Origin: Streptomyces sp. NBC_01717
Lineage (GTDB): Bacteria; Actinomycetota; Actinomycetes; Streptomycetales; Streptomycetaceae
DNA: 64,000 nt
Direction: 5' to 3'
Assembly: GCF_036248255.1 (NCBI RefSeq)
Contig: NZ_CP109178.1
Coordinates: 2,294,001-2,358,000, forward strand
The position numbers and the translations under genes are program-made. The notes under the pieces are model-generated. The model was given only the letters and a program-made list of their open reading frames with translations, searched no databases and had not been told where the DNA came from. Positions 1-64,000 of the stretch are shown one piece after another (the first letter of the stretch is position 1; every line of letters starts with the position of its first letter).

Positions 1-464
1 GTGGTGGGGTCGAGCTCCGCGGCGGCGGCGAGCAGGACGACGTCGCGCTCGAAGGGGCTGAGCCCGAAGCAGGCGACGAGCGAGTCGAGCGTGGCGGGCG
101 CGCGCACACCGGGGGCGGCCGGTTCGCCTCCGGCTGGGGCGGTGGGGGTGCTGCCTTCGGCAGTGAGTTCGCTCTGTCGCGGGGGCGCTGCGGCGCCCGC
201 GTCGCCGTCTCGCCGGACGGGCTCGGCCGCGGCCTTCGCGGCGGGGCGCTCCGCACCGGCGCCCGGAACGGCACCGTCCGCGGGTGCGGCCCCCGCGTGC
301 GGCTGGTCCGCGGTGCCCTGTCCGGAGCCGGGCCCGCCGGGGCGGCCCTGTGCCCGGGCCGCGTGGGCGTCCACGCGGGCGAGCACGGATCGTACGGCCG
401 CGAACAGCGCCCGTCCGTCCGCACCCGCGTTCGCCGACGTACCAGTTGACTCATACGTCCCCAT
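1..464 (-). CDS. CIS-associated AAA+ ATPase, N-terminal part (cut by window edge)
   Basis: Reading frame starts with ATG at 464 and runs off the left edge after 154 codons. The visible protein begins MGTYESTG, followed by a long Ala/Gly/Pro/Glu-rich disordered stretch, then a segment near residues 125-152 reading LVACFGLSPFERDVVLLAAA, which is characteristic of the N-terminal domain of the AAA+ ATPases encoded in contractile injection system loci. The ATPase core (Walker A and B) lies outside the window, so the ATPase call rests on this segment plus context. It sits 33 nt downstream of the DUF4255 gene on the same strand, as in other actinobacterial CIS operons. In such systems the ATPase is thought to remodel or assemble the particle; that role is inferred. 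Confidence 0.72.
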   Translation of the reverse strand, partial: MGTYESTGTSANAGADGRALFAAVRSVLARVDAHAARAQGRPGGPGSGQGTADQPHAGAAPADGAVPGAGAERPAAKAAAEPVRRDGDAGAAAPPRQSELTAEGSTPTAPAGGEPAAPGVRAPATLDSLVACFGLSPFERDVVLLAAAAELDPT

Positions 465-497
465 ACCCTCACCCGCCCCCGTGTCGCGCACCGTGTC

Positions 498-1340
498 TCA
501 GCTCTCCTTGTCGTCCGCGCCCGCTTCGGTGCCTTTCCGGGCACGAGCGGGCGCGGCCCGTTTCGCCACGGGCTTCGCGGCAGCCTTCGCGGTCTTGGCC
601 GCGGCGCGCTTTCGCGTGGGAGCGGCCGCCTTTGGCGCCACGTCAGGCGCGGCCTCCGGTTCGGGCGAGGGCTCGGGCGAGGTCTCGGGTTCCGCGGCCT
701 CCGGCCGCCCCGGCGGCACCGGCGCGCCTGGTGCCCCGAACGGCAGCACCTTCACCGTCCGCCGCTCCACCGGCTTCGCCGGGACCGGCCTCTCGCGGCC
801 CTCGATCAGGACCAGCGACGCCTGATACGCCACCGACAGGGTGTACGGGGTCTGGTGGAGCATCCCCCACAGCTTCGACGTCTCGTCGATGTCCATCACC
901 GTCGGCGTGAACCGCACCTTCTGCGGCGAGTCCGCCAGATCAGTGCCCGCGAGATACGGCCGCTCCGCCGCGAGTTCGATCAACTCCTTCGGCAGCAACG
1001 GGATTTCGTGGAGTGTCCGCACCACGCAGCCGATCAGCCGATGCCCGACCAGCTCCGCCTCCTCCCCGTACGCGCTGATCAGAAAATGCAGATCCAGCGC
1101 GGTGGCGGGCCGCTTGAGCAGCGTGCCGTCCGATGCGCGCGTCGGCAGGTCGGTGTGGCGCATCGAGGGGTTCGGGGTGACCTGGTACAGGAAGACGTTG
1201 ATGGTCGGCTCGGCCGGCGGCTCGGCCGGCGGTTTACGGGTCTCGACCTTTACCGCGATGTCCATCTCGGGGCTCAGGTTGTTCTCGATCAGCAGGGCCA
1301 GTGCCTGGGTGACCGTCGCGATGGCGAGTGCGTTGCTCAT
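498..1340 (-). CDS. DUF4255 family CIS cap/tail-terminator protein
   Basis: Protein of 280 residues. The first about 185 residues match the DUF4255 (Pvc16 N-terminal-like) family: MSNALAIATVTQAL at the start, a conserved INVFLYQVTPNPSMRHTDLP region, and ALDLHFLISAYG. In related particles this protein caps the tube and sheath at the end opposite the baseplate. The last about 95 residues are unusual: first Pro/Glu-rich (res 195-232), then a Lys/Ala-rich tail (res 233-270) with repeats such as KRAAAKTAKAAAKPVAKRAA resembling histone H1 tails. It lies 4 nt downstream of the preceding gene and is probably translated from the CIS operon mRNA. The cap role is known for the family; the function of the basic tail is unknown. 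Confidence 0.85.
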   Translation of the reverse strand: MSNALAIATVTQALALLIENNLSPEMDIAVKVETRKPPAEPPAEPTINVFLYQVTPNPSMRHTDLPTRASDGTLLKRPATALDLHFLISAYGEEAELVGHRLIGCVVRTLHEIPLLPKELIELAAERPYLAGTDLADSPQKVRFTPTVMDIDETSKLWGMLHQTPYTLSVAYQASLVLIEGRERPVPAKPVERRTVKVLPFGAPGAPVPPGRPEAAEPETSPEPSPEPEAAPDVAPKAAAPTRKRAAAKTAKAAAKPVAKRAAPARARKGTEAGADDKES

Positions 1341-1344
1341 GACC

Positions 1345-2067
1345 TCAGTCCCTCTTCTCGCCGCGTGACAGGTAGTCGTCCAGCGTCAGCGCGGGCGCGC
1401 GCCGTCCGGTGTGGTCGGGGTGGCCGCCGGCGGGACGGCTCGCACCGGGCGGTGGGGCCGCGCTCACCTCCAGGCGGCCGATCTGTACGTGTACGACGCG
1501 TTCGGCGGGCCGCGGCGGGCGCCGCCCCACTCCGTTCTGCGCCGCACCCCGTGCCGCGGCCGTATCGGCGCCGCGCGGCCGGGCAGGTGCGGAGGCGGCC
1601 GGGGCAGCCGTGTCCGCCGCGCGCGGCACGGCAGCGGCCCGCGTCCGCGGCGCATCGGCCACCGGTACGGCGTCACCCCGCCGTGCCGCCCGCGGAGCAT
1701 CCGAGTCGGCCGGGCGGGTCGCCGAGGGGGCGGCCGTGGCCGGTCGCAACAACGGGCCCGTGACCGGCGCGGGTGGCGCCGCCCGCCGCTCGGGTTCACC
1801 CGGAACGGCCGCCGCCTCGGTCCGTACGACGGTCTCGCGATCCGTCCGTACCTCGCGCTCGTGCCGTACCGACTCGGCCGGTCCGAAGGCAGGCCGGGGC
1901 GCCGACGGAATCAGCGCCGCCGGCTCGTCCGGCTCCGGCGGCCCGCTCCGCACCGCCTCGACCCGTTCGAACGGGCCGGGCAGCCGCGGCCGGACCCGCG
2001 CCGCGCCACCGCCGGCCGCGGGCACCGGTGTGTACCGGGCGAGCAGCCGGTCGAAGTAGTCAGGCAT
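1345..2067 (-). CDS. Disordered CIS-locus protein of unknown function
   Basis: Protein of 240 residues with two short conserved-looking ends and a disordered middle. The N-terminus reads MPDYFDRLLARYTP and the C-terminus contains VVHVQIGRLEVSA and LTLDDYLSRGEKRD; between them lies about 150 residues of Ala, Pro, Arg and Glu with little predicted structure. Short proteins with this head-to-tail motif pattern are common in CIS loci, where they may serve as adaptors, but no activity is established. The start overlaps the end of the upstream chaperone gene by 8 nt and the stop is 4 nt before the DUF4255 gene, so translation is probably coupled. I do not recognise a catalytic domain. Confidence 0.75.
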   Translation of the reverse strand: MPDYFDRLLARYTPVPAAGGGAARVRPRLPGPFERVEAVRSGPPEPDEPAALIPSAPRPAFGPAESVRHEREVRTDRETVVRTEAAAVPGEPERRAAPPAPVTGPLLRPATAAPSATRPADSDAPRAARRGDAVPVADAPRTRAAAVPRAADTAAPAASAPARPRGADTAAARGAAQNGVGRRPPRPAERVVHVQIGRLEVSAAPPPGASRPAGGHPDHTGRRAPALTLDDYLSRGEKRD

Positions 2068-2806
2068 CTGCGCACAGCTCCAGGTAGTAGCGACGCCGCA
2101 GCGGGCTGAGCGCCAGAATCTCCGGCTCGCTCCACCCGTAGGCGGTGGCGAGCAGATGGACGTCGAGCATCAAGTCACGTGCCCAGGTGTCCAGTTCGGT
2201 CCACAGGTAGGAGGTGATGTCCAGCTCGGCCGGGGTGGCCTCACCGCACTCGGGGCAGGCGACGTTCAGCGTCACGTCGGACGCCGGGTCCGCCGAAGCC
2301 GCTGTCTCCGCGAGCTGTCGCTGTACGCGCTCGGACAGCAGGGCGGCCAGCCGCTCGGGCGAGACCGCCTCGCCGTCCCGTACGGCCGACACGGTGCAGC
2401 GCGCCATGAGCAGCCGACGGGCTCCGTCGGGATCGGGCACCGCGCCGGCCACCGCGAGGTCGGCGACGGTGGGCAGCCGGAACTCGATCGTCCACCCGTC
2501 CTCCTCCACTCGCAGCGGCCCGCCCGGCGTCCGCGTGCGGGTGCCGAACAGCGTCGCGTCGAGGTCGAACTCCATGGCCTCGCCGCACTCCGTGCACTCG
2601 ACCCGCACCTGCATGCGCTCGCCGAACAGCGCCCGGCGCAGCGCGAACAGATCCGCCTCCCGTTCGCCGATCGGCATCGACAGCAACGCGTCGGTGCCGG
2701 CCCCGGGGCGGGCCGCCCGGTGCAGCAGCAGAGACCTTCCCGAGTCGTGCTGCGCAAGCCCGGCCTCCCAGGTGGCGAGCAGTTCGGCCGGCCCCGTCGG
2801 CGTCAT
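2060..2806 (-). CDS. T4-type baseplate hub assembly chaperone-like protein
   Basis: Protein of 248 residues carried between the tube gene and the disordered protein. It has two Cys pairs, CTEC near residue 72 and CPEC near residue 188, each followed by Gly-Glu, consistent with a zinc ribbon. The C-terminal 50 residues contain SYLWTELDTWARDLMLDVHL and end in a conserved R-R-Y-Y-L segment; this resembles the small DUF6760-type proteins of actinobacterial CIS loci. Families of this kind are annotated as T4-type baseplate hub chaperones or phage baseplate proteins. The assembly role is inferred from family and position; the zinc site is seen as motif only. Start is the ATG at 2806, 29 nt after the tube gene. 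Confidence 0.68.
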   Translation of the reverse strand: MTPTGPAELLATWEAGLAQHDSGRSLLLHRAARPGAGTDALLSMPIGEREADLFALRRALFGERMQVRVECTECGEAMEFDLDATLFGTRTRTPGGPLRVEEDGWTIEFRLPTVADLAVAGAVPDPDGARRLLMARCTVSAVRDGEAVSPERLAALLSERVQRQLAETAASADPASDVTLNVACPECGEATPAELDITSYLWTELDTWARDLMLDVHLLATAYGWSEPEILALSPLRRRYYLELCADA

Positions 2807-2835
2807 CCCTCATTCCTCCGGTGCAAAGACGTCGC

Positions 2836-3360
2836 TCAGGCGGGATGGGTGAACGAGGGCTCGACCGGCTCCTCCACCTCGTAGTCCCGCTCCCAGCCCT
2901 CGCATTCGAGCTTGACGCTCTGGATGGCGACGGCATTGGCGTTGGCATCCAGCTCGCCGAGGACCTGGTATTCGCTGACCCAGGCCCGGTAGAGCTTGTG
3001 CGAGACGGCCACCTGCCCGGCCTCGTTGAGGACCTGGATGATGATGTCCTTGCGGAAGTCCCGCAGCGAGACCTCCGAGCCGAGCCCGGCCCCGACCTGC
3101 CAGACCTTGTTGGCCCACCGGTCGAATTCGGGGTCGTGGGTGACACCGCGTTCGAGCGTGACGCCCTCGAACTCGGAGCGGCCCGGCGACTTGCGCGGTG
3201 AACTCGGGTCACCGCCGTGGCGGTGCTTGACCACCTCGGTGGTGCGCTTCAGAGGACTGATCTTGCTGATGCCCGCGACCGTTCGACCGTCCCAGAGGAC
3301 CAGGAACTTGAAATTCTTGTAGGGGTCGAAGCGATGGGCGTTTATCTGGAACTCAGCCAT
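2836..3360 (-). CDS. CIS inner tube protein (phage tail tube-like)
   Basis: Protein of 174 residues with the typical length and sequence of a contractile tail inner tube subunit. The N-terminal half reads FKFLVLWDGRTVAGISKISP then a conserved TEVVKHRHGGDPS, followed by FEGVTLERGVTHD and the FDRWANKVW segment; the C-terminal half has the YRAWVSEYQVLGELDANAN strand pattern seen in Hcp/gp19-like tubes. Stacked hexamers of such a protein form the tube that the sheath drives through a target membrane. The gene follows the sheath by 28 nt on the same strand. Only one tube paralogue is visible in this window. Confidence 0.92.
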   Translation of the reverse strand: MAEFQINAHRFDPYKNFKFLVLWDGRTVAGISKISPLKRTTEVVKHRHGGDPSSPRKSPGRSEFEGVTLERGVTHDPEFDRWANKVWQVGAGLGSEVSLRDFRKDIIIQVLNEAGQVAVSHKLYRAWVSEYQVLGELDANANAVAIQSVKLECEGWERDYEVEEPVEPSFTHPA

Positions 3361-3388
3361 CGGTTTCCTTCGTGTTCCTTCTTCTTGG

Positions 3389-5239
3389 TTACGGGAGGTC
3401 GAACTGCCCGGCCATCTGCTGGATCTTCACGATGACGAACTCCGCGGGCTTCACCGGTGCGATGCCGATGACGACGTTGACGACACCGGCGTCGATATCG
3501 GCGTCCGTGGTGGTGTCCTTGTCGCACTTGACGAAGTACGCCTCGCGCGGAGTACCGCCCTTGAACGCACCCTGCCGGAACAGGTCGTTGAGGTACGCGG
3601 ACGCCTTCAGCCGGATCTGCTGCCAGAGCTGCTCGGCGTTGGGCTCGAAGACGACCCACTGCAGACCTCGGTACAGGCTCTCCTCGACATGCAGCGCGAG
3701 TCGGCGCACCGGCACGTACTTCCACTCGCTGTCGAGCGCATCCGCGCCTTCGAGCGTGCGGGCACCCCACACCAGCGGGCCGACCACGGGGAAGGTGCGC
3801 AGGCAGTTGATGCCCAGCGGATTGAGCAGCCCGTTCTCGCGGTCGGTGAGCTTGACCGTCAGCGACCGCACGCCGGCGAGCCGCGCCTCGGTCCCGGCCG
3901 GCGCCTTCCAGACACCGCGCTCGCCGTCGGTCCGGGCGATGACACCTGCGACGGCACCCGAGGGCGGGAAGGAACGCAGCCGACCGGTCAGCGGGTCGTT
4001 GAGCTGCAGATGCGGGTAGTACAACCCCGCGTGATTGCTGCGTACGGGCTCGAACGCGCCGATGCCGGCCCGCGCGGCGTCCACGCTGCCCCAGGTCGAC
4101 GGCGAGTCGACGAGCAGGAAGATCCGCCGCTCCCGGCACAGCTGCTCGGCCGCGGAGAGCACAGTGACCATGTCATCGGTCGACTCGTACGCCGAAAGCT
4201 CGGGCAGGGCCAGCAGGTTGACGTCGTCCACGTCACGCAGTGCCTGGACGCCGGTCTTGCGCACCTCGCTGCCGATCAGGTCGCGCGGCCCGGGTGGGTC
4301 ACCGTCCTTGCCGCCCTGCAGCGGGAAGACGGGCGGGTTGACCGAGGCTTCGAGCCCCAGATCGTTGGCGCACTCGCCGATGAAGCGCACCACGTCGTCG
4401 GGATCGACGGACCCGGCGACGACCTGGAGACGCCGTCCGAAGGCACTGACCTCGGCCCCGGCGAAAGCGTGCTTCCCCGGAGCGTCCGGCAGCGCGCGCA
4501 GCTTGCGCTCCAGCAGCAGGGCCAGCTCGGTCACGTTGCTCGGCGGCTCACCGTCGCGGTCCGGTTCGTAGAGCGTGAACTCGCGCTCCACATCTCCGAA
4601 CTTGACTTTCAACTCGACGTTCAAGTCAGGCAGTCCCGCCGCGAAGGGCTTGGATACCGTGCCGGACGGGTCGGGCCTGCCCTCGTCGAGGGCCTTCGCC
4701 CGGACGAGGGAGGAACCCGCGTTGACGACCGTCTCCACGAAGCGGCCGTGGCCGGCGTCCATCGAGAGCCCGGTGAACGACTCGCGGGCCCCGCCGCGGG
4801 CATCGAGTATCTGGAGATTGAACGTTCTGTCCGGATCCGGGGTGTCGTGGTCGACGGCCACCCGCAGGCCGGAGCCCCAGACGCCGGGCTCCTTGGCGTG
4901 CACCTCCAGCACCGGGCACTCACTGCGTCCCTCGGTGGAGTGGAGGGTGACGCAGGCATCCTCACCGGTACCGCTCTTGGCCACCCGGACGACGACCGCG
5001 ACCGTGCCGCCGTTGCCGAAGAACTGATGCACCGCATAGCCGACCGCACTCTGTGAGGTGAGTCCGCCGAAGCGACGCTCGAAGTCCGCGAAGCTACTGA
5101 CCCGCACCGGTTGATTGAGCGGACCTCGGCGGGTGTGCCCCACGAACGCGGTCACCGAAGTGGTGACCGATGCGATGGTGCGGATGCTGCTGGGAAGTTC
5201 CTCGATGTAAACGCCGGGATAGCCCATGTGCGTCGGCAT
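3389..5239 (-). CDS. CIS contractile sheath protein
   Basis: Protein of 616 residues when started at the ATG at 5239, chosen because GGAGGGGG lies 4 nt upstream and because sheath proteins begin with the GYPGVYIEELPSSIRTI segment found here at residues 5-21. An in-frame start at 5308 would add 23 residues without a good ribosome site. The N-terminal handshake strand, a variable middle domain, and the conserved C-terminal domain (about residues 490-616, with GLQWVVFEPN and FVKCDKDTTTDADIDAGV) are all present. The sheath surrounds the tube and contracts on firing. It is the first gene of the operon seen here; about 500 nt of non-coding DNA upstream probably carries the operon promoter. Confidence 0.94.
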   Translation of the reverse strand: MPTHMGYPGVYIEELPSSIRTIASVTTSVTAFVGHTRRGPLNQPVRVSSFADFERRFGGLTSQSAVGYAVHQFFGNGGTVAVVVRVAKSGTGEDACVTLHSTEGRSECPVLEVHAKEPGVWGSGLRVAVDHDTPDPDRTFNLQILDARGGARESFTGLSMDAGHGRFVETVVNAGSSLVRAKALDEGRPDPSGTVSKPFAAGLPDLNVELKVKFGDVEREFTLYEPDRDGEPPSNVTELALLLERKLRALPDAPGKHAFAGAEVSAFGRRLQVVAGSVDPDDVVRFIGECANDLGLEASVNPPVFPLQGGKDGDPPGPRDLIGSEVRKTGVQALRDVDDVNLLALPELSAYESTDDMVTVLSAAEQLCRERRIFLLVDSPSTWGSVDAARAGIGAFEPVRSNHAGLYYPHLQLNDPLTGRLRSFPPSGAVAGVIARTDGERGVWKAPAGTEARLAGVRSLTVKLTDRENGLLNPLGINCLRTFPVVGPLVWGARTLEGADALDSEWKYVPVRRLALHVEESLYRGLQWVVFEPNAEQLWQQIRLKASAYLNDLFRQGAFKGGTPREAYFVKCDKDTTTDADIDAGVVNVVIGIAPVKPAEFVIVKIQQMAGQFDLP

Positions 5240-5747
5240 TCCCCCTCCATTTCCCCTCGCGCACCGAGCAACGGCGAGAGGAAGTGAAGGAAATGTGCAC
5301 GCGCGCACCCAGCCGCATACACGATCCCCTTTTGTTTCCCCCGTCGTTCACCCCGTGCAATATCGGTCTCGCAGGGCCATCTGCATGCGCAGGCGCCGGT
5401 GGCTCCTGATGCATGAGTTCCTCAGGGGAGTCTGTTACGCGCCCCAAGGGCAGGTCAAGGGAGTGAATAGGCCATCCGGCGATGACTGTCGGAGGAATCG
5501 ACCACGGGTTATTTCACGTGGTCAGAGCATTTCACCGGCGGAATATGAAGATTGAATTCACGACCGCTTCACAGGAAGGTCGGCACCTGGGAGGGAAACA
5601 AGCCGAATGGGCTAGTTGACGGCGCGCCGCCTTCCATTCCGCCGGATCCGGGGCAGGAGTGCGGGGCGCAGCGGTGCCGGCGGCAGGTACCGTAGAAGAA
5701 CGATTTCGTGGGCCTCCTGGCGGGCTGCGTACACCCAGGAGGAGTTC
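5240..5747. other. 508-nt intergenic region between the CIS operon and the next gene
   Basis: Less GC-rich than the flanking genes and without a convincing gene. It must contain the promoter of the leftward CIS operon and that of the rightward gene at 5748. An inverted repeat ACCACG (5501-5506) and CGTGGT (5517-5522) separated by 10 nt is a possible operator. The rightward gene has its own strong ribosome site AGGAGG at 5737-5742. An open frame of 109 codons from 5226 crosses this region but has no homology that I recognise and no sensible ribosome site. Confidence 0.5.
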
Positions 5748-6209
5748 ATGACGACGAACCGCGGACGCAAGGACGTCATCCGCGACCGGATGGCCGCCAC
5801 CGGCGAGTCGTACAACGTGGCCGCCCGCAATCTCAAGGCGATGAAGGACATGGGCGCCACCCGGGACGCCGTCCTCACCCAGCGCTGGCATCCGGCGGAC
5901 TCGCTCGATGTGCCGTGCCCTTGCGGCGGGACGTGCGAGCCGGGCGAGAGCTGCGAGCGCTGTCACGCCCGGCACCGGCACGTGGCGCGCTACCCCGGCA
6001 GCGTCACCGACGTGGAGACGTGGGTGGACCGGTACGACTGTCTGGGCTGCTCGTCCTCGTACACGCTGACCGTCGTGCTGCGCGGCCGCCCCTGGGGCGT
6101 CGCCGAGACCGTGGTCCAGGGCGGGGCGGCGGAGCCGGTGGTCAGGGCGCGGGTGTTCCCCGGCGTCGCCCATCCGCTGCTGCGCCCCGAGACCTCCCAG
6201 GACGACTGA
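5748..6209 (+). CDS. Cysteine-rich conserved hypothetical protein
   Basis: Protein of 153 residues from the ATG at 5748 with AGGAGG 5 nt upstream. The N-terminal 30 residues (RGRKDVIRDRMAATGESYNV) look like the short helical motif found in many actinobacterial antitoxin-like or DNA-associated proteins. The middle contains a cysteine cluster CPCGGTCEPGESCERC with a following His-rich segment and a later CLGC pair, consistent with one or two zinc sites. The C-terminal part is predicted beta-rich. I do not recognise a family with known function. It is divergent from the CIS operon and convergent with msrB. Confidence 0.65.
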   Translation: MTTNRGRKDVIRDRMAATGESYNVAARNLKAMKDMGATRDAVLTQRWHPADSLDVPCPCGGTCEPGESCERCHARHRHVARYPGSVTDVETWVDRYDCLGCSSSYTLTVVLRGRPWGVAETVVQGGAAEPVVRARVFPGVAHPLLRPETSQDD

Positions 6210-6240
6210 CCGGCTGCGGGCGGATGCGCCTCGCAGCCGG
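6210..6240. terminator. Bidirectional hairpin between convergent genes
   Basis: Arms CCGGCTGCG (6210-6218) and CGCAGCCGG (6232-6240) form a 9-bp stem with further pairing inside the loop. It lies immediately after the stop at 6209 and 8 nt before the msrB stop, so it can end both transcripts. No U-tract is present, as is usual in Streptomyces. Confidence 0.55.
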
Positions 6241-6248
6241 GCGTCGCG

Positions 6249-6656
6249 TCAGCTCTCGTCCGGTGCCAGGCGCAGCGAGATCGAGTTGATGCAGTACCGC
6301 TGGTCGGTCGGCGTGGGGTACCCCTCGCCCTCGAAGACGTGCCCCAGGTGCGAGCCGCAGCGCGCGCACCGCACCTCGGTGCGGACCATGCCGAGACTGC
6401 GGTCCTGGATCAGCTCGACCGCGTCCGTGTCCTTCGGGTCGTAGAAGGACGGCCAGCCGCAGTGCGACTCGAACTTCGTGTCCGAGCGGAACAGCTCGCC
6501 GCCACAGGCCCGGCAGGAGTAGACGCCGGCCGTCTTCGTGTCGGTGTACTCACCGACGAACGCCGGTTCGGTCCCGGCCTGGCGCAGGACCGCGTACTCC
6601 GCGGGCGTCAGCTCCGCCCGCCATTCCTCGTCCGGCTTCTCGATGTCGTACGACAC
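6249..6656 (-). CDS. msrB: Peptide-methionine (R)-S-oxide reductase
   Basis: Protein of 135 residues, full length for MsrB. It reduces the R epimer of methionine sulfoxide in proteins in the cytoplasm. Visible signatures: the zinc-binding pairs CRACG and CARCGSHLGHVF, the substrate-binding SHCGWPSFYDP segment, and the catalytic cysteine in QRYCINSISLRL near the C-terminus. A resolving cysteine can be one of the additional residues. The gene is 10 nt downstream of murC on the same strand, so the two are probably cotranscribed. Confidence 0.96.
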   Translation of the reverse strand: MSYDIEKPDEEWRAELTPAEYAVLRQAGTEPAFVGEYTDTKTAGVYSCRACGGELFRSDTKFESHCGWPSFYDPKDTDAVELIQDRSLGMVRTEVRCARCGSHLGHVFEGEGYPTPTDQRYCINSISLRLAPDES

Positions 6657-6666
6657 GGTGGCTCCC

Positions 6667-8061
6667 TCAGCTCGACAGGTGGTCCAGGATCTGCGGGCCG
6701 AGGTCCGTGACGTCGCCCGCGCCCATGGTGAGAACGAGGTCGCCGGGCTTCGCCATTCCCGCGATGGCCTCGGGGACCGCCGACTTGTCGTGGACGGCGG
6801 TGACGTCGGCGCCGGCCGCCTTCGCCGCGTCGATGATCAGGGTGCTGGTGACGCCGGGGATCGGGTCCTCGCGGGCCGGGTAGATGTCCAGGACCACGGA
6901 GGCGTCGGCGAGGGCGAGGGCCTGGCCCATCTCCGTACCGAGCTCCTGGGTGCGGGAGAAGAGATGCGGCTGGAAGACGACCAGCAGGCGCGAGTCGGAA
7001 GCGGCGCCGCGCATCGCTTCGAGGTCGGCGGTCATCTCCGTCGGGTGGTGCGCGTACGAGTCGATGACCTGGACGCCCGCAGCCTCGCCCTTGAGCTGGA
7101 GGCGGCGCTTGACCCCGGTGTACTTGCCGAGCGCTGAGGCCAGGTTGTGGGCCGGGATGCCCAGTGCGACACCGGCGGCCAGCGCGGCGACCGCGTTGTG
7201 GGCGTAGTGGCTGCCCGGGACGGAGACCGTGAAGGTGAGGAACTTGCCGTTCAGGACGACCGTGACTTCGCTGGTCAGACCGCGCGGGGTGATCTTGTGG
7301 ACGCGTACGTCGGCGGTCTCGGACTCGCCGTACGTGACGATGTTCAGGGAGGAGAGATCGCGTACGCGCCTCGTCAGCTCGACCGCGCCGGACTGGTCCG
7401 CGGAGACGACCAGGGTGCCACCGGGGACGATCTTCCCGACGAACGTCTCGAAGGAGTCGTAGATCTCGTCCATCGAGGCGTAATTCGCGTGGTGGTCCAG
7501 TTCCACGTTGAGAACGATCGCGACCTCGGGGTCGTACTTCTGGAAGCTGCGGTCGCTCTCGTCGGCCTCGGCGACGAAGATGTCGCCCTCGCCGTGCGTC
7601 GCGTTGGTGCCGGGGCCGGCCAGGTCGCCGCCGATGGCGTACGACGGGTCGAGGCCCAGCTCGGAGAGGGCGACGGCCAGCATCGACGTGGTGGTCGTCT
7701 TGCCGTGGGTGCCGGCGACGGCGATGGCGCGCAGGCCCTGCATCAGCGAGGCGAGCGCGTCCGATCGGTGCACGACGGGGATCGACAGCTCGGCGGCGCG
7801 CAGCAGCTCCGGGTTGTCGGCGCGGATGGCGCTGGAGACGACCACGCAGGTCGCGTCGTCCGCCAGATGACCGGCGGCGTGCCCGACCTGGACGGTCGCG
7901 CCCAGTGCCCGCAGGGCCTCGGCCGTACCGGACTCCTTGGCGTCGCTGCCCGCGACCTTCGCGCCGCGCCGGGCGAGGATCTTCGCGATGCCCGACATTC
8001 CGGCGCCGCCGATGCCGATGAAGTGCGGTCGTTCCATGGCGGCAGGAATACCGGGTGCCAT
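6667..8061 (-). CDS. murC: UDP-N-acetylmuramate--L-alanine ligase
   Basis: Protein of 464 residues started at the ATG at 8061, which has GGGAGA 7 nt upstream; a TTG 15 nt earlier is disfavoured because it would overlap that site. MurC joins L-alanine to UDP-MurNAc with ATP, the first peptide step of cell-wall precursor synthesis. The N-terminal nucleotide-binding motif GIGGAGMSG (res 16-24), the P-loop AGTHGKTTT around residue 115, the EADESD segment and the C-terminal Mur ligase domain with VFQPHLFSRT are all intact. In this genome murC is apart from the dcw cluster and followed by msrB, an arrangement I recall for Streptomyces. Confidence 0.97.
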   Translation of the reverse strand: MAPGIPAAMERPHFIGIGGAGMSGIAKILARRGAKVAGSDAKESGTAEALRALGATVQVGHAAGHLADDATCVVVSSAIRADNPELLRAAELSIPVVHRSDALASLMQGLRAIAVAGTHGKTTTTSMLAVALSELGLDPSYAIGGDLAGPGTNATHGEGDIFVAEADESDRSFQKYDPEVAIVLNVELDHHANYASMDEIYDSFETFVGKIVPGGTLVVSADQSGAVELTRRVRDLSSLNIVTYGESETADVRVHKITPRGLTSEVTVVLNGKFLTFTVSVPGSHYAHNAVAALAAGVALGIPAHNLASALGKYTGVKRRLQLKGEAAGVQVIDSYAHHPTEMTADLEAMRGAASDSRLLVVFQPHLFSRTQELGTEMGQALALADASVVLDIYPAREDPIPGVTSTLIIDAAKAAGADVTAVHDKSAVPEAIAGMAKPGDLVLTMGAGDVTDLGPQILDHLSS

Positions 8062-8100
8062 GCGCGTATCTCCCAAAAGTTGTGGTGCGACGCCTCCAGC

Positions 8101-8574
8101 CTATTCGCTGTGCGCGAAGAGTTTGAGCACGGGGACGCCGACCTTGTGCCGGGCCCTGGACGCCCAGTCGCGGTGGAAGAACTCCTCCACGTAGTGCGGG
8201 GCGGTCAGCACGATGACCTCGTCGGCCTCCGCCTCGTCGACCACGGCCTTCAGCTTGTCCAGCGGGTGGTCCTCGACCACCTGCCCGACCGCTTGGGAGC
8301 CCGCCTTGCGCAGCGCGGCGAGCGAGACCTCGAGGGCCAGCTCGGCGGACTGCCTGGCGTCCTTGCCCTCGGGCTCCCCGAGCTCGCGGGCCGCTTCCTT
8401 CAGCTCGCCGATGGCCACGTCGTCGATGGCGCGCAGCAGTACGTCCGCCTGGTCACCGCGCGGCTGCATCAGTACGACGAACGAGGTCCCCTCGTCCCCG
8501 TGGAGGGTGGTGACGAACTCGACGTCCTCGGAAGTGAGGGGCTTCTCGATCATCAAAACGCTGGTGAACACCAC
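8101..8574 (-). CDS. Conserved hypothetical protein upstream of murC
   Basis: Protein of 157 residues starting at a GTG at 8574 (VVFTSVLMIEKPL), with AAGG six nt upstream; further upstream the frame is open but the sequence has no coding character. The protein is soluble, acidic and probably alpha/beta, with a repeated DVEFVTTLHGDEGTSFVVLM strand pattern at the N-terminus and a VIVLTAPHYVEEFFHRDWAS segment at the C-terminus. Homologues are widespread in Streptomyces next to murC and are sometimes labelled indole-3-glycerol phosphate synthase, which I see no basis for. The pattern with a terminal His/Asp-rich loop recalls nucleotide-binding stress-type folds but this is only a suggestion. Confidence 0.75.
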   Translation of the reverse strand: MVFTSVLMIEKPLTSEDVEFVTTLHGDEGTSFVVLMQPRGDQADVLLRAIDDVAIGELKEAARELGEPEGKDARQSAELALEVSLAALRKAGSQAVGQVVEDHPLDKLKAVVDEAEADEVIVLTAPHYVEEFFHRDWASRARHKVGVPVLKLFAHSE

Positions 8575-8626
8575 AGGCGCCCTTCTGCTCCATCGGCCGT
8601 CGCAGGCCGCTGCCGAAACCGTCCTT

Positions 8627-8644
8627 CCCCGTGCGGGCACGGGG
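8627..8644. terminator. Short GC hairpin downstream of the RibD-like gene
   Basis: CCCCGTGC (8627-8634) and GCACGGGG (8637-8644) pair with a 2-nt gap. It lies about 60 nt past the stop of the leftward gene at 8703 and about 50 nt upstream of the next leftward start, so it could end the former or fold in the leader of the latter. Confidence 0.4.
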
Positions 8645-8702
8645 ACTGCGAGAGCTATTGTGCCCACCGGAAGCTAACCGGAACGGGATATTCCGATGAT
8701 TG

Positions 8703-9467
8703 TCAGATCCGACGGTACCGAGTGAACAGGAACCCGGCCTCCTCCAGCAGCGACGCCAGGGTGAATCGTTCCGGCACCGCCACCGCCGGACCTCCGGCGA
8801 TCCGCTGGGCGTCCCCGGCGGTCAGCATCGGCGAGAGGGTCAGACACAGCTCGTCCAGCACCCCCGCAGCGATGAACTGACCGAGCAACCGGGGTCCGCC
8901 CTCCGCCAGCTGCCGGTCGAGCCCGCGGTCCGCGAGTTCCCGTACGGCCCTGACGGGGTCCACCCGGGAGCCCTCCCCCGCGGTCACCACCTCGGCGCCC
9001 GCCTTCCGGGCCGCTTCGATCCGAGCCGGCGGCGCGCCGTTGCCGGTGAGGACGAGGGTCGGGACGAGCGGCGAGACGAACAGCGGAAGCGAGAAGTCCA
9101 GATCCAGACTGCCGCTGACCACGGCGATCGCCGGTGCGGGCCCCTGCCCGGCCGCCGCCCGCCGCGCGGCGAAGGCCTCCCGGGCCCGGGCCGGCCGGTA
9201 ACCCTCCATGCGCACGGTCTCCGCACCCACCACGACGACATCGGCCAGCCCGCGCAACGTACCGAAGATCCGCATGTCCGTCTCGCAGGAGATCGGCTGC
9301 GAGCGGCCGTCGTGCTGGGCGGCGCCGTCGAGCGTGGAGACCATGTTGGCGCGCAGCCACGGACCGTCCCCTTCGGGGTACGCATAGGCGTCGGCCAGCT
9401 CGTCCAGACTCCACTCCCCCGCTTCGGCAGCCGGTGTCTGGTCGGTCACAGGGAAGAGGCGTCGCAT
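8703..9467 (-). CDS. Pyrimidine reductase family protein (RibD C-terminal domain)
   Basis: Protein of 254 residues covering one RibD C-terminal/dihydrofolate-reductase-like domain. Motifs are MVSTLDGAAQHDGRS, a DMRIFGTLRGLADVVVVGA segment and the NADPH-binding GAETVRMEGYRP. The canonical family reduces the ribosyl chain of the riboflavin precursor, but stand-alone copies like this one lack the deaminase half and may act on another pyrimidine or pterin-like substrate; that is open. The start codon is an ATG at 9467 with no good ribosome site, and it is only 36 nt from the divergent zapE start, so a leaderless transcript is possible. Confidence 0.88.
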   Translation of the reverse strand: MRRLFPVTDQTPAAEAGEWSLDELADAYAYPEGDGPWLRANMVSTLDGAAQHDGRSQPISCETDMRIFGTLRGLADVVVVGAETVRMEGYRPARAREAFAARRAAAGQGPAPAIAVVSGSLDLDFSLPLFVSPLVPTLVLTGNGAPPARIEAARKAGAEVVTAGEGSRVDPVRAVRELADRGLDRQLAEGGPRLLGQFIAAGVLDELCLTLSPMLTAGDAQRIAGGPAVAVPERFTLASLLEEAGFLFTRYRRI

Positions 9468-9503
9468 TCGTGCAGTCTCGCACGGCGCTTAAGCTTGACA
9501 GCT
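9468..9503. promoter_or_regulatory. 36-nt divergent promoter gap between the RibD-like gene and zapE
   Basis: Two divergent genes start only 36 nt apart, and neither start has a convincing Shine-Dalgarno sequence. The promoters must therefore lie inside or overlap the opposite coding sequences, and both mRNAs may be leaderless. An AAGCTT-centred palindrome is present around 9491. Confidence 0.35.
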
Positions 9504-10595
9504 GTGTCGTCATCCACCGCCGTGCCTGGGCAGAGTCCCATAGCCGAAACGGCCCCGCTGTCCCTGTGCGCCCTTGAGCCGCACGTCCCTGCCGACCGTC
9601 TGGTCGCCGAGATGGTGCCGCCGCCGCGCTTCGACTCGGTGCGCTTCGACACGTACGTCCCCGACCCCGACCAGCCCAGTCAGGTCGAGGCGGTCAAGGT
9701 CCTCAGCGGGTTCGCGACCGGGCTCGGCGGCGCGCACGCGACCGGTACCGGCAAGCGCAAGTGGTTCGGCAGGAAGGCTGCGCCGGTGGCCGGACCGCTC
9801 GGCGTGTATCTCGACGGCGGTTACGGAGTCGGCAAGACGCACCTGCTGGCCTCGCTCTGGCACGCCACGCCCGCCGCCCCGTCGCTCAAGGCGTTCGGCA
9901 CCTTCGTGGAGCTGACAAATCTGGTCGGCGCCCTGGGCTTCCAGCAGACCGTGCAGACACTCAGCGGGCACCGGCTGCTCTGCATCGACGAATTCGAGCT
10001 CGACGACCCGGGCGACACCGTCCTCGTGTCGTCGCTGCTCAGCAGGCTGGTCGAAGCGGGGGTCGCGCTGGCCGCCACCTCCAACACGCTGCCCGGCAAG
10101 CTCGGCGAGGGGCGCTTCGCCGCCGCCGACTTCCTGCGGGAGATCCAGGGCCTGTCCTCGCACTTCCGTCCGCTGCGGATCGACGGCGAGGACTACCGGC
10201 ACCGTGGGCTGCCCGCGGCCCCCGCCCCGTACTCCGACGAGCAGGTCACCAGGGCGGCGTACGCCACCGCGGGCGCGAGTCTGGACGACTTCCCGGCACT
10301 GCTCGACCATCTGGCCCGTGTCCATCCGAGCCGGTACGGGGCGCTGACGGACGGCGTCCGGGCGGTCTGCCTCACCGACGTGCAGCCGGTGCCGGACCAG
10401 TCGACGGCGCTGCGGCTCGTGGTACTCGCCGACCGGCTGTACGACCGGGAGATACCGGTGCTCGCCTCCGGGCTCCCGTTCGACCGGCTGTTCAGTGACG
10501 AGATGCTGAACGGGGGGTACCGGAAGAAGTACTTCCGGGCGATCTCCCGGCTGACGGCGCTGGCGCGCGACGCAAAGGGACTGGTGGCGCAGTAG
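9504..10595 (+). CDS. zapE: Cell division protein ZapE (AFG1-type ATPase)
   Basis: Protein of 363 residues from a GTG at 9504 (VSSSTAVPGQ); the reading frame continues upstream but that part is antisense to the divergent gene. The P-loop GVYLDGGYGVGKTHLLASLW, the Walker B-like RLLCIDEFELDDP, and the sensor segment AATSNTLP identify the AFG1/ZapE P-loop ATPase family. In proteobacteria ZapE destabilises FtsZ rings; in Streptomyces the role is inferred only. Members are cytoplasmic. A short Ala/Gly/Lys insert around residues 75-90 (between the N-terminal region and the P-loop) is typical for actinobacterial copies. Confidence 0.9.
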   Translation: MSSSTAVPGQSPIAETAPLSLCALEPHVPADRLVAEMVPPPRFDSVRFDTYVPDPDQPSQVEAVKVLSGFATGLGGAHATGTGKRKWFGRKAAPVAGPLGVYLDGGYGVGKTHLLASLWHATPAAPSLKAFGTFVELTNLVGALGFQQTVQTLSGHRLLCIDEFELDDPGDTVLVSSLLSRLVEAGVALAATSNTLPGKLGEGRFAAADFLREIQGLSSHFRPLRIDGEDYRHRGLPAAPAPYSDEQVTRAAYATAGASLDDFPALLDHLARVHPSRYGALTDGVRAVCLTDVQPVPDQSTALRLVVLADRLYDREIPVLASGLPFDRLFSDEMLNGGYRKKYFRAISRLTALARDAKGLVAQ

Positions 10596-10634
10596 GTTCG
10601 GATGCGGTAACTCCATCATCCGAAGGGAACCAGC

Positions 10635-11060
10635 ATGGCAACCACGCGTCAGGCGCACACGGTCTGGGAAGGCAACCTGATCGAGGGCGAGGGCGTTGTC
10701 ACGTTCGACTCCTCCGGCATCGGGGACTACGCGGTGTCGTGGCCGTCCCGCGCGGAAAAGGCGAACGGCAAGACCAGCCCGGAGGAGCTCATCGCGGCGG
10801 CGCACTCCAGTTGCTTCTCGATGGCGCTGTCCAACGGTCTGACCACGGCCGGCAACGCGCCGACCCGGCTGAACACCCAGGCCGAGGTCACGTTCCAGCC
10901 CGGCACCGGCATCACCGGCATCCACCTCACCGTGCAGGGCGAGGTGCCCGGTCTCGACGAGGCGGGCTTCGTCAAGGCTGCCGAGGACGCCAAGGCGAAC
11001 TGCCCGGTCAGCCAGGCGCTCACGGGCACGACGATCACCCTGACCGCTTCGCTCGTCTGA
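10635..11060 (+). CDS. OsmC family peroxiredoxin-like protein
   Basis: Protein of 141 residues starting at ATG 10635 with AAGGGA upstream. The two redox cysteines characteristic of OsmC are present: SSCFSMALS near residue 60 and NCPVSQAL near residue 125. Such proteins detoxify organic hydroperoxides through thiol chemistry in the cytoplasm. The sequence is full length (KTSPEELIAAAHSSCF block included). It follows zapE by 39 nt on the same strand and may be read from the same promoter or its own. Confidence 0.94.
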   Translation: MATTRQAHTVWEGNLIEGEGVVTFDSSGIGDYAVSWPSRAEKANGKTSPEELIAAAHSSCFSMALSNGLTTAGNAPTRLNTQAEVTFQPGTGITGIHLTVQGEVPGLDEAGFVKAAEDAKANCPVSQALTGTTITLTASLV

Positions 11061-11186
11061 TCCCACGGGCCACGGCAGGCCCACGACGCGTCACCAGGCA
11101 CAGTGACCCGCATGGTTCCCGCGCGGCGATGCGCGTGGTACACACATGCGGGTCACTTCTCCTGTCCGCCAGCAGGGAGTTGCCTC

Positions 11187-12566
11187 ATGTCATCTGCACC
11201 AGCACGACGACTCGCAACACGCCGACAGGTCCTGGCCGGCAGCGGCGCGACCGCTGTCTCGATCGCCTTCGCCGGGGCCTTCTCCGAACTCTTCGCGGGC
11301 ACCGCCGCCGCCCGTGGCCACAGGGGCTACGGACCGCTGGTCCCCGACCCGGACGGCCTGCTCGACCTGCCGAAGGGGTTCCGCTACCGGGTGCTGTCCC
11401 GGGAGGGCGACCGGCTCCGCTCCGGCGAGGGCCCGGTGCCCAGCAACCACGACGGCATGGCCGCCTTCGCCGGCCACCGGGGCCGCGTCCACCTCGTCCG
11501 CAACCACGAGAACCGGGTCACCGCGAAGATCGCGGTCCCGGCCGTCGACGGCCTCACCTACGACCCGATGGGCAAGGGCGGCTGCACAGCACTGGAGCTC
11601 GACAGCCGCGGCGCCGTCCTCGGTGAACGCGTGGCCATCGCCGGCACCGCGGTGAACTGCGCGGGCGGCCGCACCCCTTGGAACACCTGGCTGACCTGCG
11701 AGGAGACCGAGGACCGGGCCGGCACCAACGGCTACACCAAGGACCACGGCTTCATCTTCGAGGTGGACGGCGCCGACCCGCACCGCACCGGAGCCGTGCC
11801 ACTCACCGCGATGGGCCGGTTCCAGCACGAGGCGATCGCGATCGATCCGAACAACGGGATCGTCTACGAGACGGAGGACGCGTTCGAGAAGCCGTTCGGG
11901 CTCTTCTACCGCTTCCTGCCGGAGAAACCACTGGGCGGCACGGGCTCCTTGCGGGCCGGCGGCGAACTGCAGGCCATGCGGGTGCCCGGCGTCCCCGACC
12001 TCTCCGTCATCCAGGAGACCGGTGCGAGCTTCGACCGGATCGAGTGGGTCCCCGTACCGGATCCGCAGGCCGCGGGAACGCCCATCCGGCTGCAGGACTT
12101 CGGCCCGAAGGGCATCACGCATGCCCAGAAGCTGGAGGGCTGCTACTGGGGCGGCTCGTCGGTCTACTTCGTCTCCAGCTTCGCGCAGAGTGCGGCGGGG
12201 TCGGCGGCCGACCACTTCGGCCAGGTGTGGCGGTACGAACCGAAGCGCCGCCGCCTCACCCTGGTGGTCGTGTTCGGCCCGGGTACGGATGTCCAACTGC
12301 CCGGCGAGTCCCCCGACAACATCTGCCTGACGTCCGACGGCGGGCTGATGGTGTGCGAGGACGGCAACGGCGCCCAGCATGTGTTCGGTGTGACGCGGAG
12401 CGGCGAGGTGTACGCGATGGCGCGCGGCCGGCAGAACATCGGTACGCCCCAGGAGCCCGAGTGGGGCGAGTTCGCCGGGGTCACGTTCGCGCCGGACGGC
12501 GGAACGATGTTCGTCAACTGCTACACGCCCGGGACGACGTTCGCCGTGACGGGCCCTTGGCGCTGA
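11187..12566 (+). CDS. Tat-exported PhoX-family (DUF839) protein
   Basis: Protein of 459 residues starting at ATG 11187 with GGGAG upstream. The N-terminus carries a twin-arginine signal (TRRQVLAGSG) with a hydrophobic core and an Ala-rich cleavage region ending near residue 45, so the mature protein is secreted folded. The body matches the PhoX/DUF839 beta-propeller family: SNHDGMAAFAG, NHENRVT, CAGGRTPWNTWLTCEETEDR, a GRFQHEAIAIDP segment and SPDNICLTSDGGLMVCEDGN. Members are Ca/Fe-dependent phosphatases, often induced by phosphate limitation, but many Streptomyces paralogues are uncharacterised. No PHO box was identified upstream by eye. Confidence 0.87.
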   Translation: MSSAPARRLATRRQVLAGSGATAVSIAFAGAFSELFAGTAAARGHRGYGPLVPDPDGLLDLPKGFRYRVLSREGDRLRSGEGPVPSNHDGMAAFAGHRGRVHLVRNHENRVTAKIAVPAVDGLTYDPMGKGGCTALELDSRGAVLGERVAIAGTAVNCAGGRTPWNTWLTCEETEDRAGTNGYTKDHGFIFEVDGADPHRTGAVPLTAMGRFQHEAIAIDPNNGIVYETEDAFEKPFGLFYRFLPEKPLGGTGSLRAGGELQAMRVPGVPDLSVIQETGASFDRIEWVPVPDPQAAGTPIRLQDFGPKGITHAQKLEGCYWGGSSVYFVSSFAQSAAGSAADHFGQVWRYEPKRRRLTLVVVFGPGTDVQLPGESPDNICLTSDGGLMVCEDGNGAQHVFGVTRSGEVYAMARGRQNIGTPQEPEWGEFAGVTFAPDGGTMFVNCYTPGTTFAVTGPWR

Positions 12567-12575
12567 TGCGCTGAG

Positions 12576-12617
12576 CGGTACGGGGCGGCGGGCGGCACCG
12601 TCCGCCGCCCCGTACCG
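12576..12617. terminator. Strong bidirectional hairpin after the PhoX-like gene
   Basis: A 16-bp perfect stem: CGGTACGGGGCGGCGG at 12576-12591 pairs with 12602-12617 around a 10-nt loop. It lies 9 nt after the PhoX-like stop and about 100 nt from the convergent gene at 12715. Confidence 0.75.
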
Positions 12618-12714
12618 GATCGGTCCGCGGGCGCCCGCCTGGGGCCACATCAACTCCAGGAAGGACAGCGGCTGATGCCTCGGTCGGCGTCCTCCGTGCG
12701 CGTCCGGTGGCTCG

Positions 12715-12909
12715 TCAGCCCGAGCAGGCCGTGCGCTGCGCCTCCTGCCACTCGCAGACCGGGCAGAGCGTGATCCCCTTGACCGACTCCGGATACTCGG
12801 TCGGCTCCCGGCACAGCACACACTCGGCGTACGGAGGTCCTGATTCCGCTGCGCCGGCAGCCACCGGCACCGGCCTCGCGCCGGGCGTCTCGCAGTACGA
12901 CTCGTCCAT
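12715..12909 (-). CDS. Small zinc-ribbon-like conserved protein
   Basis: Protein of 64 residues starting with MDESYCETP at 12909. Two cysteine pairs, CVLC and CPVC, separated by a PTEYPESVKGITL segment, look like a small zinc ribbon; further cysteines are at residue 6 and near the end (TACSG). It follows the ABC permease by 10 nt on the same strand, so it may be in that operon. No known function. Confidence 0.6.
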   Translation of the reverse strand: MDESYCETPGARPVPVAAGAAESGPPYAECVLCREPTEYPESVKGITLCPVCEWQEAQRTACSG

Positions 12910-12919
12910 GCGCACGAGC

Positions 12920-13594
12920 CTAAGGGCTGTCCCGCAGCGAAGTGAGCCGGCAGACGACCGTCCCCACCGCCGCGGCCACGGCGGCGGCGCAGATCAGCGG
13001 CACGACAGGGATGTGGACCGCCCCGGTCAGCGATCCGGTGACCAGCCCCGTGACCGCGTACTTCGCGGGCGAGCCGGTGGTCACCAGGGACAGCAGGGCG
13101 GCGAGCGCGGTGGCCGCGATCGACCAGCCGCGGCGGTGCAGCACCGGGCGCGTGCACAGCGCGCCGACCGCCGCTCCGAGCAACGCGCAGCAGGCGGCGG
13201 CGAGCAGCCCGGCGAGTCCGGCGAGCAGCAGCGGAACGCGGACCGTGTGGTCGGCGTTGGCCGGATCGCTGATCAGCAGCACGATCGCGGTGGCCGCCGT
13301 ACCCAGCAGTCCGGCGCAGCCCACGGCGGTGAGCAGCGATGCCAGGTGGACCTTCGGCTGCCCGGCCACGGCGGCGGCGACGGTCCGGGCGGCGGGCGGC
13401 TCCTGGGTGGCGCAGAGCTGGACGAGCCAGGCGGTGACCGGCAGGAGCGCGGCGGCGGCGTAACCGAGTGAGTCGAGCACGGGCTGCCCCGACTGGACTC
13501 CCACGGCGAGGAGGACCGCGTACAGCAGGACGGGGGCGAGCCAGCGCTGGGAGCGGAGCAGCAGGGCGGCCTGGTAGCGGATCAGCGCGGTCAT
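12920..13594 (-). CDS. ABC transporter permease (actinobacterial type)
   Basis: Protein of 224 residues from ATG 13594, which overlaps the upstream ATPase stop by 4 nt (ATGA), indicating translational coupling. It has about six hydrophobic segments, for example WLAPVLLYAVLLAVGV, GYAAAALLPVTAWLVQL and the Leu/Ala-rich LLLAGLAGLLAAACCALLGA. No soluble domain or signal peptide. It is the membrane partner of the ATPase at 13591-14454; substrate unknown. Such small exporter pairs usually move peptides, lipids or drugs. Confidence 0.8.
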   Translation of the reverse strand: MTALIRYQAALLLRSQRWLAPVLLYAVLLAVGVQSGQPVLDSLGYAAAALLPVTAWLVQLCATQEPPAARTVAAAVAGQPKVHLASLLTAVGCAGLLGTAATAIVLLISDPANADHTVRVPLLLAGLAGLLAAACCALLGAAVGALCTRPVLHRRGWSIAATALAALLSLVTTGSPAKYAVTGLVTGSLTGAVHIPVVPLICAAAVAAAVGTVVCRLTSLRDSP

Positions 13595-14454
13595 GGGATC
13601 CGGGACGATTCGGTTCGGGGTGCCGGTTCCGGTGCTGCCGCCGCCGACAGCTGCCGGATGTGCCACGGCGGCCGGGCCGTCAGCAGGGCACGAAGGAGCG
13701 CGTCCGAGTGCACGGCCGCGACCATGAGCCGCAGGGTGCCGTCGGGTCCGGGTTCCTGCACGGGGGCGCCGGGCAGCCCAGCCGGAAGGGTGGTCCCGGA
13801 CGCACCGGTGACCTCGATCCGTACCCGCGGCCCGGTCTCGTACGCCGCCTCCCGCGCCGCTACGGGGACGAGCCCGAGCCCCTCGACCCGGTGGGTAGTG
13901 TCGATCACGCCCGCCAGCCGGCGCGGATCGTGGTCGACGAAGACGACGGTGGCTCCGGCCGTGACCCGTTCCGCGACGGCGCGGTCCAGTTCGTCGCGGG
14001 CGGCGGTGTCCAGGCCGGTCCATGCCTCGTCCAGGACGAGGAGTTCCGGTTCGGCGAGGAGGGCCTGGGCCACGGCGACCTTCTGGCTGGTGCCCTTGGA
14101 GAGTTCCGACAGCGGTGTACGGGCATGGTCGGCGGCCCCGAACCGGGCCAGCCATGCCTGCGCCCGCCCGGTCGCCTCGGCGGTGCGCAGGCCGTGGATC
14201 CGGCCCAGGTGGACGAGGTACCCGGCCGCGGTGAAGGGCAGCGCCGCCGGGAAACGCTCGGGAACGTAGGCCGTACGCGGCCTGCGGCCGGTGATCCGCC
14301 CCTCGGTCGGGGCGTCGATCCCCGCGAGCAGCCTCAGCAGGGTCGATTTGCCCGAACCGTTGGCGCCCTCGATCCGGATCAGGGTGTGCGCGGGCAGGTC
14401 GAGGTCGACCCCGCGCAGCACCCACGGTCCGCCGAGGCCGTAGCGACGGCCCAC
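13591..14454 (-). CDS. ABC transporter ATP-binding protein
   Basis: Protein of 287 residues from the GTG at 14454. The frame is open about 42 nt further upstream without ATG/GTG/TTG, where in-frame CTG codons (QLNLTGVGRRYG) would match related proteins better, so the true start may be at a CTG near 14469. Walker A is EGANGSGKST, the signature is LSKGTSQKVAVAQALL and Walker B is LLVLDEAWTGLD. The C-terminal 90 residues are an accessory domain. The gene lies 11 nt downstream of the AIM24 gene and overlaps its permease gene by 4 nt. Confidence 0.9.
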   Translation of the reverse strand: MGRRYGLGGPWVLRGVDLDLPAHTLIRIEGANGSGKSTLLRLLAGIDAPTEGRITGRRPRTAYVPERFPAALPFTAAGYLVHLGRIHGLRTAEATGRAQAWLARFGAADHARTPLSELSKGTSQKVAVAQALLAEPELLVLDEAWTGLDTAARDELDRAVAERVTAGATVVFVDHDPRRLAGVIDTTHRVEGLGLVPVAAREAAYETGPRVRIEVTGASGTTLPAGLPGAPVQEPGPDGTLRLMVAAVHSDALLRALLTARPPWHIRQLSAAAAPEPAPRTESSRIP

Positions 14455-14465
14455 CCCGGTCAGGT

Positions 14466-15143
14466 TCAGTTGGCCGATGCCTTCTCGGGCTTGAGCTCAC
14501 TGGGCCGTACGATCACGAACCCCTCGCCGTCCAGCCTCAGTTGGACGGCCTCCCCGGAGCCGCCGCGGATCATCGAGCCGAAGCTCTGCGAGCGGTGCAG
14601 CGACGTGGCCAGTTGGCTGCTCCAGCCGACCACGGCGTCCGTATCGACGCACACCGGCTGCTGAGCCGTGACCGGGATCACTATGGGATGCCCCTCACAC
14701 ATCAGGCCGAGCTTGCCGTAGCCGCTGAAGACGCTGTTGAAGATTCCGCCGCCGGTCATTCCGGCACCCTTCACCGTCTTGATCTCGTACGAGAGCGTGG
14801 CGTCGAAACACAGGACGTTGCGACCGTTGATGGTGAGGACGTCGCCCTGCTCCATCTCCACGATGAAGCAGTTGGCGGCCTCGTGGGCGAACCACGCCTC
14901 GCCCTGGCCGCGGACCGCCATCAGCGGCAGGCCCTCTCCGGTGACGGCGCGCTTGAGCATGCCGCCGAGGCCCTGCCCCTTGCGCTCGAACTGCAGATCG
15001 CCGCGGAAGGCGACCATCGATCCCTGCCGTGCGTGCATCTCGCCGTTCACGGCGTACTTGATGGACTTCGTGTTCTGCAGGGTCATTCCCGGGGCGGTTG
15101 CCGGCTTGACCATGTTCTCGCTGGAAAAGAGATCGCTCTTCAT
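14466..15143 (-). CDS. AIM24 family protein
   Basis: Protein of 225 residues from ATG 15143, with GTGAGG 9 nt upstream; a further ATG at 15152 would have no spacing from that site. The AIM24/TraP-like beta fold is seen in repeated strands: MHARQGSMVAFRGDLQF, CFIVEMEQGDVLTINGRNVL and the Gly-rich GAGMTGGGIFNSVFSGYG. Members are cytoplasmic; in yeast Aim24 is mitochondrial, and bacterial roles are unclear. It is first in a leftward operon with the ABC exporter. Confidence 0.88.
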   Translation of the reverse strand: MKSDLFSSENMVKPATAPGMTLQNTKSIKYAVNGEMHARQGSMVAFRGDLQFERKGQGLGGMLKRAVTGEGLPLMAVRGQGEAWFAHEAANCFIVEMEQGDVLTINGRNVLCFDATLSYEIKTVKGAGMTGGGIFNSVFSGYGKLGLMCEGHPIVIPVTAQQPVCVDTDAVVGWSSQLATSLHRSQSFGSMIRGGSGEAVQLRLDGEGFVIVRPSELKPEKASAN

Positions 15144-15225
15144 GCGGTGCATCCTCACCCGGAGCGATTCATTCCGCCAAGGAGCCGGGAAACCCGGGAG
15201 AGGGACGGCTGGCAGACTTGGACGA

Positions 15226-15993
15226 GTGAGCAGCAACGACACCTCCCCTCCCCTGTCCCAGCCGGACTCCTCGGCCCGGTCGGGCGCCACGTCCACGTCC
15301 GTCTCCCCCTTCCAGTCCGAGCGGAACAGCCGGGACGACGCCCCGCAGTACGTACTGCCGCTGGTCGTGCACATCGAGAAGACCGACCCCCCGGCCCGCA
15401 CCGACGCACTGCGCACCGCCGCCCGCGCCGTCCTCGTGATGCTCTCCGACGAGCGGTCCGTCGGCGAGGGCGAGTGGGCGCAGGCCATCCACGACTGGCA
15501 GGACGCCCGGATCCGCAAGGTCGTGCGCCGGGCGCGCGGCGCGGAGTGGCGCAAGGCGTCCGCTCTTCCCGGCATCACGGTCACGGGCGAGAGCGCCGAG
15601 GTACGGGTGTTCCCGCCGGTGCCGCTGGACGGCTGGCCGAAGGAGCTGGCCAAGCTCCAGGTGTCGGGCACGGACCTGGACGACCCCGAGCCGCCCGCCG
15701 CACCCGACCCGTCCGGCCCCGTGCTCTGGCTGAACCCGGAGCTCGGCATGTCCGCGGGCAAGGAGATGGCGCAGGCCGGGCACGGCGCACAGCTCGCCTG
15801 GTGGGAGCTGTCGGAGACGGAGCGCAAGGCCTGGCGCGAGGACGGGTTCCCGCTCTCCGTCGCCACCCCGGACGCCGCCCGCTGGGCGGAACTCACCGTG
15901 AGCGGACTTCCGGTGGTGCGCGACGCCGGCTTCACGGAGATCGCCCCGGGGTCCTGCACGGTGGTCGCCGACCATCCGGCGCTGCGTCGCTGA
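15226..15993 (+). CDS. Peptidyl-tRNA hydrolase 2-like protein
   Basis: Protein of 255 residues from a GTG at 15226 (VSSNDTSPP); the frame extends upstream but there it is antisense to the AIM24 gene. The N-terminal 45 residues are low-complexity; an alpha/beta domain with PQYVLPLVVHIEKTDPPART follows, and the C-terminal half ends in LWLNPELGMSAGKEMAQAGH, which matches the lysine and Gln-x-x-His active-site pattern of the Pth2 family. Hydrolysis of peptidyl-tRNA is known for archaeal and eukaryotic Pth2; a distinct substrate in actinobacteria is possible since these bacteria also encode Pth1. Confidence 0.8.
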   Translation: MSSNDTSPPLSQPDSSARSGATSTSVSPFQSERNSRDDAPQYVLPLVVHIEKTDPPARTDALRTAARAVLVMLSDERSVGEGEWAQAIHDWQDARIRKVVRRARGAEWRKASALPGITVTGESAEVRVFPPVPLDGWPKELAKLQVSGTDLDDPEPPAAPDPSGPVLWLNPELGMSAGKEMAQAGHGAQLAWWELSETERKAWREDGFPLSVATPDAARWAELTVSGLPVVRDAGFTEIAPGSCTVVADHPALRR

Positions 15994-16043
15994 GCGTCCG
16001 GCATGCGCCGTTGAACGCTCCGGTGCGCCGCTGCGTATCTCCC

Positions 16044-16076
16044 GATACTGCCCCACCGACGCTACTGACCAGTATC
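16044..16076. promoter_or_regulatory. Inverted repeat upstream of the DUF4142 gene
   Basis: GATACTG at 16044-16050 and CAGTATC at 16070-16076, separated by 19 nt, form a perfect inverted repeat in an otherwise unremarkable intergenic stretch. It could be a repressor or activator site or simply a hairpin. No known motif was recognised. Confidence 0.3.
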
Positions 16077-16104
16077 TTGAGCGACCAGTCAGGCGCCGGT
16101 CGTT

Positions 16105-16131
16105 GGAACCGGCAGTCGATTCGACGCCGTC
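16105..16131 (+). promoter_or_regulatory. Possible ECF-sigma-type promoter before the DUF4142 gene
   Basis: GGAAC at 16105-16109 followed after about 18 nt by CGTC at 16128-16131 fits the general GGAAC/CGTC layout of extracytoplasmic-function sigma promoters. Position, about 25 nt ahead of the start, is suitable. Such matches also occur by chance. Confidence 0.2.
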
Positions 16132-16156
16132 ACACCTCGGCCCGGGAGAAACCTTG

Positions 16157-16900
16157 TTGCGACGCATCAATGGAACGGCCCTCATCATCGCGGCACTTGT
16201 CGCCACGCTCGGCGCGCTCGCCTATCCCGTCTGGTCCTACGCCGACCGTTCCGGTACCGGTCAGGCCAATCTCAACGCGTCGTCCGTCGCCACGCAGTGG
16301 GGTCCGCTCTCCGCGACCGACCGGGACTTCCTGGTGAGGGTGCGCCTGGCAGGGCTCTGGGAGCTCCCCGCCGGGCAGCAGGCCATCGAGCGTGCGCCGA
16401 GCGAGGCGGTCAAGGCCGCCGGGGACCATCTGGTGGTCGGGCACTCGGACCTGGACCGCCGGGCCCGGGACGTGGCCGCCAAGCTCGGGGTGGAACTGCC
16501 GAACCAGCCGACCGAGCAGCAGCAGGGCTGGCTGCGCGAGCTGACTGCGGCGAGCGGCGAGGACTACGAGCGCAAGTTCGCCAATCTGCTGCGGGCCGCG
16601 CACGGCAAGGTCTTCGCCCTGGTCGCCCAGGTCCGGGCCACGACCCGGAATTCACTGATCCGTCAGCTGGCGACCGACGCCAACCAGACCGTGCTGGACC
16701 ACATCACCATGCTGGAGGGCACCGGCTTCGTCGACTTCGACGCGATCGCGCGCGACGCCGCGGCAGCGGCGACGGCCAGTCCGACCGGGCCGCCCCCGCC
16801 GGCCGGCGGGACGGTGCCGGCCCAGCCGGTGCCAGCCGAGCCGACCGGGGACCAGTCGTTCACTTCGCGTCCGTCCACCATGCCGATGCCGATGCCCTGA
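16157..16900 (+). CDS. DUF4142 domain protein, membrane-anchored
   Basis: Protein of 247 residues started at a TTG at 16157 ([14 protein letters not shown]), 8 nt after GGGAG. One hydrophobic segment near residues 6-24 acts as a signal or membrane anchor. The body, about residues 45-180, is the helical DUF4142 domain: [20 protein letters not shown], then a [17 protein letters not shown] segment and [20 protein letters not shown]. The C-terminal 60 residues are Pro/Ala-rich and end in MPMPMP. DUF4142 proteins are ferritin-like in outline and extracytoplasmic, with no established function. A 31-bp tandem duplication overlaps its stop codon. Confidence 0.85.
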
Positions 16901-16932
16901 TCCGTCCACCTTGCGGATGCCGATGCTCTGAT
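16871..16932. repeat. 31-bp imperfect tandem duplication across the DUF4142 stop
   Basis: Units 16871-16901 and 16902-16932 are adjacent and agree at 28 of 31 positions (differences at unit positions 10, 13 and 26). The DUF4142 stop is in the first unit; the second copy is non-coding. This is a local duplication that has begun to diverge. Confidence 0.8.
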
Positions 16933-17046
16933 CCGGCCCTGCCCACGGCCGGAACCTCAAATCCTGCTCTGAACGTCCCCCCCTTCGGATTGGCCCCCGC
17001 CCGACGGGGCCATTACCTCTGCACGGAGTGGATGGAGGGGGACACC

Positions 17047-18420
17047 ATGGAGCTGGGCATCGGTATCGGCTGGCGGCCGGAGATGGCGGACGCGGTGGAG
17101 GCGCTGCCGGGGATCGACTGGGTGGAGGCGGTCGCGGAGAACCTCTGCACCGACCATCTGCCCGACTCCCTGGTACGGCTCCGCGCGCGCGGCGTGACCG
17201 TCGTCCCGCACGGCGTCTCACTGGGCCTCGGCGGGGCCGACCGCCCCGACCCCGCCCGACTCGCCGACCTCGCCGCCCGAGCGGTGCTGCTGGACACGCC
17301 GCTGGTCACGGAGCACATCGCGTTCGTGCGGGCCGGGGGGCCGCGCACCGCGTCTCCGAGGCTCGAAGCGGGCCACCTGCTGCCCGTGCCGAGGACCTGG
17401 GAAGCGCTGGACGTCCTGTGCGAGAACGTGCGGATCGCCCAGGACTCGCTGCCGGTGCCGCTGGCGCTGGAGAACATCGCGGCGCTGATCTCCTGGCCCG
17501 GCGAGGAGCTGACAGAGGGCCAGTTCCTGGCGGAACTGGTCGAGCGCACCGGGGTCCGGCTGCTGATCGATGTCGCCAACCTGCACACCAACCACGTCAA
17601 CCGTGGCGAGGACCCCGCTAAGGCGCTCGACGAACTGCCGGTGGAGGCGATCGCGTACGTACATGTGGCGGGCGGCGTCGAGAAGGACGGCGTCTGGCAC
17701 GACACGCACGCCCACCCGGTGACCCGGCCCGTCCTGGACGTACTCGCCGAACTCCGCTCCCGGATCGCGCCGCCCGGAGTTCTGCTCGAGCGCGACGACG
17801 ACTTCCCGCCCGCGGAGGAACTGGCGGGCGAACTGACCGCTGTCCGCGCCACGTTGGAAGCGGCGGGGAAGGCCCGGTCGGGCTCCACGTCCGAGACGGG
17901 GGCATCCGGCCACGGTGGCATCGCCCCGGCCGCCTCCCCGGTCGAGTCCGCGGACGACACCACCACGGCCGCCACCAGCACCCGGGTCACCGACACCGGT
18001 GTCGCCACCGATGGAGCACGCGACCGCGCCGCCGTCGCCCAGACCGCGTTGCTCTCCGCACTCGTGGCCGGCACCCCTGCCCCCGAGGGCTTCGACCACC
18101 GTCGCCTGGGCGTCCAGAGCCGTGCCCTGGCCGCCAAGCGGGCCGACGTCGTCGCCAAGGTGGCGCCCGAGCTGCCCGGGATCCTCGGCGACGGCTACCG
18201 GGACGCCTTCCTCTCGTACGCCAGGACCCGCCCCATGTCCGCCGGATACCGGCGCGACGCACTGGACTTCGCCGAGCAGCTGCTGATCACCGGCCGGCCC
18301 GCGGACGACGCCGCCCGGCGTCGGTTGACCCACTGGTGGCAGGACCGTGCGGCCGCGAGGCCGCCCCGTCGCACCACCCGGCTGGTACGGGCCGCCCGCG
18401 CCGCGATCGCCGGAAGGTGA
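17047..18420 (+). CDS. DUF692 (MNIO) multinuclear iron enzyme with C-terminal partner-like domain
   Basis: Protein of 457 residues from ATG 17047 with GGAGGGGG five nt upstream; an ATG at 17032 overlaps that site. Residues 1-270 are a complete DUF692/MNIO TIM barrel with all likely metal ligands: H55 (VPHGVSLG), E89/H90 (TEHIAF), E142 (LENIAAL), D175/N178/H183 ([11 protein letters not shown]), H206, D219/H221 (HDTHAHPV) and E248. Known members (MbnB, TglH, ChrH) use two or three irons to oxidise cysteines in peptides. A disordered linker (about 276-325) joins a helical C-terminal domain whose [20 protein letters not shown] and [13 protein letters not shown] segments resemble the DUF2063-type partners that bind the substrate. 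The Cys-tailed gene follows by 5 nt. Confidence 0.9.
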
Positions 18421-18425
18421 CCGGA

Positions 18426-19463
18426 ATGAACGTCGTCGCTCTGCTCGTGACGCTCGGCGTCGTCACCTCCTCGACGCTCCTGATCGTGGGGCTCTCGAAG
18501 GCCCGGGGCGGACCGGGTGGCCCTGTGCACGACCTCTACGAAGTGGCCTTCCTGAACGGCGGGCCCGGCAGGGTGGTGGACACCGCGCTCACCGCATTCC
18601 AGGCGGACGGACGCCTGGTGGTCGGTGGCCCGGGCATCGTCGCCATCACGCAGCCGGTCGCCCATGACCCGGTGGAGAGGGCCGTGCTACAGGCGCACGC
18701 CGCCGCTCCCAGCGGCGCGCTGCACACCCTGCGGGACGCGGCCATGCGGCACCCCGCCGTGCAGGAGGTCGGCGACGGACTCGCGGCCCGCGGTCTGCTG
18801 GCCGCACCGGAGGCCACCCGGAAATGGCGCCGCTGGGGCTTGTTCCAGGGATTCGGCTGCCTGCTGGCCATTCCGGTGTCTTTCGCGGTGACGGTGGCTC
18901 AGGTCGTGACGCAGAACGACCCGACCGGTTTCACCGTCCCCTTCATCGTCAAGGTGCTTCCTGCCCTGTTCGTGGGCATCCCGATCGGGCTCGTCTGCGC
19001 GGGCATTGCCCGTGCCCGGATCACCGGGGCGGGCAGGCAGGCGGCCCGGCAGTACCGCGCCGCCCACGTCGGCACCGCGGAGCCGGCCCATCTGGTGGCG
19101 ACGCTCGGACTGCGTGCGCTGCCCGATCCCGTACTGCGGACGCAGCTGGTGACGGCGGCACGGATGCGGACGGCCGCCGGGCGGCGGCCGATGTCGCCCT
19201 CGCACCCCTCCTCGTCCTCCACCGGCAGCGGTGACTACCTCATGGCGACGGCGTGGTGCGCCGGTTCGGGCCCGGCCGACTCCGGTTGCGGAAGTTCCAG
19301 CGGAACCCCGGGCGGCGGAGGTGGCGGTGGTGGTTGCAGTTCGGGGAGCAGCTGCGGTTCGGGAAGCAGCTGCAGTTCCGGCTCCAGCTGCTCCAGTTCC
19401 AGCTGCTCCAGCAGCAGTTGTTCCAGCAGCAGTGGTTCGAGCTGCAGCAGCAGCAGTTCCTGA
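18426..19463 (+). CDS. TIGR04222-type membrane protein with nine-cysteine Gly/Ser tail
   Basis: Protein of 345 residues from ATG 18426, 5 nt after the MNIO stop, with GGAAGG overlapping that stop region. Three hydrophobic segments: residues 4-22, about 143-165 and about 175-198. The N-terminal half has the family pattern VHDLYEVAFLNGGPGRVVDTAL. The C-terminal 70 residues are low complexity: C278, C288, eight glycines, then C304, C310, C316, C322, C327, C332 and C340 spaced by Ser/Gly only, ending five serines after the last Cys. Families annotated TIGR04222 carry such tails and often neighbour DUF692 enzymes; the tail is the likely modification substrate. No cleavage site or function is established. 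Confidence 0.88.
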   Translation: MNVVALLVTLGVVTSSTLLIVGLSKARGGPGGPVHDLYEVAFLNGGPGRVVDTALTAFQADGRLVVGGPGIVAITQPVAHDPVERAVLQAHAAAPSGALHTLRDAAMRHPAVQEVGDGLAARGLLAAPEATRKWRRWGLFQGFGCLLAIPVSFAVTVAQVVTQNDPTGFTVPFIVKVLPALFVGIPIGLVCAGIARARITGAGRQAARQYRAAHVGTAEPAHLVATLGLRALPDPVLRTQLVTAARMRTAAGRRPMSPSHPSSSSTGSGDYLMATAWCAGSGPADSGCGSSSGTPGGGGGGGGCSSGSSCGSGSSCSSGSSCSSSSCSSSSCSSSSGSSCSSSSS

Positions 19464-19568
19464 ACGGGCGGCTCCGCGGCCTCCACTGCCGCTTCGGTCT
19501 TCCCGGTGCGCGTCCGTATGTTGGAAAGCCGTGGCGCTCCACCATCCGCCTCGCATAGAAATCCCGAC

Positions 19569-20357
19569 ATGCTCTGGGTTCTGTTTCTGCTGGTCGCGTG
19601 GGGCGCTGCGGCCCTCTCCTGTCTCCGGCTCTGTCTGGCCGCCGCGTCCGTCGACCGGGCGCGGGACCCCGGGGACGTCGAACTGACCCTGTACGAGACC
19701 GCGTTCCTGACGGGCGGCCCGCACCGGGTCGCCGACCTCGCCCTCGTCACGATGCATCTGCGCCGTCGACTGCTGCTCGCCCACACCGGCTGGGCCACCG
19801 TCGTCGACCCCGAGGGCCGGGACGAGGTCGAGCGTACGGTGATCCGTGCCATCGGCCCGGAGGGGCAGTCGCCGATACCTCCGATACGTTCGGCGACCGC
19901 CGCCGCCGAAGCCGTACGCGCCCTCGCCGACCGCCTCGTCCGGGCAGGGCTGGCCCTGCCCGGCGGTGCACGGACCGACATCGCGTCGGCGGTGCGCGCG
20001 GTACGTGGATCGGCCCTGCTGGCGGCTGTACTGACGGGTGCCGCGCTGCTGCTCCCCGGACAGGAGCGGGGGCTCGGCAGTCCGACAGCGGCCGAACTCG
20101 TCTGGTTCGGGCTGCCGCTCCTCCTGACGCTCGGCGCTCTGGCCATCGCCCGGATGGAGATCCATCCGTACAGCTCCTGGGCCTCGCCCACCGGGCAGCG
20201 GCTGCTGGACTCGGTCGCCGCACCGGCGGGCGGCGCGGATCACGACGTCCTGGCGGCGGTCGCCGTACGAGGTGTCCGTGCCGTCGACGATCCGGCGCTG
20301 CGCGCCGCGCTCTCGATCGGCGTGCACCCGGCACATCTCTCGCACCAGGGCCGTTGA
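19569..20357 (+). CDS. Second TIGR04222-type membrane protein, no cysteine tail
   Basis: Protein of 262 residues from ATG 19569. It parallels the preceding protein: an N-terminal hydrophobic segment, the shared ELTLYETAFLTGGPHRVADL pattern, a soluble middle, and two hydrophobic segments (about residues 150-166 and 175-195). It ends at HQGR without any Cys-rich tail; only two cysteines are present, both near the N-terminus (SCLRLCL). It may be a structural partner of the tailed protein. The ribosome site is weak and an in-frame ATG lies at 19506; the family alignment favours 19569. It is 105 nt downstream of the tailed gene. Confidence 0.8.
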   Translation: MLWVLFLLVAWGAAALSCLRLCLAAASVDRARDPGDVELTLYETAFLTGGPHRVADLALVTMHLRRRLLLAHTGWATVVDPEGRDEVERTVIRAIGPEGQSPIPPIRSATAAAEAVRALADRLVRAGLALPGGARTDIASAVRAVRGSALLAAVLTGAALLLPGQERGLGSPTAAELVWFGLPLLLTLGALAIARMEIHPYSSWASPTGQRLLDSVAAPAGGADHDVLAAVAVRGVRAVDDPALRAALSIGVHPAHLSHQGR

Positions 20358-20658
20358 ATACGGCGCGGCAGGGGCGACCTCCCGCCGGGCCGGCGCCCAG
20401 CACATGAGTGGGCCGGCCTTCGAGAAGCCAGGACTGCCGTACTCCCACGGGAGCAGGTGACCGGCCCGCGCCGGGGCGGGGCCGAAGACGAGCGGGGAAG
20501 GACGTGTCACTCCCCCGCCCGTCCCGGGAACGCTGCAGGTCAGGACCTACGGCGTGCCCGGAGCCGAACCCGGTGTCGCTGGAGCGGCGGGCAGCGCACA
20601 GCCGTGCGCCGGCGCCCGCCGTCTGATCTTCCGGGTTGGGGTGGTCGGAGCCCGCTCG
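20358..20658. other. 301-nt gap between convergent TIGR04222 and hemQ genes
   Basis: Apart from the hairpin at 20585-20621 no feature is seen. Short open frames here have no supporting ribosome site or recognisable product. Confidence 0.5.
20585..20621. terminator. Two-step hairpin between convergent genes
   Basis: Outer arms CGGCGGGC (20585-20592) and GCCCGCCG (20614-20621) enclose inner arms GCGCAC (20594-20599) and GTGCGC (20604-20609). It is suited to end hemQ (stop at 20659) leftward or the membrane-protein operon rightward. Confidence 0.5.
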
Positions 20659-21372
20659 CTACGCGAGCCCGGCCACCAGGTCTGCGACGGACTTCCTGCG
20701 GCCCGTGTAGAAGGGGACCTCCTCGCGGACATGCATCCGCGCCTCGGAGGCCCGCAGGTGACGCATGAGGTCGACGATGCGATAGAGCTCGTCGGCCTCG
20801 AAGGCGAGGATCCACTCGTAGTCGCCGAGCGAGAAGGAGGCGACGGTGTTGGCGCGGACGTCGGGGTAGCCACGGGCCATCTTGCCGTGGTCCGCGAGCA
20901 TCCGGCGGCGGTCCTCGTCGGGCAGCAGGTACCAGTCGTAGCTGCGCACGAAGGGGTAGACGCTGATGTAGTTGCGCGGCGTCTCGTCGGCCAGGAACGC
21001 CGGGATGTGCGCCTTGTTGAACTCGGCGGGGCGGTGCAGCGCCATGTTCGACCAGACCGGCTCCAGCGCCAGGCCCAGCTTGGTGCGCCGGAAGAGGTTG
21101 TACGCCTCCTGCAGCTCGTCCGCCGTCTCGGCGTGCCACCAGATCATGACGTCGGCGTCGGCACGCAGGCCGGAGACGTCATAGGTGCCACGGACGGTGA
21201 TGTCCTTGGCGCCGAGCTGGTCGAACAGCTCCTGGACCTCGTCGGCGTAACCGGCGCGGTCGGCAGGGAGCACATCACGAAGCTTGAAGACGGACCACAG
21301 CGTGTAGCGGATGACCTCGTTGAGGTCCTTGGCCTTCTTGCCGGCGTTGGGGATCTTCTCAGGCGCACTCAT
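20659..21372 (-). CDS. hemQ: Coproheme decarboxylase (HemQ/ChdC)
   Basis: Protein of 237 residues from ATG 21372, 4 nt after the upstream gene. It performs the last step of coproporphyrin-dependent heme synthesis, oxidative decarboxylation of coproheme to heme b with peroxide. Signatures of the actinobacterial chlorite-dismutase-like fold: [41 protein letters not shown] and the RRRMLADHG segment that carries the axial His. The downstream position in a hemY-hemQ pair is standard for this pathway. Confidence 0.96.
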
Positions 21373-21376
21373 ACGG

Positions 21377-22852
21377 CTATTGTCCCGCCTCGCTCCGTGT
21401 GCCCTGAACCGGGGTGGGAGTGGCAATGATCTCTCCCGCGAGATCGGCGGCGATCTCGTCCGCGGCCCGGTGGGCACTGGCGATGCACGCGGGGATGCCG
21501 ACGCCGTCGTACACCGCTCCGCAGACCCGCAGCGCCGGCAGCTTGGCGACCTCGTCGCGGATCCGGGCGACCCGCGTCAGGTGACCGACGGGGTACTGGG
21601 GCAGTCCGCCGATCCACCGGGTGACCTCGGTGTCCACCGGCTTCGCGGCGAGTCCGGTCGCCTCGGCGAGGTCGCGCAGCGAGACGTCGACGAGTTCGGC
21701 GTCCTCGCGGTGCAGGTGGTCCTCCTCGCCGTACCGGCCGACGGAGGTGCGCAGGACGAACAGGTCAGGGGCTGCGTCGGCGACCCACTGCCACTTGTGG
21801 GTGGAGAAGGTGGAGGCCTTGATGGTGCGGCCGTCGACCGGCGGTACGAGGAAACCGGAGCGCCCGTCGAGGGCGCCCGTGGCAGCCACGTCGGAGCGCC
21901 GGAACGCCAGGGTGACCAGCGCCATCGACGCGTATTCGACGCCCGCCAGCTCGACGGAGGCGGCCGGGGACTCGGCGGCGAGCAGCGTGGAAGCGGACCA
22001 GGCGGGGGTGGCGAGGACGATGCCGTCGGCGGTGATCACCCGGGTGTCGGTGCGGATGTCCCAGCCGTCGGTGGTACGGGTCAGCCCCAGCACGGGCGTG
22101 GCGGTGAGGATCTCGCCGCCCGCCGCGCGCACGGCGTCGGCGACCGCGTCCGGCAGGGTGCCGATGCCTCCGTCGATGCCCTGGAAGACCGGGCCGGTCT
22201 GCCGGCGGTCCGCCGCCTGCTGCTGGATGCGCTGCACGCCGTCGAGCAGCGAGCCGCCCTCCCGGGCCACCTCGAAGAGCTGCGGTACGGCGGCACGCAT
22301 CGAGAGCCGGTAGGCGTCGCCCGCGTAGACCCCGCCGAGCAGCGGTTCCACGAGCCGGTCGACGACCTCGCGGCCCAGCCGGTCGGCCACGTACGCACCG
22401 ACCGCGACGTCGTCGCCGACGGCCGTCGGGGTGAGGTCCCGCTCCTGCGCGATGCGGGCGAGGCCCTCCGGCGACAGCACCCCGCCGAGCGCGGCCGGGT
22501 CGCCCGGCACGCCCATCACGTGGCCCTTGGGCATCGGCCGCAGTTCGCCGCGCGTCCAGATCGCCGCCGTGGCCGTGGCCGGCGGCTGCAGCCGGTCGCC
22601 GAGCCCGACGGCCCGCGCCAGGTCGACCGCCTCCGGCCGTCTGGCCAGCATCGACTCCGCACCCAGATCGACCTGGGTGCCCGCGATCCCACCGGTCATG
22701 AGCTTGCCGCCGAGCCGGTCGGTCGCTTCCAGGAGGGTGACCCGCAGCCCGGTGGCCAGGAGCCGGTGGGCGGCTGCGAGTCCGGCGATGCCGCCGCCGA
22801 TGACGACGACATGACCCGTACCTGTGTCCACGCGGTTTGTTGAACGCTGCAT
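21377..22852 (-). CDS. hemY: Coproporphyrinogen III oxidase (HemY/CgoX; often labelled protoporphyrinogen oxidase)
   Basis: Protein of 491 residues starting [11 protein letters not shown] at 22852. FAD-binding motif is [18 protein letters not shown] (res 15-32), followed by the [12 protein letters not shown] and [15 protein letters not shown] segments of the HemG/HemY amine-oxidase-like family. In Actinobacteria this flavoenzyme oxidises coproporphyrinogen III to coproporphyrin III and feeds ferrochelatase and HemQ. The stop is 4 nt before hemQ. Cytoplasmic or membrane-associated; no signal peptide. Divergent from the DUF4349 lipoprotein with 127 nt between. Confidence 0.95.
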
Positions 22853-22979
22853 GCCTCCACTCTCTCAAACCTCTTCCGAGTCCCGAACGTGACCGCTTCG
22901 AAACCGGTAACGGGCAACCCGAACCCCGGTCCCGAACGTCGAACCGGCACCATCAACCACCCGCCCAGGGGGAGCAGTT

Positions 22980-23972
22980 ATGCAGCCAGGACGCCATCCG
23001 GACCGCTTGTCCGCCCACCGTTCGCGCACGGTCCTCGCCGCCGGGACGCTCGCCGCACTCCTCGCACTGAGCGGCTGCGGGGGGAGCGACAGCGCGGACA
23101 GCAAGGGCGTGGCGGGAGACAACGCCAAGTACGCGGCCCCCCGCGCGGAACGTGGCGACGCCGCCGCCGGGGCTGCGGACCAGGGGTCCGCCGAGAGCAG
23201 CTCGGCGGAGAAGAAGAAGCCCTCCGCGCTGTCCACCCCCCATGTCATCCGCAAGGCCTCGCTCTCCGTGGAGGTGAAGAGTGTGCCGAAGGCGGTCGCG
23301 GCCGCCCGAGCGGCGGTGGAGAGTGCGGGCGGTCTGGTGGCGAGCGAGTCCACCGAGCGGCTCGACGCCACGCATGAGGCGTCGCACATCGTGCTGCGGG
23401 TGCCGCAGGGTGAGTACGACGCCGTGCTGCAGGAGCTGGCGGGTGGCGGAAAGCTGCTGTCCCGGACCACGACGGCGAAGGACGTCACCGATCAGGTCGT
23501 CGACGTGGAGAGCCGGATAGCCACCCAGCGGGCGAGCGTCACCCGGGTGCGGAAGCTGATGGACCGGGCCGACAAACTCGCCGATGTGGTCACCCTGGAA
23601 GGGGAACTGAGCAACCGTCAGGCCGAACTGGAGTCGCTCCTCGCCCAGCAGGAGTCGCTGAAGGACCGCACCACCCTGGCGACGATCACACTCAGCCTCT
23701 CCGAGCCGGAGTCCCCGTCGAACAAGGAGGACGACGATCCGGGATTCATGGACGCGCTCGGCGGCGGCTGGCACGCGTTCGTGACGATGGTGCGGTGGAT
23801 CGCGATGGCCGTGGGTGCGGCGGCGCCGTTCCTGGCCGCGGCGGCGGGTCTGCTGCTGCTCGGGCGGCTGCTGCGCACCTGGCTCGCCCGACGCAAGGTG
23901 TCCCAGGAACCCCAGGCATCCCAGCCGGATGAGCAGGCTCCCACAGCACCGGAGGCTCCGACCGCCCCCTGA
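22980..23972 (+). CDS. DUF4349 lipoprotein
   Basis: Protein of 330 residues from ATG 22980 with GGGGGAG upstream. The N-terminus is a lipoprotein signal ending LAALLALSGC, so Cys34 should be lipidated and the protein exported. Residues about 80-240 are the DUF4349 domain with a KASLSVEVKSVPKAVAAAR strand and a coiled segment (LEGELSNRQAELESLL). One transmembrane helix follows (about 265-295, Ala/Leu-rich), then a charged Gln/Pro/Ala tail. Such proteins are extracytoplasmic with no established activity. A redox or stress role is sometimes suggested, without evidence here. Confidence 0.9.
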   Translation: MQPGRHPDRLSAHRSRTVLAAGTLAALLALSGCGGSDSADSKGVAGDNAKYAAPRAERGDAAAGAADQGSAESSSAEKKKPSALSTPHVIRKASLSVEVKSVPKAVAAARAAVESAGGLVASESTERLDATHEASHIVLRVPQGEYDAVLQELAGGGKLLSRTTTAKDVTDQVVDVESRIATQRASVTRVRKLMDRADKLADVVTLEGELSNRQAELESLLAQQESLKDRTTLATITLSLSEPESPSNKEDDDPGFMDALGGGWHAFVTMVRWIAMAVGAAAPFLAAAAGLLLLGRLLRTWLARRKVSQEPQASQPDEQAPTAPEAPTAP

Positions 23973-24018
23973 GCGTCGTAGCGTGGACCTTCGGAGTCGA
24001 CGCTCGAAGGGACCCGGC

Positions 24019-25401
24019 ATGACAGCGGAGCGACTGGTGGTCATCGGCGGGGACGCGGCGGGCATGTCCGCCGCGTCCCAGGCCCGCAGGCTCAAGGGAC
24101 CGGAGGAGCTGAGCATCGTCGCCTTCGAGCGGGGCCACTTCACCTCGTACTCGGCCTGCGGCATCCCGTACTGGGTCAGCGGCGACGTGGCGGAACGGGA
24201 CGCCCTCATCGCCCGTTCGCCCGAGGAGCACCGGGCCCGCGCCATCGACCTGCGGATGCGCACCGAAGTGACGGAGATCGATGTCGCCGGGCAGCGGGTG
24301 CGGGCGCTCGACCGGGAGAGCGGGGAGACCTACTGGACCGGCTTCGACAAGCTGGTGATCGCGACGGGGGCCCGGCCGGTGCGTCCGGCCCTGCCCGGCA
24401 TGGACGCGGCGGGGGTGCACGGCGTGCAGACCCTGGACGACGGCCAGGCGCTGCTGGACTCCCTGGACCGGGCGCCGGGGCGGCGCGCGGTCGTCGTCGG
24501 CGCCGGATACATCGGTGTCGAGATGGCGGAGGCGCTGCTGAAGCACGGCTTCCAGGTGACGGTCCTCAACCGCGGCGAGCAGCCGATGGCGACGCTCGAC
24601 CCCGACATGGGGCGCCTGGTCCACGACGCGATGGACGGGCTGGGCATCACGACGGTGAACCGGGCCGAGGTCACCAAGATCCTCACCGGAGCGGACGGCC
24701 GCGTGACCGCGGTCGCCACGAACGACGCGACCCACCCGGCGGATGTGGTGGTGCTCGGCATCGGTGTCGAACCGGAGACGACACTGGCCCGCGCGGCCGG
24801 CCTGCCGGTCGGCCCGCACGGCGGTCTGCTCACCGATCTGTCGATGCGGGTCGTCGGACACGACAACATCTGGGCGGGCGGCGACTGCGTCGAGGTCCTC
24901 GACCTGGTGGCGGGCCGCACCCGCCATATCGCATTGGGCACCCATGCAAACAAGCACGGCCAGATCATCGGGGCCAACGTCGGCGGCGGCTACGGGACGT
25001 TCCCGGGGGTGGTGGGCACCGCGGTCAGCAAGGTCTGCGATCTGGAGATCGCCCGGACGGGGCTGCGCGAGAAGGACGCCCGCGCGGTGGGGCTGCGGTT
25101 CGTCACGGCGACGATCGAGTCGACGGGCCGGGCAGGTTACTACCCGGGCGCCCGGTCGATGACGGTGAAGATGCTCGCGGAGTACCGCACGGGCCGGCTG
25201 CTCGGGGTGCAGATCGTGGGCCGGGACGGGGCGGCGAAGCGGGTGGACGTCGCCGCGGTCGCGCTCACCGCAGGGATGACGGTGGAACAGATGACGGCGC
25301 TCGACCTCGGGTACGCCCCGCCGTTCTCGCCGGTCTGGGACCCCATTCTGGTGGCGGCGCGGAAGGCGGTGACGGCGGTACGGGGGGCCGGCACCGCCTG
25401 A
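24019..25401 (+). CDS. FAD-dependent pyridine nucleotide-disulfide oxidoreductase, CoA-disulfide-reductase-like
   Basis: Protein of 460 residues from ATG 24019 with GAAGGGA upstream. N-terminal FAD motif LVVIGGDAAGMSAASQ, second nucleotide motif RAVVVGAGYIGVEMAEALL and a C-terminal dimerisation domain are present. A single cysteine in the TSYSACGIPYW segment (about residue 44) occupies the redox position of CoA-disulfide reductases and NADH oxidases, which use one Cys with bound CoA instead of a Cys pair. Substrate could be CoA disulfide, polysulfide or oxygen; not resolvable by eye. It lies 46 nt after the DUF4349 gene. Confidence 0.88.
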   Translation: MTAERLVVIGGDAAGMSAASQARRLKGPEELSIVAFERGHFTSYSACGIPYWVSGDVAERDALIARSPEEHRARAIDLRMRTEVTEIDVAGQRVRALDRESGETYWTGFDKLVIATGARPVRPALPGMDAAGVHGVQTLDDGQALLDSLDRAPGRRAVVVGAGYIGVEMAEALLKHGFQVTVLNRGEQPMATLDPDMGRLVHDAMDGLGITTVNRAEVTKILTGADGRVTAVATNDATHPADVVVLGIGVEPETTLARAAGLPVGPHGGLLTDLSMRVVGHDNIWAGGDCVEVLDLVAGRTRHIALGTHANKHGQIIGANVGGGYGTFPGVVGTAVSKVCDLEIARTGLREKDARAVGLRFVTATIESTGRAGYYPGARSMTVKMLAEYRTGRLLGVQIVGRDGAAKRVDVAAVALTAGMTVEQMTALDLGYAPPFSPVWDPILVAARKAVTAVRGAGTA

Positions 25402-25512
25402 CGTCCGTCCGGCACCGGCGGCGACGCCCGCGTCCGGTCCCCGAACGCCGCCGAGGGCTGAGCCCGGACCGTACGGGCGCCCCGGGGCCGGAAAGACCGT
25501 ACGGGACAGCCC

Positions 25513-26586
25513 TCAGCGAGCGGTCTGCGTGTGTACGTACTCGACGAGCCGCGTCAGCGCGTCCGGGTCGGTCGTCGGCATCACACCGTGGCCCAGGTTG
25601 AAGACATGGCCCTCCAGACCGGCGGCCGCGTCCAGCACCTCGCGCGTCTTCGCCTCCACCGTCGCCGTCGGCGCGAACAGCACCGCCGGGTCGAGGTTGC
25701 CCTGCAATGCCTTGCCGGGTCCGACCCGACGCGCGCCCTCGTCCATCGGGACGCGCCAGTCGACGCCGACGACATCCGCGCCCGCCTCGCCCATCAGCCC
25801 GAGCAGTTCGCCGGTGCCGACACCGAAGTGGATGCGCGGGACACCGTACGGAGCGACGGCGTCGAAGACCTTCGCGGAGGCCGGCATCACGGAACGGCGG
25901 TAGTCGGCGGGGGCGAGCGCACCGACCCAGGAGTCGAAGAGCTGCACGGCCGAGGCGCCCGCCTCGATCTGCACCTTCAGGAACGCGCCGGTGATCTCGG
26001 CCAGCCGGTCGAGGAGCTCGGCCCAGAGCTCCGGCTCGCCGTACATCATGGCCTTGGTGCGCTCGTGGTTGCGGGACGGACCGCCCTCCACGAGGTAGCT
26101 CGCGAGAGTGAACGGCGCACCGGCGAATCCGATGAGCGGCGTCGGGCCGAGCTCGGCGGTGAGCATGCCGATGGCCTCGGTGACGTAGTGGACGTCCTCC
26201 GGCGTGAGGTCGCGCAGCCGGGCGAGATCGGCGCGGGTCCGGATCGGGTCGGCGATGACCGGGCCGACACCGGGCTTGATGTCGAGGTCGATCCCGATGG
26301 CCTTGAGCGGGACGACGATGTCGCTGAAGTAGATCGCCGCGTCGACCTTGTGGCGGCGGACGGGCTGCAGCGTGATCTCGGTGACCAGCTCCGGCATCAT
26401 GCAGGAGTCGAGCATGGCGATGCCCTCGCGCACCTTGAGGTACTCGGGCAGCGACCGCCCTGCCTGACGCATGAACCAGACCGGCGTGTGCGGCACCGGC
26501 TCGCGGCGGCACGCCTTCAGGAACGGCGACTCATGGGTGGCGGAGGTCTTCGTCTGCTGGCCCGAGGGGCGATCGTTGGCGCTCAC
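25513..26586 (-). CDS. hemE: Uroporphyrinogen decarboxylase
   Basis: Protein of 357 residues. It removes four acetate carboxyls from uroporphyrinogen III to give coproporphyrinogen III. Signatures: [16 protein letters not shown] near residue 35, the substrate Asp in [23 protein letters not shown], and the [11 protein letters not shown] motif near the C-terminus. Full length for the family. Divergent from the DUF3000 gene with 92 nt between; convergent with the flavoenzyme gene. Confidence 0.97.
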
Positions 26587-26678
26587 GCACAGAATCTTCG
26601 CACGAAGCGGTAAGGAGCCGGGTCCGCGCCGGGTGTCCCTCCCTGCACGAGGCTCCGGTTCCGCCTACTCTTCCCCGC

Positions 26679-27338
26679 ATGGCTCCGGCTCAGGGACAAT
26701 TTTCCGAACAATCCGATGGCGCTGACAGCAAGGACAGTGCGGAGGGCAGTTCCGTCCCGCCCGCGTTCCGGTCGGCGGTGGAAGCGTTGCGCTCGGCGCG
26801 GCTCCGCCCCGAGCTGGAAGTGGAGCCGACTCGGCCGCCTCAGCGTCTCGCTCCGTACGCGTACGCCGTGGAGGCGGCGGTCGTCGACGGCGAGGACGAT
26901 CTCGCGGACGGCCGCCTTGTGCTGCTCCACGATCCCGCTGGGCACGAGGCGTGGCACGGCACGTTCCGTCTGGTGACGCTGGTCCGCGCCGAGCTGGAGC
27001 CGGAGATGGCTTCCGACCCGCTGCTGCCGGAGGTGTGCTGGTCCTGGCTGACCGGTGCGCTGGAGGCGCGCGGCCTGTCGTACGGGGAGGCGGGCGGCAC
27101 GGTCACCCGGGCAGGTTCGCACTACTTCGGTGCGCTGTCCGAGCGGCGCCCGGCGACACAGATCGAGATCCGGGCGTCCTGGACGCCGCGCGAGGGGCGG
27201 GGCGGAGCACCGGACACGGCGGCGCATCTGGTGGCGTGGGGGGATCTGCTGTGCCAGATCGCCGGTCTGCCGCCGTCGGGTCCGGCCGACGCGGCGGTGG
27301 TGACGCTGCCTCAGCGGCGCGGCCCGCAGGTTCCGTAG
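26679..27338 (+). CDS. DUF3000 family protein
   Basis: Protein of 219 residues starting MAPAQGQFSEQSDGA at 26679. The first 30 residues are polar and disordered; the remainder matches actinobacterial DUF3000 proteins (FRSAVEALRSARLRPELEVE, PYAYAVEAAVVDGED, EVCWSWLTGALEARGLSYGE). Function unknown; conserved next to hemE in Streptomyces. No signal peptide or membrane segment, so cytoplasmic. Confidence 0.9.
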   Translation: MAPAQGQFSEQSDGADSKDSAEGSSVPPAFRSAVEALRSARLRPELEVEPTRPPQRLAPYAYAVEAAVVDGEDDLADGRLVLLHDPAGHEAWHGTFRLVTLVRAELEPEMASDPLLPEVCWSWLTGALEARGLSYGEAGGTVTRAGSHYFGALSERRPATQIEIRASWTPREGRGGAPDTAAHLVAWGDLLCQIAGLPPSGPADAAVVTLPQRRGPQVP

Positions 27339-27597
27339 CCGGCCGTTCCGCTACTACACCTTTTGGCGCAGACCGAAACATATCGGTAACAATCCGTCAC
27401 AGGTTTCACTCGGCTGCCGGGATTCTTTTCGTACAATCGATCGCCCGTCCGATTTGCCCGAATTGTTACTCACTAAATCGTGATCTTCCTCTAAAGGAGG
27501 ACGGGTCTGCTGCCGAAGAGGTCAATGACCCTTCAAGCACGGTTCGCCCCGGCTTCATCCCCGAGCCGGCCCGTCCCGCCACTCCCCAGGAGGCCTG
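27339..27597 (+). promoter_or_regulatory. 259-nt leader region of the LuxR-type regulator
   Basis: AT-richer than its surroundings. TACAAT at 27432-27437 could be a -10 element. A consensus ribosome site AAGGAGG lies at 27494-27500 with no start codon at normal spacing; the next ATG is at 27525, opening a 68-codon frame overlapping the regulator. The regulator's own site AGGAGG is at 27588-27593. Confidence 0.35.
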
Positions 27598-28260
27598 GTG
27601 TCCGTTCTCCTCGAGCAGCCCGCAAGCCTGGTCGCCTACCGCCCGAACAAGCCGACGGCCATGGTCGTCGTGGCCGACCCGCGCGTCCGTTCCACCGTCA
27701 CCCGCCATCTGTGGGCACTCGGAGTACGTGACGTCATCGAGGCGTCGTCCATCGCGGAGGCCCGTCCCCGCGTCGGCAACCCGCGCGACATCTGTGTTGC
27801 CGACGTCCATCTGCCCGACGGTTCCGGGCTGACCCTGCTGTCCGAAACCCGAGCCGCCGGCTGGCCGAACGGCCTCGCCCTCTCCGCCGCCGATGACATC
27901 GGCGCCGTACGCAATGCCCTCGCGGGCGGCGTGAAGGGCTATGTCGTCACCGGCACACGCACCAATATCGGCCACCCCACCCGCCCCGGCGTCGCTCCCA
28001 TCGGCGCCAATGCCGCCCGTATGCACCGCCGGCCCCCCGGCACCCCGAGCCACCCGGGCGGCTACCGCGAACTGTCCGGCCGCGAGGTGGAGGTCCTCCG
28101 GCTGGTCGCCGAAGGGCAGTCCAACAAGGCCATCGGTGTCTCCATGGGGCTGTCCGCCCTGACCGTCAAGAGCCACCTCGCCCGCATCGCCCGCAAGCTC
28201 GGCACCGGAGACCGCGCCGGAATGGTCGCCGTGGCCCTGCGCACGGGCATCATCCACTGA
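27598..28260 (+). CDS. LuxR-type response regulator with atypical receiver
   Basis: Protein of 220 residues from GTG 27598 with AGGAGG 4 nt upstream. The N-terminal 150 residues form a receiver-like domain (VVVADPRVRSTVTRHL, then CVADVHLPDGSG with D69 in the phosphoacceptor position). The usual acidic pair near the first strand is reduced to A26-D27, and the Lys after the fifth strand (GVKGYVV) is replaced by Thr, so normal phosphorylation is doubtful. The C-terminal LuxR helix-turn-helix is intact: YRELSGREVEVLRLVAEGQS and LTVKSHLARIARKLG. No adjacent kinase gene, an orphan regulator. Confidence 0.88.
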   Translation: MSVLLEQPASLVAYRPNKPTAMVVVADPRVRSTVTRHLWALGVRDVIEASSIAEARPRVGNPRDICVADVHLPDGSGLTLLSETRAAGWPNGLALSAADDIGAVRNALAGGVKGYVVTGTRTNIGHPTRPGVAPIGANAARMHRRPPGTPSHPGGYRELSGREVEVLRLVAEGQSNKAIGVSMGLSALTVKSHLARIARKLGTGDRAGMVAVALRTGIIH

Positions 28261-28315
28261 CCCGCACACCCCGGCCGGCCGACAGAACGTTGCGGACCGG
28301 CTGGTTTACATTCAT

Positions 28316-28353
28316 CGGCGCCCGTCGACGGAACGTTCCGTCGACGGGCGCCG
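28316..28353. repeat. 38-bp perfect palindrome between the regulator and rnd
   Basis: The 19-nt half at 28316-28334 is exactly reverse-complemented by 28335-28353, centre GGAACGTTCC. It begins 55 nt after the regulator stop and ends 24 nt before the rnd start. As RNA it would make a long stem with only the central bases unpaired, so it may terminate the regulator transcript; as DNA it could be an operator for rnd. Confidence 0.7.
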
Positions 28354-28377
28354 TGCATACACAGATACCCTTGACAC

Positions 28378-29655
28378 GTGACCGACGCCCAAGAGACCGC
28401 AGCAGACACTTCACTGCGAACCACCGGGGGCGCTCCCCCGGACGACGTCGCCCCGGCGCCGATCCCCTTGCTCGAACCTCGCGAGGGCATTCCCCCGGTG
28501 GTGGCCTCCGACGACGCCCTCGCCCGAGTGGTCGCGGCTTTTGCCGCGGGCACCGGCCCCGTCGCCGTCGATGCCGAACGCGCATCCGGCTACCGCTACG
28601 GCCAGCGCGCCTATCTCGTACAGCTGCGGCGCGACGGCGCGGGAAGCGCCCTGATCGACCCGGTCGGCTGCCCCGACCTGACGTCGCTCGGCGAGGCGCT
28701 GCGCGGCAGCGAGTGGATCCTGCACGCCGCCACCCAGGACCTGCCCTGCCTGCGCGAAATAGGGATGGCTCCCACCGAACTCTTCGACACGGAGCTCGCC
28801 GGACGGCTGGCGGGCTTCCCGCGGGTCGGCCTCGGCGCGATGGTCGAGAACGTGCTCGGCTACGCGCTGGAGAAGGGGCACTCCGCCGTCGACTGGTCCA
28901 CCCGCCCGCTGCCCGAACCCTGGCTGCGCTACGCCGCGCTCGATGTCGAGCTCCTGATCGATCTGCGCAACGCCCTGGAGGAGGAGCTCGACCGGCAGGG
29001 CAAGCTGGAGTGGGCGCAGGAGGAGTTCGACGCGATCGCCTCGGCGCCGCCCGCTCCCCCGCGCAAGGACCCGTGGCGCCGCACGTCCGGTATGCACAAG
29101 GTGCGCCGCCGTCGTCAGATGGCGGTCGTACGGGAGCTGTGGAACGCCCGTGACCAGGTCGCACAGCGCCGGGACATCTCGCCCGGCAAGGTCCTCGGCG
29201 ACGGCGCGATCATCGAGGCGGCCCTCGCCCTCCCGCCGAACACCCAGGCGCTGACCACCCTGCCGGGCTTCGGCCACCGCATGGGCCGGCGTCAGCTGGA
29301 GCAGTGGCAGGCGGCCATCGACCGGGCCAAGGCGCTCCCCGAGGCCGAGCTCCCGCAGCCTGGCCAGCCCCTCCTCGGCCCGCCGCCGCCGCGCGCCTGG
29401 GCCGACAAGGACCCGGCGGCCGCGGCCCGGCTCTCGGCGGCCCGCGCCGCGGTGTCGGAGCTGGCCGAGCGGCTGCACATGCCGCAGGAGAACCTGATCA
29501 CACCGGACACCGTGCGCCGGGTCTGCTGGGAACCGCCGAAGAACCCGACGCCGGACGCGGTCGAGGAAGCGCTCACCACGTACGGGGCCCGGCGGTGGCA
29601 GATCGAACAGGTGGCGCCGCTCCTGCTGCGCGCCCTGACGACGGCGACGGCCTGA
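28378..29655 (+). CDS. rnd: Ribonuclease D
   Basis: Protein of 425 residues from GTG 28378. The DEDD exonuclease domain (about residues 40-220) shows all acidic residues: VAVDAERASGYRYGQ, the HAATQDLPCL segment, and the C-terminal LRYAALDVELL. The HRDC domain follows (HKVRRRRQMAVVRELWNARD, RDISPGKVLGD), then a less conserved C-terminal portion. It trims 3' ends of tRNA precursors and other RNA in the cytoplasm. Start is directly downstream of a long palindrome. Confidence 0.94.
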   Translation: MTDAQETAADTSLRTTGGAPPDDVAPAPIPLLEPREGIPPVVASDDALARVVAAFAAGTGPVAVDAERASGYRYGQRAYLVQLRRDGAGSALIDPVGCPDLTSLGEALRGSEWILHAATQDLPCLREIGMAPTELFDTELAGRLAGFPRVGLGAMVENVLGYALEKGHSAVDWSTRPLPEPWLRYAALDVELLIDLRNALEEELDRQGKLEWAQEEFDAIASAPPAPPRKDPWRRTSGMHKVRRRRQMAVVRELWNARDQVAQRRDISPGKVLGDGAIIEAALALPPNTQALTTLPGFGHRMGRRQLEQWQAAIDRAKALPEAELPQPGQPLLGPPPPRAWADKDPAAAARLSAARAAVSELAERLHMPQENLITPDTVRRVCWEPPKNPTPDAVEEALTTYGARRWQIEQVAPLLLRALTTATA

Positions 29656-29714
29656 GCCCTCGCACCTCCCCTTTCCGCACGAATTCGCCTGGACGACGCG
29701 CTACGACCTCGTGC

Positions 29715-29756
29715 GACGAAAACGCCCTCGGCCGACCGGCCGAGGGCGTTTTCGTC
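29715..29756. terminator. Rho-independent-like terminator after rnd
   Basis: A 19-bp perfect stem between 29715-29733 and 29738-29756 with a 4-nt loop. The stem carries four A then four T near its base, so it resembles a bidirectional terminator with its own U run. Confidence 0.85.
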
Positions 29757-29950
29757 TGCCGGAGTGCGGCCGCGGGGCGGTCGGGGACGATCGGAATCAC
29801 GCCACCTTGTCCCCGTCCCGGCATGTGACGTTCGCCGCTCCCGCCGTTGGGGGTGGGCAGTCTGGTTACCCGCAAGTAGCATGATGGTGGCGGCGCGCTT
29901 CCGGGCGTGCCGCGCAGCAGTGCCATCCCGCACCCTGGAGGAGAGCCATC

Positions 29951-31171
29951 GTGCCTCGTACCATCCGGGACGTCGTCTTCGTCGACGGCGTCCGCACCCC
30001 GTTCGGCAAAGCGGGCCCGAAGGGCATCTACCACGAGACCCGCGCCGACGATCTCGTCGTGAAGGCCATCCGGGAGCTGCTGCGCCGCAACCCGGACCTG
30101 GACCCGGCCCGTATCGACGAGGTCGCCATCGCCGCGACCACCCAGATCGGCGACCAGGGTCTGACGCTGGGCCGGACCGCCGGAATCCTGGCCGGTCTGC
30201 CGCAGTCCGTCCCCGGTTACTCCATCGACCGCATGTGTGCGGGCGCCCTGACCGCCGTCACGTCGACGGCCGGTTCCATCGCCTTCGGCGCGTACGACGT
30301 CGTCGTCGCCGGCGGTGTCGAGCACATGGGCCGCCACCCGATGGGCGAGGGCGTGGACCCGAACCCGCGCTTCGTATCGGAGAAGCTGGTCGACGAGTCC
30401 GCCCTGTTCATGGGCATGACCGCGGAGAACCTGCACGACCGGTACCCGCAGATCACCAAGCTCCGCGCCGACGAGTACGCGGTCCGCTCGCAGGAGAAGG
30501 CCGCCAAGGCGTACGCCAACGGCAAGATCCAGCAGGACCTGGTGCCTGTCTCCGTGCGCCGTACCAACGCCGAGGCCGGCGAGACGGGCTGGGGCCTGGT
30601 CACCGCCGATGAGCCGATGCGTCCGGGCACCACGCTGGAGTCCCTGGCCGGTCTCAAGACCCCGTTCCGCCCCCACGGCCGCGTCACCGCCGGTAACGCC
30701 GCGGGTCTCAACGACGGCGCCACCGCCTCCCTGCTCGCCGCCGAGGACGTCGCCCGCGAGCTCGGCCTCCCGGTCAAGATGCGCCTCGTCTCGTACGCCT
30801 TCGCCGGTGTCGAGCCCGAGGTCATGGGGTACGGCCCGATCCCGTCGACGGAGAAGGCCCTCGCCAAGGCCGGTCTGTCGATCGGTGACATCGGCCTGTT
30901 CGAGATCAACGAGGCGTTCGCCGTCCAGGTGCTCGCCTTCCTCGACCACTACGGCGTCGCCGACGACGACGCACGCGTCAACCAGTACGGCGGCGCCATT
31001 GCGTACGGTCACCCGCTGGCCTCGTCCGGTGTGCGTCTGATGACGCAGCTGGCCCGTCAGTTCGAGGAGCAGCCGCAGGTCCGCTACGGACTGACCACCA
31101 TGTGCGTCGGCTTCGGCATGGGCGCGACGGTCATCTGGGAGAACCCGAACTTCGACGGAGGCAACAAGTGA
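29951..31171 (+). CDS. fadA: Acetyl-CoA C-acyltransferase (thiolase)
   Basis: Protein of 406 residues from GTG 29951 with GAGGAG upstream. The nucleophilic Cys is in the SIDRMCAGALTAV segment (about residue 95), with GHPLASSGVR and CVGFGMGATV at the C-terminus supplying the other active-site His and Cys. It completes each beta-oxidation round by cleaving 3-ketoacyl-CoA. The stop overlaps the start of the hydratase/dehydrogenase gene by 4 nt (GTGA), so they are translationally coupled. Confidence 0.96.
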   Translation: MPRTIRDVVFVDGVRTPFGKAGPKGIYHETRADDLVVKAIRELLRRNPDLDPARIDEVAIAATTQIGDQGLTLGRTAGILAGLPQSVPGYSIDRMCAGALTAVTSTAGSIAFGAYDVVVAGGVEHMGRHPMGEGVDPNPRFVSEKLVDESALFMGMTAENLHDRYPQITKLRADEYAVRSQEKAAKAYANGKIQQDLVPVSVRRTNAEAGETGWGLVTADEPMRPGTTLESLAGLKTPFRPHGRVTAGNAAGLNDGATASLLAAEDVARELGLPVKMRLVSYAFAGVEPEVMGYGPIPSTEKALAKAGLSIGDIGLFEINEAFAVQVLAFLDHYGVADDDARVNQYGGAIAYGHPLASSGVRLMTQLARQFEEQPQVRYGLTTMCVGFGMGATVIWENPNFDGGNK

Positions 31172-33297
31172 GTTCCACCACTGAGCTTCTGAAGGGCGCA
31201 GCCGAGCTGTTCCCGGGCGAGGTCGTCACGCAGGCGCACGTGCGCCACCTCGACCTGCCGGCGGGCGCGGGCAGGTTCGCCCTCATCACGCTGGACAACG
31301 GCCTGGACCACACCAAGCCGACCACCTTCGGACCGCAGTCGCTGGCGAACTTGAACGCCGCCATCGACCAGGTCGAGAAGGAGGCCGCCGAGGGTGCGAT
31401 CGTCGGTATCGGCATCACCGGCAAGCCGTTCATCTTCGCGGTCGGCGCCGACCTCAAGGGCGTCGAGCTGCTGAAGAAGCACGACGACGCGCTCGCCATC
31501 GGCAAGGGCGGCCACGACGTCTTCCGGCGTCTCTCCGGCCTCGCTGTCCCGACGTTCGCGTACTACAACGGCGCGGCGATGGGCGGCGGTGTCGAGGTCG
31601 GCCTGCACTGCTCGTACCGCACCGTCTCCAAGGCACTGCCCGCGTTCTCGCTGCCCGAGGTCTTCCTCGGTCTGGTCCCCGGCTGGGGCGGCTGCGCCCT
31701 GCTGCCGAACCTGATCGGCGCCGACCGCGCGGTCTCGGTGATCATCGAGAACTCGCTGAACCAGAACCGTCAGCTCAAGGGCAAGCAGGTCTTCGAGCTC
31801 GGGATCGCCGATGCCCTCTTCGAAGGCGCGGACTTCCTGGAGCAGTCGCTGATCTGGACCGCGGACGTGCTGAACGGCACGGTCACGGTGGAGCGCCCCG
31901 AGGTAGACCGCGGTGACGCCTGGGACCAGGCCGTCGCCCGTGGCAAGGCCATCGCCGACTCCAAGGTGCACGGCGCCGCCCCGGCCGCGTACCGCGCGCT
32001 GGAGATCATCGCCGCGGCGAAGGACGGCGACCTGGGCGCCGGCTTCGACGCCGAGGACCAGGCCCTCGCGGACCTGATCATGGGCGGCGAGCTGCGCTCC
32101 GGGATCTACGCCTTCAACCTGGTCCAGAAGCGCGCCAAGCGCCCGGCCGGTGCCCCGGACAAGAGCCTGGCCCGCCCGGTCACCAAGGTCGGCGTCGTCG
32201 GCGCCGGTCTGATGGCCTCACAGCTGGCGCTGCTCTTCCTGCGCCGCCTGGAGGTGCCGGTCGTCCTGACCGACATCGACCAGGAGCGCGTCGACAAGGG
32301 TGTGGGCTACGTCCACGCCGAGATCGAGAAGCTGCTGGGCAAGGGCCGGATCAACCAGGACAAGGCCAACCGCCTCAAGGCCCTGGTCTCCGGTGTGCTG
32401 GACAAGGCCGAGGGCTTCTCCGACGCCGACTTCATCATCGAGGCCGTCTTCGAGGAGATCGGCGTCAAGCAGCAGGTGTTCGCGGAGGTCGAGGCGGTCG
32501 CCCCGGCGCACGCGATCCTCGCCACCAACACCTCGTCCCTCTCGGTCACCGAGATGGCGTCGAAGCTGCAGCACCCCGAGCGGGTCGTCGGCTTCCACTT
32601 CTTCAACCCGGTCGCCATCCTCCCGCTGCTGGAGATCGTGCGCGGCGAGAAGACCGACGACGCCTCGCTGGCCACGGCGTTCGGTGTGGCGCGGAAGCTG
32701 AAGAAGACCGCGGTGCTGGTGAAGGACGCCCCGGCGTTCGTCGTCAACCGCATCCTCACCCGCTTCATGGGCGAGATCCAGAACGTCATCGACGAGGGCA
32801 CCCCGGTCGAGGTCGCCGAGAAGGCCATCGAGCCCCTCGGCCTGCCGATGTCCCCGCTGGTCCTCCTCGAGCTGGTCGGCCCGGCCATCGGTCTGCATGT
32901 CTCCGAGACCCTGAACCGCGCCTTCCCGGAGCGTTTCACCGTCTCCGAGAACCTCGCGGCGGTCGTCAAGGCCGGCAAGCGCGGCTTCTACGTGTACGAC
33001 TCCGGCAAGCCGGAGCTCGACCCGGAGGTCGCCGCTCTCCTCGAGCAGGGCGATGTCGTCCTGTCCGAGGAGCAGGTCCGCGACCGCGTCCTGGACGCGG
33101 TGGCGCAGGAGATCGGTCTGATGCTGGACGAGGGCGTCGTCGCCGAGGCCCAGGACATCGACCTCTGTCTGATCACCGGTGCGGGCTGGCCCTTCCACCT
33201 GGGCGGCATCACGCCGTACCTGGACCGTGAGGGCGTCTCGGAGCGGGTGAACGGCAAGAAGTTCCTGGCGCAGGGCGTGGCGAGCGTTCCGGCGTAA
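31168..33297 (+). CDS. fadB: 3-hydroxyacyl-CoA dehydrogenase / enoyl-CoA hydratase
   Basis: Protein of 709 residues from GTG 31168, with GGAGG 7 nt upstream. The N-terminal crotonase domain (about residues 20-260) contains NGAAMGGGVEVGLHC and LPEVFLGLVPGWGG; the dehydrogenase part follows with NAD motif VGVVGAGLMASQLAL, HFFNPVAILPLLEIV and NRILTRFMGEI, then the C-terminal domain. This is the fatty-acid-oxidation alpha-subunit architecture, acting with the thiolase encoded immediately upstream. Cytoplasmic. Confidence 0.95.
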   Translation: MSSTTELLKGAAELFPGEVVTQAHVRHLDLPAGAGRFALITLDNGLDHTKPTTFGPQSLANLNAAIDQVEKEAAEGAIVGIGITGKPFIFAVGADLKGVELLKKHDDALAIGKGGHDVFRRLSGLAVPTFAYYNGAAMGGGVEVGLHCSYRTVSKALPAFSLPEVFLGLVPGWGGCALLPNLIGADRAVSVIIENSLNQNRQLKGKQVFELGIADALFEGADFLEQSLIWTADVLNGTVTVERPEVDRGDAWDQAVARGKAIADSKVHGAAPAAYRALEIIAAAKDGDLGAGFDAEDQALADLIMGGELRSGIYAFNLVQKRAKRPAGAPDKSLARPVTKVGVVGAGLMASQLALLFLRRLEVPVVLTDIDQERVDKGVGYVHAEIEKLLGKGRINQDKANRLKALVSGVLDKAEGFSDADFIIEAVFEEIGVKQQVFAEVEAVAPAHAILATNTSSLSVTEMASKLQHPERVVGFHFFNPVAILPLLEIVRGEKTDDASLATAFGVARKLKKTAVLVKDAPAFVVNRILTRFMGEIQNVIDEGTPVEVAEKAIEPLGLPMSPLVLLELVGPAIGLHVSETLNRAFPERFTVSENLAAVVKAGKRGFYVYDSGKPELDPEVAALLEQGDVVLSEEQVRDRVLDAVAQEIGLMLDEGVVAEAQDIDLCLITGAGWPFHLGGITPYLDREGVSERVNGKKFLAQGVASVPA

Positions 33298-33342
33298 GTC
33301 CGGCAGGCCTGCCTGCGTGACAGGCCGGTCGCAGGGCTGGAT

Positions 33343-33373
33343 GGACCGTACGGGATCATGTCCCGTACGGTCC
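33343..33373. terminator. Terminator after the fadAB operon
   Basis: A 13-bp stem, 33343-33355 with 33361-33373 (GGACCGTACGGGA and its complement), and a 5-nt loop, 45 nt after the fadB stop. Confidence 0.75.
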
Positions 33374-33436
33374 GTTCGCATTCGGGCTGACGAAGAGTCC
33401 GGCGGGAAGAATCCGGGCAGAGGGAGAGGCCGCGTC

Positions 33437-34360
33437 ATGCCGCGTCGTCCCGGGCTGCTGCCAAGGGTCTCCGCCGCGGCGCCACGCTCGCGAGCCCCCT
33501 GGCTGACTCTGGTGGCCACGGCCCTGGTCGCACTCGTCGTGGTCGCGCTGTCCGACCGGCCCGGCGCCACGCGCGCGCCGCTGTCGGACGCCGTACCGGC
33601 GGAGCTGCGGATCGCGACCTGGAACATGTGCGGCGTACGGCAATGGAACTGCGAGGACACGGGGAGCAGCCGACGGAAGATCCAGGCGCTGAAGCGGCTG
33701 GCCACCGTCGACGGCGCACGGGTGATCATGCTGCAGGAGGTCTGCGCCGGAGATCTCGCCTCGGCGCGGAAAGAACTGGGCCAGGGCTGGCGCAGCACCT
33801 TCCGGGCGTACGCCTACCGCGACGCGCGGGGGCGGCAGACCGAGGTGAGGTGCGCAGAGCGGCGTCAGGGACAAGCGGGCTTCGCGATCCTCGCCTCGTC
33901 GCCGCTGTCCCGTGTCGCGGTGGTGCCCACGCGGCAACCGGCCGTCGGACTGCGCAGGGGCGTCCTCTGTGCCACGGTCGCCTCCCACGGCGTCCAGGTG
34001 TGCAATGCACACCTGACTCTGCCCGGCAGCGACCGGGCGCACCCGGACTGGGAATACCGTGACGACCAGCTCTCGTCGCTGGTGGGCGCGGCGGACGCGC
34101 GCACGGTATTTGGCGGGGACCTGAACAGCGCGCCGCCTTCAGCCGGGAGCCAGGACAGCTGGATCTGGCCGTACGACATGTACCGCAGCTACCGGGAGTG
34201 TGACCAGGGGCCGGCCTCCTCGCGCAGCGGCCGGGCCACTCATCTCACCGGTCACAAGGTGGACTACCTGTTCACCGCACTGCCACGAACGCACTGCTCG
34301 GTACGGGCGACCGCGGCATCGGACCACCTGGCGCTCGTCATGGGGGTCAGGGCCTACTGA
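33437..34360 (+). CDS. Exported endonuclease/exonuclease/phosphatase-family protein
   Basis: Protein of 307 residues from ATG 33437 with GGGAGAGG upstream. A hydrophobic segment (residues 22-41, VATALVALVVVAL) is a signal or anchor, so the catalytic domain is outside the membrane. The EEP fold is seen in LRIATWNMCGVRQWNCED, VIMLQEVCAGDL, VCNAHLTLPG, FGGDLNSAPPS and TAASDHLALVM; these supply the Asn, Glu, His and Asp residues of the metal-dependent phosphoesterase site. Substrate may be nucleic acid, phospholipid or inositol phosphate. It is convergent with the Asp2-like gene. Confidence 0.88.
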   Translation: MPRRPGLLPRVSAAAPRSRAPWLTLVATALVALVVVALSDRPGATRAPLSDAVPAELRIATWNMCGVRQWNCEDTGSSRRKIQALKRLATVDGARVIMLQEVCAGDLASARKELGQGWRSTFRAYAYRDARGRQTEVRCAERRQGQAGFAILASSPLSRVAVVPTRQPAVGLRRGVLCATVASHGVQVCNAHLTLPGSDRAHPDWEYRDDQLSSLVGAADARTVFGGDLNSAPPSAGSQDSWIWPYDMYRSYRECDQGPASSRSGRATHLTGHKVDYLFTALPRTHCSVRATAASDHLALVMGVRAY

Positions 34361-34392
34361 CAAAGCGGTCGGTCCCCCTGCCGGGCGCAGCG

Positions 34393-35910
34393 TCAGTAGC
34401 CGGGAGCCAAGTGCTGCGCCGGGGCCGGTGAGGCGTAGGCGTTCACCACGCTGAAGGTGACCGCGGTCCGCTGAGACTTGTTGCCGCCCATGTCCACCGC
34501 GTGGCACTCAACGGTGTGCGGCCCCTCGGTCCAGGACCAGCCCGATTCCCACGACCAGCTGCTGTCCGGGGCCACCGGTGCCATGCCGAGCGGCATCCCC
34601 TCCTCCGCGAACTCCACATGCACCGCGCCCTGCGCATACCCCATGAGGCCGATGACCGGGCCCGGCACCTGCTGACCCGGAGCCGGCACCGAGATGACAG
34701 GGGCGGGGGCCGAGGGGCCGGCCGTCTGCTGCACCGGGAGCTGTCCGCCGGACGCCGCGTGCGGGCCCGCGGACGGGGAGCTCTGCGCCTGGACGGTGAA
34801 GACCGCTTCGGTGCGCGCGCTGTGGAATTTGTTGGCGTCCACTGCGAAGAGCCTGATGACGTGCTTCCCCTCGGCCCAGGTCCTGTCCGGTGCCCAGCTC
34901 CAGCTGCCGTCGGGGAGCACCTGCGACGAGCCTAGGTACTTGCCGTTCTCCCACAGGCTGATGCGCACAGCACCCGGAGCGCTTCCGACGAAACGTACGG
35001 CGTTTCCCGGCACCTCCTGATGGGGCACCGGCGTAGAAACCACGGGCGCGGGGAACCTATCACCGCGCATCTGGGAAGTGGACGAGAGATATGAGTCGAT
35101 GGCGGATGTGTCGCACTCCGGCTGCTCCTGGCCGTTGCTGACCACGCCTATGCGGGGAGTGATTCCGTCGACAAGGAGATTCAAGAGTCCCATAATGGTC
35201 GGGAGATTCCGCAGGGTGACTTTTCCATGACTCGCGATCAGAGGAGAGTCGTTGTAGACGAAATTGAAGTTCGTGTATCCCTGGAAGAGCCCGAGGAAAG
35301 GTTCGACATGGCGCGTGTACTGCTCGTCCTGGGGTGACGAGATGAGATAAATATTGGCATCGCGATACGTTCCCGACCCCACCACGTTGGGGAGCACGGA
35401 GTCGAGGATGTGCACCTTCTCGTCCGTCACTTCGCCCATCATCAACCGGGCCGCGCCCGGCATCGATTCCTTGACATAGGTGCCGACCCTGAACTGAGGC
35501 ACACTCGCCACCACGTTCCGGAAGCCGTACTTCAATCCGAAGTACAGTGCTGCCGTGCCGCCCTTGGAGCTGCCGAACATGGTGCAGTCGTCCGGTGTCA
35601 GGGAAAGTGCGTTCATGACGCGCGAGATTAGTTCGATGACAGACCTCTCCAGCGAAAAGTCCATCCCTTTACACAGGTAATAGCTATTCTGGCCGTCGAA
35701 CTGGTCACGGATCCACAATATGTTCGCACGGGTCTTGTCGAGTACCCCGTTCGCCCATCCCCACTCACCTGGGGCACCGAGGTTGGCGAAAACGACGAGC
35801 AGATGCCGGTTTCCGTTCTTCGCGTGGGAGAACCTGTACTCGATGGGAACTGACCCGGAGGCTTCGACACCGCTGAACACGGCACGTCCGGCCGGGGCTG
35901 CATTAGACAT
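34393..35910 (-). CDS. Asp2-like alpha/beta hydrolase with two Ig-like repeats
   Basis: Protein of 505 residues. Residues about 20-265 form an alpha/beta hydrolase-type domain with a nucleophile elbow GSSKGG at 113-118 (Ser115), a plausible acid in the SSPQDEQY segment and a His in ASHGKVT. The closest domain I can name is the accessory-Sec Asp2 family, whose members can O-acetylate glycans. The C-terminal half has two homologous Ig-like modules (about 285-380 and 405-495), each with a G-S-W-S-W or S-S-W-S-W strand and a HxIRLFAVD or HTVECHAVD end. No signal peptide. It overlaps the glycosyltransferase gene by 8 nt and probably modifies that enzyme's product. Confidence 0.65.
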   Translation of the reverse strand: MSNAAPAGRAVFSGVEASGSVPIEYRFSHAKNGNRHLLVVFANLGAPGEWGWANGVLDKTRANILWIRDQFDGQNSYYLCKGMDFSLERSVIELISRVMNALSLTPDDCTMFGSSKGGTAALYFGLKYGFRNVVASVPQFRVGTYVKESMPGAARLMMGEVTDEKVHILDSVLPNVVGSGTYRDANIYLISSPQDEQYTRHVEPFLGLFQGYTNFNFVYNDSPLIASHGKVTLRNLPTIMGLLNLLVDGITPRIGVVSNGQEQPECDTSAIDSYLSSTSQMRGDRFPAPVVSTPVPHQEVPGNAVRFVGSAPGAVRISLWENGKYLGSSQVLPDGSWSWAPDRTWAEGKHVIRLFAVDANKFHSARTEAVFTVQAQSSPSAGPHAASGGQLPVQQTAGPSAPAPVISVPAPGQQVPGPVIGLMGYAQGAVHVEFAEEGMPLGMAPVAPDSSWSWESGWSWTEGPHTVECHAVDMGGNKSQRTAVTFSVVNAYASPAPAQHLAPGY

Positions 35911-38900
35911 GTAGGGAATCCACTTCCTGCCGGTCCGGCTCGGCTGTAGGGCTGTTCATCAGCTGCCTGGGCACCACTCCGCCGCCACGGAGGGCCCGCT
36001 CCCTCGCCTGGGCGGAGTTGTAGCCGGAGCTGTAGGGCGTCACCGTCCCGACGGCCGGTGCCATCGCCTGCGCAGCGTCCAGGTCCCCGCCGGCGACCAG
36101 AATCCGGTCGGCGAGCCTGGCCGAGGCGTAGCCGTCGTCCAGGTCGCAGAACTCCTCCTGGAACCACCGGTATCGGTCCGCGTAGCCCTCCTGGATCCGG
36201 TCGATGTCCCGGATCGCGGATATCAGTTCGGCGGATTCGAAGACCAGCGGCCCCGGGGCACTCTCCTCGAAGTCGAAATAGAAGCCACGCAGTGTGTCGC
36301 GGTAGTGGTCCAGGTCGTAGGTGAAGAACAGGATCGGGCGCCCCGTGTTGACGAAGTCGAACATCAGGGACGAGTAGTCCGTGATCATCACATCGGCTAT
36401 GAGCGAGAGGTCGGCCATATCCGGATAGTCGGAGACGTCATAGACGAAGCCGTCCCCGGCGCCAGGAACCGGGTCCACCACATTCGGATGGCGACGCACC
36501 ATCAGCACATGGTCCGTACCGAGCCGCTCCCGCGCGTCGTCGAGATCGATACGGAAGTCGAACTTGTACTTCCCGGGTGCGTAGAACTGGTCGTCGCGCC
36601 ATGTGGGGGCGTACATGATGACGCGCTTGCCCGGCGGCAGCCCGATGCGCCGACGGATCTCCATCGCCCTGCGGCCTGTGTCGTGACGCCTCAGGATGTC
36701 GTTGCGCGGGTAGCCGCACTCGACCATTTCTCCGGGGAACCTGAAGGCCCTCTGGAGGATCGGAGTGGAGAAACTGTTGGGCGATACGAGCATGTCCCAG
36801 TTCTGGACTTCCTTCTCGACCCGCTCCAGATACCGCTGGTCCGCGAAGTGCACTGATTCGATGTCATGGCCGATGCGCTTGAGCGGCGTGCCGTGCCAGG
36901 TCTGGACGACGACCTGCTCGGGACGCTTCTGGAACCAGTCCGGGAGGTGGTTGTTGGCGACCACGTAACGCGAAGTCGCCAGGGCCTCGTACCACTCCGG
37001 CGACCACATGCGCACAGGTCTGGCGGTCGGAGGCACATCGACCTGGTCGTCACGCACCACCCAGAGGTGCTCCAGCGCGACCCCGCGCCGGACCATCTCC
37101 TCGTGCACCGCCCGAGGGCTGTCCGAGTACTGCGTTCCCTTGAAGGCGTCGAAGAGCACGGCCGGTCGAATGTCCTGACGCCGAGCCTGCGGGTACGCCC
37201 TGGTCCGCAGCAGCTTCTGCCGGTACGGACCTCGAGCCTCCTCGGGCATCGCGGACTGCACGAGCATCGAGAGCCTGTCGTAGGCCTCGGCCTGGAGTTC
37301 GTACCCTCGGTCGCCCTGTTCCATGTTCTGGGGCATGGAAGCGATGAGCTCCTGCTCGACCTTGATCATGAGGTCCGGCGAGCGGTCGTCCGGGGCTACG
37401 ACGGAGGGGTCCTGACGGCGCAGGAAGAAGTCCCAGCGGCCCGCGGCGAGAGGGATGTCACCCGCCAGCGTCCTCATCGCGGCGGGGGTGAGGACACAGC
37501 GGAACCTGTTTCCGTCCCACTGGATCGGCACGGCCCGTTCGGCGCCATGAGCACGGGAGCGGACGACCACGTGGGCGGCGACCCGCTCGGCAGGACCGAG
37601 CAGGTCGGCACACGAGTAGCCACAGACGAGCTCCAGCGCACCGCCCTCGAGCCAGGCACCGTCCGAGAGGAGGGGCAGGGCAGCGCGTTCGAACAGCACC
37701 ACATACCCCGAACCGTTCCGGTGAACGACGATCTCGCGGTCGCCATCCTCCGTCTGCAGAGATACCGGCATGCGGTAGTGGCCGTCCTGGGCCTCCTCGG
37801 CCATCACCGGGTAGAGAGGCGTCTTGCGCCCCTCCATGTGCACGGTGACCTTCCAGCCGTTGCTGCCCATGGTCCACGCCTGAGGCACCGCATCGCCCGT
37901 GGCCCGCGAGCCGGGCACCACGTTGGCCAGTGGGACACGGGTGACGAACGTGCACCAGCCCTCGCCGCCGGGCTGGAAACTCAGCCAGGAATCATGGCGG
38001 CCCGCACCATTCATGCTGGTGACACGGAACTTGCCCCACTCGGGAATCGTCGGACCGAGATAGACACCGCCGATTTCCAGATGCTCGCCGACGACACGGT
38101 GCCTCGTGATGCGGCACCGGACGACCTCCACCCGGAGCTTCAGACTGCCCTGCACGAACAACGGAACGATGCGGGTGTTCTTGTCGACGTACCGGTACGG
38201 CGGGTTGGCCGCCGTACCGGCGCCACCGCGGCCGATGCTCTTGTAACGGAACAGCCCGCGACTGAACACACCGGCTGCGACATCCCAGGTTCCCTCGACC
38301 CACTCACCCTTCTTTTTCAGCCGGGTGGTGTCGAAGCGGCTCTCGAAGCCCGCCCAGTCGTAGCAGTAGCGGTTCTGGTTGGAATGCTCGGTCGCCTGGG
38401 GGTAATACGTCGTTTTGGCCAGGTTGACGAGGGTGCTTCCGGTCTTCTTGTTGCGCAGTGCCAGCATTTTCGTTGACATGTGCCGCTTGTGCACATTGAT
38501 GAAACGCACATAGGCGGAACCGGTCAGCGTCAGCCACTCGCCGTTCCACTGCACCCCGGTGGCCGAGCTGTAGGGCGACAGTTCCTTGTCGAGCCGGTAG
38601 TCACGCTTGTAGAGACCCGTCTTGCGGTTCCCCAGATGCGGATAGTTCAGGTACCGGTGCAGTCGGCGGCGTACCGGAAGCGGCCCACCCTTGCGCTCGA
38701 ACTCGACGACGTCGAGCAGTTCATCGAGCTGACCCTGGTGGACAAGGAGCCACTTGATGCGGGCGTCCGCGGGAAGCTCTTCGATGATGCCCTCGTCCGC
38801 CTCGCTCAGAAACTCCTGGGCCCAGTGCATGAAGGCATCGCGATATTCCTCGTCGGCGTCGGGAAGCACCTTCAGATGGAGCATGAGGTCCGACTTGAGG

Positions 38901-39694
38901 CAGGCGAGGTCGTACTTGCGCTTGTGGTCCCTGAACGACCGCGACCGGTGCTGCCCGAGGAAGCGGCTCACGGACTGCACGGCGGCGACCCGGTCACGCA
39001 GATTGCTGAGCTCGGTGTGCCGCTGGGTGATGGAAGGGGCGGCTCCGCCTTCCCGCCGGCGCCAGAAGTACACGATGTCGGTGATGACATCGACCTTCTC
39101 GGCCCGGAAGTGGGCGAACATGTTCACCCAGGAGTCCTCGTACATGACTCCTTCGGGGAACTGAATGAAGTGATAGTCCCAGAAAGAACGGCGGAACACC
39201 TTGTTCCAGACGGTTCGGTCGTAGATCAGTGCCTCGAACCGGGTGATGTGCGTTCCACGGCGGTCACGCTGCATCGGCCCCTTGTGAAGAGGAGACTGCC
39301 ACTTCGTGGTGGAGTTCATCATCTGGACATTGCCCGAAACGAAATCCGAACCGGACTCCGTGAGAGTGCGGATGAGCAACTCATAGGCGTATTCCGGAAT
39401 GACGTCGTCGCCATCGGCGAAGACCAGGAACTCACCTGCCGGATGCATGGCACGAAGACCTGTATTGCGAGCGTGGCCGGGGCCGTGCGACTCCTGGCGT
39501 ATCAGCCGGAAGCGGGGGTCCCGTGCGCAGAATTCCTGAGCGATCTGGGTGGACTGATCGGTCGAGCCGTCATCAACCATGATGACTTCGAACTCACGGA
39601 ACGTCTGGCGTGCGATCGACTCCAGGCACTCGGCAAGATAGATCTCAACATCCTGAAACGGGACGATGACACTCAGGCGCGGCCCGTCGGCCAT
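35903..39694 (-). CDS. GT2 glycosyltransferase fused to CDP-glycerol glycerophosphotransferase
   Basis: Protein of 1263 residues. Residues 1-270 are a GT2 domain with VDDGSTDQS at 40-48 and the metal-binding DGDD at 94-97. Residues about 330-860 are a large middle part, mostly beta-rich and not recognised. The C-terminal 390 residues form a TagB/TagF-type domain: VVQTWHGTPLKRIGHD, CGYPRNDIL, MYAPTWRDDQ, RRHPNVVDP and MITDYSSLMFDF. Together these suit synthesis of a teichoic-acid-like polymer at the inner membrane face. No signal peptide or membrane helix is visible. It starts 326 nt from the next upstream gene, behind a likely operator. Confidence 0.9.
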   Translation of the reverse strand: MADGPRLSVIVPFQDVEIYLAECLESIARQTFREFEVIMVDDGSTDQSTQIAQEFCARDPRFRLIRQESHGPGHARNTGLRAMHPAGEFLVFADGDDVIPEYAYELLIRTLTESGSDFVSGNVQMMNSTTKWQSPLHKGPMQRDRRGTHITRFEALIYDRTVWNKVFRRSFWDYHFIQFPEGVMYEDSWVNMFAHFRAEKVDVITDIVYFWRRREGGAAPSITQRHTELSNLRDRVAAVQSVSRFLGQHRSRSFRDHKRKYDLACLKSDLMLHLKVLPDADEEYRDAFMHWAQEFLSEADEGIIEELPADARIKWLLVHQGQLDELLDVVEFERKGGPLPVRRRLHRYLNYPHLGNRKTGLYKRDYRLDKELSPYSSATGVQWNGEWLTLTGSAYVRFINVHKRHMSTKMLALRNKKTGSTLVNLAKTTYYPQATEHSNQNRYCYDWAGFESRFDTTRLKKKGEWVEGTWDVAAGVFSRGLFRYKSIGRGGAGTAANPPYRYVDKNTRIVPLFVQGSLKLRVEVVRCRITRHRVVGEHLEIGGVYLGPTIPEWGKFRVTSMNGAGRHDSWLSFQPGGEGWCTFVTRVPLANVVPGSRATGDAVPQAWTMGSNGWKVTVHMEGRKTPLYPVMAEEAQDGHYRMPVSLQTEDGDREIVVHRNGSGYVVLFERAALPLLSDGAWLEGGALELVCGYSCADLLGPAERVAAHVVVRSRAHGAERAVPIQWDGNRFRCVLTPAAMRTLAGDIPLAAGRWDFFLRRQDPSVVAPDDRSPDLMIKVEQELIASMPQNMEQGDRGYELQAEAYDRLSMLVQSAMPEEARGPYRQKLLRTRAYPQARRQDIRPAVLFDAFKGTQYSDSPRAVHEEMVRRGVALEHLWVVRDDQVDVPPTARPVRMWSPEWYEALATSRYVVANNHLPDWFQKRPEQVVVQTWHGTPLKRIGHDIESVHFADQRYLERVEKEVQNWDMLVSPNSFSTPILQRAFRFPGEMVECGYPRNDILRRHDTGRRAMEIRRRIGLPPGKRVIMYAPTWRDDQFYAPGKYKFDFRIDLDDARERLGTDHVLMVRRHPNVVDPVPGAGDGFVYDVSDYPDMADLSLIADVMITDYSSLMFDFVNTGRPILFFTYDLDHYRDTLRGFYFDFEESAPGPLVFESAELISAIRDIDRIQEGYADRYRWFQEEFCDLDDGYASARLADRILVAGGDLDAAQAMAPAVGTVTPYSSGYNSAQARERALRGGGVVPRQLMNSPTAEPDRQEVDSLHV

Positions 39695-40020
39695 GCTTCA
39701 CACTCCAGTTCACGGCGGCAGAGCGCGCCAGCGCCACCACCAACATCCAACTCTGCGCACCGCCTTCGCCGAGCCATGGGGGGCCCAGGGTCGGACCGAA
39801 CCGACCGCTGGTCGCTCAACTCTTGAAACTGTTGCGTCAGACGCAAAGCTTAAGTGAACATTAAAGGATGTCAATGTGCAGGTTCCGCGAGGGTCCACGA
39901 AACGCTCTGGACATGTGAGAGTGATTGAAGTCATGGCGCTCGCCGTACAACCCTTACGGGGTGTCATGAATGCGCCGTAGATTGCCTACCGAGTGTGAAA
40001 GAGAGTCCGGTCGGCTCTTC
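39695..40020. other. 326-nt gap upstream of the glycosyltransferase operon
   Basis: Contains an AT-rich stretch around 39830-39880, unusual for this genome, which is the likely promoter of the leftward glycosyltransferase-esterase operon. A palindrome at 39832-39846 is listed separately. The end near 40020 carries the 3' side of the leftward propeller-like gene. No gene is seen. Confidence 0.5.
39832..39846. promoter_or_regulatory. Candidate operator TTGCGTCAGACGCAA
   Basis: A 15-bp palindrome with 7-bp arms and one central base, placed about 140 nt ahead of the glycosyltransferase start in the AT-rich promoter region. Not recognised as a known regulon motif. Confidence 0.35.
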
Positions 40021-41166
40021 TCAGAGGGTCTGCCACTCGGCGAGCGTGAGTCCCGGGCCGTCCGTCTGCCGGGCCACTCGGGGTTCCCCACTGTCGTCGA
40101 TCACGGCCATGACCACCCTCCCGAAGGCGTCCTCAGCCAGCGCCGGCGAGCCCGAACAGGACATTCCGGTGTCCGACCACCACATGCCGTTGCTCTCGCC
40201 CTCGGTCACTCCCACACCGATCACCGCTGTGCCGTTCGCCCCCCGGTGAGCCAGCAAGGTGCAGTCGTAGCCGTCCACGAACGCACGCACGGTCGAATGG
40301 GGACCGTCGCCCGGAGCCCCACCGAGCGGCATCGGCCAACCTCCGGCCCGGTACGCCACCACACCGAGGCCTCCGGGATCGGTCCAGTAGTAGGTGGTCC
40401 GGTCGGGACCCGTCTCCAGACCGGCCGCCGTGCCGGGGCACACCGCGAACCGTGAGGGCTGCGCTTCGCCCCATGGCCCGCCGGGCTTCTGCTGGCTCCA
40501 GTGCGCCGTACCCAGCTGCGTCGACGCGAAGATCTCGACCCGGTCCGTCGAGAGAGCGACGATCGTCGGAGCGGACTCGATGCCACTGCCCCCGAGGTCC
40601 TCCCAGGCCCGCCACTTACCGTCCGGCTGCTCACGGCGGAGAGCGAGACCGCCATGAGCGTTCGGCAGACAGATGTGCACTACGCCCGACGGCGTCACCA
40701 CGCCGACCGGCACCCCGATCCCACGGGACGATTCCGCGTCCTTGTGCGGGTTGCCGAGGGAGCGCCACTGCGAGACCGGGCGGCCCGTCTGGTACTGGAT
40801 GGCGTACATGATGTCGGCCACCGCCGACTTGCCGGCAGCACGCCGCTCGCGGCGGGCGATGAAATGCACATAGCCGTTGCTGTCCTGCACGAGAGACAGG
40901 TCGGTCAGATGCGGCGCCGCGAAGAACTCGGGACGAGTCCACCCTGGACCACCGGGGCTCTGTTCGGTCCATCGCTGCAGACCGCCCTCAGCCGAGGCGT
41001 ACACCGTGAGCCGGCCATCCCTGCCCCGGGTGAGCCATGCGCCCCGAAGTGCACGAGAGCCGACGGAAGCCCTTGAGGTCTCACGAGTGCCGTGCTCCAG
41101 CATGGGTCTGCAGCCACCTTCCAGAACTGACATCCGACGACTCGCGCAGTATTTCGAATCTGCCAC
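40021..41166 (-). CDS. Beta-propeller-like (PLL/tectonin-like) protein of unknown role
   Basis: Protein of 381 residues from ATG 41166 with GGGGGT 6 nt upstream; starts at internal Met residues 12 or 22 are possible. After about 35 residues, repeats of about 45-60 residues each contain a Trp-rich strand followed by a Gly/Pro turn: WTEQSPGGPGWTRPEFF, VSQWRSLGNPH, KWRAWEDLGGSG, HWSQQKPGGPWGEAQ. This resembles PLL-like lectin propellers, which bind sugars. No signal peptide is obvious. It lies between the glycosyltransferase and the LCP gene, which makes glycan binding attractive but unproven. Confidence 0.6.
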   Translation of the reverse strand: MADSKYCASRRMSVLEGGCRPMLEHGTRETSRASVGSRALRGAWLTRGRDGRLTVYASAEGGLQRWTEQSPGGPGWTRPEFFAAPHLTDLSLVQDSNGYVHFIARRERRAAGKSAVADIMYAIQYQTGRPVSQWRSLGNPHKDAESSRGIGVPVGVVTPSGVVHICLPNAHGGLALRREQPDGKWRAWEDLGGSGIESAPTIVALSTDRVEIFASTQLGTAHWSQQKPGGPWGEAQPSRFAVCPGTAAGLETGPDRTTYYWTDPGGLGVVAYRAGGWPMPLGGAPGDGPHSTVRAFVDGYDCTLLAHRGANGTAVIGVGVTEGESNGMWWSDTGMSCSGSPALAEDAFGRVVMAVIDDSGEPRVARQTDGPGLTLAEWQTL

Positions 41167-41398
41167 ATCTTAAACCCCCGTATCCAAAGGCGTTCCAAAC
41201 CTGTGGCCTGTCACAACGAAGCCTCGCCGAGATCCGGAAGTCGCCGGTCCACCGCACACCGCTTCACGCCACTCGTACGCACATCCGATCGACTGTCTAT
41301 AGTTCACAGTCACCAGGAAAAGACGGACCGGCTCTTCCCCCCACCCGAGTCCACCCCACCCAGCCCTTCCGGGCGACGAGACAAGGGACTCGAGCAGG

Positions 41399-42499
41399 AT
41401 GAGCCACGACGCCATGCCCCCGGGCCCGCGCGCCTCCCGACGAGCAGGAACTCCGCAGCAGGGCCGCAAGAAGGACCGCAAGCGCCACCGCGGCCTCAAG
41501 ATCACGCTCGGCATTGTGCTCGTGCTGCTGCTCGCCGCCGGCGGCACCCTCTACTGGATGTACAGCCAGCTCGACGGGAACATCAAGGGCGTCGACATCA
41601 ACAAGGCGCTCGGGGACGACCGCCCGGAGAAGCTGCCCACCAGCGGTCAGAATCTGCTGGTGCTCGGCTCCGACTCGCGGGCCGGTGCCGAGAACAAGGA
41701 GCTGGGGGGCGGCGGCAGCGTCAGCGGCGCCCGGTCCGACACCGCGATGGTGGTGCACATACCCGAGGGCCGGCAGAAGGCCGTCGCCGTGTCCATTCCG
41801 CGCGACACCCTCGTCACCCGGCCCGAGTGCACCAAGGCCGACGGTTCGACGACACCGTCCGCGAACCGTGTGATGTTCAACTCCGTCTACTCCCAGATCG
41901 GTCCGGCCTGTGTGGTCAAGACCGTCGAGAAGATGTCCGGGGTCCGGATCGACCACTACCTGGAGATCAACTTCGCCGGGTTCAAGGACCTGGTGGACGC
42001 CATCGGCGGGGTCACGGTCGATGTCCCGCAGGATATCCGCGACACGTCGTCCGGTCTCGACCTCACGGCAGGCCCGCACAAGCTCGACGGCACCCAGTCC
42101 CTCGCGTACGTCCGCACCCGGCACGGCATCGGCGACGGCAGCGACCTGGGCCGGATCGGGCTCCAGCAGCAGTTCCTCCTCGCGCTGCTGAGCGAGGTCA
42201 AGTCGCAGGATCTGCTGGGCAGCCCGACGAACTCGTACAAGATCGCCAACTCGGCCACCAAGTCGCTGACCACCGACTCCGGGCTCGCCTCGCTGAAGTC
42301 CCTCGCGGAGTTCGCCCGGTCGATGAACGGCGTGGACCCGAGCACGATGGAAACGATCATGCTTCCGGTCGCGTACGACAAGCAGGACCCCAACCGGGTG
42401 GTGGCGGCCCAGCCGCAGGCCGGTGACCTCTGGAAGGCGATCCGCAAGGACGGCACGATCCCGGAGTCGGCGAAGAAGTCCCCCGCCACCGGCGGCTGA
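41399..42499 (+). CDS. LCP (LytR-CpsA-Psr) family glycopolymer ligase
   Basis: Protein of 366 residues from ATG 41399. A short basic cytoplasmic N-terminus and one transmembrane helix (residues 34-55) place the LCP domain outside. That domain includes NLLVLGSDSRAG, SDTAMVVHIPEG, VAVSIPRDTLV with its essential Arg, FNSVYSQIGP, and YVRTRHGIGDGSDLGRIGLQ. LCP enzymes transfer teichoic acid or other glycopolymers from lipid carrier to peptidoglycan. The neighbouring glycosyltransferase/CDP-glycerol enzyme is a natural source of its substrate; this link is inferred from position. Confidence 0.94.
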   Translation: MSHDAMPPGPRASRRAGTPQQGRKKDRKRHRGLKITLGIVLVLLLAAGGTLYWMYSQLDGNIKGVDINKALGDDRPEKLPTSGQNLLVLGSDSRAGAENKELGGGGSVSGARSDTAMVVHIPEGRQKAVAVSIPRDTLVTRPECTKADGSTTPSANRVMFNSVYSQIGPACVVKTVEKMSGVRIDHYLEINFAGFKDLVDAIGGVTVDVPQDIRDTSSGLDLTAGPHKLDGTQSLAYVRTRHGIGDGSDLGRIGLQQQFLLALLSEVKSQDLLGSPTNSYKIANSATKSLTTDSGLASLKSLAEFARSMNGVDPSTMETIMLPVAYDKQDPNRVVAAQPQAGDLWKAIRKDGTIPESAKKSPATGG

Positions 42500-42537
42500 C
42501 GGACCGTGCGGCGGCCGGTGCGTGACACCCTTTTGGG

Positions 42538-42945
42538 ATGCTGACCGAACGGACCCTGGTGATCGTGGACGCGGCCAATGTGGTCGGGTCGGTGCCGGAC
42601 GGCTGGTGGCGGGACCGGCTCGGGGCAGCCGAACGGCTGCGGGACTCCCTGGTCCCGTTCGCCGCGGCCGGTCTGCCCGGGCATCCCGGCCCCGTCGAGC
42701 TGGTGCTGGTCGTCGAGGGCGCGGCCCGTGGCATCGCGTCGGTGCCGGGGGTACGGGTGGAGTCCGCGCCCGGCAGCGGGGACGACCGGATCGTCGACCT
42801 CGTCGTCGCCGAGGCGGCTCCGCCCGCGAACCGCGACTGTGTCGTGGTGACGGCCGACCGGGAGCTGCGGCAGCGGGTGGAGGCGTACGGGGCGCAGTGC
42901 ACGGGCCCCCGTGCCGTACGGCCACTGCCGCCTCGCAAGGACTGA
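42538..42945 (+). CDS. Small NYN/PIN-like domain protein
   Basis: Protein of 135 residues starting MLTERTLVIVDAANVVGS at 42538. The Asp/Asn motif VDAANVVGSVPDGWWRDR, a central GSGDDRIVDLV and a C-terminal VVVTADRELRQRVEAYG match the acidic metal site of the NYN branch of PIN-like nucleases. Some databases label such proteins NTP pyrophosphohydrolase; I see no MazG or Nudix motif. RNA cleavage is therefore the most plausible role. Its stop is one base from the convergent permease stop. Confidence 0.8.
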   Translation: MLTERTLVIVDAANVVGSVPDGWWRDRLGAAERLRDSLVPFAAAGLPGHPGPVELVLVVEGAARGIASVPGVRVESAPGSGDDRIVDLVVAEAAPPANRDCVVVTADRELRQRVEAYGAQCTGPRAVRPLPPRKD

Positions 42946-42946
42946 C

Positions 42947-44458
42947 CTACGGCCGGCCGACGGCGTCATTGATGCGGCTGTGCCGGCGCCCGTACGAGAA
43001 GTAGATGATCACCCCGAGGGCCATCCAGATGGCGAACCGGAGCCATGTCTCCGCCGGCAGGTTGAGCATCAGCCACACCGAGGCGGCCACCGAGAGGACC
43101 GGGATCAGCGGCACCCACGGGGTGCGGAACGCGCGGTGGAGATCAGGACGGGTGCGGCGCAGCACGAGAACCCCCAGGGCGACCACCACGAACGCGAAGA
43201 GCGTGCCGATGTTCACCAGCGTCGCCAGCTCGTCGATGCTGGTGAAACCGGCCACGATCGCGATGATCACGCCGAGCAGGATGGTCGGGCGGTACGGGGT
43301 GCCGAACTTCGGGTGCGTCTTGGAGAAGAACCGCGGAAGCAGCCCGTCACGGCTCATCGCGAAGAACACCCGGGTCTGCCCCAGCAGCAGGATCATGCAC
43401 ACCGTCGTGAGGCCGACCGCGGCTCCGAAGCTGATGACGCCGGCGTAGAAGGGATGCCCGATGGCCTTGAAGGCGTCGGCCAGCGGGGCGCTCACGGACA
43501 GTTCGGTGTAGTGCTGCATGCCGGTGACCACCAGTGACACGGCAACGTAGAGCACCGTGCAGATGAAGAGCGAGGCGAGGATGCCCCGCGGCATGTCGCG
43601 CTGCGGGAGCTTGGTCTCCTCGGCGGCGGTGGCCACGACATCGAAGCCGATGAAGGCGAAGAAGACGATGGAGGCGGCGGTGAAGATGCCCAGGACGCCG
43701 AAGTTGGTCGGTTCGTAGCCGAACATCAGCTGGATCAGCGGCGCGTTCAGTCCTGAGCCGGTCGTCTGCGGCTCAGCCGGCGGGATGAAGGGTGAGTAGT
43801 TGGCGGCCTTGATGAAGAAGAGCCCCGCGATGATCACGATCAGGACGACGGCCACCTTGATGGCGACCACTACGGTCGTGACCCGGGCGGAGAGCTTCAT
43901 ACCGAGCACCAGGATGACGGTCAGGACGAGTACCAGGACGAAGGCCAGGATGTCGAAACCGAATCCTGCCGCCGCATCCGGCCCGGCGATCACGTCGGGC
44001 ATGTCCCAGCCGACGTTGTCCATCAGCGAGCGGACGTAGCCGGACCAGCCGACAGCCACCACCGCCGTGCCGAGGGCGAATTCCAGCACGAGGTCCCAGC
44101 CGATGATCCAGGCGATCAGTTCGCCCAGCGAGGCGTACGCGAAGGTGTACGCGGACCCCGCGACCGGAACGGTGGAGGCGAACTCGGCGTAACAGAGTGC
44201 GGCAAGGGCGCAGACGATGGCGGCGGCCACGAAGGCGAGTGCGGTGGCAGGCCCCGCCGATTCCTTCGCGACCTTGCCGGTGAGGACGAAGATGCCGGTG
44301 CCGATGATGACGCCCACTCCGAAGACCGTGAGGTCCAGGGCGGAGAGGGACTTCTTGAGAGCGTGCTCCGGCTCCTCGGTGTCACGGATGGACTGTTCCA
44401 CCGTCTTGGTCCGGAACAGCCCGCCTTTGGTGGGTGGTGTGTCCTGCTGCGCAGTCAC
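42947..44458 (-). CDS. APC-family amino acid permease
   Basis: Protein of 503 residues from GTG 44458 with GGAGG 8 nt upstream; the frame upstream of it is non-coding. About twelve hydrophobic segments are seen, starting with the family motif FGVGVIIGTGIFVLTGKVA and including FAFIGFDVVATAAEETKLPQ and FFAMSRDGLLPRFFSK. These place it in the cationic amino acid/APC group of importers in the cytoplasmic membrane. Substrate is not deducible. It is separated from dxs by a terminator, so it has its own promoter. Confidence 0.92.
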   Translation of the reverse strand: MTAQQDTPPTKGGLFRTKTVEQSIRDTEEPEHALKKSLSALDLTVFGVGVIIGTGIFVLTGKVAKESAGPATALAFVAAAIVCALAALCYAEFASTVPVAGSAYTFAYASLGELIAWIIGWDLVLEFALGTAVVAVGWSGYVRSLMDNVGWDMPDVIAGPDAAAGFGFDILAFVLVLVLTVILVLGMKLSARVTTVVVAIKVAVVLIVIIAGLFFIKAANYSPFIPPAEPQTTGSGLNAPLIQLMFGYEPTNFGVLGIFTAASIVFFAFIGFDVVATAAEETKLPQRDMPRGILASLFICTVLYVAVSLVVTGMQHYTELSVSAPLADAFKAIGHPFYAGVISFGAAVGLTTVCMILLLGQTRVFFAMSRDGLLPRFFSKTHPKFGTPYRPTILLGVIIAIVAGFTSIDELATLVNIGTLFAFVVVALGVLVLRRTRPDLHRAFRTPWVPLIPVLSVAASVWLMLNLPAETWLRFAIWMALGVIIYFSYGRRHSRINDAVGRP

Positions 44459-44543
44459 CGGCGTACCTCCACGCACTCGTCGTGAACGCCATGATTGGGA
44501 CATCGCAGGTGGAGCAGGGCTCCACATCGAGCGATTTCACGCG

Positions 44544-44590
44544 AATGGGCCGGTCGGACCACTCGTACAGGGTGGTCCGACCGGCCCATT
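44544..44590 (-). terminator. Terminator of dxs
   Basis: A 19-bp stem (44544-44562 with 44572-44590) around a 9-nt loop, starting with AATGGGCC. It is about 60 nt past the dxs stop and upstream of the permease start. Confidence 0.75.
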
Positions 44591-44613
44591 GGCCGTATCG
44601 CTCGTCGCTCGTT

Positions 44614-44637
44614 CGGACCCGTGCGGGCACGGGTCCG
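44614..44637 (-). terminator. Second hairpin just after dxs
   Basis: CGGACCCGTGC (44614-44624) pairs with GCACGGGTCCG (44627-44637); together with the hairpin at 44544-44590 it forms a tandem terminator. Confidence 0.6.
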
Positions 44638-44648
44638 TGTCGGGCGGA

Positions 44649-46577
44649 TCAGTCCCGGGCGGGCTCGATCACGGAGGGCGTGCCGGCGTCGCTGTCGTAG
44701 CGGCCGTCCAGCTTGGCGACGAGACCGGTGACCTGCCGGGCGATGTCCGGCGCGGTCAGCCCGATCTCCGCCATGACCTCCTTGCGGGAGGCGTGGTCGA
44801 GGAAGCGCGGCGGGATACCGAAGTCGCGCAGCGGTACGTCGACTCCCGCGTCGCGCAGCGCCTGGGCGACGGCGGAGCCGACACCGCCGGCCCTGCTGTT
44901 GTCCTCGACGGTGACGACGACACGGTGCTGTTCGGCGAGCGGGGCCATGGCCTCGTCGACCGGCTTGACCCAGCGCGGGTCGACGACCGTCGTCGTGATG
45001 CCCTGGGCGTCCAGCAGATCGGCGATCTCCAGGCACATCGGGGCGAGCGCGCCGACGGAGACCAGGAGGACGTCCGGGCGGGCGGTGTCCGCCCTGCGGA
45101 GCACGTCCATGCCACCGACCCTGCCGACGGCCTTTACGGACGGGCCGACCGCACCCTTGGAGAAGCGGACCACGGTCGGGGCGTCGTCGACCTCGACGGC
45201 TTCGCGCAGCTGGGCGCGGACCTGGTCGGCGTCGCGCGGGGCGGCGATCCGCAGGTCCGGCACGCACTGCAGGATCGACATGTCCCACATACCGTTGTGC
45301 GAGGCGCCGTCGGTGCCGGTGATCCCCGCCCGGTCCAGGACGAACGTGACACCGCACTTGTGCAGGGCGACATCCATCAGGACCTGGTCGAAGGCCCGGT
45401 TGAGGAACGTGGCATACACCGCGAACACGGGGTGCAGTCCGCCGGTGGCGAGACCCGCCGCGGAGACCGCGCCGTGCTGCTCGGCGATGCCGACGTCGTA
45501 GATCCGGTCCGGGAATTCCTTCTCGAACTGGGTGAGGCCGACCGGCTGGAGCATGGCCGCGGTGATCGCGACGATGTCCTTGCGCTCCTTGCCGAGCTTG
45601 ACCATCTCCTCACCGAAGACCGAGGTCCAGTCGAGGCCGGAGGTGGCGACGGGGAGGCCGGTGTCGGGGTGGATCTTGCCGACGGCGTGGAAACGGTCGG
45701 CCTCGTCGAGAAGGGCGGGGGTGTAGCCGCGGCCCTTCTCGGTGAGGCAGTGCACGATGACCGGCCCGCCGAAGCGCTTGGCCCGCTGCAGCGCGGACTC
45801 CAGGGCCTCGATGTCGTGGCCGTCGATCGGGCCGACGTACTTCAGGCCGAGGTCCTCGAACATGCCCTGCGGGGCGATGAAGTCCTTCAGCCCCTTCTTG
45901 GCGCCGTGCAGCGTCTCGTACAGCGGCTTCCCGACGACGGGGGTCCGCTCCAGGATGTCCTTGCCACGGGCCAGGAAGCGCTCGTAGCCGTCCGTGGTAC
46001 GCAGGGTGGCGAGGTGGTTGGCGAGGCCGCCGATGGTCGGGGCGTAGGAGCGCTCGTTGTCGTTGACGACGATGACGAGCGGGCGGTCCTTGGCGGCGGC
46101 GATGTTGTTCAGCGCCTCCCAGGCCATACCGCCGGTGAGAGCGCCGTCACCGATGACCGCGACGACGTGGTCGTCCTTCTTCAGCACCTCGTTGGCCTTG
46201 GCGAGGCCGTCGGCCCAGCCGAGGACGGTGGAGGCGTGCGAGTTCTCGATGATGTCGTGGTCGGACTCTGCGCGCGAGGGGTAGCCGGACAGGCCGCCCT
46301 TGCTCTTGAGCTTCGAGAAGTCCTGGCGACCGGTGAGGAGCTTGTGTACGTAGCTCTGGTGGCCGGTGTCGAAGAGCACCTTGTCCTTCGGCGAATCGAA
46401 GACCCGGTGCAGGGCGATGGTCAGCTCGACCACACCCAGGTTGGGGCCGAGATGGCCGCCGGTCTTGGAGACTGCGTCGACGAGGAAGGTCCGGATCTCC
46501 TCGGCGAGCTGTTCCAGCTGCTCAGGACTGAGCCGGTCCAGGTCGCGCGGTCCCCCGATGCGGGTCAGCAGGGCCAC
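44649..46577 (-). CDS. dxs: 1-deoxy-D-xylulose-5-phosphate synthase
   Basis: Protein of 642 residues from GTG 46577 ([14 protein letters not shown]), chosen because AAGGAGG lies 5 nt upstream and the family begins here; an upstream in-frame start at 46610 is less likely. It condenses pyruvate with glyceraldehyde 3-phosphate using thiamine diphosphate, the entry to the MEP isoprenoid route. Motifs: [48 protein letters not shown], the catalytic Glu in [15 protein letters not shown] and a C-terminal transketolase domain. Confidence 0.97.
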
Positions 46578-46705
46578 CCGTGCCTCCTTGCGTTTGAGCT
46601 GGTCGAGCATGCCGATCCGCTGAGTCTAATGTTCCGTCCGGGGCCCCGGTCATCGGGCGGTGTTTTCGGGTGCGGATCGGTGCGTGCGTACATACGAACA
46701 CGCAG

Positions 46706-46735
46706 GTGCCCGGCACCACGAAGGGTGCCGGGCAC
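46706..46735 (-). terminator. Terminator of the xylFGH transcription unit
   Basis: GTGCCCGGCACC (46706-46717) and its complement (46724-46735) with a 6-nt loop, 18 nt past the permease stop. Confidence 0.75.
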
Positions 46736-46752
46736 AGGCGCGGGTACCGCGG

Positions 46753-48051
46753 TCAGGCGCGGCCCGCCGTCTTCTGGGTCTTGCGCGAGACCGAGTCGAT
46801 GATCACGGCGATGAGGAGTACTCCGCCGGTGATCATGTACTGGATCGCGTTCGACGACAGGTTCATCTGGTTGAGGCCCTGGACGATCGACTGGATGACC
46901 AGGATGCCCAGCAGCGCGGACCAGACCTTGCCGCGTCCGCCGAACAGGGACGTACCGCCGATGACGGCTGCGGCGATGCACATCATGAGCTGGTTGCCGC
47001 CACCGAGCGAACGGTCGGCGCCGCCGGTCGCGGAGGCCAGGAAGAGACCGCCGACCGCACCGAGCGTGCCGGAGATCATGAACACCGAGATGCGGATCCA
47101 GGACACGTTGATACCGGCACGACGCGCTGCCTCGATGCCACCGCCGACCGCGAAGATCTGACGGCCGTAGGTGGTGCGGCGCAGAACGAAGTCGGTGAAG
47201 ACCAGGATCGCGAGGAAGATCACCAGGGAGAGCGGGAGGCCCTGCTCCTGGTTGAACGCATACGCGGCGAGGAGGCACAGGACGGCGATCAGCACGGTGC
47301 GCAGGATGATCTCGCTCTGCGGGCGGTGCGGCAGCTCTGCGGCCTTGCGGCGGCTCGAGTCGCGCAGCTGCGTGAGGTAGAAGGCGACGATCACGACCAC
47401 GGCGAGACCGTAGGCGGCGGCGACGTCGGCGAAGTAGTAGCTGGTCAGGTCGCGGACGAAGCTGCCGAGCGGGGTGGTGATGGTGGACTTGTCGCCCATC
47501 ACCCAGGTCTGCAGACCGGCCCAGCCCAGGAAGCCTGCCAGCGTCACGACGAACGCGGGCACGCCGATCTTGGCGAAGACGATGCCGTGGAAGGCGCCGA
47601 TGACCGTGCCGGACAGGATGCCGACCACGATGGCGAGGGAGTCGGGCATGTCCGTGCCGAGCACGGCCCACACCGAACCCGCGAGACCCGCGACGGAACC
47701 GACCGCGAGGTCGATCTCGCCGAGCAGCAGTACGAAGACGATACCCACGGCCATGATGCCGGGGCCCGCCGCGTACAGCGTGATCTGGTCGAGGTTGTAC
47801 GAGGTGAGGAAGTTGCCGGTCTCGGCCTGGAAGACGATCCCGATGACGATCAGGCCCACCACGACAGGCAGCGAGCCGATCTCGCCCGAGCGCACCTTGC
47901 GCTTGAACTCGGTCCAGTAGCCCTTGAAGCCCTGCTCACGGATGAGCAGGCGGGGGTCGACGACCTTGACTGCGCCGGCCGCTGCTACGGGAGCCTCGGT
48001 GGCCTTTGCCTGGGCCGGGACCTCGGCCGAAGTCTTGCTGATCTTGCTCAC
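46753..48051 (-). CDS. xylH: Xylose/ribose-type ABC permease
   Basis: Protein of 432 residues from GTG 48051, overlapping the ATPase stop by 4 nt (GTGA). A polar N-terminus of about 65 residues precedes at least ten hydrophobic segments. The pattern EIDLAVGSVAGLAGSVWAVL, GVPAFVVTLAGFLGWAGLQT, YGRQIFAVGGGIEAARRAGI and FGGRGKVWSALLGILVIQS is that of the XylH/RbsC branch of sugar ABC permeases. Together with the ATPase and the binding protein it forms a xylose-like importer. D-xylose is inferred from the close resemblance to the Streptomyces xylFGH locus and from the xylA gene nearby. Confidence 0.92.
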   Translation of the reverse strand: MSKISKTSAEVPAQAKATEAPVAAAGAVKVVDPRLLIREQGFKGYWTEFKRKVRSGEIGSLPVVVGLIVIGIVFQAETGNFLTSYNLDQITLYAAGPGIMAVGIVFVLLLGEIDLAVGSVAGLAGSVWAVLGTDMPDSLAIVVGILSGTVIGAFHGIVFAKIGVPAFVVTLAGFLGWAGLQTWVMGDKSTITTPLGSFVRDLTSYYFADVAAAYGLAVVVIVAFYLTQLRDSSRRKAAELPHRPQSEIILRTVLIAVLCLLAAYAFNQEQGLPLSLVIFLAILVFTDFVLRRTTYGRQIFAVGGGIEAARRAGINVSWIRISVFMISGTLGAVGGLFLASATGGADRSLGGGNQLMMCIAAAVIGGTSLFGGRGKVWSALLGILVIQSIVQGLNQMNLSSNAIQYMITGGVLLIAVIIDSVSRKTQKTAGRA

Positions 48052-48836
48052 TTGGATGCCTCCGCGCTGCGGGACTTGCGACGGGTCACGGCGTTGTCCG
48101 TGGCGCCCGTGATCGCGGCGATGATTTCTTCGTGGCTGGTCGTCGCCACGGGGAAGATGCCGTTGTTGTGGCCGAGTCGCAGCACGGCGACCTTGTCGGC
48201 GACAGCCTTCACATCGGCCATGTTGTGGCTGATGAGGATGACGCCGAGGTTCTGCTCGCGCAGCCGCTCCACCAGGTCGAGGACCTGTGCGGTCTGCTCG
48301 ACGCCGAGGGCCGCGGTGGGCTCGTCCAGGATCACGATCTTGGGGTTGCCGACCAGGGCACGGGCGATGGCCACGACCTGGCGCTGGCCGCCGGAGAGCG
48401 CGGCAACCGGGATACGGACGCTGGGGATACGGATGGAGAGCGTGGACAGGAGGTCCTGTGCCCGCTTCTCCATGGCGACCTCGTCGAGGACGCCACCCTT
48501 CTTGATCTCGCGACCGAGGAAGAGGTTGGCGACGACATCCAGGTTGTCGCAGAGCGCAAGGTCCTGGTAGACGGTGGCGACGCCGAGGTTCTGGGCGTCG
48601 TGCGGACGGTTGATGTCCACCTTCGCGCCCTCCCACTCGATGACGCCCTCATCGATGGGGTGCACGCCGGCGATCGTCTTGACCAGCGTGGACTTTCCTG
48701 CACCGTTGTCGCCGACCAGGGCGACCACTTCTCCGGCGTGGACTTCGAGATCGACACCGGAGAGGACCTGGACCGCTCCGAATCGCTTGAAGACTCCACG
48801 CAACGCCAGCACGGGCGTCTGTGACACGTGAACCAT
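48048..48836 (-). CDS. xylG: Sugar ABC transporter ATP-binding protein (single-domain)
   Basis: Protein of 262 residues from ATG 48836; AAGGAG abuts this codon, so a GTG 9 nt later (48827, VSQTPVLALRG) is an alternative. Walker A is GDNGAGKST, signature LSGGQRQVVAIARAL, Walker B VILDEPTAALG. In E. coli XylG has two fused ATPase domains of about 510 residues; only one is here, so the complex probably uses a homodimer. A conserved HVSQTPVLALRGVFKRFG start is present. Overlaps xylH by 4 nt. Confidence 0.92.
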   Translation of the reverse strand: MVHVSQTPVLALRGVFKRFGAVQVLSGVDLEVHAGEVVALVGDNGAGKSTLVKTIAGVHPIDEGVIEWEGAKVDINRPHDAQNLGVATVYQDLALCDNLDVVANLFLGREIKKGGVLDEVAMEKRAQDLLSTLSIRIPSVRIPVAALSGGQRQVVAIARALVGNPKIVILDEPTAALGVEQTAQVLDLVERLREQNLGVILISHNMADVKAVADKVAVLRLGHNNGIFPVATTSHEEIIAAITGATDNAVTRRKSRSAEASK

Positions 48837-49031
48837 CTCCTTCGCCGCCTGACCGGCGGGGATGTGCCGCCTGACCGGCGGAGACGCCGCGCCACGAGGG
48901 GCAGCGTCGATGTACTGGAAGTACTGGGGGAAGAATGTCCGGCACCCGGCCGGCAGCGGGGTGTGGGCCGGCCGGGGCCGGACAGTCATGGGGCGGGCGG
49001 ACTCCGGCGTGCGGCGCGGATCAAACCCGTA

Positions 49032-49059
49032 CGCGCCAGGGCCTGTTGGCCCTGGCGCG
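49032..49059 (-). terminator. Hairpin between xylF and xylG
   Basis: CGCGCCAGGGCC (49032-49043) and its complement (49048-49059) with a TGTT loop, 9 nt after the xylF stop. In an operon this may act as partial terminator or as RNA stabiliser that keeps binding-protein levels above those of the membrane parts. Confidence 0.65.
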
Positions 49060-49067
49060 AGGAGGGA

Positions 49068-50135
49068 CTACTTGATGCCCAGTGCGGTGCACTTGGCGGC
49101 GATGTCCTTGACGCAGATCGCGGAGGCCTGGTAGATGCCGTCCTTGACCACGGTGGACTCGATGTTGTCCTTGTTCACCACGGTCGGCTCGAGCAGCGTG
49201 GAGGGAACGCCGTCCGTCTTGCCCGAGGCGCCGATGTCCTTGCCCTGGAGCAGGTTGACAGCGAACTGGGCGGCCGTCGGGGCGAGCTGCTTCGGCGACT
49301 TGTAGATCGTGAAGGTCTGCGTACCGGCGATGATCCGCTGGATACCGGGGAGCTCGGCGTCCTGGCCACCCACCGGGATGTCCTTGATGCCGGCGTTGCT
49401 CAGGGACGTGATGATGCCGCCCGCCATGCCGTCGTTGGCGGAGTAGACCGCGTTGATCTTGCCCTTGCCGACCGAGGAGATCGCGGCGGTCATCTTCTCG
49501 CCGGCGATCTTCGGGTCCCACTCGCCGGACGCCTCGTAGGCAATCTTGATCTTGCCGTCGAGGGCCTCGTGAGCACCCTTCTTGAACAGGCCGGCGTTCG
49601 GGTCCTTCTCGTCACCGTTGATCATGACGAGGTTGGAGCCGGCCGCCTTGGAGCCGAGGGCGTCGAGGACGGCCTGGCCCTGGAGCTTGCCGATCTTCTC
49701 GTTGTCGTGGCTGACGTAGGCGTCGGCACCGACGATGGCGCGGTCGTACGCGACGACCTTGACGCCCTTCTTGTGTGCGTCGGCAACCCACGCGGCGGAC
49801 TTCTCGGCGTCGACGGAGGAGATCGCGATGACCTTGATGCCGTCGGCTATCTGCTGCTCGAACTGCTGCTTCTGCTGGCCGACATCACCGGCCGCGTTGT
49901 TGTAGACAACCTCGCAGTCCGCGCAGTCCTTCTTGACCGCTTCGATGAACAGCGGCTTGTCCAGCGTCTCGTAGCGAGCGGTCTTGTTCTCCGGGAGCAG
50001 CAGACCGATCTTGGTCTTGCTGCCCGAGTCCGCCGAGCCCTTCTTGTCGTCGCCCGCCTTGCCACAGGCAGCGAGGGAGACGGCCATCGAAACTGCGGCC
50101 GTGCCTATGACGATGCGTCGCGTCATTGCGTTCAT
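49068..50135 (-). CDS. xylF: Sugar-binding lipoprotein (D-xylose type)
   Basis: Protein of 355 residues from ATG 50135 with GGGAGG about 10 nt upstream. The signal ends in a lipobox LAACGKAGD, so Cys24 should be lipidated on the outside of the membrane. The body is a periplasmic-binding-protein type 1 fold: TKIGLLLPENKTARYETLDK, IADGIKVIAISSVDAEKSAA, VKVVAYDRAIVGADAYVSHD and VGGQDAELPGIQRIIAGTQT, closely resembling XylF. It is the first gene of the xylFGH unit, which is transcribed divergently from nothing; the ROK regulator lies upstream on the same strand. Confidence 0.93.
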   Translation of the reverse strand: MNAMTRRIVIGTAAVSMAVSLAACGKAGDDKKGSADSGSKTKIGLLLPENKTARYETLDKPLFIEAVKKDCADCEVVYNNAAGDVGQQKQQFEQQIADGIKVIAISSVDAEKSAAWVADAHKKGVKVVAYDRAIVGADAYVSHDNEKIGKLQGQAVLDALGSKAAGSNLVMINGDEKDPNAGLFKKGAHEALDGKIKIAYEASGEWDPKIAGEKMTAAISSVGKGKINAVYSANDGMAGGIITSLSNAGIKDIPVGGQDAELPGIQRIIAGTQTFTIYKSPKQLAPTAAQFAVNLLQGKDIGASGKTDGVPSTLLEPTVVNKDNIESTVVKDGIYQASAICVKDIAAKCTALGIK

Positions 50136-50214
50136 TGCGGGTGTGCCTCCCTGACGAGGCCGCAGCGTTGCGGCCGAGGTGGCTGGAAGTCAACTCGGCT
50201 GCGAAGCCGACGTC

Positions 50215-50229
50215 AAGGAGTAAATCCTT
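50215..50229. promoter_or_regulatory. Candidate operator in the xylF promoter region
   Basis: AAGGAGTAAATCCTT, arms AAGGA and TCCTT with five central bases, lies about 80 nt ahead of the xylF start in an AT-rich patch. Suitable as a ROK or other regulator site, but not recognised. Confidence 0.25.
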
Positions 50230-50258
50230 AACGAGATGACAACGGTGCCATTCGTTAT

Positions 50259-51458
50259 CTAAGTGAAGGCAGGGGTCGTCGTCGGGAGAGTGCTCTCCAA
50301 AAGGGTCGAATCCCCCATTTCGCTCAGCACCAGGGCCAGCGCACCCAGCACCTCCGCCCGAGCTCCCAGCGCTCCGGGAAGCACCGAGAGCTGCCTTCCG
50401 GCACTGGGAATGGCGTAGCGCGACACCGAGTCGCGGATCGGCGCGAGCACCAGTTCGCCGGCCTCGGCGAGGGACCCGCCGAGGACCACTCGGCTCGGGT
50501 TGAGCAGGTTGCACAGGTTGGCGACACCGCTGCCGATGTGCCGTCCGACGTCCCCGATCACCCGGCGGCAGCCCGGATCGCCCTCCCGCGCCAGCTGGAC
50601 CACGCGTTCCATCGTGAGATCGGGCCCGTGGCTCGGCCTGAGCAGGGGCAGGACGTACCGCGCGGCCGTGAAGGTCTCCAGGCAGCCCCGGTTGCCGCAG
50701 CGGCACACCGGGCCCGATTCGTCGAGCGTGATGTGCCCGATCTCGCCGGCCGTGCCGCCCGGCCCCCGGTAGATGTGCCCGTCGATCACCAGACCGGCGC
50801 CGACACCGCTCGCGACCTTGATGTACGCCAGATCCTTGACGCCCCGGCCGCTCCCCCAGACCAGCTCGCCCAGCGCCCCGAGATTGGCGTCGTTGTCGAC
50901 GTACACGGGCACGCCGAGCCGCGCGGCGAGCTCCTCGCTCGGGTTGATGCCCGTCCAGCCCGGCAGGATCGACGTGGAGCCCAGCGTGCCGGACTCCACA
51001 TCGATCGGGCCGGGAACGCCGAGGCCCACGCCGATCACCTTGCCCGGGCTGATGCCGGTCGTCTCGATCAGCCGGTTGACCAGCTGTTCCGCCCGTCCGA
51101 AGCCCTGCGCCGACGAGGCGTCGACGTCCAGCGGCTCGGACTCCTCGGCGAGCACCTGGTGGGCGAGGTTGCCGACCGCCACCCGCAGATGCGTATGGCC
51201 GAAGTCGACTCCGATCACGATGCCCGCGTCACCGCTGAGCGAGACGCTGCGCGCCCGGCGGCCACCCGCCGAGGTGGGGGTCACCTCTACGGTGCCGCCG
51301 TCCTTCAGTTCGCGAACGATATTGGAGACCGTTGCCGCGGAGAGGCCCGTGCTTCTGGCGATCTCCGCCTGGGTGAGCGAACCCGCCATACGCACGGCAC
51401 GCACGACCCGCTCAAGGTTGGCGCGATGCAGAGATGTCTGCGACCCCGGAGTCTCCAT
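50259..51458 (-). CDS. rok7B7: ROK family transcriptional regulator (Rok7B7-like)
   Basis: Protein of 399 residues from ATG 51458 (METPGSQTSLHRANL); the frame continues to an ATG at 51491, which lacks a ribosome site. Residues about 25-75 are a winged helix-turn-helix (GSLTQAEIARSTGLSAATVS, then NIVRELKDGG). The ROK domain follows: VDFGHTHLRVAVGN, the GVGLGVPGPID block, the zinc motif CRCGNRGCLE and NLCNLLNPSRVVLGGSLAEA. In S. coelicolor the ortholog between xylFGH and ngcEFG controls carbon use, morphology and antibiotic production. Its target sites here are not proven. Confidence 0.9.
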   Translation of the reverse strand: METPGSQTSLHRANLERVVRAVRMAGSLTQAEIARSTGLSAATVSNIVRELKDGGTVEVTPTSAGGRRARSVSLSGDAGIVIGVDFGHTHLRVAVGNLAHQVLAEESEPLDVDASSAQGFGRAEQLVNRLIETTGISPGKVIGVGLGVPGPIDVESGTLGSTSILPGWTGINPSEELAARLGVPVYVDNDANLGALGELVWGSGRGVKDLAYIKVASGVGAGLVIDGHIYRGPGGTAGEIGHITLDESGPVCRCGNRGCLETFTAARYVLPLLRPSHGPDLTMERVVQLAREGDPGCRRVIGDVGRHIGSGVANLCNLLNPSRVVLGGSLAEAGELVLAPIRDSVSRYAIPSAGRQLSVLPGALGARAEVLGALALVLSEMGDSTLLESTLPTTTPAFT

Positions 51459-51592
51459 CGACTCTCTCACTCCTGCCAGTTTCTCCAACATGTGAACTCT
51501 AAGCTGACCTTTTTGGGGCGCTCCCCGTCAAGACCTTGAGCAGTGGGAGCCTCGGATGAGCGGGCTGCCCCGGACGGAACGGCCGCGGAAAT

Positions 51593-51639
51593 CAGACGAA
51601 ACCGCCTGCCGGCACAGGGCCGGCAGGCGGTTTCGTCTG
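51593..51639 (-). terminator. Terminator of the ngcEFG operon
   Basis: A 21-bp stem (51593-51613 with 51619-51639) and 5-nt loop; one arm contains GAAA and the other TTTC, providing a short U run. It ends 18 nt before the ngcG stop. The distal end faces the ROK gene start. Confidence 0.85.
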
Positions 51640-51657
51640 CGTACGGGGGCGGGCCCG

Positions 51658-52575
51658 CTACTTCACCGCTCCCGCGGTCAGGCCCGCGACGACCTGACGC
51701 TGGAAGATGATGTAGGCCGCAAGGACCGGCAGCATCGCCATCACCAGACCGGCGAAGAGACCGGACCAGTCACCCTTGTAGCCCTGGCTGTTGGCCAGTT
51801 CGACCAACCCCTGGGAGAGCACCCGGTACTTCGGATCGGTGTTGAGCACCGTGGGCAGCATGTACTGGTTCCACTGCCCCAGGAAGTTGAAAATGCCGAC
51901 GCTGATCAGGCCGGGCTTCGCCATCGGCAGCATCACCTGGAAGAACGTCCGGGTGTGCGACGCCCCGTCGATCATCGCCGCTTCCGCCACCGAGCTCGGC
52001 AGCGTCCGGAAGAACGAGGTGAGGAAGAAGACCGTGAACGGCAGCGAGTACGCGATATAGACCAGGATCAGTCCGTGTCGCGTGTTCAGCAGGCCCATGT
52101 TGTTCATCACGAAGAACAGCGGGACCAGCGCCAGGATGATCGGGAAGCTCATGCCGCCGATGAACAGGTAGTACAGGAAGCGGTTCCCCGGGAAGTCGAA
52201 CCGGGCCAGTACGTACGCCGCCATGGAACCGAGCAGCAGCGTGCCGACGAGCGAGCCGCCCACCACGATGACCGTGTTGAAGAAGTAATCGCTCATGTGC
52301 GCCTGGCTCCAGGCGCGCGACCAGTTCTCGAAGTGAAGCTTGTCGGGGAGCGCCCACGGCGTCGACAGGATCGAGTCGTCCGTCTTGAAGGACGCCATCA
52401 CCGCCCAGAGGAGCGGCATGACGACCAGGATCGCCCAGATGATCAGCACACCGTGCGAGAAGACGTTGAGGACCGTGCCCTCGCTGCTCTTCTCCTTCTT
52501 GCCGCCGGGCACGGTCACTGTGGACACGGGCACGCGGTCCGCCGCAGGCGCGGGAGGGGTGTCAGTGGTCTTCAT
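51658..52575 (-). CDS. ngcG: Sugar ABC transporter permease (MalG type)
   Basis: Protein of 305 residues; ATG at 52575 overlaps the upstream stop by one base (TGATG). Six membrane segments, with the MalG-type EAA loop EAAMIDGASHTRTFFQVMLP near residue 215. Second permease of the chitin-sugar importer, in which NgcE is the binding protein. The ATPase MsiK is normally encoded elsewhere in Streptomyces; none is found here. Confidence 0.93.
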   Translation of the reverse strand: MKTTDTPPAPAADRVPVSTVTVPGGKKEKSSEGTVLNVFSHGVLIIWAILVVMPLLWAVMASFKTDDSILSTPWALPDKLHFENWSRAWSQAHMSDYFFNTVIVVGGSLVGTLLLGSMAAYVLARFDFPGNRFLYYLFIGGMSFPIILALVPLFFVMNNMGLLNTRHGLILVYIAYSLPFTVFFLTSFFRTLPSSVAEAAMIDGASHTRTFFQVMLPMAKPGLISVGIFNFLGQWNQYMLPTVLNTDPKYRVLSQGLVELANSQGYKGDWSGLFAGLVMAMLPVLAAYIIFQRQVVAGLTAGAVK

Positions 52576-53498
52576 CAGAACTCCAGCCGCTCGCGCCGGC
52601 CCAGTCGCATCACGATGGCGGCGAAGGCCATGGTGACGATGAGCAGTCCGACACCGATCGTTGTTGCGTATCCTGCCTGGCCGTCACGGAAAGCGGTCTG
52701 GTACACGTACAGCGGCAGGACCGTGGTCGAGTAGTCGGGACCACCGGGACCCACGGTCATGACCTGTACGGCTGTGAAAGCCTCCACGCCGAGCGCCAGG
52801 ATTCCCATGTAGACCCAGCCCGACTGCACCGTGTCCCAGAGCAGCGGCAGGGTGATCCGGAAGAACGTCGTGAAACGGTTGGCCCCGTCGAGGAGCGCCG
52901 CCTCGTAGAAGTCCTTCGGGATGGACGCCATTCCGGCGGAGAACAGCACGACGAAGAATCCGACCGTCGACCAGATCAGTACCGACATGACGCAGACGAG
53001 CGCGAGACTCGGATCCCCCAGCCAGTCCGGCTGGACGGAGCCGAGGCCGATCCCCTTCAGCGTCGCATTCAGCATCCCGTCGCGGGGGTTGAAAGCAAAT
53101 TGGAAGAGCAGGGCGACAATGACGATCGAGAGCACCTGGGGGAAGAAATAGGCGATCTTGTAGAAGCCCGAGCCCCGCACGCCGGCGACCGTGGCGTTCT
53201 TGCGCCGCCGGCCGCCGACATTGAGCATGAAGGCGAAGAAAAGCGCCAGGCCCAGCGTCACCAGCGGCAGCAGCAGTACAAGCAACACGCTGTGCTGCAA
53301 CGACTTCCAGAAGATGTCGTCCTTCAGCATCCTGGTGTAGTTGTCGAACCCGACCATCTTGAAGTCCGGGCTCAGACCGGTCCAGTCCGTGAACGAGTAG
53401 TAGATGGACTGGATGAACGGCCAAATGACGAAGACCGCGTACAACGCCAGTGGGACGATCAAGAACCCCACAATGAACCGGTACTTGCCGTGCTGCAT
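52575..53498 (-). CDS. ngcF: Sugar ABC transporter permease (MalF type)
   Basis: Protein of 307 residues from ATG 53498. It begins KYRFIVGFLIVPLALYAVFV, and the EAA loop is FYEAALLDGANRFTTFFRIT. Six hydrophobic segments. Pairs with the downstream permease as the membrane channel of the importer. The gene starts 50 nt after ngcE in the same operon. Confidence 0.93.
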   Translation of the reverse strand: MQHGKYRFIVGFLIVPLALYAVFVIWPFIQSIYYSFTDWTGLSPDFKMVGFDNYTRMLKDDIFWKSLQHSVLLVLLLPLVTLGLALFFAFMLNVGGRRRKNATVAGVRGSGFYKIAYFFPQVLSIVIVALLFQFAFNPRDGMLNATLKGIGLGSVQPDWLGDPSLALVCVMSVLIWSTVGFFVVLFSAGMASIPKDFYEAALLDGANRFTTFFRITLPLLWDTVQSGWVYMGILALGVEAFTAVQVMTVGPGGPDYSTTVLPLYVYQTAFRDGQAGYATTIGVGLLIVTMAFAAIVMRLGRRERLEF

Positions 53499-53548
53499 CG
53501 TTTACCGACCCCGATCTTTCCGCGGGTGCCGCCGCTGGTGACGGTTGC

Positions 53549-54997
53549 TCACTGGTGCTTGTAGTGCTTGATGGACTGGTCCTTGGCCGCCGCGTCCGCG
53601 AAGGCCTGGATCTTCTTGATGGCTTCCGCCGGGGTCGCGCGGCCCGCCATCATCTCGCCGATGCCGGCGACGCCGATCTGCTCCTTCTGGAGCTTCACGT
53701 ACCAGTCCTGCAGACGCGGGTTCACCACGTTGTCGCCGGCCTTCTTCAGCGCGTCGACGCCGGCCTGCATGGCCGTGGACAGGGTCAGACCGTCGGTGCC
53801 ACCGTTGAAGGCGCTCAGGGACTTGACCTGCTTGGTGAAGTTCTTCGAGGACTCCTCGGAGAGCATGATGCGCAGCTGCTCCATGCCGCCCTCGGGGTTC
53901 TTCGCCTTGGCCGGGACGACGAAGGGCTCACCGCCGGAGGCCCAGATGGTGCCGAACGGCATCTTGTCGGACGAGTCCAGGCTGGACGGCGCCGAGACCA
54001 TCATCTTGAAGTCCTTGGGCGTGGTGGGCGCCGCCTCGTTCTCCACCCACGAACCGTTCGGGATGAAGAGCGCCTTGCCCTTGGTCCACTCGGTCTGCGA
54101 CTGGATGTGGGTCAGACCCGGGGTGCCCTTGAGGATGTACCCCTTCTTGTACAGCTCGTAGTACGCCTCGAACGCCGCCTTGACCGCGGGGTCCTTCCAG
54201 GCGTTCGGCTCCAGGTTGTCGATCTTGTCGAGAACCTCCCGGCCGCCGATCTTGCCGATGAACGGGTAGAGCGAGAACGGCAGGTAGTAGGGGTACTTAC
54301 CGGCGTACGTCCAGCCGGCGATGCCCTTCTTCTTCGCCTTCTCGCAGAGGGCGAGCATGTCGTCCCAGTTCTCGGGGTACTGCGCGTCGAGGTTGTCGAG
54401 CGCGGTCTGCGAGTACCAGACGCCGTAGACCGTGTACGCGTAGTACATGATCCAGACCGGGTCGCCGTCGAACTGGCCCATCTCCAGGACACCGGGGCGC
54501 AGCGTGTCGCGGACCTTCTTGCTCGGGTCGTCGATGGACGGGGCGTCCATCAGCGGCGTCAGGTCGAGCAGCTGCTTCTTGCCGACGAGGACACCCATGT
54601 CCATCTGCTCGGCGCCCGAGTTGTCGATCAGGTCCGGCGGGGTGCCGCCGTTGAAGCGCGGCTGCAGCTGCGACTGGATCTTCTGGGTCGCGGTGTGCTT
54701 GACCTTCGGGGCCTTCGGGAAGGCCGCGTTGTACTTCTTCTCCGCGTCGATCGCGTACTGCTGGCCGAAACCGCCATCGAAGATGACGACATCGAGGGCA
54801 GCGGTCTCGTTGACGCCGAGCGGGTTCTTGGCGCTCGTCTTGCCCTTCTTGACCGAGTCGTCAGTGCCGCTGTCGCTACTCGCACACGCCGACAGGAAGC
54901 TCATTGTCGGAACGGTGATCAGACCGAGTGCGGCAGACCGCTTGATCACGTCGCGACGGCCAAGGCCCTCATTCTTGTGGGCGGAGGTGGATCCCAT
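53549..54997 (-). CDS. ngcE: N-acetylglucosamine/chitobiose-type binding lipoprotein
   Basis: Protein of 482 residues from ATG 54997 with a GAGG site 8 nt upstream; a TTG two codons earlier is not preferred. The N-terminus carries both a twin-arginine motif (GRRDVIKRSAALGL) and a lipobox (FLSACASSDS), so it is exported through Tat and lipidated. The body is an extracellular solute-binding protein family 1 type with NGGTPPDLIDNSGAEQM and SLYPFIGKIGGREVLD. Highest similarity by memory is to NgcE of Streptomyces, which binds GlcNAc and chitobiose. A palindrome lies in its leader. Confidence 0.9.
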   Translation of the reverse strand: MGSTSAHKNEGLGRRDVIKRSAALGLITVPTMSFLSACASSDSGTDDSVKKGKTSAKNPLGVNETAALDVVIFDGGFGQQYAIDAEKKYNAAFPKAPKVKHTATQKIQSQLQPRFNGGTPPDLIDNSGAEQMDMGVLVGKKQLLDLTPLMDAPSIDDPSKKVRDTLRPGVLEMGQFDGDPVWIMYYAYTVYGVWYSQTALDNLDAQYPENWDDMLALCEKAKKKGIAGWTYAGKYPYYLPFSLYPFIGKIGGREVLDKIDNLEPNAWKDPAVKAAFEAYYELYKKGYILKGTPGLTHIQSQTEWTKGKALFIPNGSWVENEAAPTTPKDFKMMVSAPSSLDSSDKMPFGTIWASGGEPFVVPAKAKNPEGGMEQLRIMLSEESSKNFTKQVKSLSAFNGGTDGLTLSTAMQAGVDALKKAGDNVVNPRLQDWYVKLQKEQIGVAGIGEMMAGRATPAEAIKKIQAFADAAAKDQSIKHYKHQ

Positions 54998-55054
54998 GCT
55001 CAAGTCCTCGCCTTCTCCAGGACTCAGGCGGTGTGTACCGGTCGCCCGTCGAAA

Positions 55055-55069
55055 TTCGCCTCAGGCGAA
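55055..55069. promoter_or_regulatory. Palindrome in the ngcE leader
   Basis: TTCGCCTCAGGCGAA, 6-bp arms and three central bases, centred about 65 nt upstream of the ngcE start. It could be an operator or an RNA hairpin in the leader. Confidence 0.35.
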
Positions 55070-55407
55070 GGGCCCCGCCACCGCGGTCAGTTGCGCTTGG
55101 GTCGTGCTGATTTGCAGGCTAGCCAGATGCAGTGCGGGATTCCGGAGATCGAACCGATGGATGCAGCGATGGCGCCCCCCGGCCGTTCCCCCCGGCCCCC
55201 CTTGTCCGCGTCCGCGTAGAAAACGGCGGGGCAGACGCCGACAGGTATAGTCCACTTGCAGCCAACTGAGCAAGATCGAATGCAGGTTTGAGCGGCAGTC
55301 TTTCCCGAGTTGAGACCTCGCGGATACATGGGCCCTGCACGCCCTCGTCCGGGTGTAACGATTTCCGCAATACGGTCGATTCACCCGCGCGTCCGCGTAC
55401 AACACCC

Positions 55408-55437
55408 TTGACACATCAAGCCACTTGCCTCCCTACT
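55408..55437 (+). promoter_or_regulatory. Possible sigma-70 promoter for the GH92 gene
   Basis: TTGACA at 55408-55413 matches a -35 element exactly; 18 nt later CCTACT (55432-55437) is a weak -10. The spacing is acceptable and the start codon is about 60 nt further on. Confidence 0.35.
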
Positions 55438-55456
55438 GGATCCTGCACATCGCCCT

Positions 55457-55468
55457 GACAACGTTGTC
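55457..55468. promoter_or_regulatory. LacI-type operator candidate ahead of the GH92 gene
   Basis: GACAACGTTGTC is a perfect 12-bp palindrome matching the TGACAACGTTGTCA-like consensus of actinobacterial LacI-family sugar regulators. Located 31-43 nt upstream of the ATG and just downstream of the proposed promoter, a position suited to repression. Confidence 0.5.
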
Positions 55469-55499
55469 CAGTGCGCTTCCTCGGGAGGAATGGCTCGGC

Positions 55500-58400
55500 A
55501 TGCAGCCCCGACATGGTTCTCGTAAGAGACAAAACCGTACGGCCGCACTCATCGCGGCTTCACTGGTCCTGGTGGTGACCGCCCCCACCACGGCCGCCGC
55601 ACAGTCGGCGAGGTTTGCCGAAAAGGGTGAAAAGCCCACGGGCGACCAGACATTCAGCTCATCGTTCGAAGCGGACGAAAAGCAGCCGGACTGGCGCAAT
55701 ACCGTGGAAGAGGGTCCGGACGGGAAGAAGCGGGCATCGGGTATCGACGGCGGCTTCTCCGCCGGAATACCGGGCAATGTCACCGACAAGGTCACGGATC
55801 TGCGCGCCAGCGGCGAGAACACCGGCGGCGGCGAGGTGAAGGAGAACCTCGTCGACGGGGAGTCCTCCTCGAAGTGGCTGACCTTCGAACCCACCGGCTG
55901 GATCGAGTTCGACCTCGTCGAACCGGTCAAGGTCGTGACATACGCGCTCACTTCGGCCAATGACCACGACGAGCGCGACCCGAAGGACTGGACCCTTCAG
56001 GGCTCCGCCGACGGCAAGACCTGGAAGGACCTCGACTCCCGGACCGACCAGTCCTTCTCCGAGCGCTTCCAGACGAAGTCGTACGACTTCGCGAGCGACA
56101 CGGCCTACCAGCACTACCGCCTGAACGTCACCAAGAACAACGGCGCTTCGGACGCGACCCAGCTGGCCGACGTCCAGTTCTCCGACGGCAACACCAGCAC
56201 CCCCGCCCCCGAGGAGATGCGCAGCCAGATCGACCGCGGCCCGTCCGGCTCGCCCACCGCCAAGGCCGGCGCGGGCTTCACCGGAAAGAAGGCCCTGCGG
56301 TACGCGGGCACGCACAAGCCGGACGGCCGCGCGTACTCGTACAACAAGATCTTCGACGTCGACACCGCCGTCACCCGGGACACCGAGCTCTCCTACCTCG
56401 TCTACCCGCAGATGGGCGAGACGGACCTCTCGTACCCCGCCACCCATGTCTCGGTCGACCTGGCCTTCACCGACGGTACGTATCTGAGCGATCTCGGCGC
56501 CACCGACAGCCACGGCGGTCAGCTGACCCCGCAGGGACAGGCCGACGCCAAGCGGCTGTACGTCAACCAGTGGAACAAGGTCGCCTCGCGCATCGGCACG
56601 GTCGCGGCAGGAAAGACCGTCGACCGGATCCTGGTGGCGTACGACTCCCCCAAGGGCCCGGCGAAGTTCCAGGGCTGGATCGACGACATCAAGCTCGCCC
56701 CGAAGGCCCCCGAGAAGCGCCGGGCGCACCTGTCCGACTACGCGTCGACGGTCCGGGGCACCAACTCCAGCGGCGGTTTCTCGCGAGGCAACAACTTCCC
56801 CGCCACCGCGGTCCCGAACGGCTTCAACTTCTGGACGCCTGTCACCAACGCCGGCTCGACGAGCTGGCTGTACGACTACCAGCGCGCCAACAACGACGAC
56901 AACCTGCCTACGCTCCAGGCGTTCAGCGCGAGCCATGAGCCGAGCCCCTGGATGGGCGACCGGCAGACGTTCCAGCTGATGCCGTCGGTGGCCAAGGACG
57001 AGCCGGACGCCTCCCGCACGGCGCGCGCGCTGCCGTTCAAGCACGAGAACGAGACGGCGAAGCCGCACTACTACGGTGTGACGTTCGAGAACGGCCTGAA
57101 GGCCGAGATGACGCCGACCGACCACGCGGCACGGATGCGGTTCACCTACCCCGGTGACGACGCGTCCGTCGTCTTCGACAACATCTCCAACGACGGCGGG
57201 CTCACCCTCGACCCGGGAACCAGCTCCTTCACCGGCTTCTCCGACGTGAAGAGCGGCCTCTCCACCGGCGCCACCCGGCTCTTCGTCTACGGCGTCTTCG
57301 ACGCCCCGGTCACCGCGAGCGGCAAGCTCAAGGGCGGCGGCGGTGACGACGTGACGGGCTACCTCCGCTTCGACGCCGGCAAGGACCGTACGGTCAACCT
57401 CCGCCTGGCCACTTCGCTGATCAGCATCGACCAGGCTAAGCAGAACCTCGCCGCGGAGATCCCCGCGTCCCGCTCCTTCTCCCGCGTCGAGGACCAGGCG
57501 CAGCACGCCTGGGACGACATCCTGGGCAAGGTGGAGGTCGAGGGCGCCGACGCCGACCAGCTGACGAGTCTCTACTCCAGCCTGTACCGCCTGTATCTCT
57601 ACCCGAACTCGGGCTTCGAGCAGGTCGGTGGCAAGGACCGGTACGCCAGCCCGTTCTCGCCGCAGATCGGCTCCGACACCCCCACCCACACGGGTGCGAA
57701 GATCGTCGACGGCAAGGTGTACGTCAACAACGGCTTCTGGGACACGTACCGGACGACGTGGCCCGCGTACTCGTTCCTCACGCCGAAGAAGGCCGGCGAG
57801 ATGGTCGACGGCTTCGTCCAGCAGTACAAGGACGGCGGCTGGATCTCCCGCTGGTCCTCCCCCGGCTACGCCGACCTGATGACCGGCACCTCGTCGGACG
57901 TCGCGTTCGCGGACGCCTACGTCAAGGGCGTGAAGTTCGACGGCGAGGCGGCCTACGAGGCGGCCCTGAAGAACGCCACGGTGGTTCCGCCGTCGTCGGG
58001 CGTCGGCCGGAAGGGCATGGAGACGTCCCCGTTCGCGGGCTATGCGAACACGTCGACGCACGAGGGCCTTTCCTGGTCGCTGGAGGGCTACCTCAACGAC
58101 TACGGCCTCGCGCAGATGGGCCAGGCGCTCTACAAGAAGACGAAGAAGGAGCGGTACAAGGAGGAGTCGGAGTACTTCCTGAACCGGGCCCGCAACTATG
58201 TCGAGCTGTTCGACTCCAAGGCGGGCTTCTTCCAGGGCAAGGACGCCAAGGGCGACTGGCGGGTCGCCTCCGACAAGTACGACCCGCGCGTCTGGGGCTA
58301 CGACTACACGGAGACGAACGGCTGGGGCTACGCGTTCACGGCCCCGCAGGACAGCCGCGGCCTGGCGAACCTGTACGGCGGCCGCGACGGCCTGGCCAAG

Positions 58401-59348
58401 AAGCTCGACACGTACTTCTCCACTCCCGAGACTGCGGGCCCGGAGTTCGTCGGCTCGTACGGCGGTGTCATCCACGAGATGACGGAGGCGCGTGACGTAC
58501 GGATGGGCATGTACGGCCACAGCAACCAGGTCGCGCACCACGTCACGTACATGTACGACGCGGCGTCGCAGCCCTGGAAGACCCAGGAGAAGGTCCGCGA
58601 GGTCCTCGGCCGCCTCTACACGGGCAGCGAGATCGGCCAGGGCTACCACGGCGACGAGGACAACGGCGAGCAGTCGGCCTGGTACCTCTTCTCCTCGCTC
58701 GGCTTCTACCCGCTGGTGATGGGCAGTGGCGAGTACGCGATCGGCTCGCCGCTCTTCACGAAGACGACCGTCCACCTGGAGAACGGCCACGACCTGGTGG
58801 TCAAGGCTCCGAAGAACAGCGCGAAGAACATCTATGTGCAGGGCCTGAAGGTCAACGGCAAGAAGTGGACGTCCACGTCGCTGCCGCACGACCTGCTCGC
58901 CAAGGGCGGTGTCCTGGAGTTCGACATGGGCGCCAAGCCGTCGGCGTGGGGCACGGGCAAGGACGCGGCCCCGACGTCGATCACCAAGGACGACCAGGTT
59001 CCGTCGCCGAAGAAGGACGTGCTGAAGGGCGAGGGCGCCCTGTACGACAACACGTCCGCCACGACGGCGACGGTGAACGGCCCGGTGGAGCTGCCGGTGC
59101 CCGCATCGACGAAGGCGGTCCAGTACACGCTGACGTCGGCCGCGGCGGCGAAGGCCCCGAAGGGCTGGGTCCTGCAGGGCTCGTCGGACGGCACGACCTG
59201 GAACGATCTCGACAAGCGATCGGCGCAGTCGTTCGCGTGGGACAAGCAGACGCGGGTGTTCTCGGTGAGCAGGACGGGAACGTACGAGCACTACCGCCTC
59301 GTGCCCGAGGGTGAGGGGACGCTGGCGGAGGTGGAGCTGATCTCCTGA
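55500..59348 (+). CDS. Secreted GH92 family glycosidase (alpha-mannosidase type) with two discoidin-like modules
   Basis: Protein of 1282 residues from ATG 55500; GGAGG is about 11 nt upstream. Signal peptide: basic start then LIAASLVLVVTAPTTAAAQS, cleavage near residue 35. A discoidin-like module (about 105-225) contains LVDGESSSKWLTFEPTGWIE and a KDWTLQGSADGKTWKDLDSR block. The GH92 catalytic part spans about 430-1130, with GFWDTYRTTWPAYSF near 746 and GDEDNGEQSAWYLFSSLGFY near 1050. A second discoidin-like module at 1185-1282 repeats the GWVLQGSSDGTTWNDLD pattern. GH92 enzymes are calcium-dependent exo-alpha-mannosidases. Divergent from ngcEFG. Confidence 0.93.
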   Translation: MQPRHGSRKRQNRTAALIAASLVLVVTAPTTAAAQSARFAEKGEKPTGDQTFSSSFEADEKQPDWRNTVEEGPDGKKRASGIDGGFSAGIPGNVTDKVTDLRASGENTGGGEVKENLVDGESSSKWLTFEPTGWIEFDLVEPVKVVTYALTSANDHDERDPKDWTLQGSADGKTWKDLDSRTDQSFSERFQTKSYDFASDTAYQHYRLNVTKNNGASDATQLADVQFSDGNTSTPAPEEMRSQIDRGPSGSPTAKAGAGFTGKKALRYAGTHKPDGRAYSYNKIFDVDTAVTRDTELSYLVYPQMGETDLSYPATHVSVDLAFTDGTYLSDLGATDSHGGQLTPQGQADAKRLYVNQWNKVASRIGTVAAGKTVDRILVAYDSPKGPAKFQGWIDDIKLAPKAPEKRRAHLSDYASTVRGTNSSGGFSRGNNFPATAVPNGFNFWTPVTNAGSTSWLYDYQRANNDDNLPTLQAFSASHEPSPWMGDRQTFQLMPSVAKDEPDASRTARALPFKHENETAKPHYYGVTFENGLKAEMTPTDHAARMRFTYPGDDASVVFDNISNDGGLTLDPGTSSFTGFSDVKSGLSTGATRLFVYGVFDAPVTASGKLKGGGGDDVTGYLRFDAGKDRTVNLRLATSLISIDQAKQNLAAEIPASRSFSRVEDQAQHAWDDILGKVEVEGADADQLTSLYSSLYRLYLYPNSGFEQVGGKDRYASPFSPQIGSDTPTHTGAKIVDGKVYVNNGFWDTYRTTWPAYSFLTPKKAGEMVDGFVQQYKDGGWISRWSSPGYADLMTGTSSDVAFADAYVKGVKFDGEAAYEAALKNATVVPPSSGVGRKGMETSPFAGYANTSTHEGLSWSLEGYLNDYGLAQMGQALYKKTKKERYKEESEYFLNRARNYVELFDSKAGFFQGKDAKGDWRVASDKYDPRVWGYDYTETNGWGYAFTAPQDSRGLANLYGGRDGLAKKLDTYFSTPETAGPEFVGSYGGVIHEMTEARDVRMGMYGHSNQVAHHVTYMYDAASQPWKTQEKVREVLGRLYTGSEIGQGYHGDEDNGEQSAWYLFSSLGFYPLVMGSGEYAIGSPLFTKTTVHLENGHDLVVKAPKNSAKNIYVQGLKVNGKKWTSTSLPHDLLAKGGVLEFDMGAKPSAWGTGKDAAPTSITKDDQVPSPKKDVLKGEGALYDNTSATTATVNGPVELPVPASTKAVQYTLTSAAAAKAPKGWVLQGSSDGTTWNDLDKRSAQSFAWDKQTRVFSVSRTGTYEHYRLVPEGEGTLAEVELIS

Positions 59349-59362
59349 CCTCTGCGCTCCTG

Positions 59363-59400
59363 TGAACGGCCGGTACCTCGGGTGAGGTACCGGCCGTTCA
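59363..59400 (+). terminator. Terminator after the GH92 gene
   Basis: A 17-bp perfect stem (59363-59379 with 59384-59400) and a 4-nt loop, beginning 14 nt past the stop. Confidence 0.85.
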
Positions 59401-59496
59401 TTCATTCCACGGTGCGGACGAACTCGTTCGCGGCGTGGCGTTCGCGACCACGCCCCTGCGGCGTCGCCGTCAGGAGCCGCGCGCACCGGCCCCGTC

Positions 59497-60126
59497 TCAC
59501 TCCGGCGCTGCCGCGCGGAAGAGACTCTCGGGAAGGGCCACATTCCAGGCGGTGATGACCGGCTTCCCGTGCTCGGTGCCGAGCCGGGAGACGGCCCCCG
59601 TGGCGAGCTGGAACAGTGTGCCACCGGCCGGCGTCAGCCCGAGATAGCGAGCGGTGAACACGCGAAGGAAGTGGGAGTGCGCGACGAGGGCGATGTCCGC
59701 GTCCCCCAGTGATTCGGCCGCCGCCCGGATCTCGGTGAGCATCCGGTCGGCCCGCTCCCCCACCTGAGCCGGCGTCTCCCCGGGATGCGCCTCCGGGCCC
59801 GGGGCGACCCCGTCGGTCCACAGGTTCCAGGACGGCCGGGTGCGGTGGATCTCGACGGTGGTCACGCCCTCATAGCCGCCGTAGTCCCATTCACGCAGGT
59901 CAGGAGTGATGCGGGGCGAGGCAAGCCCGGCAAGTTCGGCGGTGCGCCGGGCCCGCAGGGCCGGGCTGACCAGGGTGAGCCCGATCTTCCGGTCGGCGAT
60001 CAGCGGCACGAGAGCACGGGCCTGCCGCTCACCGAGGGCGGTCAGCGGCAGATCGGTATGGCTCGTGTGCCGCCCGGACCGGGACCACTCCGTCTCGCCG
60101 TGCCGGATCAGAATCAACTCGCCCAT
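59497..60126 (-). CDS. Histidine phosphatase family protein
   Basis: Protein of 209 residues from ATG 60126 (MGELILIRHGETEWS). The RHG motif with the phospho-accepting His is at residues 8-10, and the second His is in the LVAHSHFLRVF segment near residue 156. The LREWDYGGYEG motif of the phosphoglycerate-mutase-like branch is present. Substrate is unknown; such proteins dephosphorylate small sugar phosphates or act as broad phosphatases. Cytoplasmic. No close operon partner. Confidence 0.93.
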   Translation of the reverse strand: MGELILIRHGETEWSRSGRHTSHTDLPLTALGERQARALVPLIADRKIGLTLVSPALRARRTAELAGLASPRITPDLREWDYGGYEGVTTVEIHRTRPSWNLWTDGVAPGPEAHPGETPAQVGERADRMLTEIRAAAESLGDADIALVAHSHFLRVFTARYLGLTPAGGTLFQLATGAVSRLGTEHGKPVITAWNVALPESLFRAAAPE

Positions 60127-60282
60127 GGGTGCCGTCCGCTCTCTGTTCTCCGCGCTGTTCGCGCCGCCTGCTGCGTAGCTACGAAACTCGCTGAGCCACG
60201 GTCGCATTCCGGACCGTCCACGCAGGGGTGGCCGGTAGGTCGTTTCGCGGCGCGGCGGCCCCGTATCCAGCCGTGTGCCGAT

Positions 60283-60299
60283 TACGTGATCATCACGTA
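60283..60299. promoter_or_regulatory. 17-bp palindrome TACGTGATCATCACGTA
   Basis: Perfect 8-bp arms around one central C, located in the 247-nt region between the phosphatase start and the rightward gene, 75 nt upstream of the latter. Composition and geometry suit a GntR- or TetR-type operator; no factor is identified. Confidence 0.45.
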
Positions 60300-60373
60300 T
60301 TGATGGGACGTCTTGTGCTAGAGGGGCACGGCTCGTGAGATGTCTACGACAGTGGACGAGAGTGGGGCGGGGC

Positions 60374-61354
60374 ATGCCGGATCCGGTGGACTATGTTGCG
60401 CGGCTGCGCGCGGAGCGCGAGGACGCGGGCCGGGAGGAGACGTTGCGGAGGGACCGGTCCCGGCGCCGGCTCAAGCGGGGGCTGGCGGGAGGCATGGCGG
60501 CCGCAGCGCTGGTGGGTTTCGCAATGTGGCTGGTCAGCAGCACGTCCGGAGAGCGGCCTGCCGACGAGCCGTTCGCCGCCGGCCTGATGCCTGAAGGCAC
60601 GTGGCCCGACGCGTGGCCGGCAACGACCGATCTGCCGTTTCGGGGTTCGCACGCCGCCGACTGGGCGACCGATGACACCGGTATCCAAGTCCCGGATGTC
60701 AAGGCCGTGAACGGGATACCGGAGGAGCGGGTTTTCGACGCGCTGAACCGGACCAAGGATTTCTTGATCGCGGCCAATCTGGATCAGGCCGTGCTCCATG
60801 GCGAGTGGCCCACCAAGGCCCTCAAAATGCTTGACGCGCAGGACTCCGCCCGCACCCGGCTGATCCGCCATCTGCGCGAACCGGGTGCGCAGGGCGGTGA
60901 TCCCACCGAGATGTTCACCCGCTTCGACCCGGCAGAACTCCGTGTGGTCGATGACGGCATCAGGGTGCACGGCCGAATGGCCTTCGGGGCAGGGAGCGAG
61001 CCGGGTCAGTTGCGTGTACGAGCCGACTACACCTTCGTGTACGCGGTGGGACGTGCGGACTCGGTCGCCGCCGAGCCGGGGCCGTGGGGAGGCACGGAGG
61101 AGGTGGCGCGCACAGTCGTGCGGCGGCAACTAGTCCTGGACCTCGACGAGCGAGCGGCACCCGGAAAGCTGGTTCCGGTCGAGTACCGGCGACTGCTCGG
61201 CAACCATGACTGCCTCACGGCCGACGGCTTCGTCCACCCGTACTTCTCCAGGGAGGCGGCGCGGGCGGACCGGCCGTGGCCTGTCGTCGACCCGTACGAC
61301 TCGGGCAAGGACATCGCCGACGACCGGGTCTGCATCGTGCCCTCGCGGACCTGA
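60374..61354 (+). CDS. Membrane-anchored conserved hypothetical protein
   Basis: Protein of 326 residues from ATG 60374 (MPDPVDYVARLRAERED). A basic N-terminus of about 40 residues precedes one transmembrane helix (about 41-60), so the remaining 260 residues are extracytoplasmic. The rest reads as a single soluble domain with GTWPDAWPATTDLPFRGSHA, VFDALNRTKDFLIAANLDQA, FTRFDPAELRVVDDGIRVHG and NHDCLTADGFVHPYF; two cysteines near the end may pair. I recognise no family. Similar proteins are found in Streptomyces, often next to regulatory or secretion genes, but no role is known. Confidence 0.72.
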   Translation: MPDPVDYVARLRAEREDAGREETLRRDRSRRRLKRGLAGGMAAAALVGFAMWLVSSTSGERPADEPFAAGLMPEGTWPDAWPATTDLPFRGSHAADWATDDTGIQVPDVKAVNGIPEERVFDALNRTKDFLIAANLDQAVLHGEWPTKALKMLDAQDSARTRLIRHLREPGAQGGDPTEMFTRFDPAELRVVDDGIRVHGRMAFGAGSEPGQLRVRADYTFVYAVGRADSVAAEPGPWGGTEEVARTVVRRQLVLDLDERAAPGKLVPVEYRRLLGNHDCLTADGFVHPYFSREAARADRPWPVVDPYDSGKDIADDRVCIVPSRT

Positions 61355-61402
61355 TCAAACAGTTCCTCGGTCCGGGGCGGGGCCAGGGCGGGCCGGCGCT
61401 CA

Positions 61403-61565
61403 GAGCCTGTCAGGTGACCTTCGATCGGATAGCGGACGCGGTCTGGTGCGTGCGATTCCAAGGCGGCGGGATGTCCTCGTAGCGGAGCTACTAGAACATT
61501 TCGGCAACGCGGGAAGCGTGCGTGCCAGGGCGTGGCCGCCCGATCAGAGGTCACCCGACAGGCTC
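61403..61565. mobile_element. 163-bp MITE-like fold-back element with TCA target duplication
   Basis: Begins GAGCCTGTCAGGTGACCT and ends with the near-exact inverse AGGTCACCCGACAGGCTC (one mismatch over 18 nt). The inverted similarity continues inward for about 60 bp per arm, with a central hairpin around 61470-61500 (CGTAGC and GCTAC arms). The element is flanked by TCA at 61400-61402 and 61566-61568, a probable 3-bp target duplication. It carries no gene and is likely mobilised by a transposase elsewhere. It lies between the membrane-protein gene (stop 61354) and hemC. Confidence 0.75.
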
Positions 61566-61596
61566 TCAGGGGCACCGGCTGGTGCGCCGGCCCGGG

Positions 61597-62532
61597 TCAG
61601 TGCGGGATTCCGTCGATGAGTTCGCGGGCGCCCTGGCGCAGGAGGGCGACGGCGACGGACGTGCCGAGCGTGGCCGGATCCAGGCGGCCCGCCCACTCGT
61701 GGGCGTTGAGGATCACCTTCCCGTCCGGCGTGAACACCTTCGCCCGTAGCGACATTTCGCCGCTGCCCTCGGTGCGGGCGTATCCGGCGATGGGGCTGTT
61801 GCAGTGGCCCTGCAGCACGTGCAGGAACATGCGCTCGGCGGTGGCCTCGCGATGGGTGGCGGGGTGGCCGAGGCCGCTGATCGCGTCGATCAGCTCCCTG
61901 TCGCCCTCACGGCACTGGAGGGCAAGGATCCCGGCTCCGATCGGCGGGCACATCACCTCGACCGAGAGGACTTCGGTGATCACATCCGTACGGTCGATGC
62001 GCTCCAGTCCGGAGACGGCCAGAAGCAGCGCGTCCGCTTCTCCTGCGGCGAGCTTGTCCAGTCGGCGATTGGCGTTGCCCCGCATCGGCACGCACTGGAG
62101 GTGCGGGTGGGAGGCGGCGAGCTGGGCGCTGCGCCGTACGGAGGAGGTACCGATCCTGGCTCCGTCGGGGAGCTGGTCGAGGGTGAGACCGCCGGGGTGT
62201 ACGAGGGCGTCGCGAATGTCGTCCCGTCGGAGGAAGGCCGCGAAGGTGGTTCCGGCGGGCAGCGGCCGGTCGGCCGGGATGTCCTTGACGCAGTGCACTG
62301 CGAGGTCCGCCTGGCCCGAGACGAGGGCGGCGTCGACTTCCTTGGTGAACGCACCCTTCCCTTCGACCTGGGCGAGATCACCCATCCATTTGTCGCCGGT
62401 GGTCTTGACGGCCACGACTTCGGTGGCGGTGCCGGGGTGGAGGGCGGCCAGCTCGGCACGGACGCGCTCCACCTGGGCGAGAGCCATGGGCGAGTCGCGG
62501 GACACGATGCGGATGAGTTCAGGGGCGGACAT
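61597..62532 (-). CDS. hemC: Hydroxymethylbilane synthase, divergent paralogue
   Basis: Protein of 311 residues from ATG 62532 ([18 protein letters not shown]). Porphobilinogen deaminase builds a linear tetrapyrrole on a dipyrromethane cofactor. Most core motifs are present: [26 protein letters not shown] with the catalytic Asp, [22 protein letters not shown]. The cofactor-attachment loop reads [13 protein letters not shown], keeping the Cys but departing from the usual GGCQVPIG, and the PAVGQGA segment is PPIGAGI. It is not next to hemA or hemD, so it may be a second, specialised copy. Whether the main hemC exists elsewhere cannot be seen. Confidence 0.85.
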
Positions 62533-62757
62533 GGCGCCCACGATAGACCGTCCGATGCAGGTTCCCGGGCGCACTGCGCGTACCCATGTCGTCGCAGTGT
62601 CAAGCCAGTTGGAGCGCTCGGGCAGGTGTGCGACCCGCTTCGGTGGCGACATGGCGCACCGTCCCGCGTCCGCCGAAAGCCTCCGATGAAAGTCATGGGC
62701 CCCTCAGTGGTTCCAGGAGGCCTCGGTGCCCGTGTATCTCGATTTTGATCGTATGCA

Positions 62758-62766
62758 AAACAAATC
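62758..62766 (+). promoter_or_regulatory. Direct repeat copy 1 (AAACAAATC) in the xylA control region
   Basis: Nine-base AAACAAATC, identical to 62926-62934 on the same strand, in the AT-rich stretch about 220 nt upstream of xylA. It resembles half of the GTTTG/TTTA-type sites of ROK-family xylose repressors in other bacteria. Confidence 0.35.
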
Positions 62767-62915
62767 TGGCGGAATTATCAAGACATGAGCGGAGTGGTTC
62801 TCCGATCTGCCCCATTTGAGTGCCACCTGGAGCAGGGCGAAGCCGTCACGTTGCCCCTATGTGACTGATGTGTCACGGAGACGGGCTGGCGACAAGGGCC
62901 GCGATGCAGTATTAG

Positions 62916-62934
62916 TACTGTCAGTAAACAAATC
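62916..62934. promoter_or_regulatory. Candidate operator: palindrome TACTGTCAGTA plus direct repeat copy 2
   Basis: TACTGTCAGTA (62916-62926) is an 11-bp palindrome with one central base, overlapping AAACAAATC (62926-62934). The combination sits 52-70 nt upstream of the xylA ATG, the usual place for a repressor site. Confidence 0.4.
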
Positions 62935-62985
62935 GGTCGGTCGGCGGTGCAGCCGTCCGGGCCCTCGTCGACAAGAGGCAGATTC

Positions 62986-64000
62986 ATGTCGGACCGCTTC
63001 ACCCCCACCTCCGCGGACAAGTTCACCTTCGGTCTCTGGACCGTCGGCTGGCGCGGCAACGACCCCTTCGGTGACGCCACCCGTCCCGCGCTCGACCCGG
63101 TCGAGTCCGTCGAGCGACTGGCGGAGCTCGGTGCGCACGGCGTGACCTTCCACGACGACGACCTGATCCCGTTCGGCTCCTCGGACAGCGAGCGGGCCGC
63201 GATCATCACCCGGTTCAAGGACGCCCTGGACCGCACCGGCCTCAAGGTCCCGATGGCCACGACGAACCTGTTCACCCACCCGGTGTTCAAGGACGGCGGC
63301 TTCACGTCCAACGACCGCGACGTGCGGCGGTACGCGCTGCGCAAGGTCATCCGCAACATCGACCTCGCCGTCGAGCTCGGCGCCGAGACCTACGTGGCGT
63401 GGGGCGGCCGCGAGGGCGCGGAGTCCGGTGGCGCGAAGGACGTGCGGGTGGCGCTGGACCGGATGAAGGAGGCCTTCGACCTGCTCGGTGAGTACGTCGT
63501 CGAGCAGGGCTACGACCTGCGGTTCGCGATCGAGCCGAAGCCGAACGAGCCGCGCGGCGACATCCTGCTGCCCACCGTCGGTCACGCCCTCGCGTTCATC
63601 GAGCGCCTGGAGCGCCCGGAGATGTACGGCGTGAACCCGGAGGTCGGCCACGAGCAGATGGCCGGGCTGAACTTCCCGCACGGCATCGCGCAGGCCCTGT
63701 GGGCCGGCAAGCTCTACCACATCGACCTCAACGGCCAGTCCGGCATCAAGTACGACCAGGACCTCCGCTTCGGCGCCGGCGACCTGCGCCAGGCCTTCTG
63801 GCTCGTCGACCTCCTGGAGACGTCCGACTACGAGGGCCCGCGCCACTTCGACTTCAAGCCGGTGCGCACCGACGGCATCGACGGGGTCTGGGAGTCAGCG
63901 AAGAACTGCATGCGCAACTACCTGATCCTCAAGGAGCGCACCCTCGCTTTCCGCGCCGACCCGGCCGTCCAGGAGGCACTGACCGCCTCCCGCCTCGACG
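62986..64000 (+). CDS. xylA: Xylose isomerase, partial (cut by window edge)
   Basis: Starts at ATG 62986 with AGAGG upstream; 338 codons are visible of about 388 expected. The sequence begins [20 protein letters not shown] as in class I Streptomyces xylose isomerases. Active-site regions seen: the His in [13 protein letters not shown], the [10 protein letters not shown] segment, [14 protein letters not shown] with metal Glu, [13 protein letters not shown] and [20 protein letters not shown]. Interconverts xylose and xylulose (and glucose/fructose) in the cytoplasm. Likely controlled by a ROK regulator through the upstream sites. Confidence 0.97.

Follow-up and report, generated by a model that had tools for sequence, protein, structure and literature searches.

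The window analysed here, a stretch of 64,000 nucleotides from Streptomyces sp. NBC_01717, carries a gene for an MNIO enzyme directly followed by a gene for a TIGR04222 membrane protein that ends in a cysteine-rich tail. This arrangement probably represents an actinobacterial MNIO cassette that would act not on a released peptide but on the membrane-anchored tail, modifying it in place on the cytoplasmic side of the membrane. The initial annotation had proposed the system as a candidate undescribed one, with a pairing known at the annotation level; however, both this pairing and the proposal of the tail as substrate have already been published. In the accessible parts of their paper (PMC12452194), Antoine et al. 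(2025) count over 3,500 TIGR04222 proteins, frequently associated with MNIO genes and with Cys-rich tails; a subset of these proteins, they propose, is MNIO-modified on the tails. Their clusters share with ours the same families, the proposal of the tail as substrate, a mainly actinomycetotal distribution and the lack of a DUF2063 gene. TIGR04222 is also mentioned, as far as the accessible text goes, in a genome analysis of ant-associated Pseudonocardia, and a literature search with limited terms found no experimental work on the MNIO/TIGR04222 pair.

The features of the locus, in window coordinates, are as follows:
15226..15993, + strand, PTH2-like protein (PF01981, E 1.5e-8; start chosen by eye)
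16157..16900, + strand, DUF4142 protein (PF13628, E 4.1e-20)
17047..18420, + strand, MNIO with fused C-terminal partner domain (PF05114, E 4.4e-77)
17047..17880, + strand, putative catalytic TIM barrel of the MNIO, residues ~1-278 (conserved columns, fold model)
18010..18417, + strand, partner domain, residues ~322-457, all-helical in the model (a separate frame elsewhere)
18426..19463, + strand, TIGR04222 membrane protein with Cys tail and three predicted TM helices (TIGR04222, 151.9 bits)
19254..19460, + strand, Gly/Ser/Cys tail with nine Cys, from W277-C278 (W-C motif at its start)
19569..20357, + strand, tail-less TIGR04222 paralogue (TIGR04222, 135.4 bits; no Cys in the C-terminal stretch)

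The open reading frame check delimited a unit made up of the MNIO (17047-18420), the tailed TIGR04222 protein (18426-19463) and the tail-less paralogue. The stop codon of the MNIO (TGA, 18418-18420) and the next ATG (18426) are 5 nt apart, and both TIGR04222 proteins score well above the model cut-off of 43 bits. The reading frames, spacing and family identities given in the initial annotation were thus borne out by this check and by the profile scores, and its nine-cysteine tail and tail-less paralogue were found again in the translations. In the tail-less paralogue of the window and in the orthologues of this paralogue, the first helix still contains one or two Cys. The genome as a whole holds one MNIO and three TIGR04222 matches; the third TIGR04222 protein (L123, C1:3265268), encoded away from the MNIO, has a Gly/Ser/His tail with two Cys.

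The window enzyme scores above the PF05114 cut-off and its model adopts a TIM-barrel fold, which places it in the MNIO superfamily. Ten columns of the putative iron site (H55, H90, E142, D175, N178, H206, D219, H221, H223 and E248) were invariant in 25 sequences, and the eleven columns checked were uniform across the 25 Streptomyces enzymes; by homology, we take these conserved His, Asp, Glu and Asn residues to be iron ligands. At 177.1 bits, the enzyme falls below the BufB cut-off of 310, and its identity to the methanobactin MbnB/MbnC and to the TglH/TglI systems is 21-25% over the aligned part. The substrates of MbnB/MbnC and TglH/TglI are small free precursor peptides and, to our knowledge, the products of characterised MNIOs are small and mostly exported. 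Bufferins (BufA/BufB/BufC) resemble the window system in having an MNIO, a partner (of DUF2063 type in bufferins, possibly so in the window) and several modified Cys (the modification in the window being proposed by analogy), but differ in that their precursor is free, bears a signal peptide and is exported. An absorbance near 305 nm is reported for bufferins (PMC12452194).

The enzyme consists of two domains, a catalytic one (residues ~1-278) and a partner domain (~322-457) that the initial annotation had overlooked. In the fold model, the partner region has block pLDDT values of 87-97 at residues 321-430 and of 85 and lower beyond, and the fold searches run with the whole enzyme effectively cover residues 1-279. 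The partner domain is fused to the MNIO in Streptomyces and is mostly a separate gene elsewhere, with 23 of the 36 non-Streptomyces loci encoding it on its own next to the MNIO. By our own count, it is present in 57 of 61 loci, either fused (32, including the window) or separate (25); it was not found in L092 and L106, gave a partial match in L121, and was recognised by eye only in L122. Searches with the domain against Pfam, NCBIfam and PDB sequences gave no convincing match, and the DUF2063 Pfam model matched none of 22 partner sequences, versus three out of three in BufB loci. An hhalign comparison with the three DUF2063 proteins from BufB loci scored 23.7, versus 16.8 for the best of 30 shuffles, at a probability of only 4.5%. 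Together with its position and the helical model, this score is suggestive, though not proof, of a PME-type 2 or DUF2063-like domain. According to the accessible parts of PMC12452194, a partner gene seems to be missing from many TIGR04222/MNIO clusters, whereas here the domain is nearly always fused or adjacent.

To relate the tail to the enzyme, we surveyed 296 genomes of the Actinomycete class, among which 100 had a TIGR04222 match and 66 an MNIO match. Sixty-one MNIO loci were examined, namely 60 fetched neighbourhoods and the window (25 from Streptomyces, 36 from other genera), leaving out the partial MNIO locus of G038 and weak MNIO matches, and keeping six loci with more distant MNIOs (L211-L216) apart. 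A Gly/Ser/Cys tail, defined as lying on the same strand within 1.5 kb of the MNIO and having at least three Cys, was present in 42 of the 61 loci (10 of 25 in Streptomyces and 32 of 36 elsewhere); the script had counted 43, but the tail at L078 was judged to be a chance frame. In 52 control loci devoid of an MNIO, a slightly stricter criterion picked out no such tail among 3,096 non-TIGR04222 frames. The six distant loci, three of which are of BufB type (L211-L213; 364-368 bits, with a DUF2063 partner), had no such tail either. Upstream, these three loci do contain a Cys-rich frame, but it does not resemble the tails described here.

At the genome level, the tail was found in 39 of the 55 TIGR04222 genomes with an MNIO versus 1 of the 23 without (Fisher p = 2.9e-8). 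Of the 100 genomes in which TIGR04222 matched at all, 78 entered this table, matches weaker than ~1e-6 and some others being excluded. G079 was classed as having an MNIO on account of a fragment at its contig edge; otherwise, the proportions are 38/54 and 2/24. The lone exception without an MNIO (L149 in G183) is an artefact, its frame crossing a masked stretch and continuing in unrelated sequence. When proteins were tabulated more loosely, dropping the Gly/Ser requirement, there were 44 tailed and 31 untailed proteins in MNIO genomes, versus 3 and 23 in the rest; at most nine candidates per genome were scored in the TIGR04222 class search, so absences there are soft. The association spans nine families and, measured against the control frames, goes beyond chance. 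The accessible part of PMC12452194 gives one third of TIGR04222 genomes (490 of 1,372, its table 3) as having no MNIO genes.

The same type of tail also occurs on other anchors. In six MNIO loci without a nearby tailed TIGR04222 gene (L105, L107, L117, L119, L120 and L122), it is borne by one-helix microproteins, one of which, in L105, has an ATG that overlaps the MNIO stop; in L112, the tail is on a frame without a helix. Four of the microproteins were searched against Pfam, with no match for those of L105, L117 and L119 and a weak YxzE-like match for that of L122, and those of L105 and L119 had no match in NCBIfam. Since it also occurs, in these six loci, on one-helix microproteins unrelated to TIGR04222, the Cys tail itself appears to be the unit. 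Such microproteins were not found in the available parts of PMC12452194.

In the structure model of the tailed protein, helices span residues 2-27, 128-162 and 173-196, with block pLDDT values of 85-98 up to residue 250, and the tail is predicted to be disordered. The charge bias around the helices favours an N-out/C-in orientation in 83 of 86 TIGR04222 proteins and in 119 of 119 usable orthologues, as computed by a script lacking a control set of known topology. The 86 proteins are those kept from 97, after removal of ten with no usable helix pattern and one with fewer than three helices, and one of the 120 listed orthologues was dropped likewise. The six microproteins, read by eye, have a short N-terminus, a single helix and then basic stretches. 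On this sequence evidence, the tail most likely lies on the cytoplasmic face, contrary to the published reading; the membrane-surface location suggested by the initial annotation is thereby retained and narrowed to one side. An N-out/C-in anchor would keep the tail at the inner face, on the side of the enzyme, so that export would be unneeded. It is unlikely, in our view, that the enzyme modifies a tail lying outside the cytoplasm, as a bufferin-like, surface-tethered metal ligand. The accessible parts of PMC12452194 do place the tails in the periplasm, from predicted topology, and describe bufferin precursors as exported; moreover, a possible fourth hydrophobic stretch occurs near the tail in 17 of the 97 proteins. 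The opposite charge bias in nearly all proteins and orthologues, and the basic stretches that follow the single helix of the microproteins, argue against this placement.

The cytoplasmic domain of the TIGR04222 protein may have a GOLPH3-like fold. Matches to the GOLPH3 family cover residues 32-249, that is, both sides of the TM2-TM3 hairpin, and an hhalign comparison of the soluble part with GPP34 scored 28.2, versus 14.9 for the best of 20 shuffles; by Z alone, the resemblance to GPP34/GOLPH3 does not rise above noise. A Foldseek search with the membrane protein model returned no matches at E < 0.001. Compared with the GPP34/GOLPH3 domain, the window protein has an inserted TM hairpin and the Cys tail in addition.

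In Streptomyces, the tailed protein is absent from 15 of the 25 MNIO loci (L063, L065-L070, L072, L073, L076-L078, L080, L083 and L085), of which L078 is truncated by its contig end ~0.15 kb downstream of the MNIO. A tree of the enzymes, with the BufB-type ones falling outside, unites 14 of these 15 loci in one clade (support 100/97) and places the fifteenth elsewhere in Streptomyces; the absence of the tailed protein is therefore largely a single event. The enzymes of these species keep all eleven checked columns, and pairwise dN/dS values, which are non-independent, had a median of 0.158 in tail-less species versus 0.246 in tailed species. Such strong conservation implies another substrate in this clade, yet no Cys-tailed frame of at least 60 aa was judged real in the tail-less loci. 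In five of them, only 87-196 nt separate the MNIO from the frame of the paralogue, and the distant third TIGR04222 protein has 0-2 tail Cys in Streptomyces where it was seen. The retained, constrained enzyme could mean that every species has a different main substrate from the one proposed here, with the Cys-tailed protein as no more than a common neighbour or a substrate of secondary importance. We consider this improbable, as the association holds across nine families, the Cys content of the tails tracks the presence of the enzyme, and unrelated anchors bear the same type of tail beside an MNIO of the same clade. In addition, the long-tailed type was found in 10 of 28 Streptomyces genomes, all ten with an MNIO, and without an MNIO in none of the 28.

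The substrate role proposed for the anchored tail is also consistent with the composition of the tail. Of the 120 orthologues listed, 119 begin the tail with the motif WC[AG], the median number of Cys being 8, and the residue after a tail Cys is Gly in 174 of 218 cases in the survey, while in the window Ser follows most Cys. Across 41 Cys-tailed TIGR04222 proteins, the intervals between tail Cys peak at 5-7 residues; none of the 172 intervals is of two residues or fewer, versus a mean of 35.2 and a minimum of 19 in 500 shuffles, and a spacing of three (CxxC type) occurs in only six, which rules against a zinc-finger or CxxC redox tail. The TIGR04222 proteins of MNIO-free genomes often have Gly-rich tails with Asp at the end and few or no Cys. 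Although such Gly/Ser-rich tails would fit low-complexity drift, this origin, like an unmodified zinc or disulphide tail, is very improbable given the regular spacing, the conserved tail start and the near absence of Cys-rich tails where the MNIO is absent. Taken as a relation between enzyme and tail, the substrate claim of the initial annotation is thus supported by adjacency, co-occurrence, Cys spacing and the unrelated anchors, all of which are sequence evidence.

If the anchored tail is indeed the substrate, the enzyme and its partner domain would bind the Gly/Ser/Cys tail, held by a three-helix N-out/C-in anchor with its GOLPH3-like cytoplasmic domain. By analogy with MNIOs of known function, we infer that the evenly spaced Cys would be oxidatively modified, probably to thiooxazole- or oxazolone-type groups. 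The product of this apparently vertically inherited cassette would be modified sulphur ligands in a fixed array, which at the membrane might most likely buffer a soft metal, such as copper, or else oxidants; this role is a guess, again by analogy. More tentatively, these loci could define a class of MNIO systems that neither release nor export what they make. Here a modular tail, on either a GOLPH3-like TIGR04222 or a microprotein anchor, would be modified at the inner face by the enzyme and its fused or neighbouring partner, to yield inherited, membrane-fixed sulphur heterocycles in an array that would buffer metals or redox state inside the cell. A link to oxidative stress may exist in S. 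coelicolor, where SCO6045 is presumably this same MNIO, judging from the name of PF26136. In the accessible part of PMC4991794, SCO6045 is listed as 3.01-fold up under oxidative stress, within a set also covering cysteine biosynthesis, which provides a weak lead to function.

Such a mechanism would extend the MNIO class to membrane proteins that are anchored on the inside and whose genes keep the same chromosomal position in many Actinomycetes. It would also correct the published topology, account for the apparently missing partner genes, and point to a second substrate in the tail-less Streptomyces clade that keeps the enzyme. To the published proposal, the present analysis adds the partner domain, the tracking of Cys content with the enzyme, the Cys spacing, the microprotein tails and the charge bias.

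Neighbouring gene families were called by codon bias, which took antisense frames in places (family 0, 13 loci), so that the following counts are lower bounds. A DUF4142 gene was called in at least 11 of the 25 Streptomyces loci, on either side of the MNIO, and by eye none of the 16 neighbour families listed as shared among the 36 non-Streptomyces loci resembled it. DUF4142 was accordingly rejected as a core part and is taken as a neighbour of uncertain membership, which weakens the suggestion of the initial annotation that this gene may belong to the same unit. The PTH2-like family was called in at least 16 of the 25 Streptomyces loci, the window's own copy being missed because the script took an antisense frame. 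This gene, passed over in the initial annotation, is probably a conserved upstream neighbour in Streptomyces rather than part of the core, and it matches by description the "adjamnio-II" type in the available text of PMC12452194. No metal or regulator gene common to the neighbourhoods was seen by eye. The neighbours appear instead to be genes conserved by lineage, such as haem genes in Streptomyces and, elsewhere, apparent arginine-biosynthesis and phenylalanyl-tRNA-synthetase genes or PEPCK and uppS genes (all by eye). In the window, HemQ-like and protoporphyrinogen-oxidase-like genes (20659-22852, - strand; names assigned by eye) converge on the cassette; of the 25 Streptomyces loci, 14 and 19, respectively, had a call for these two families.
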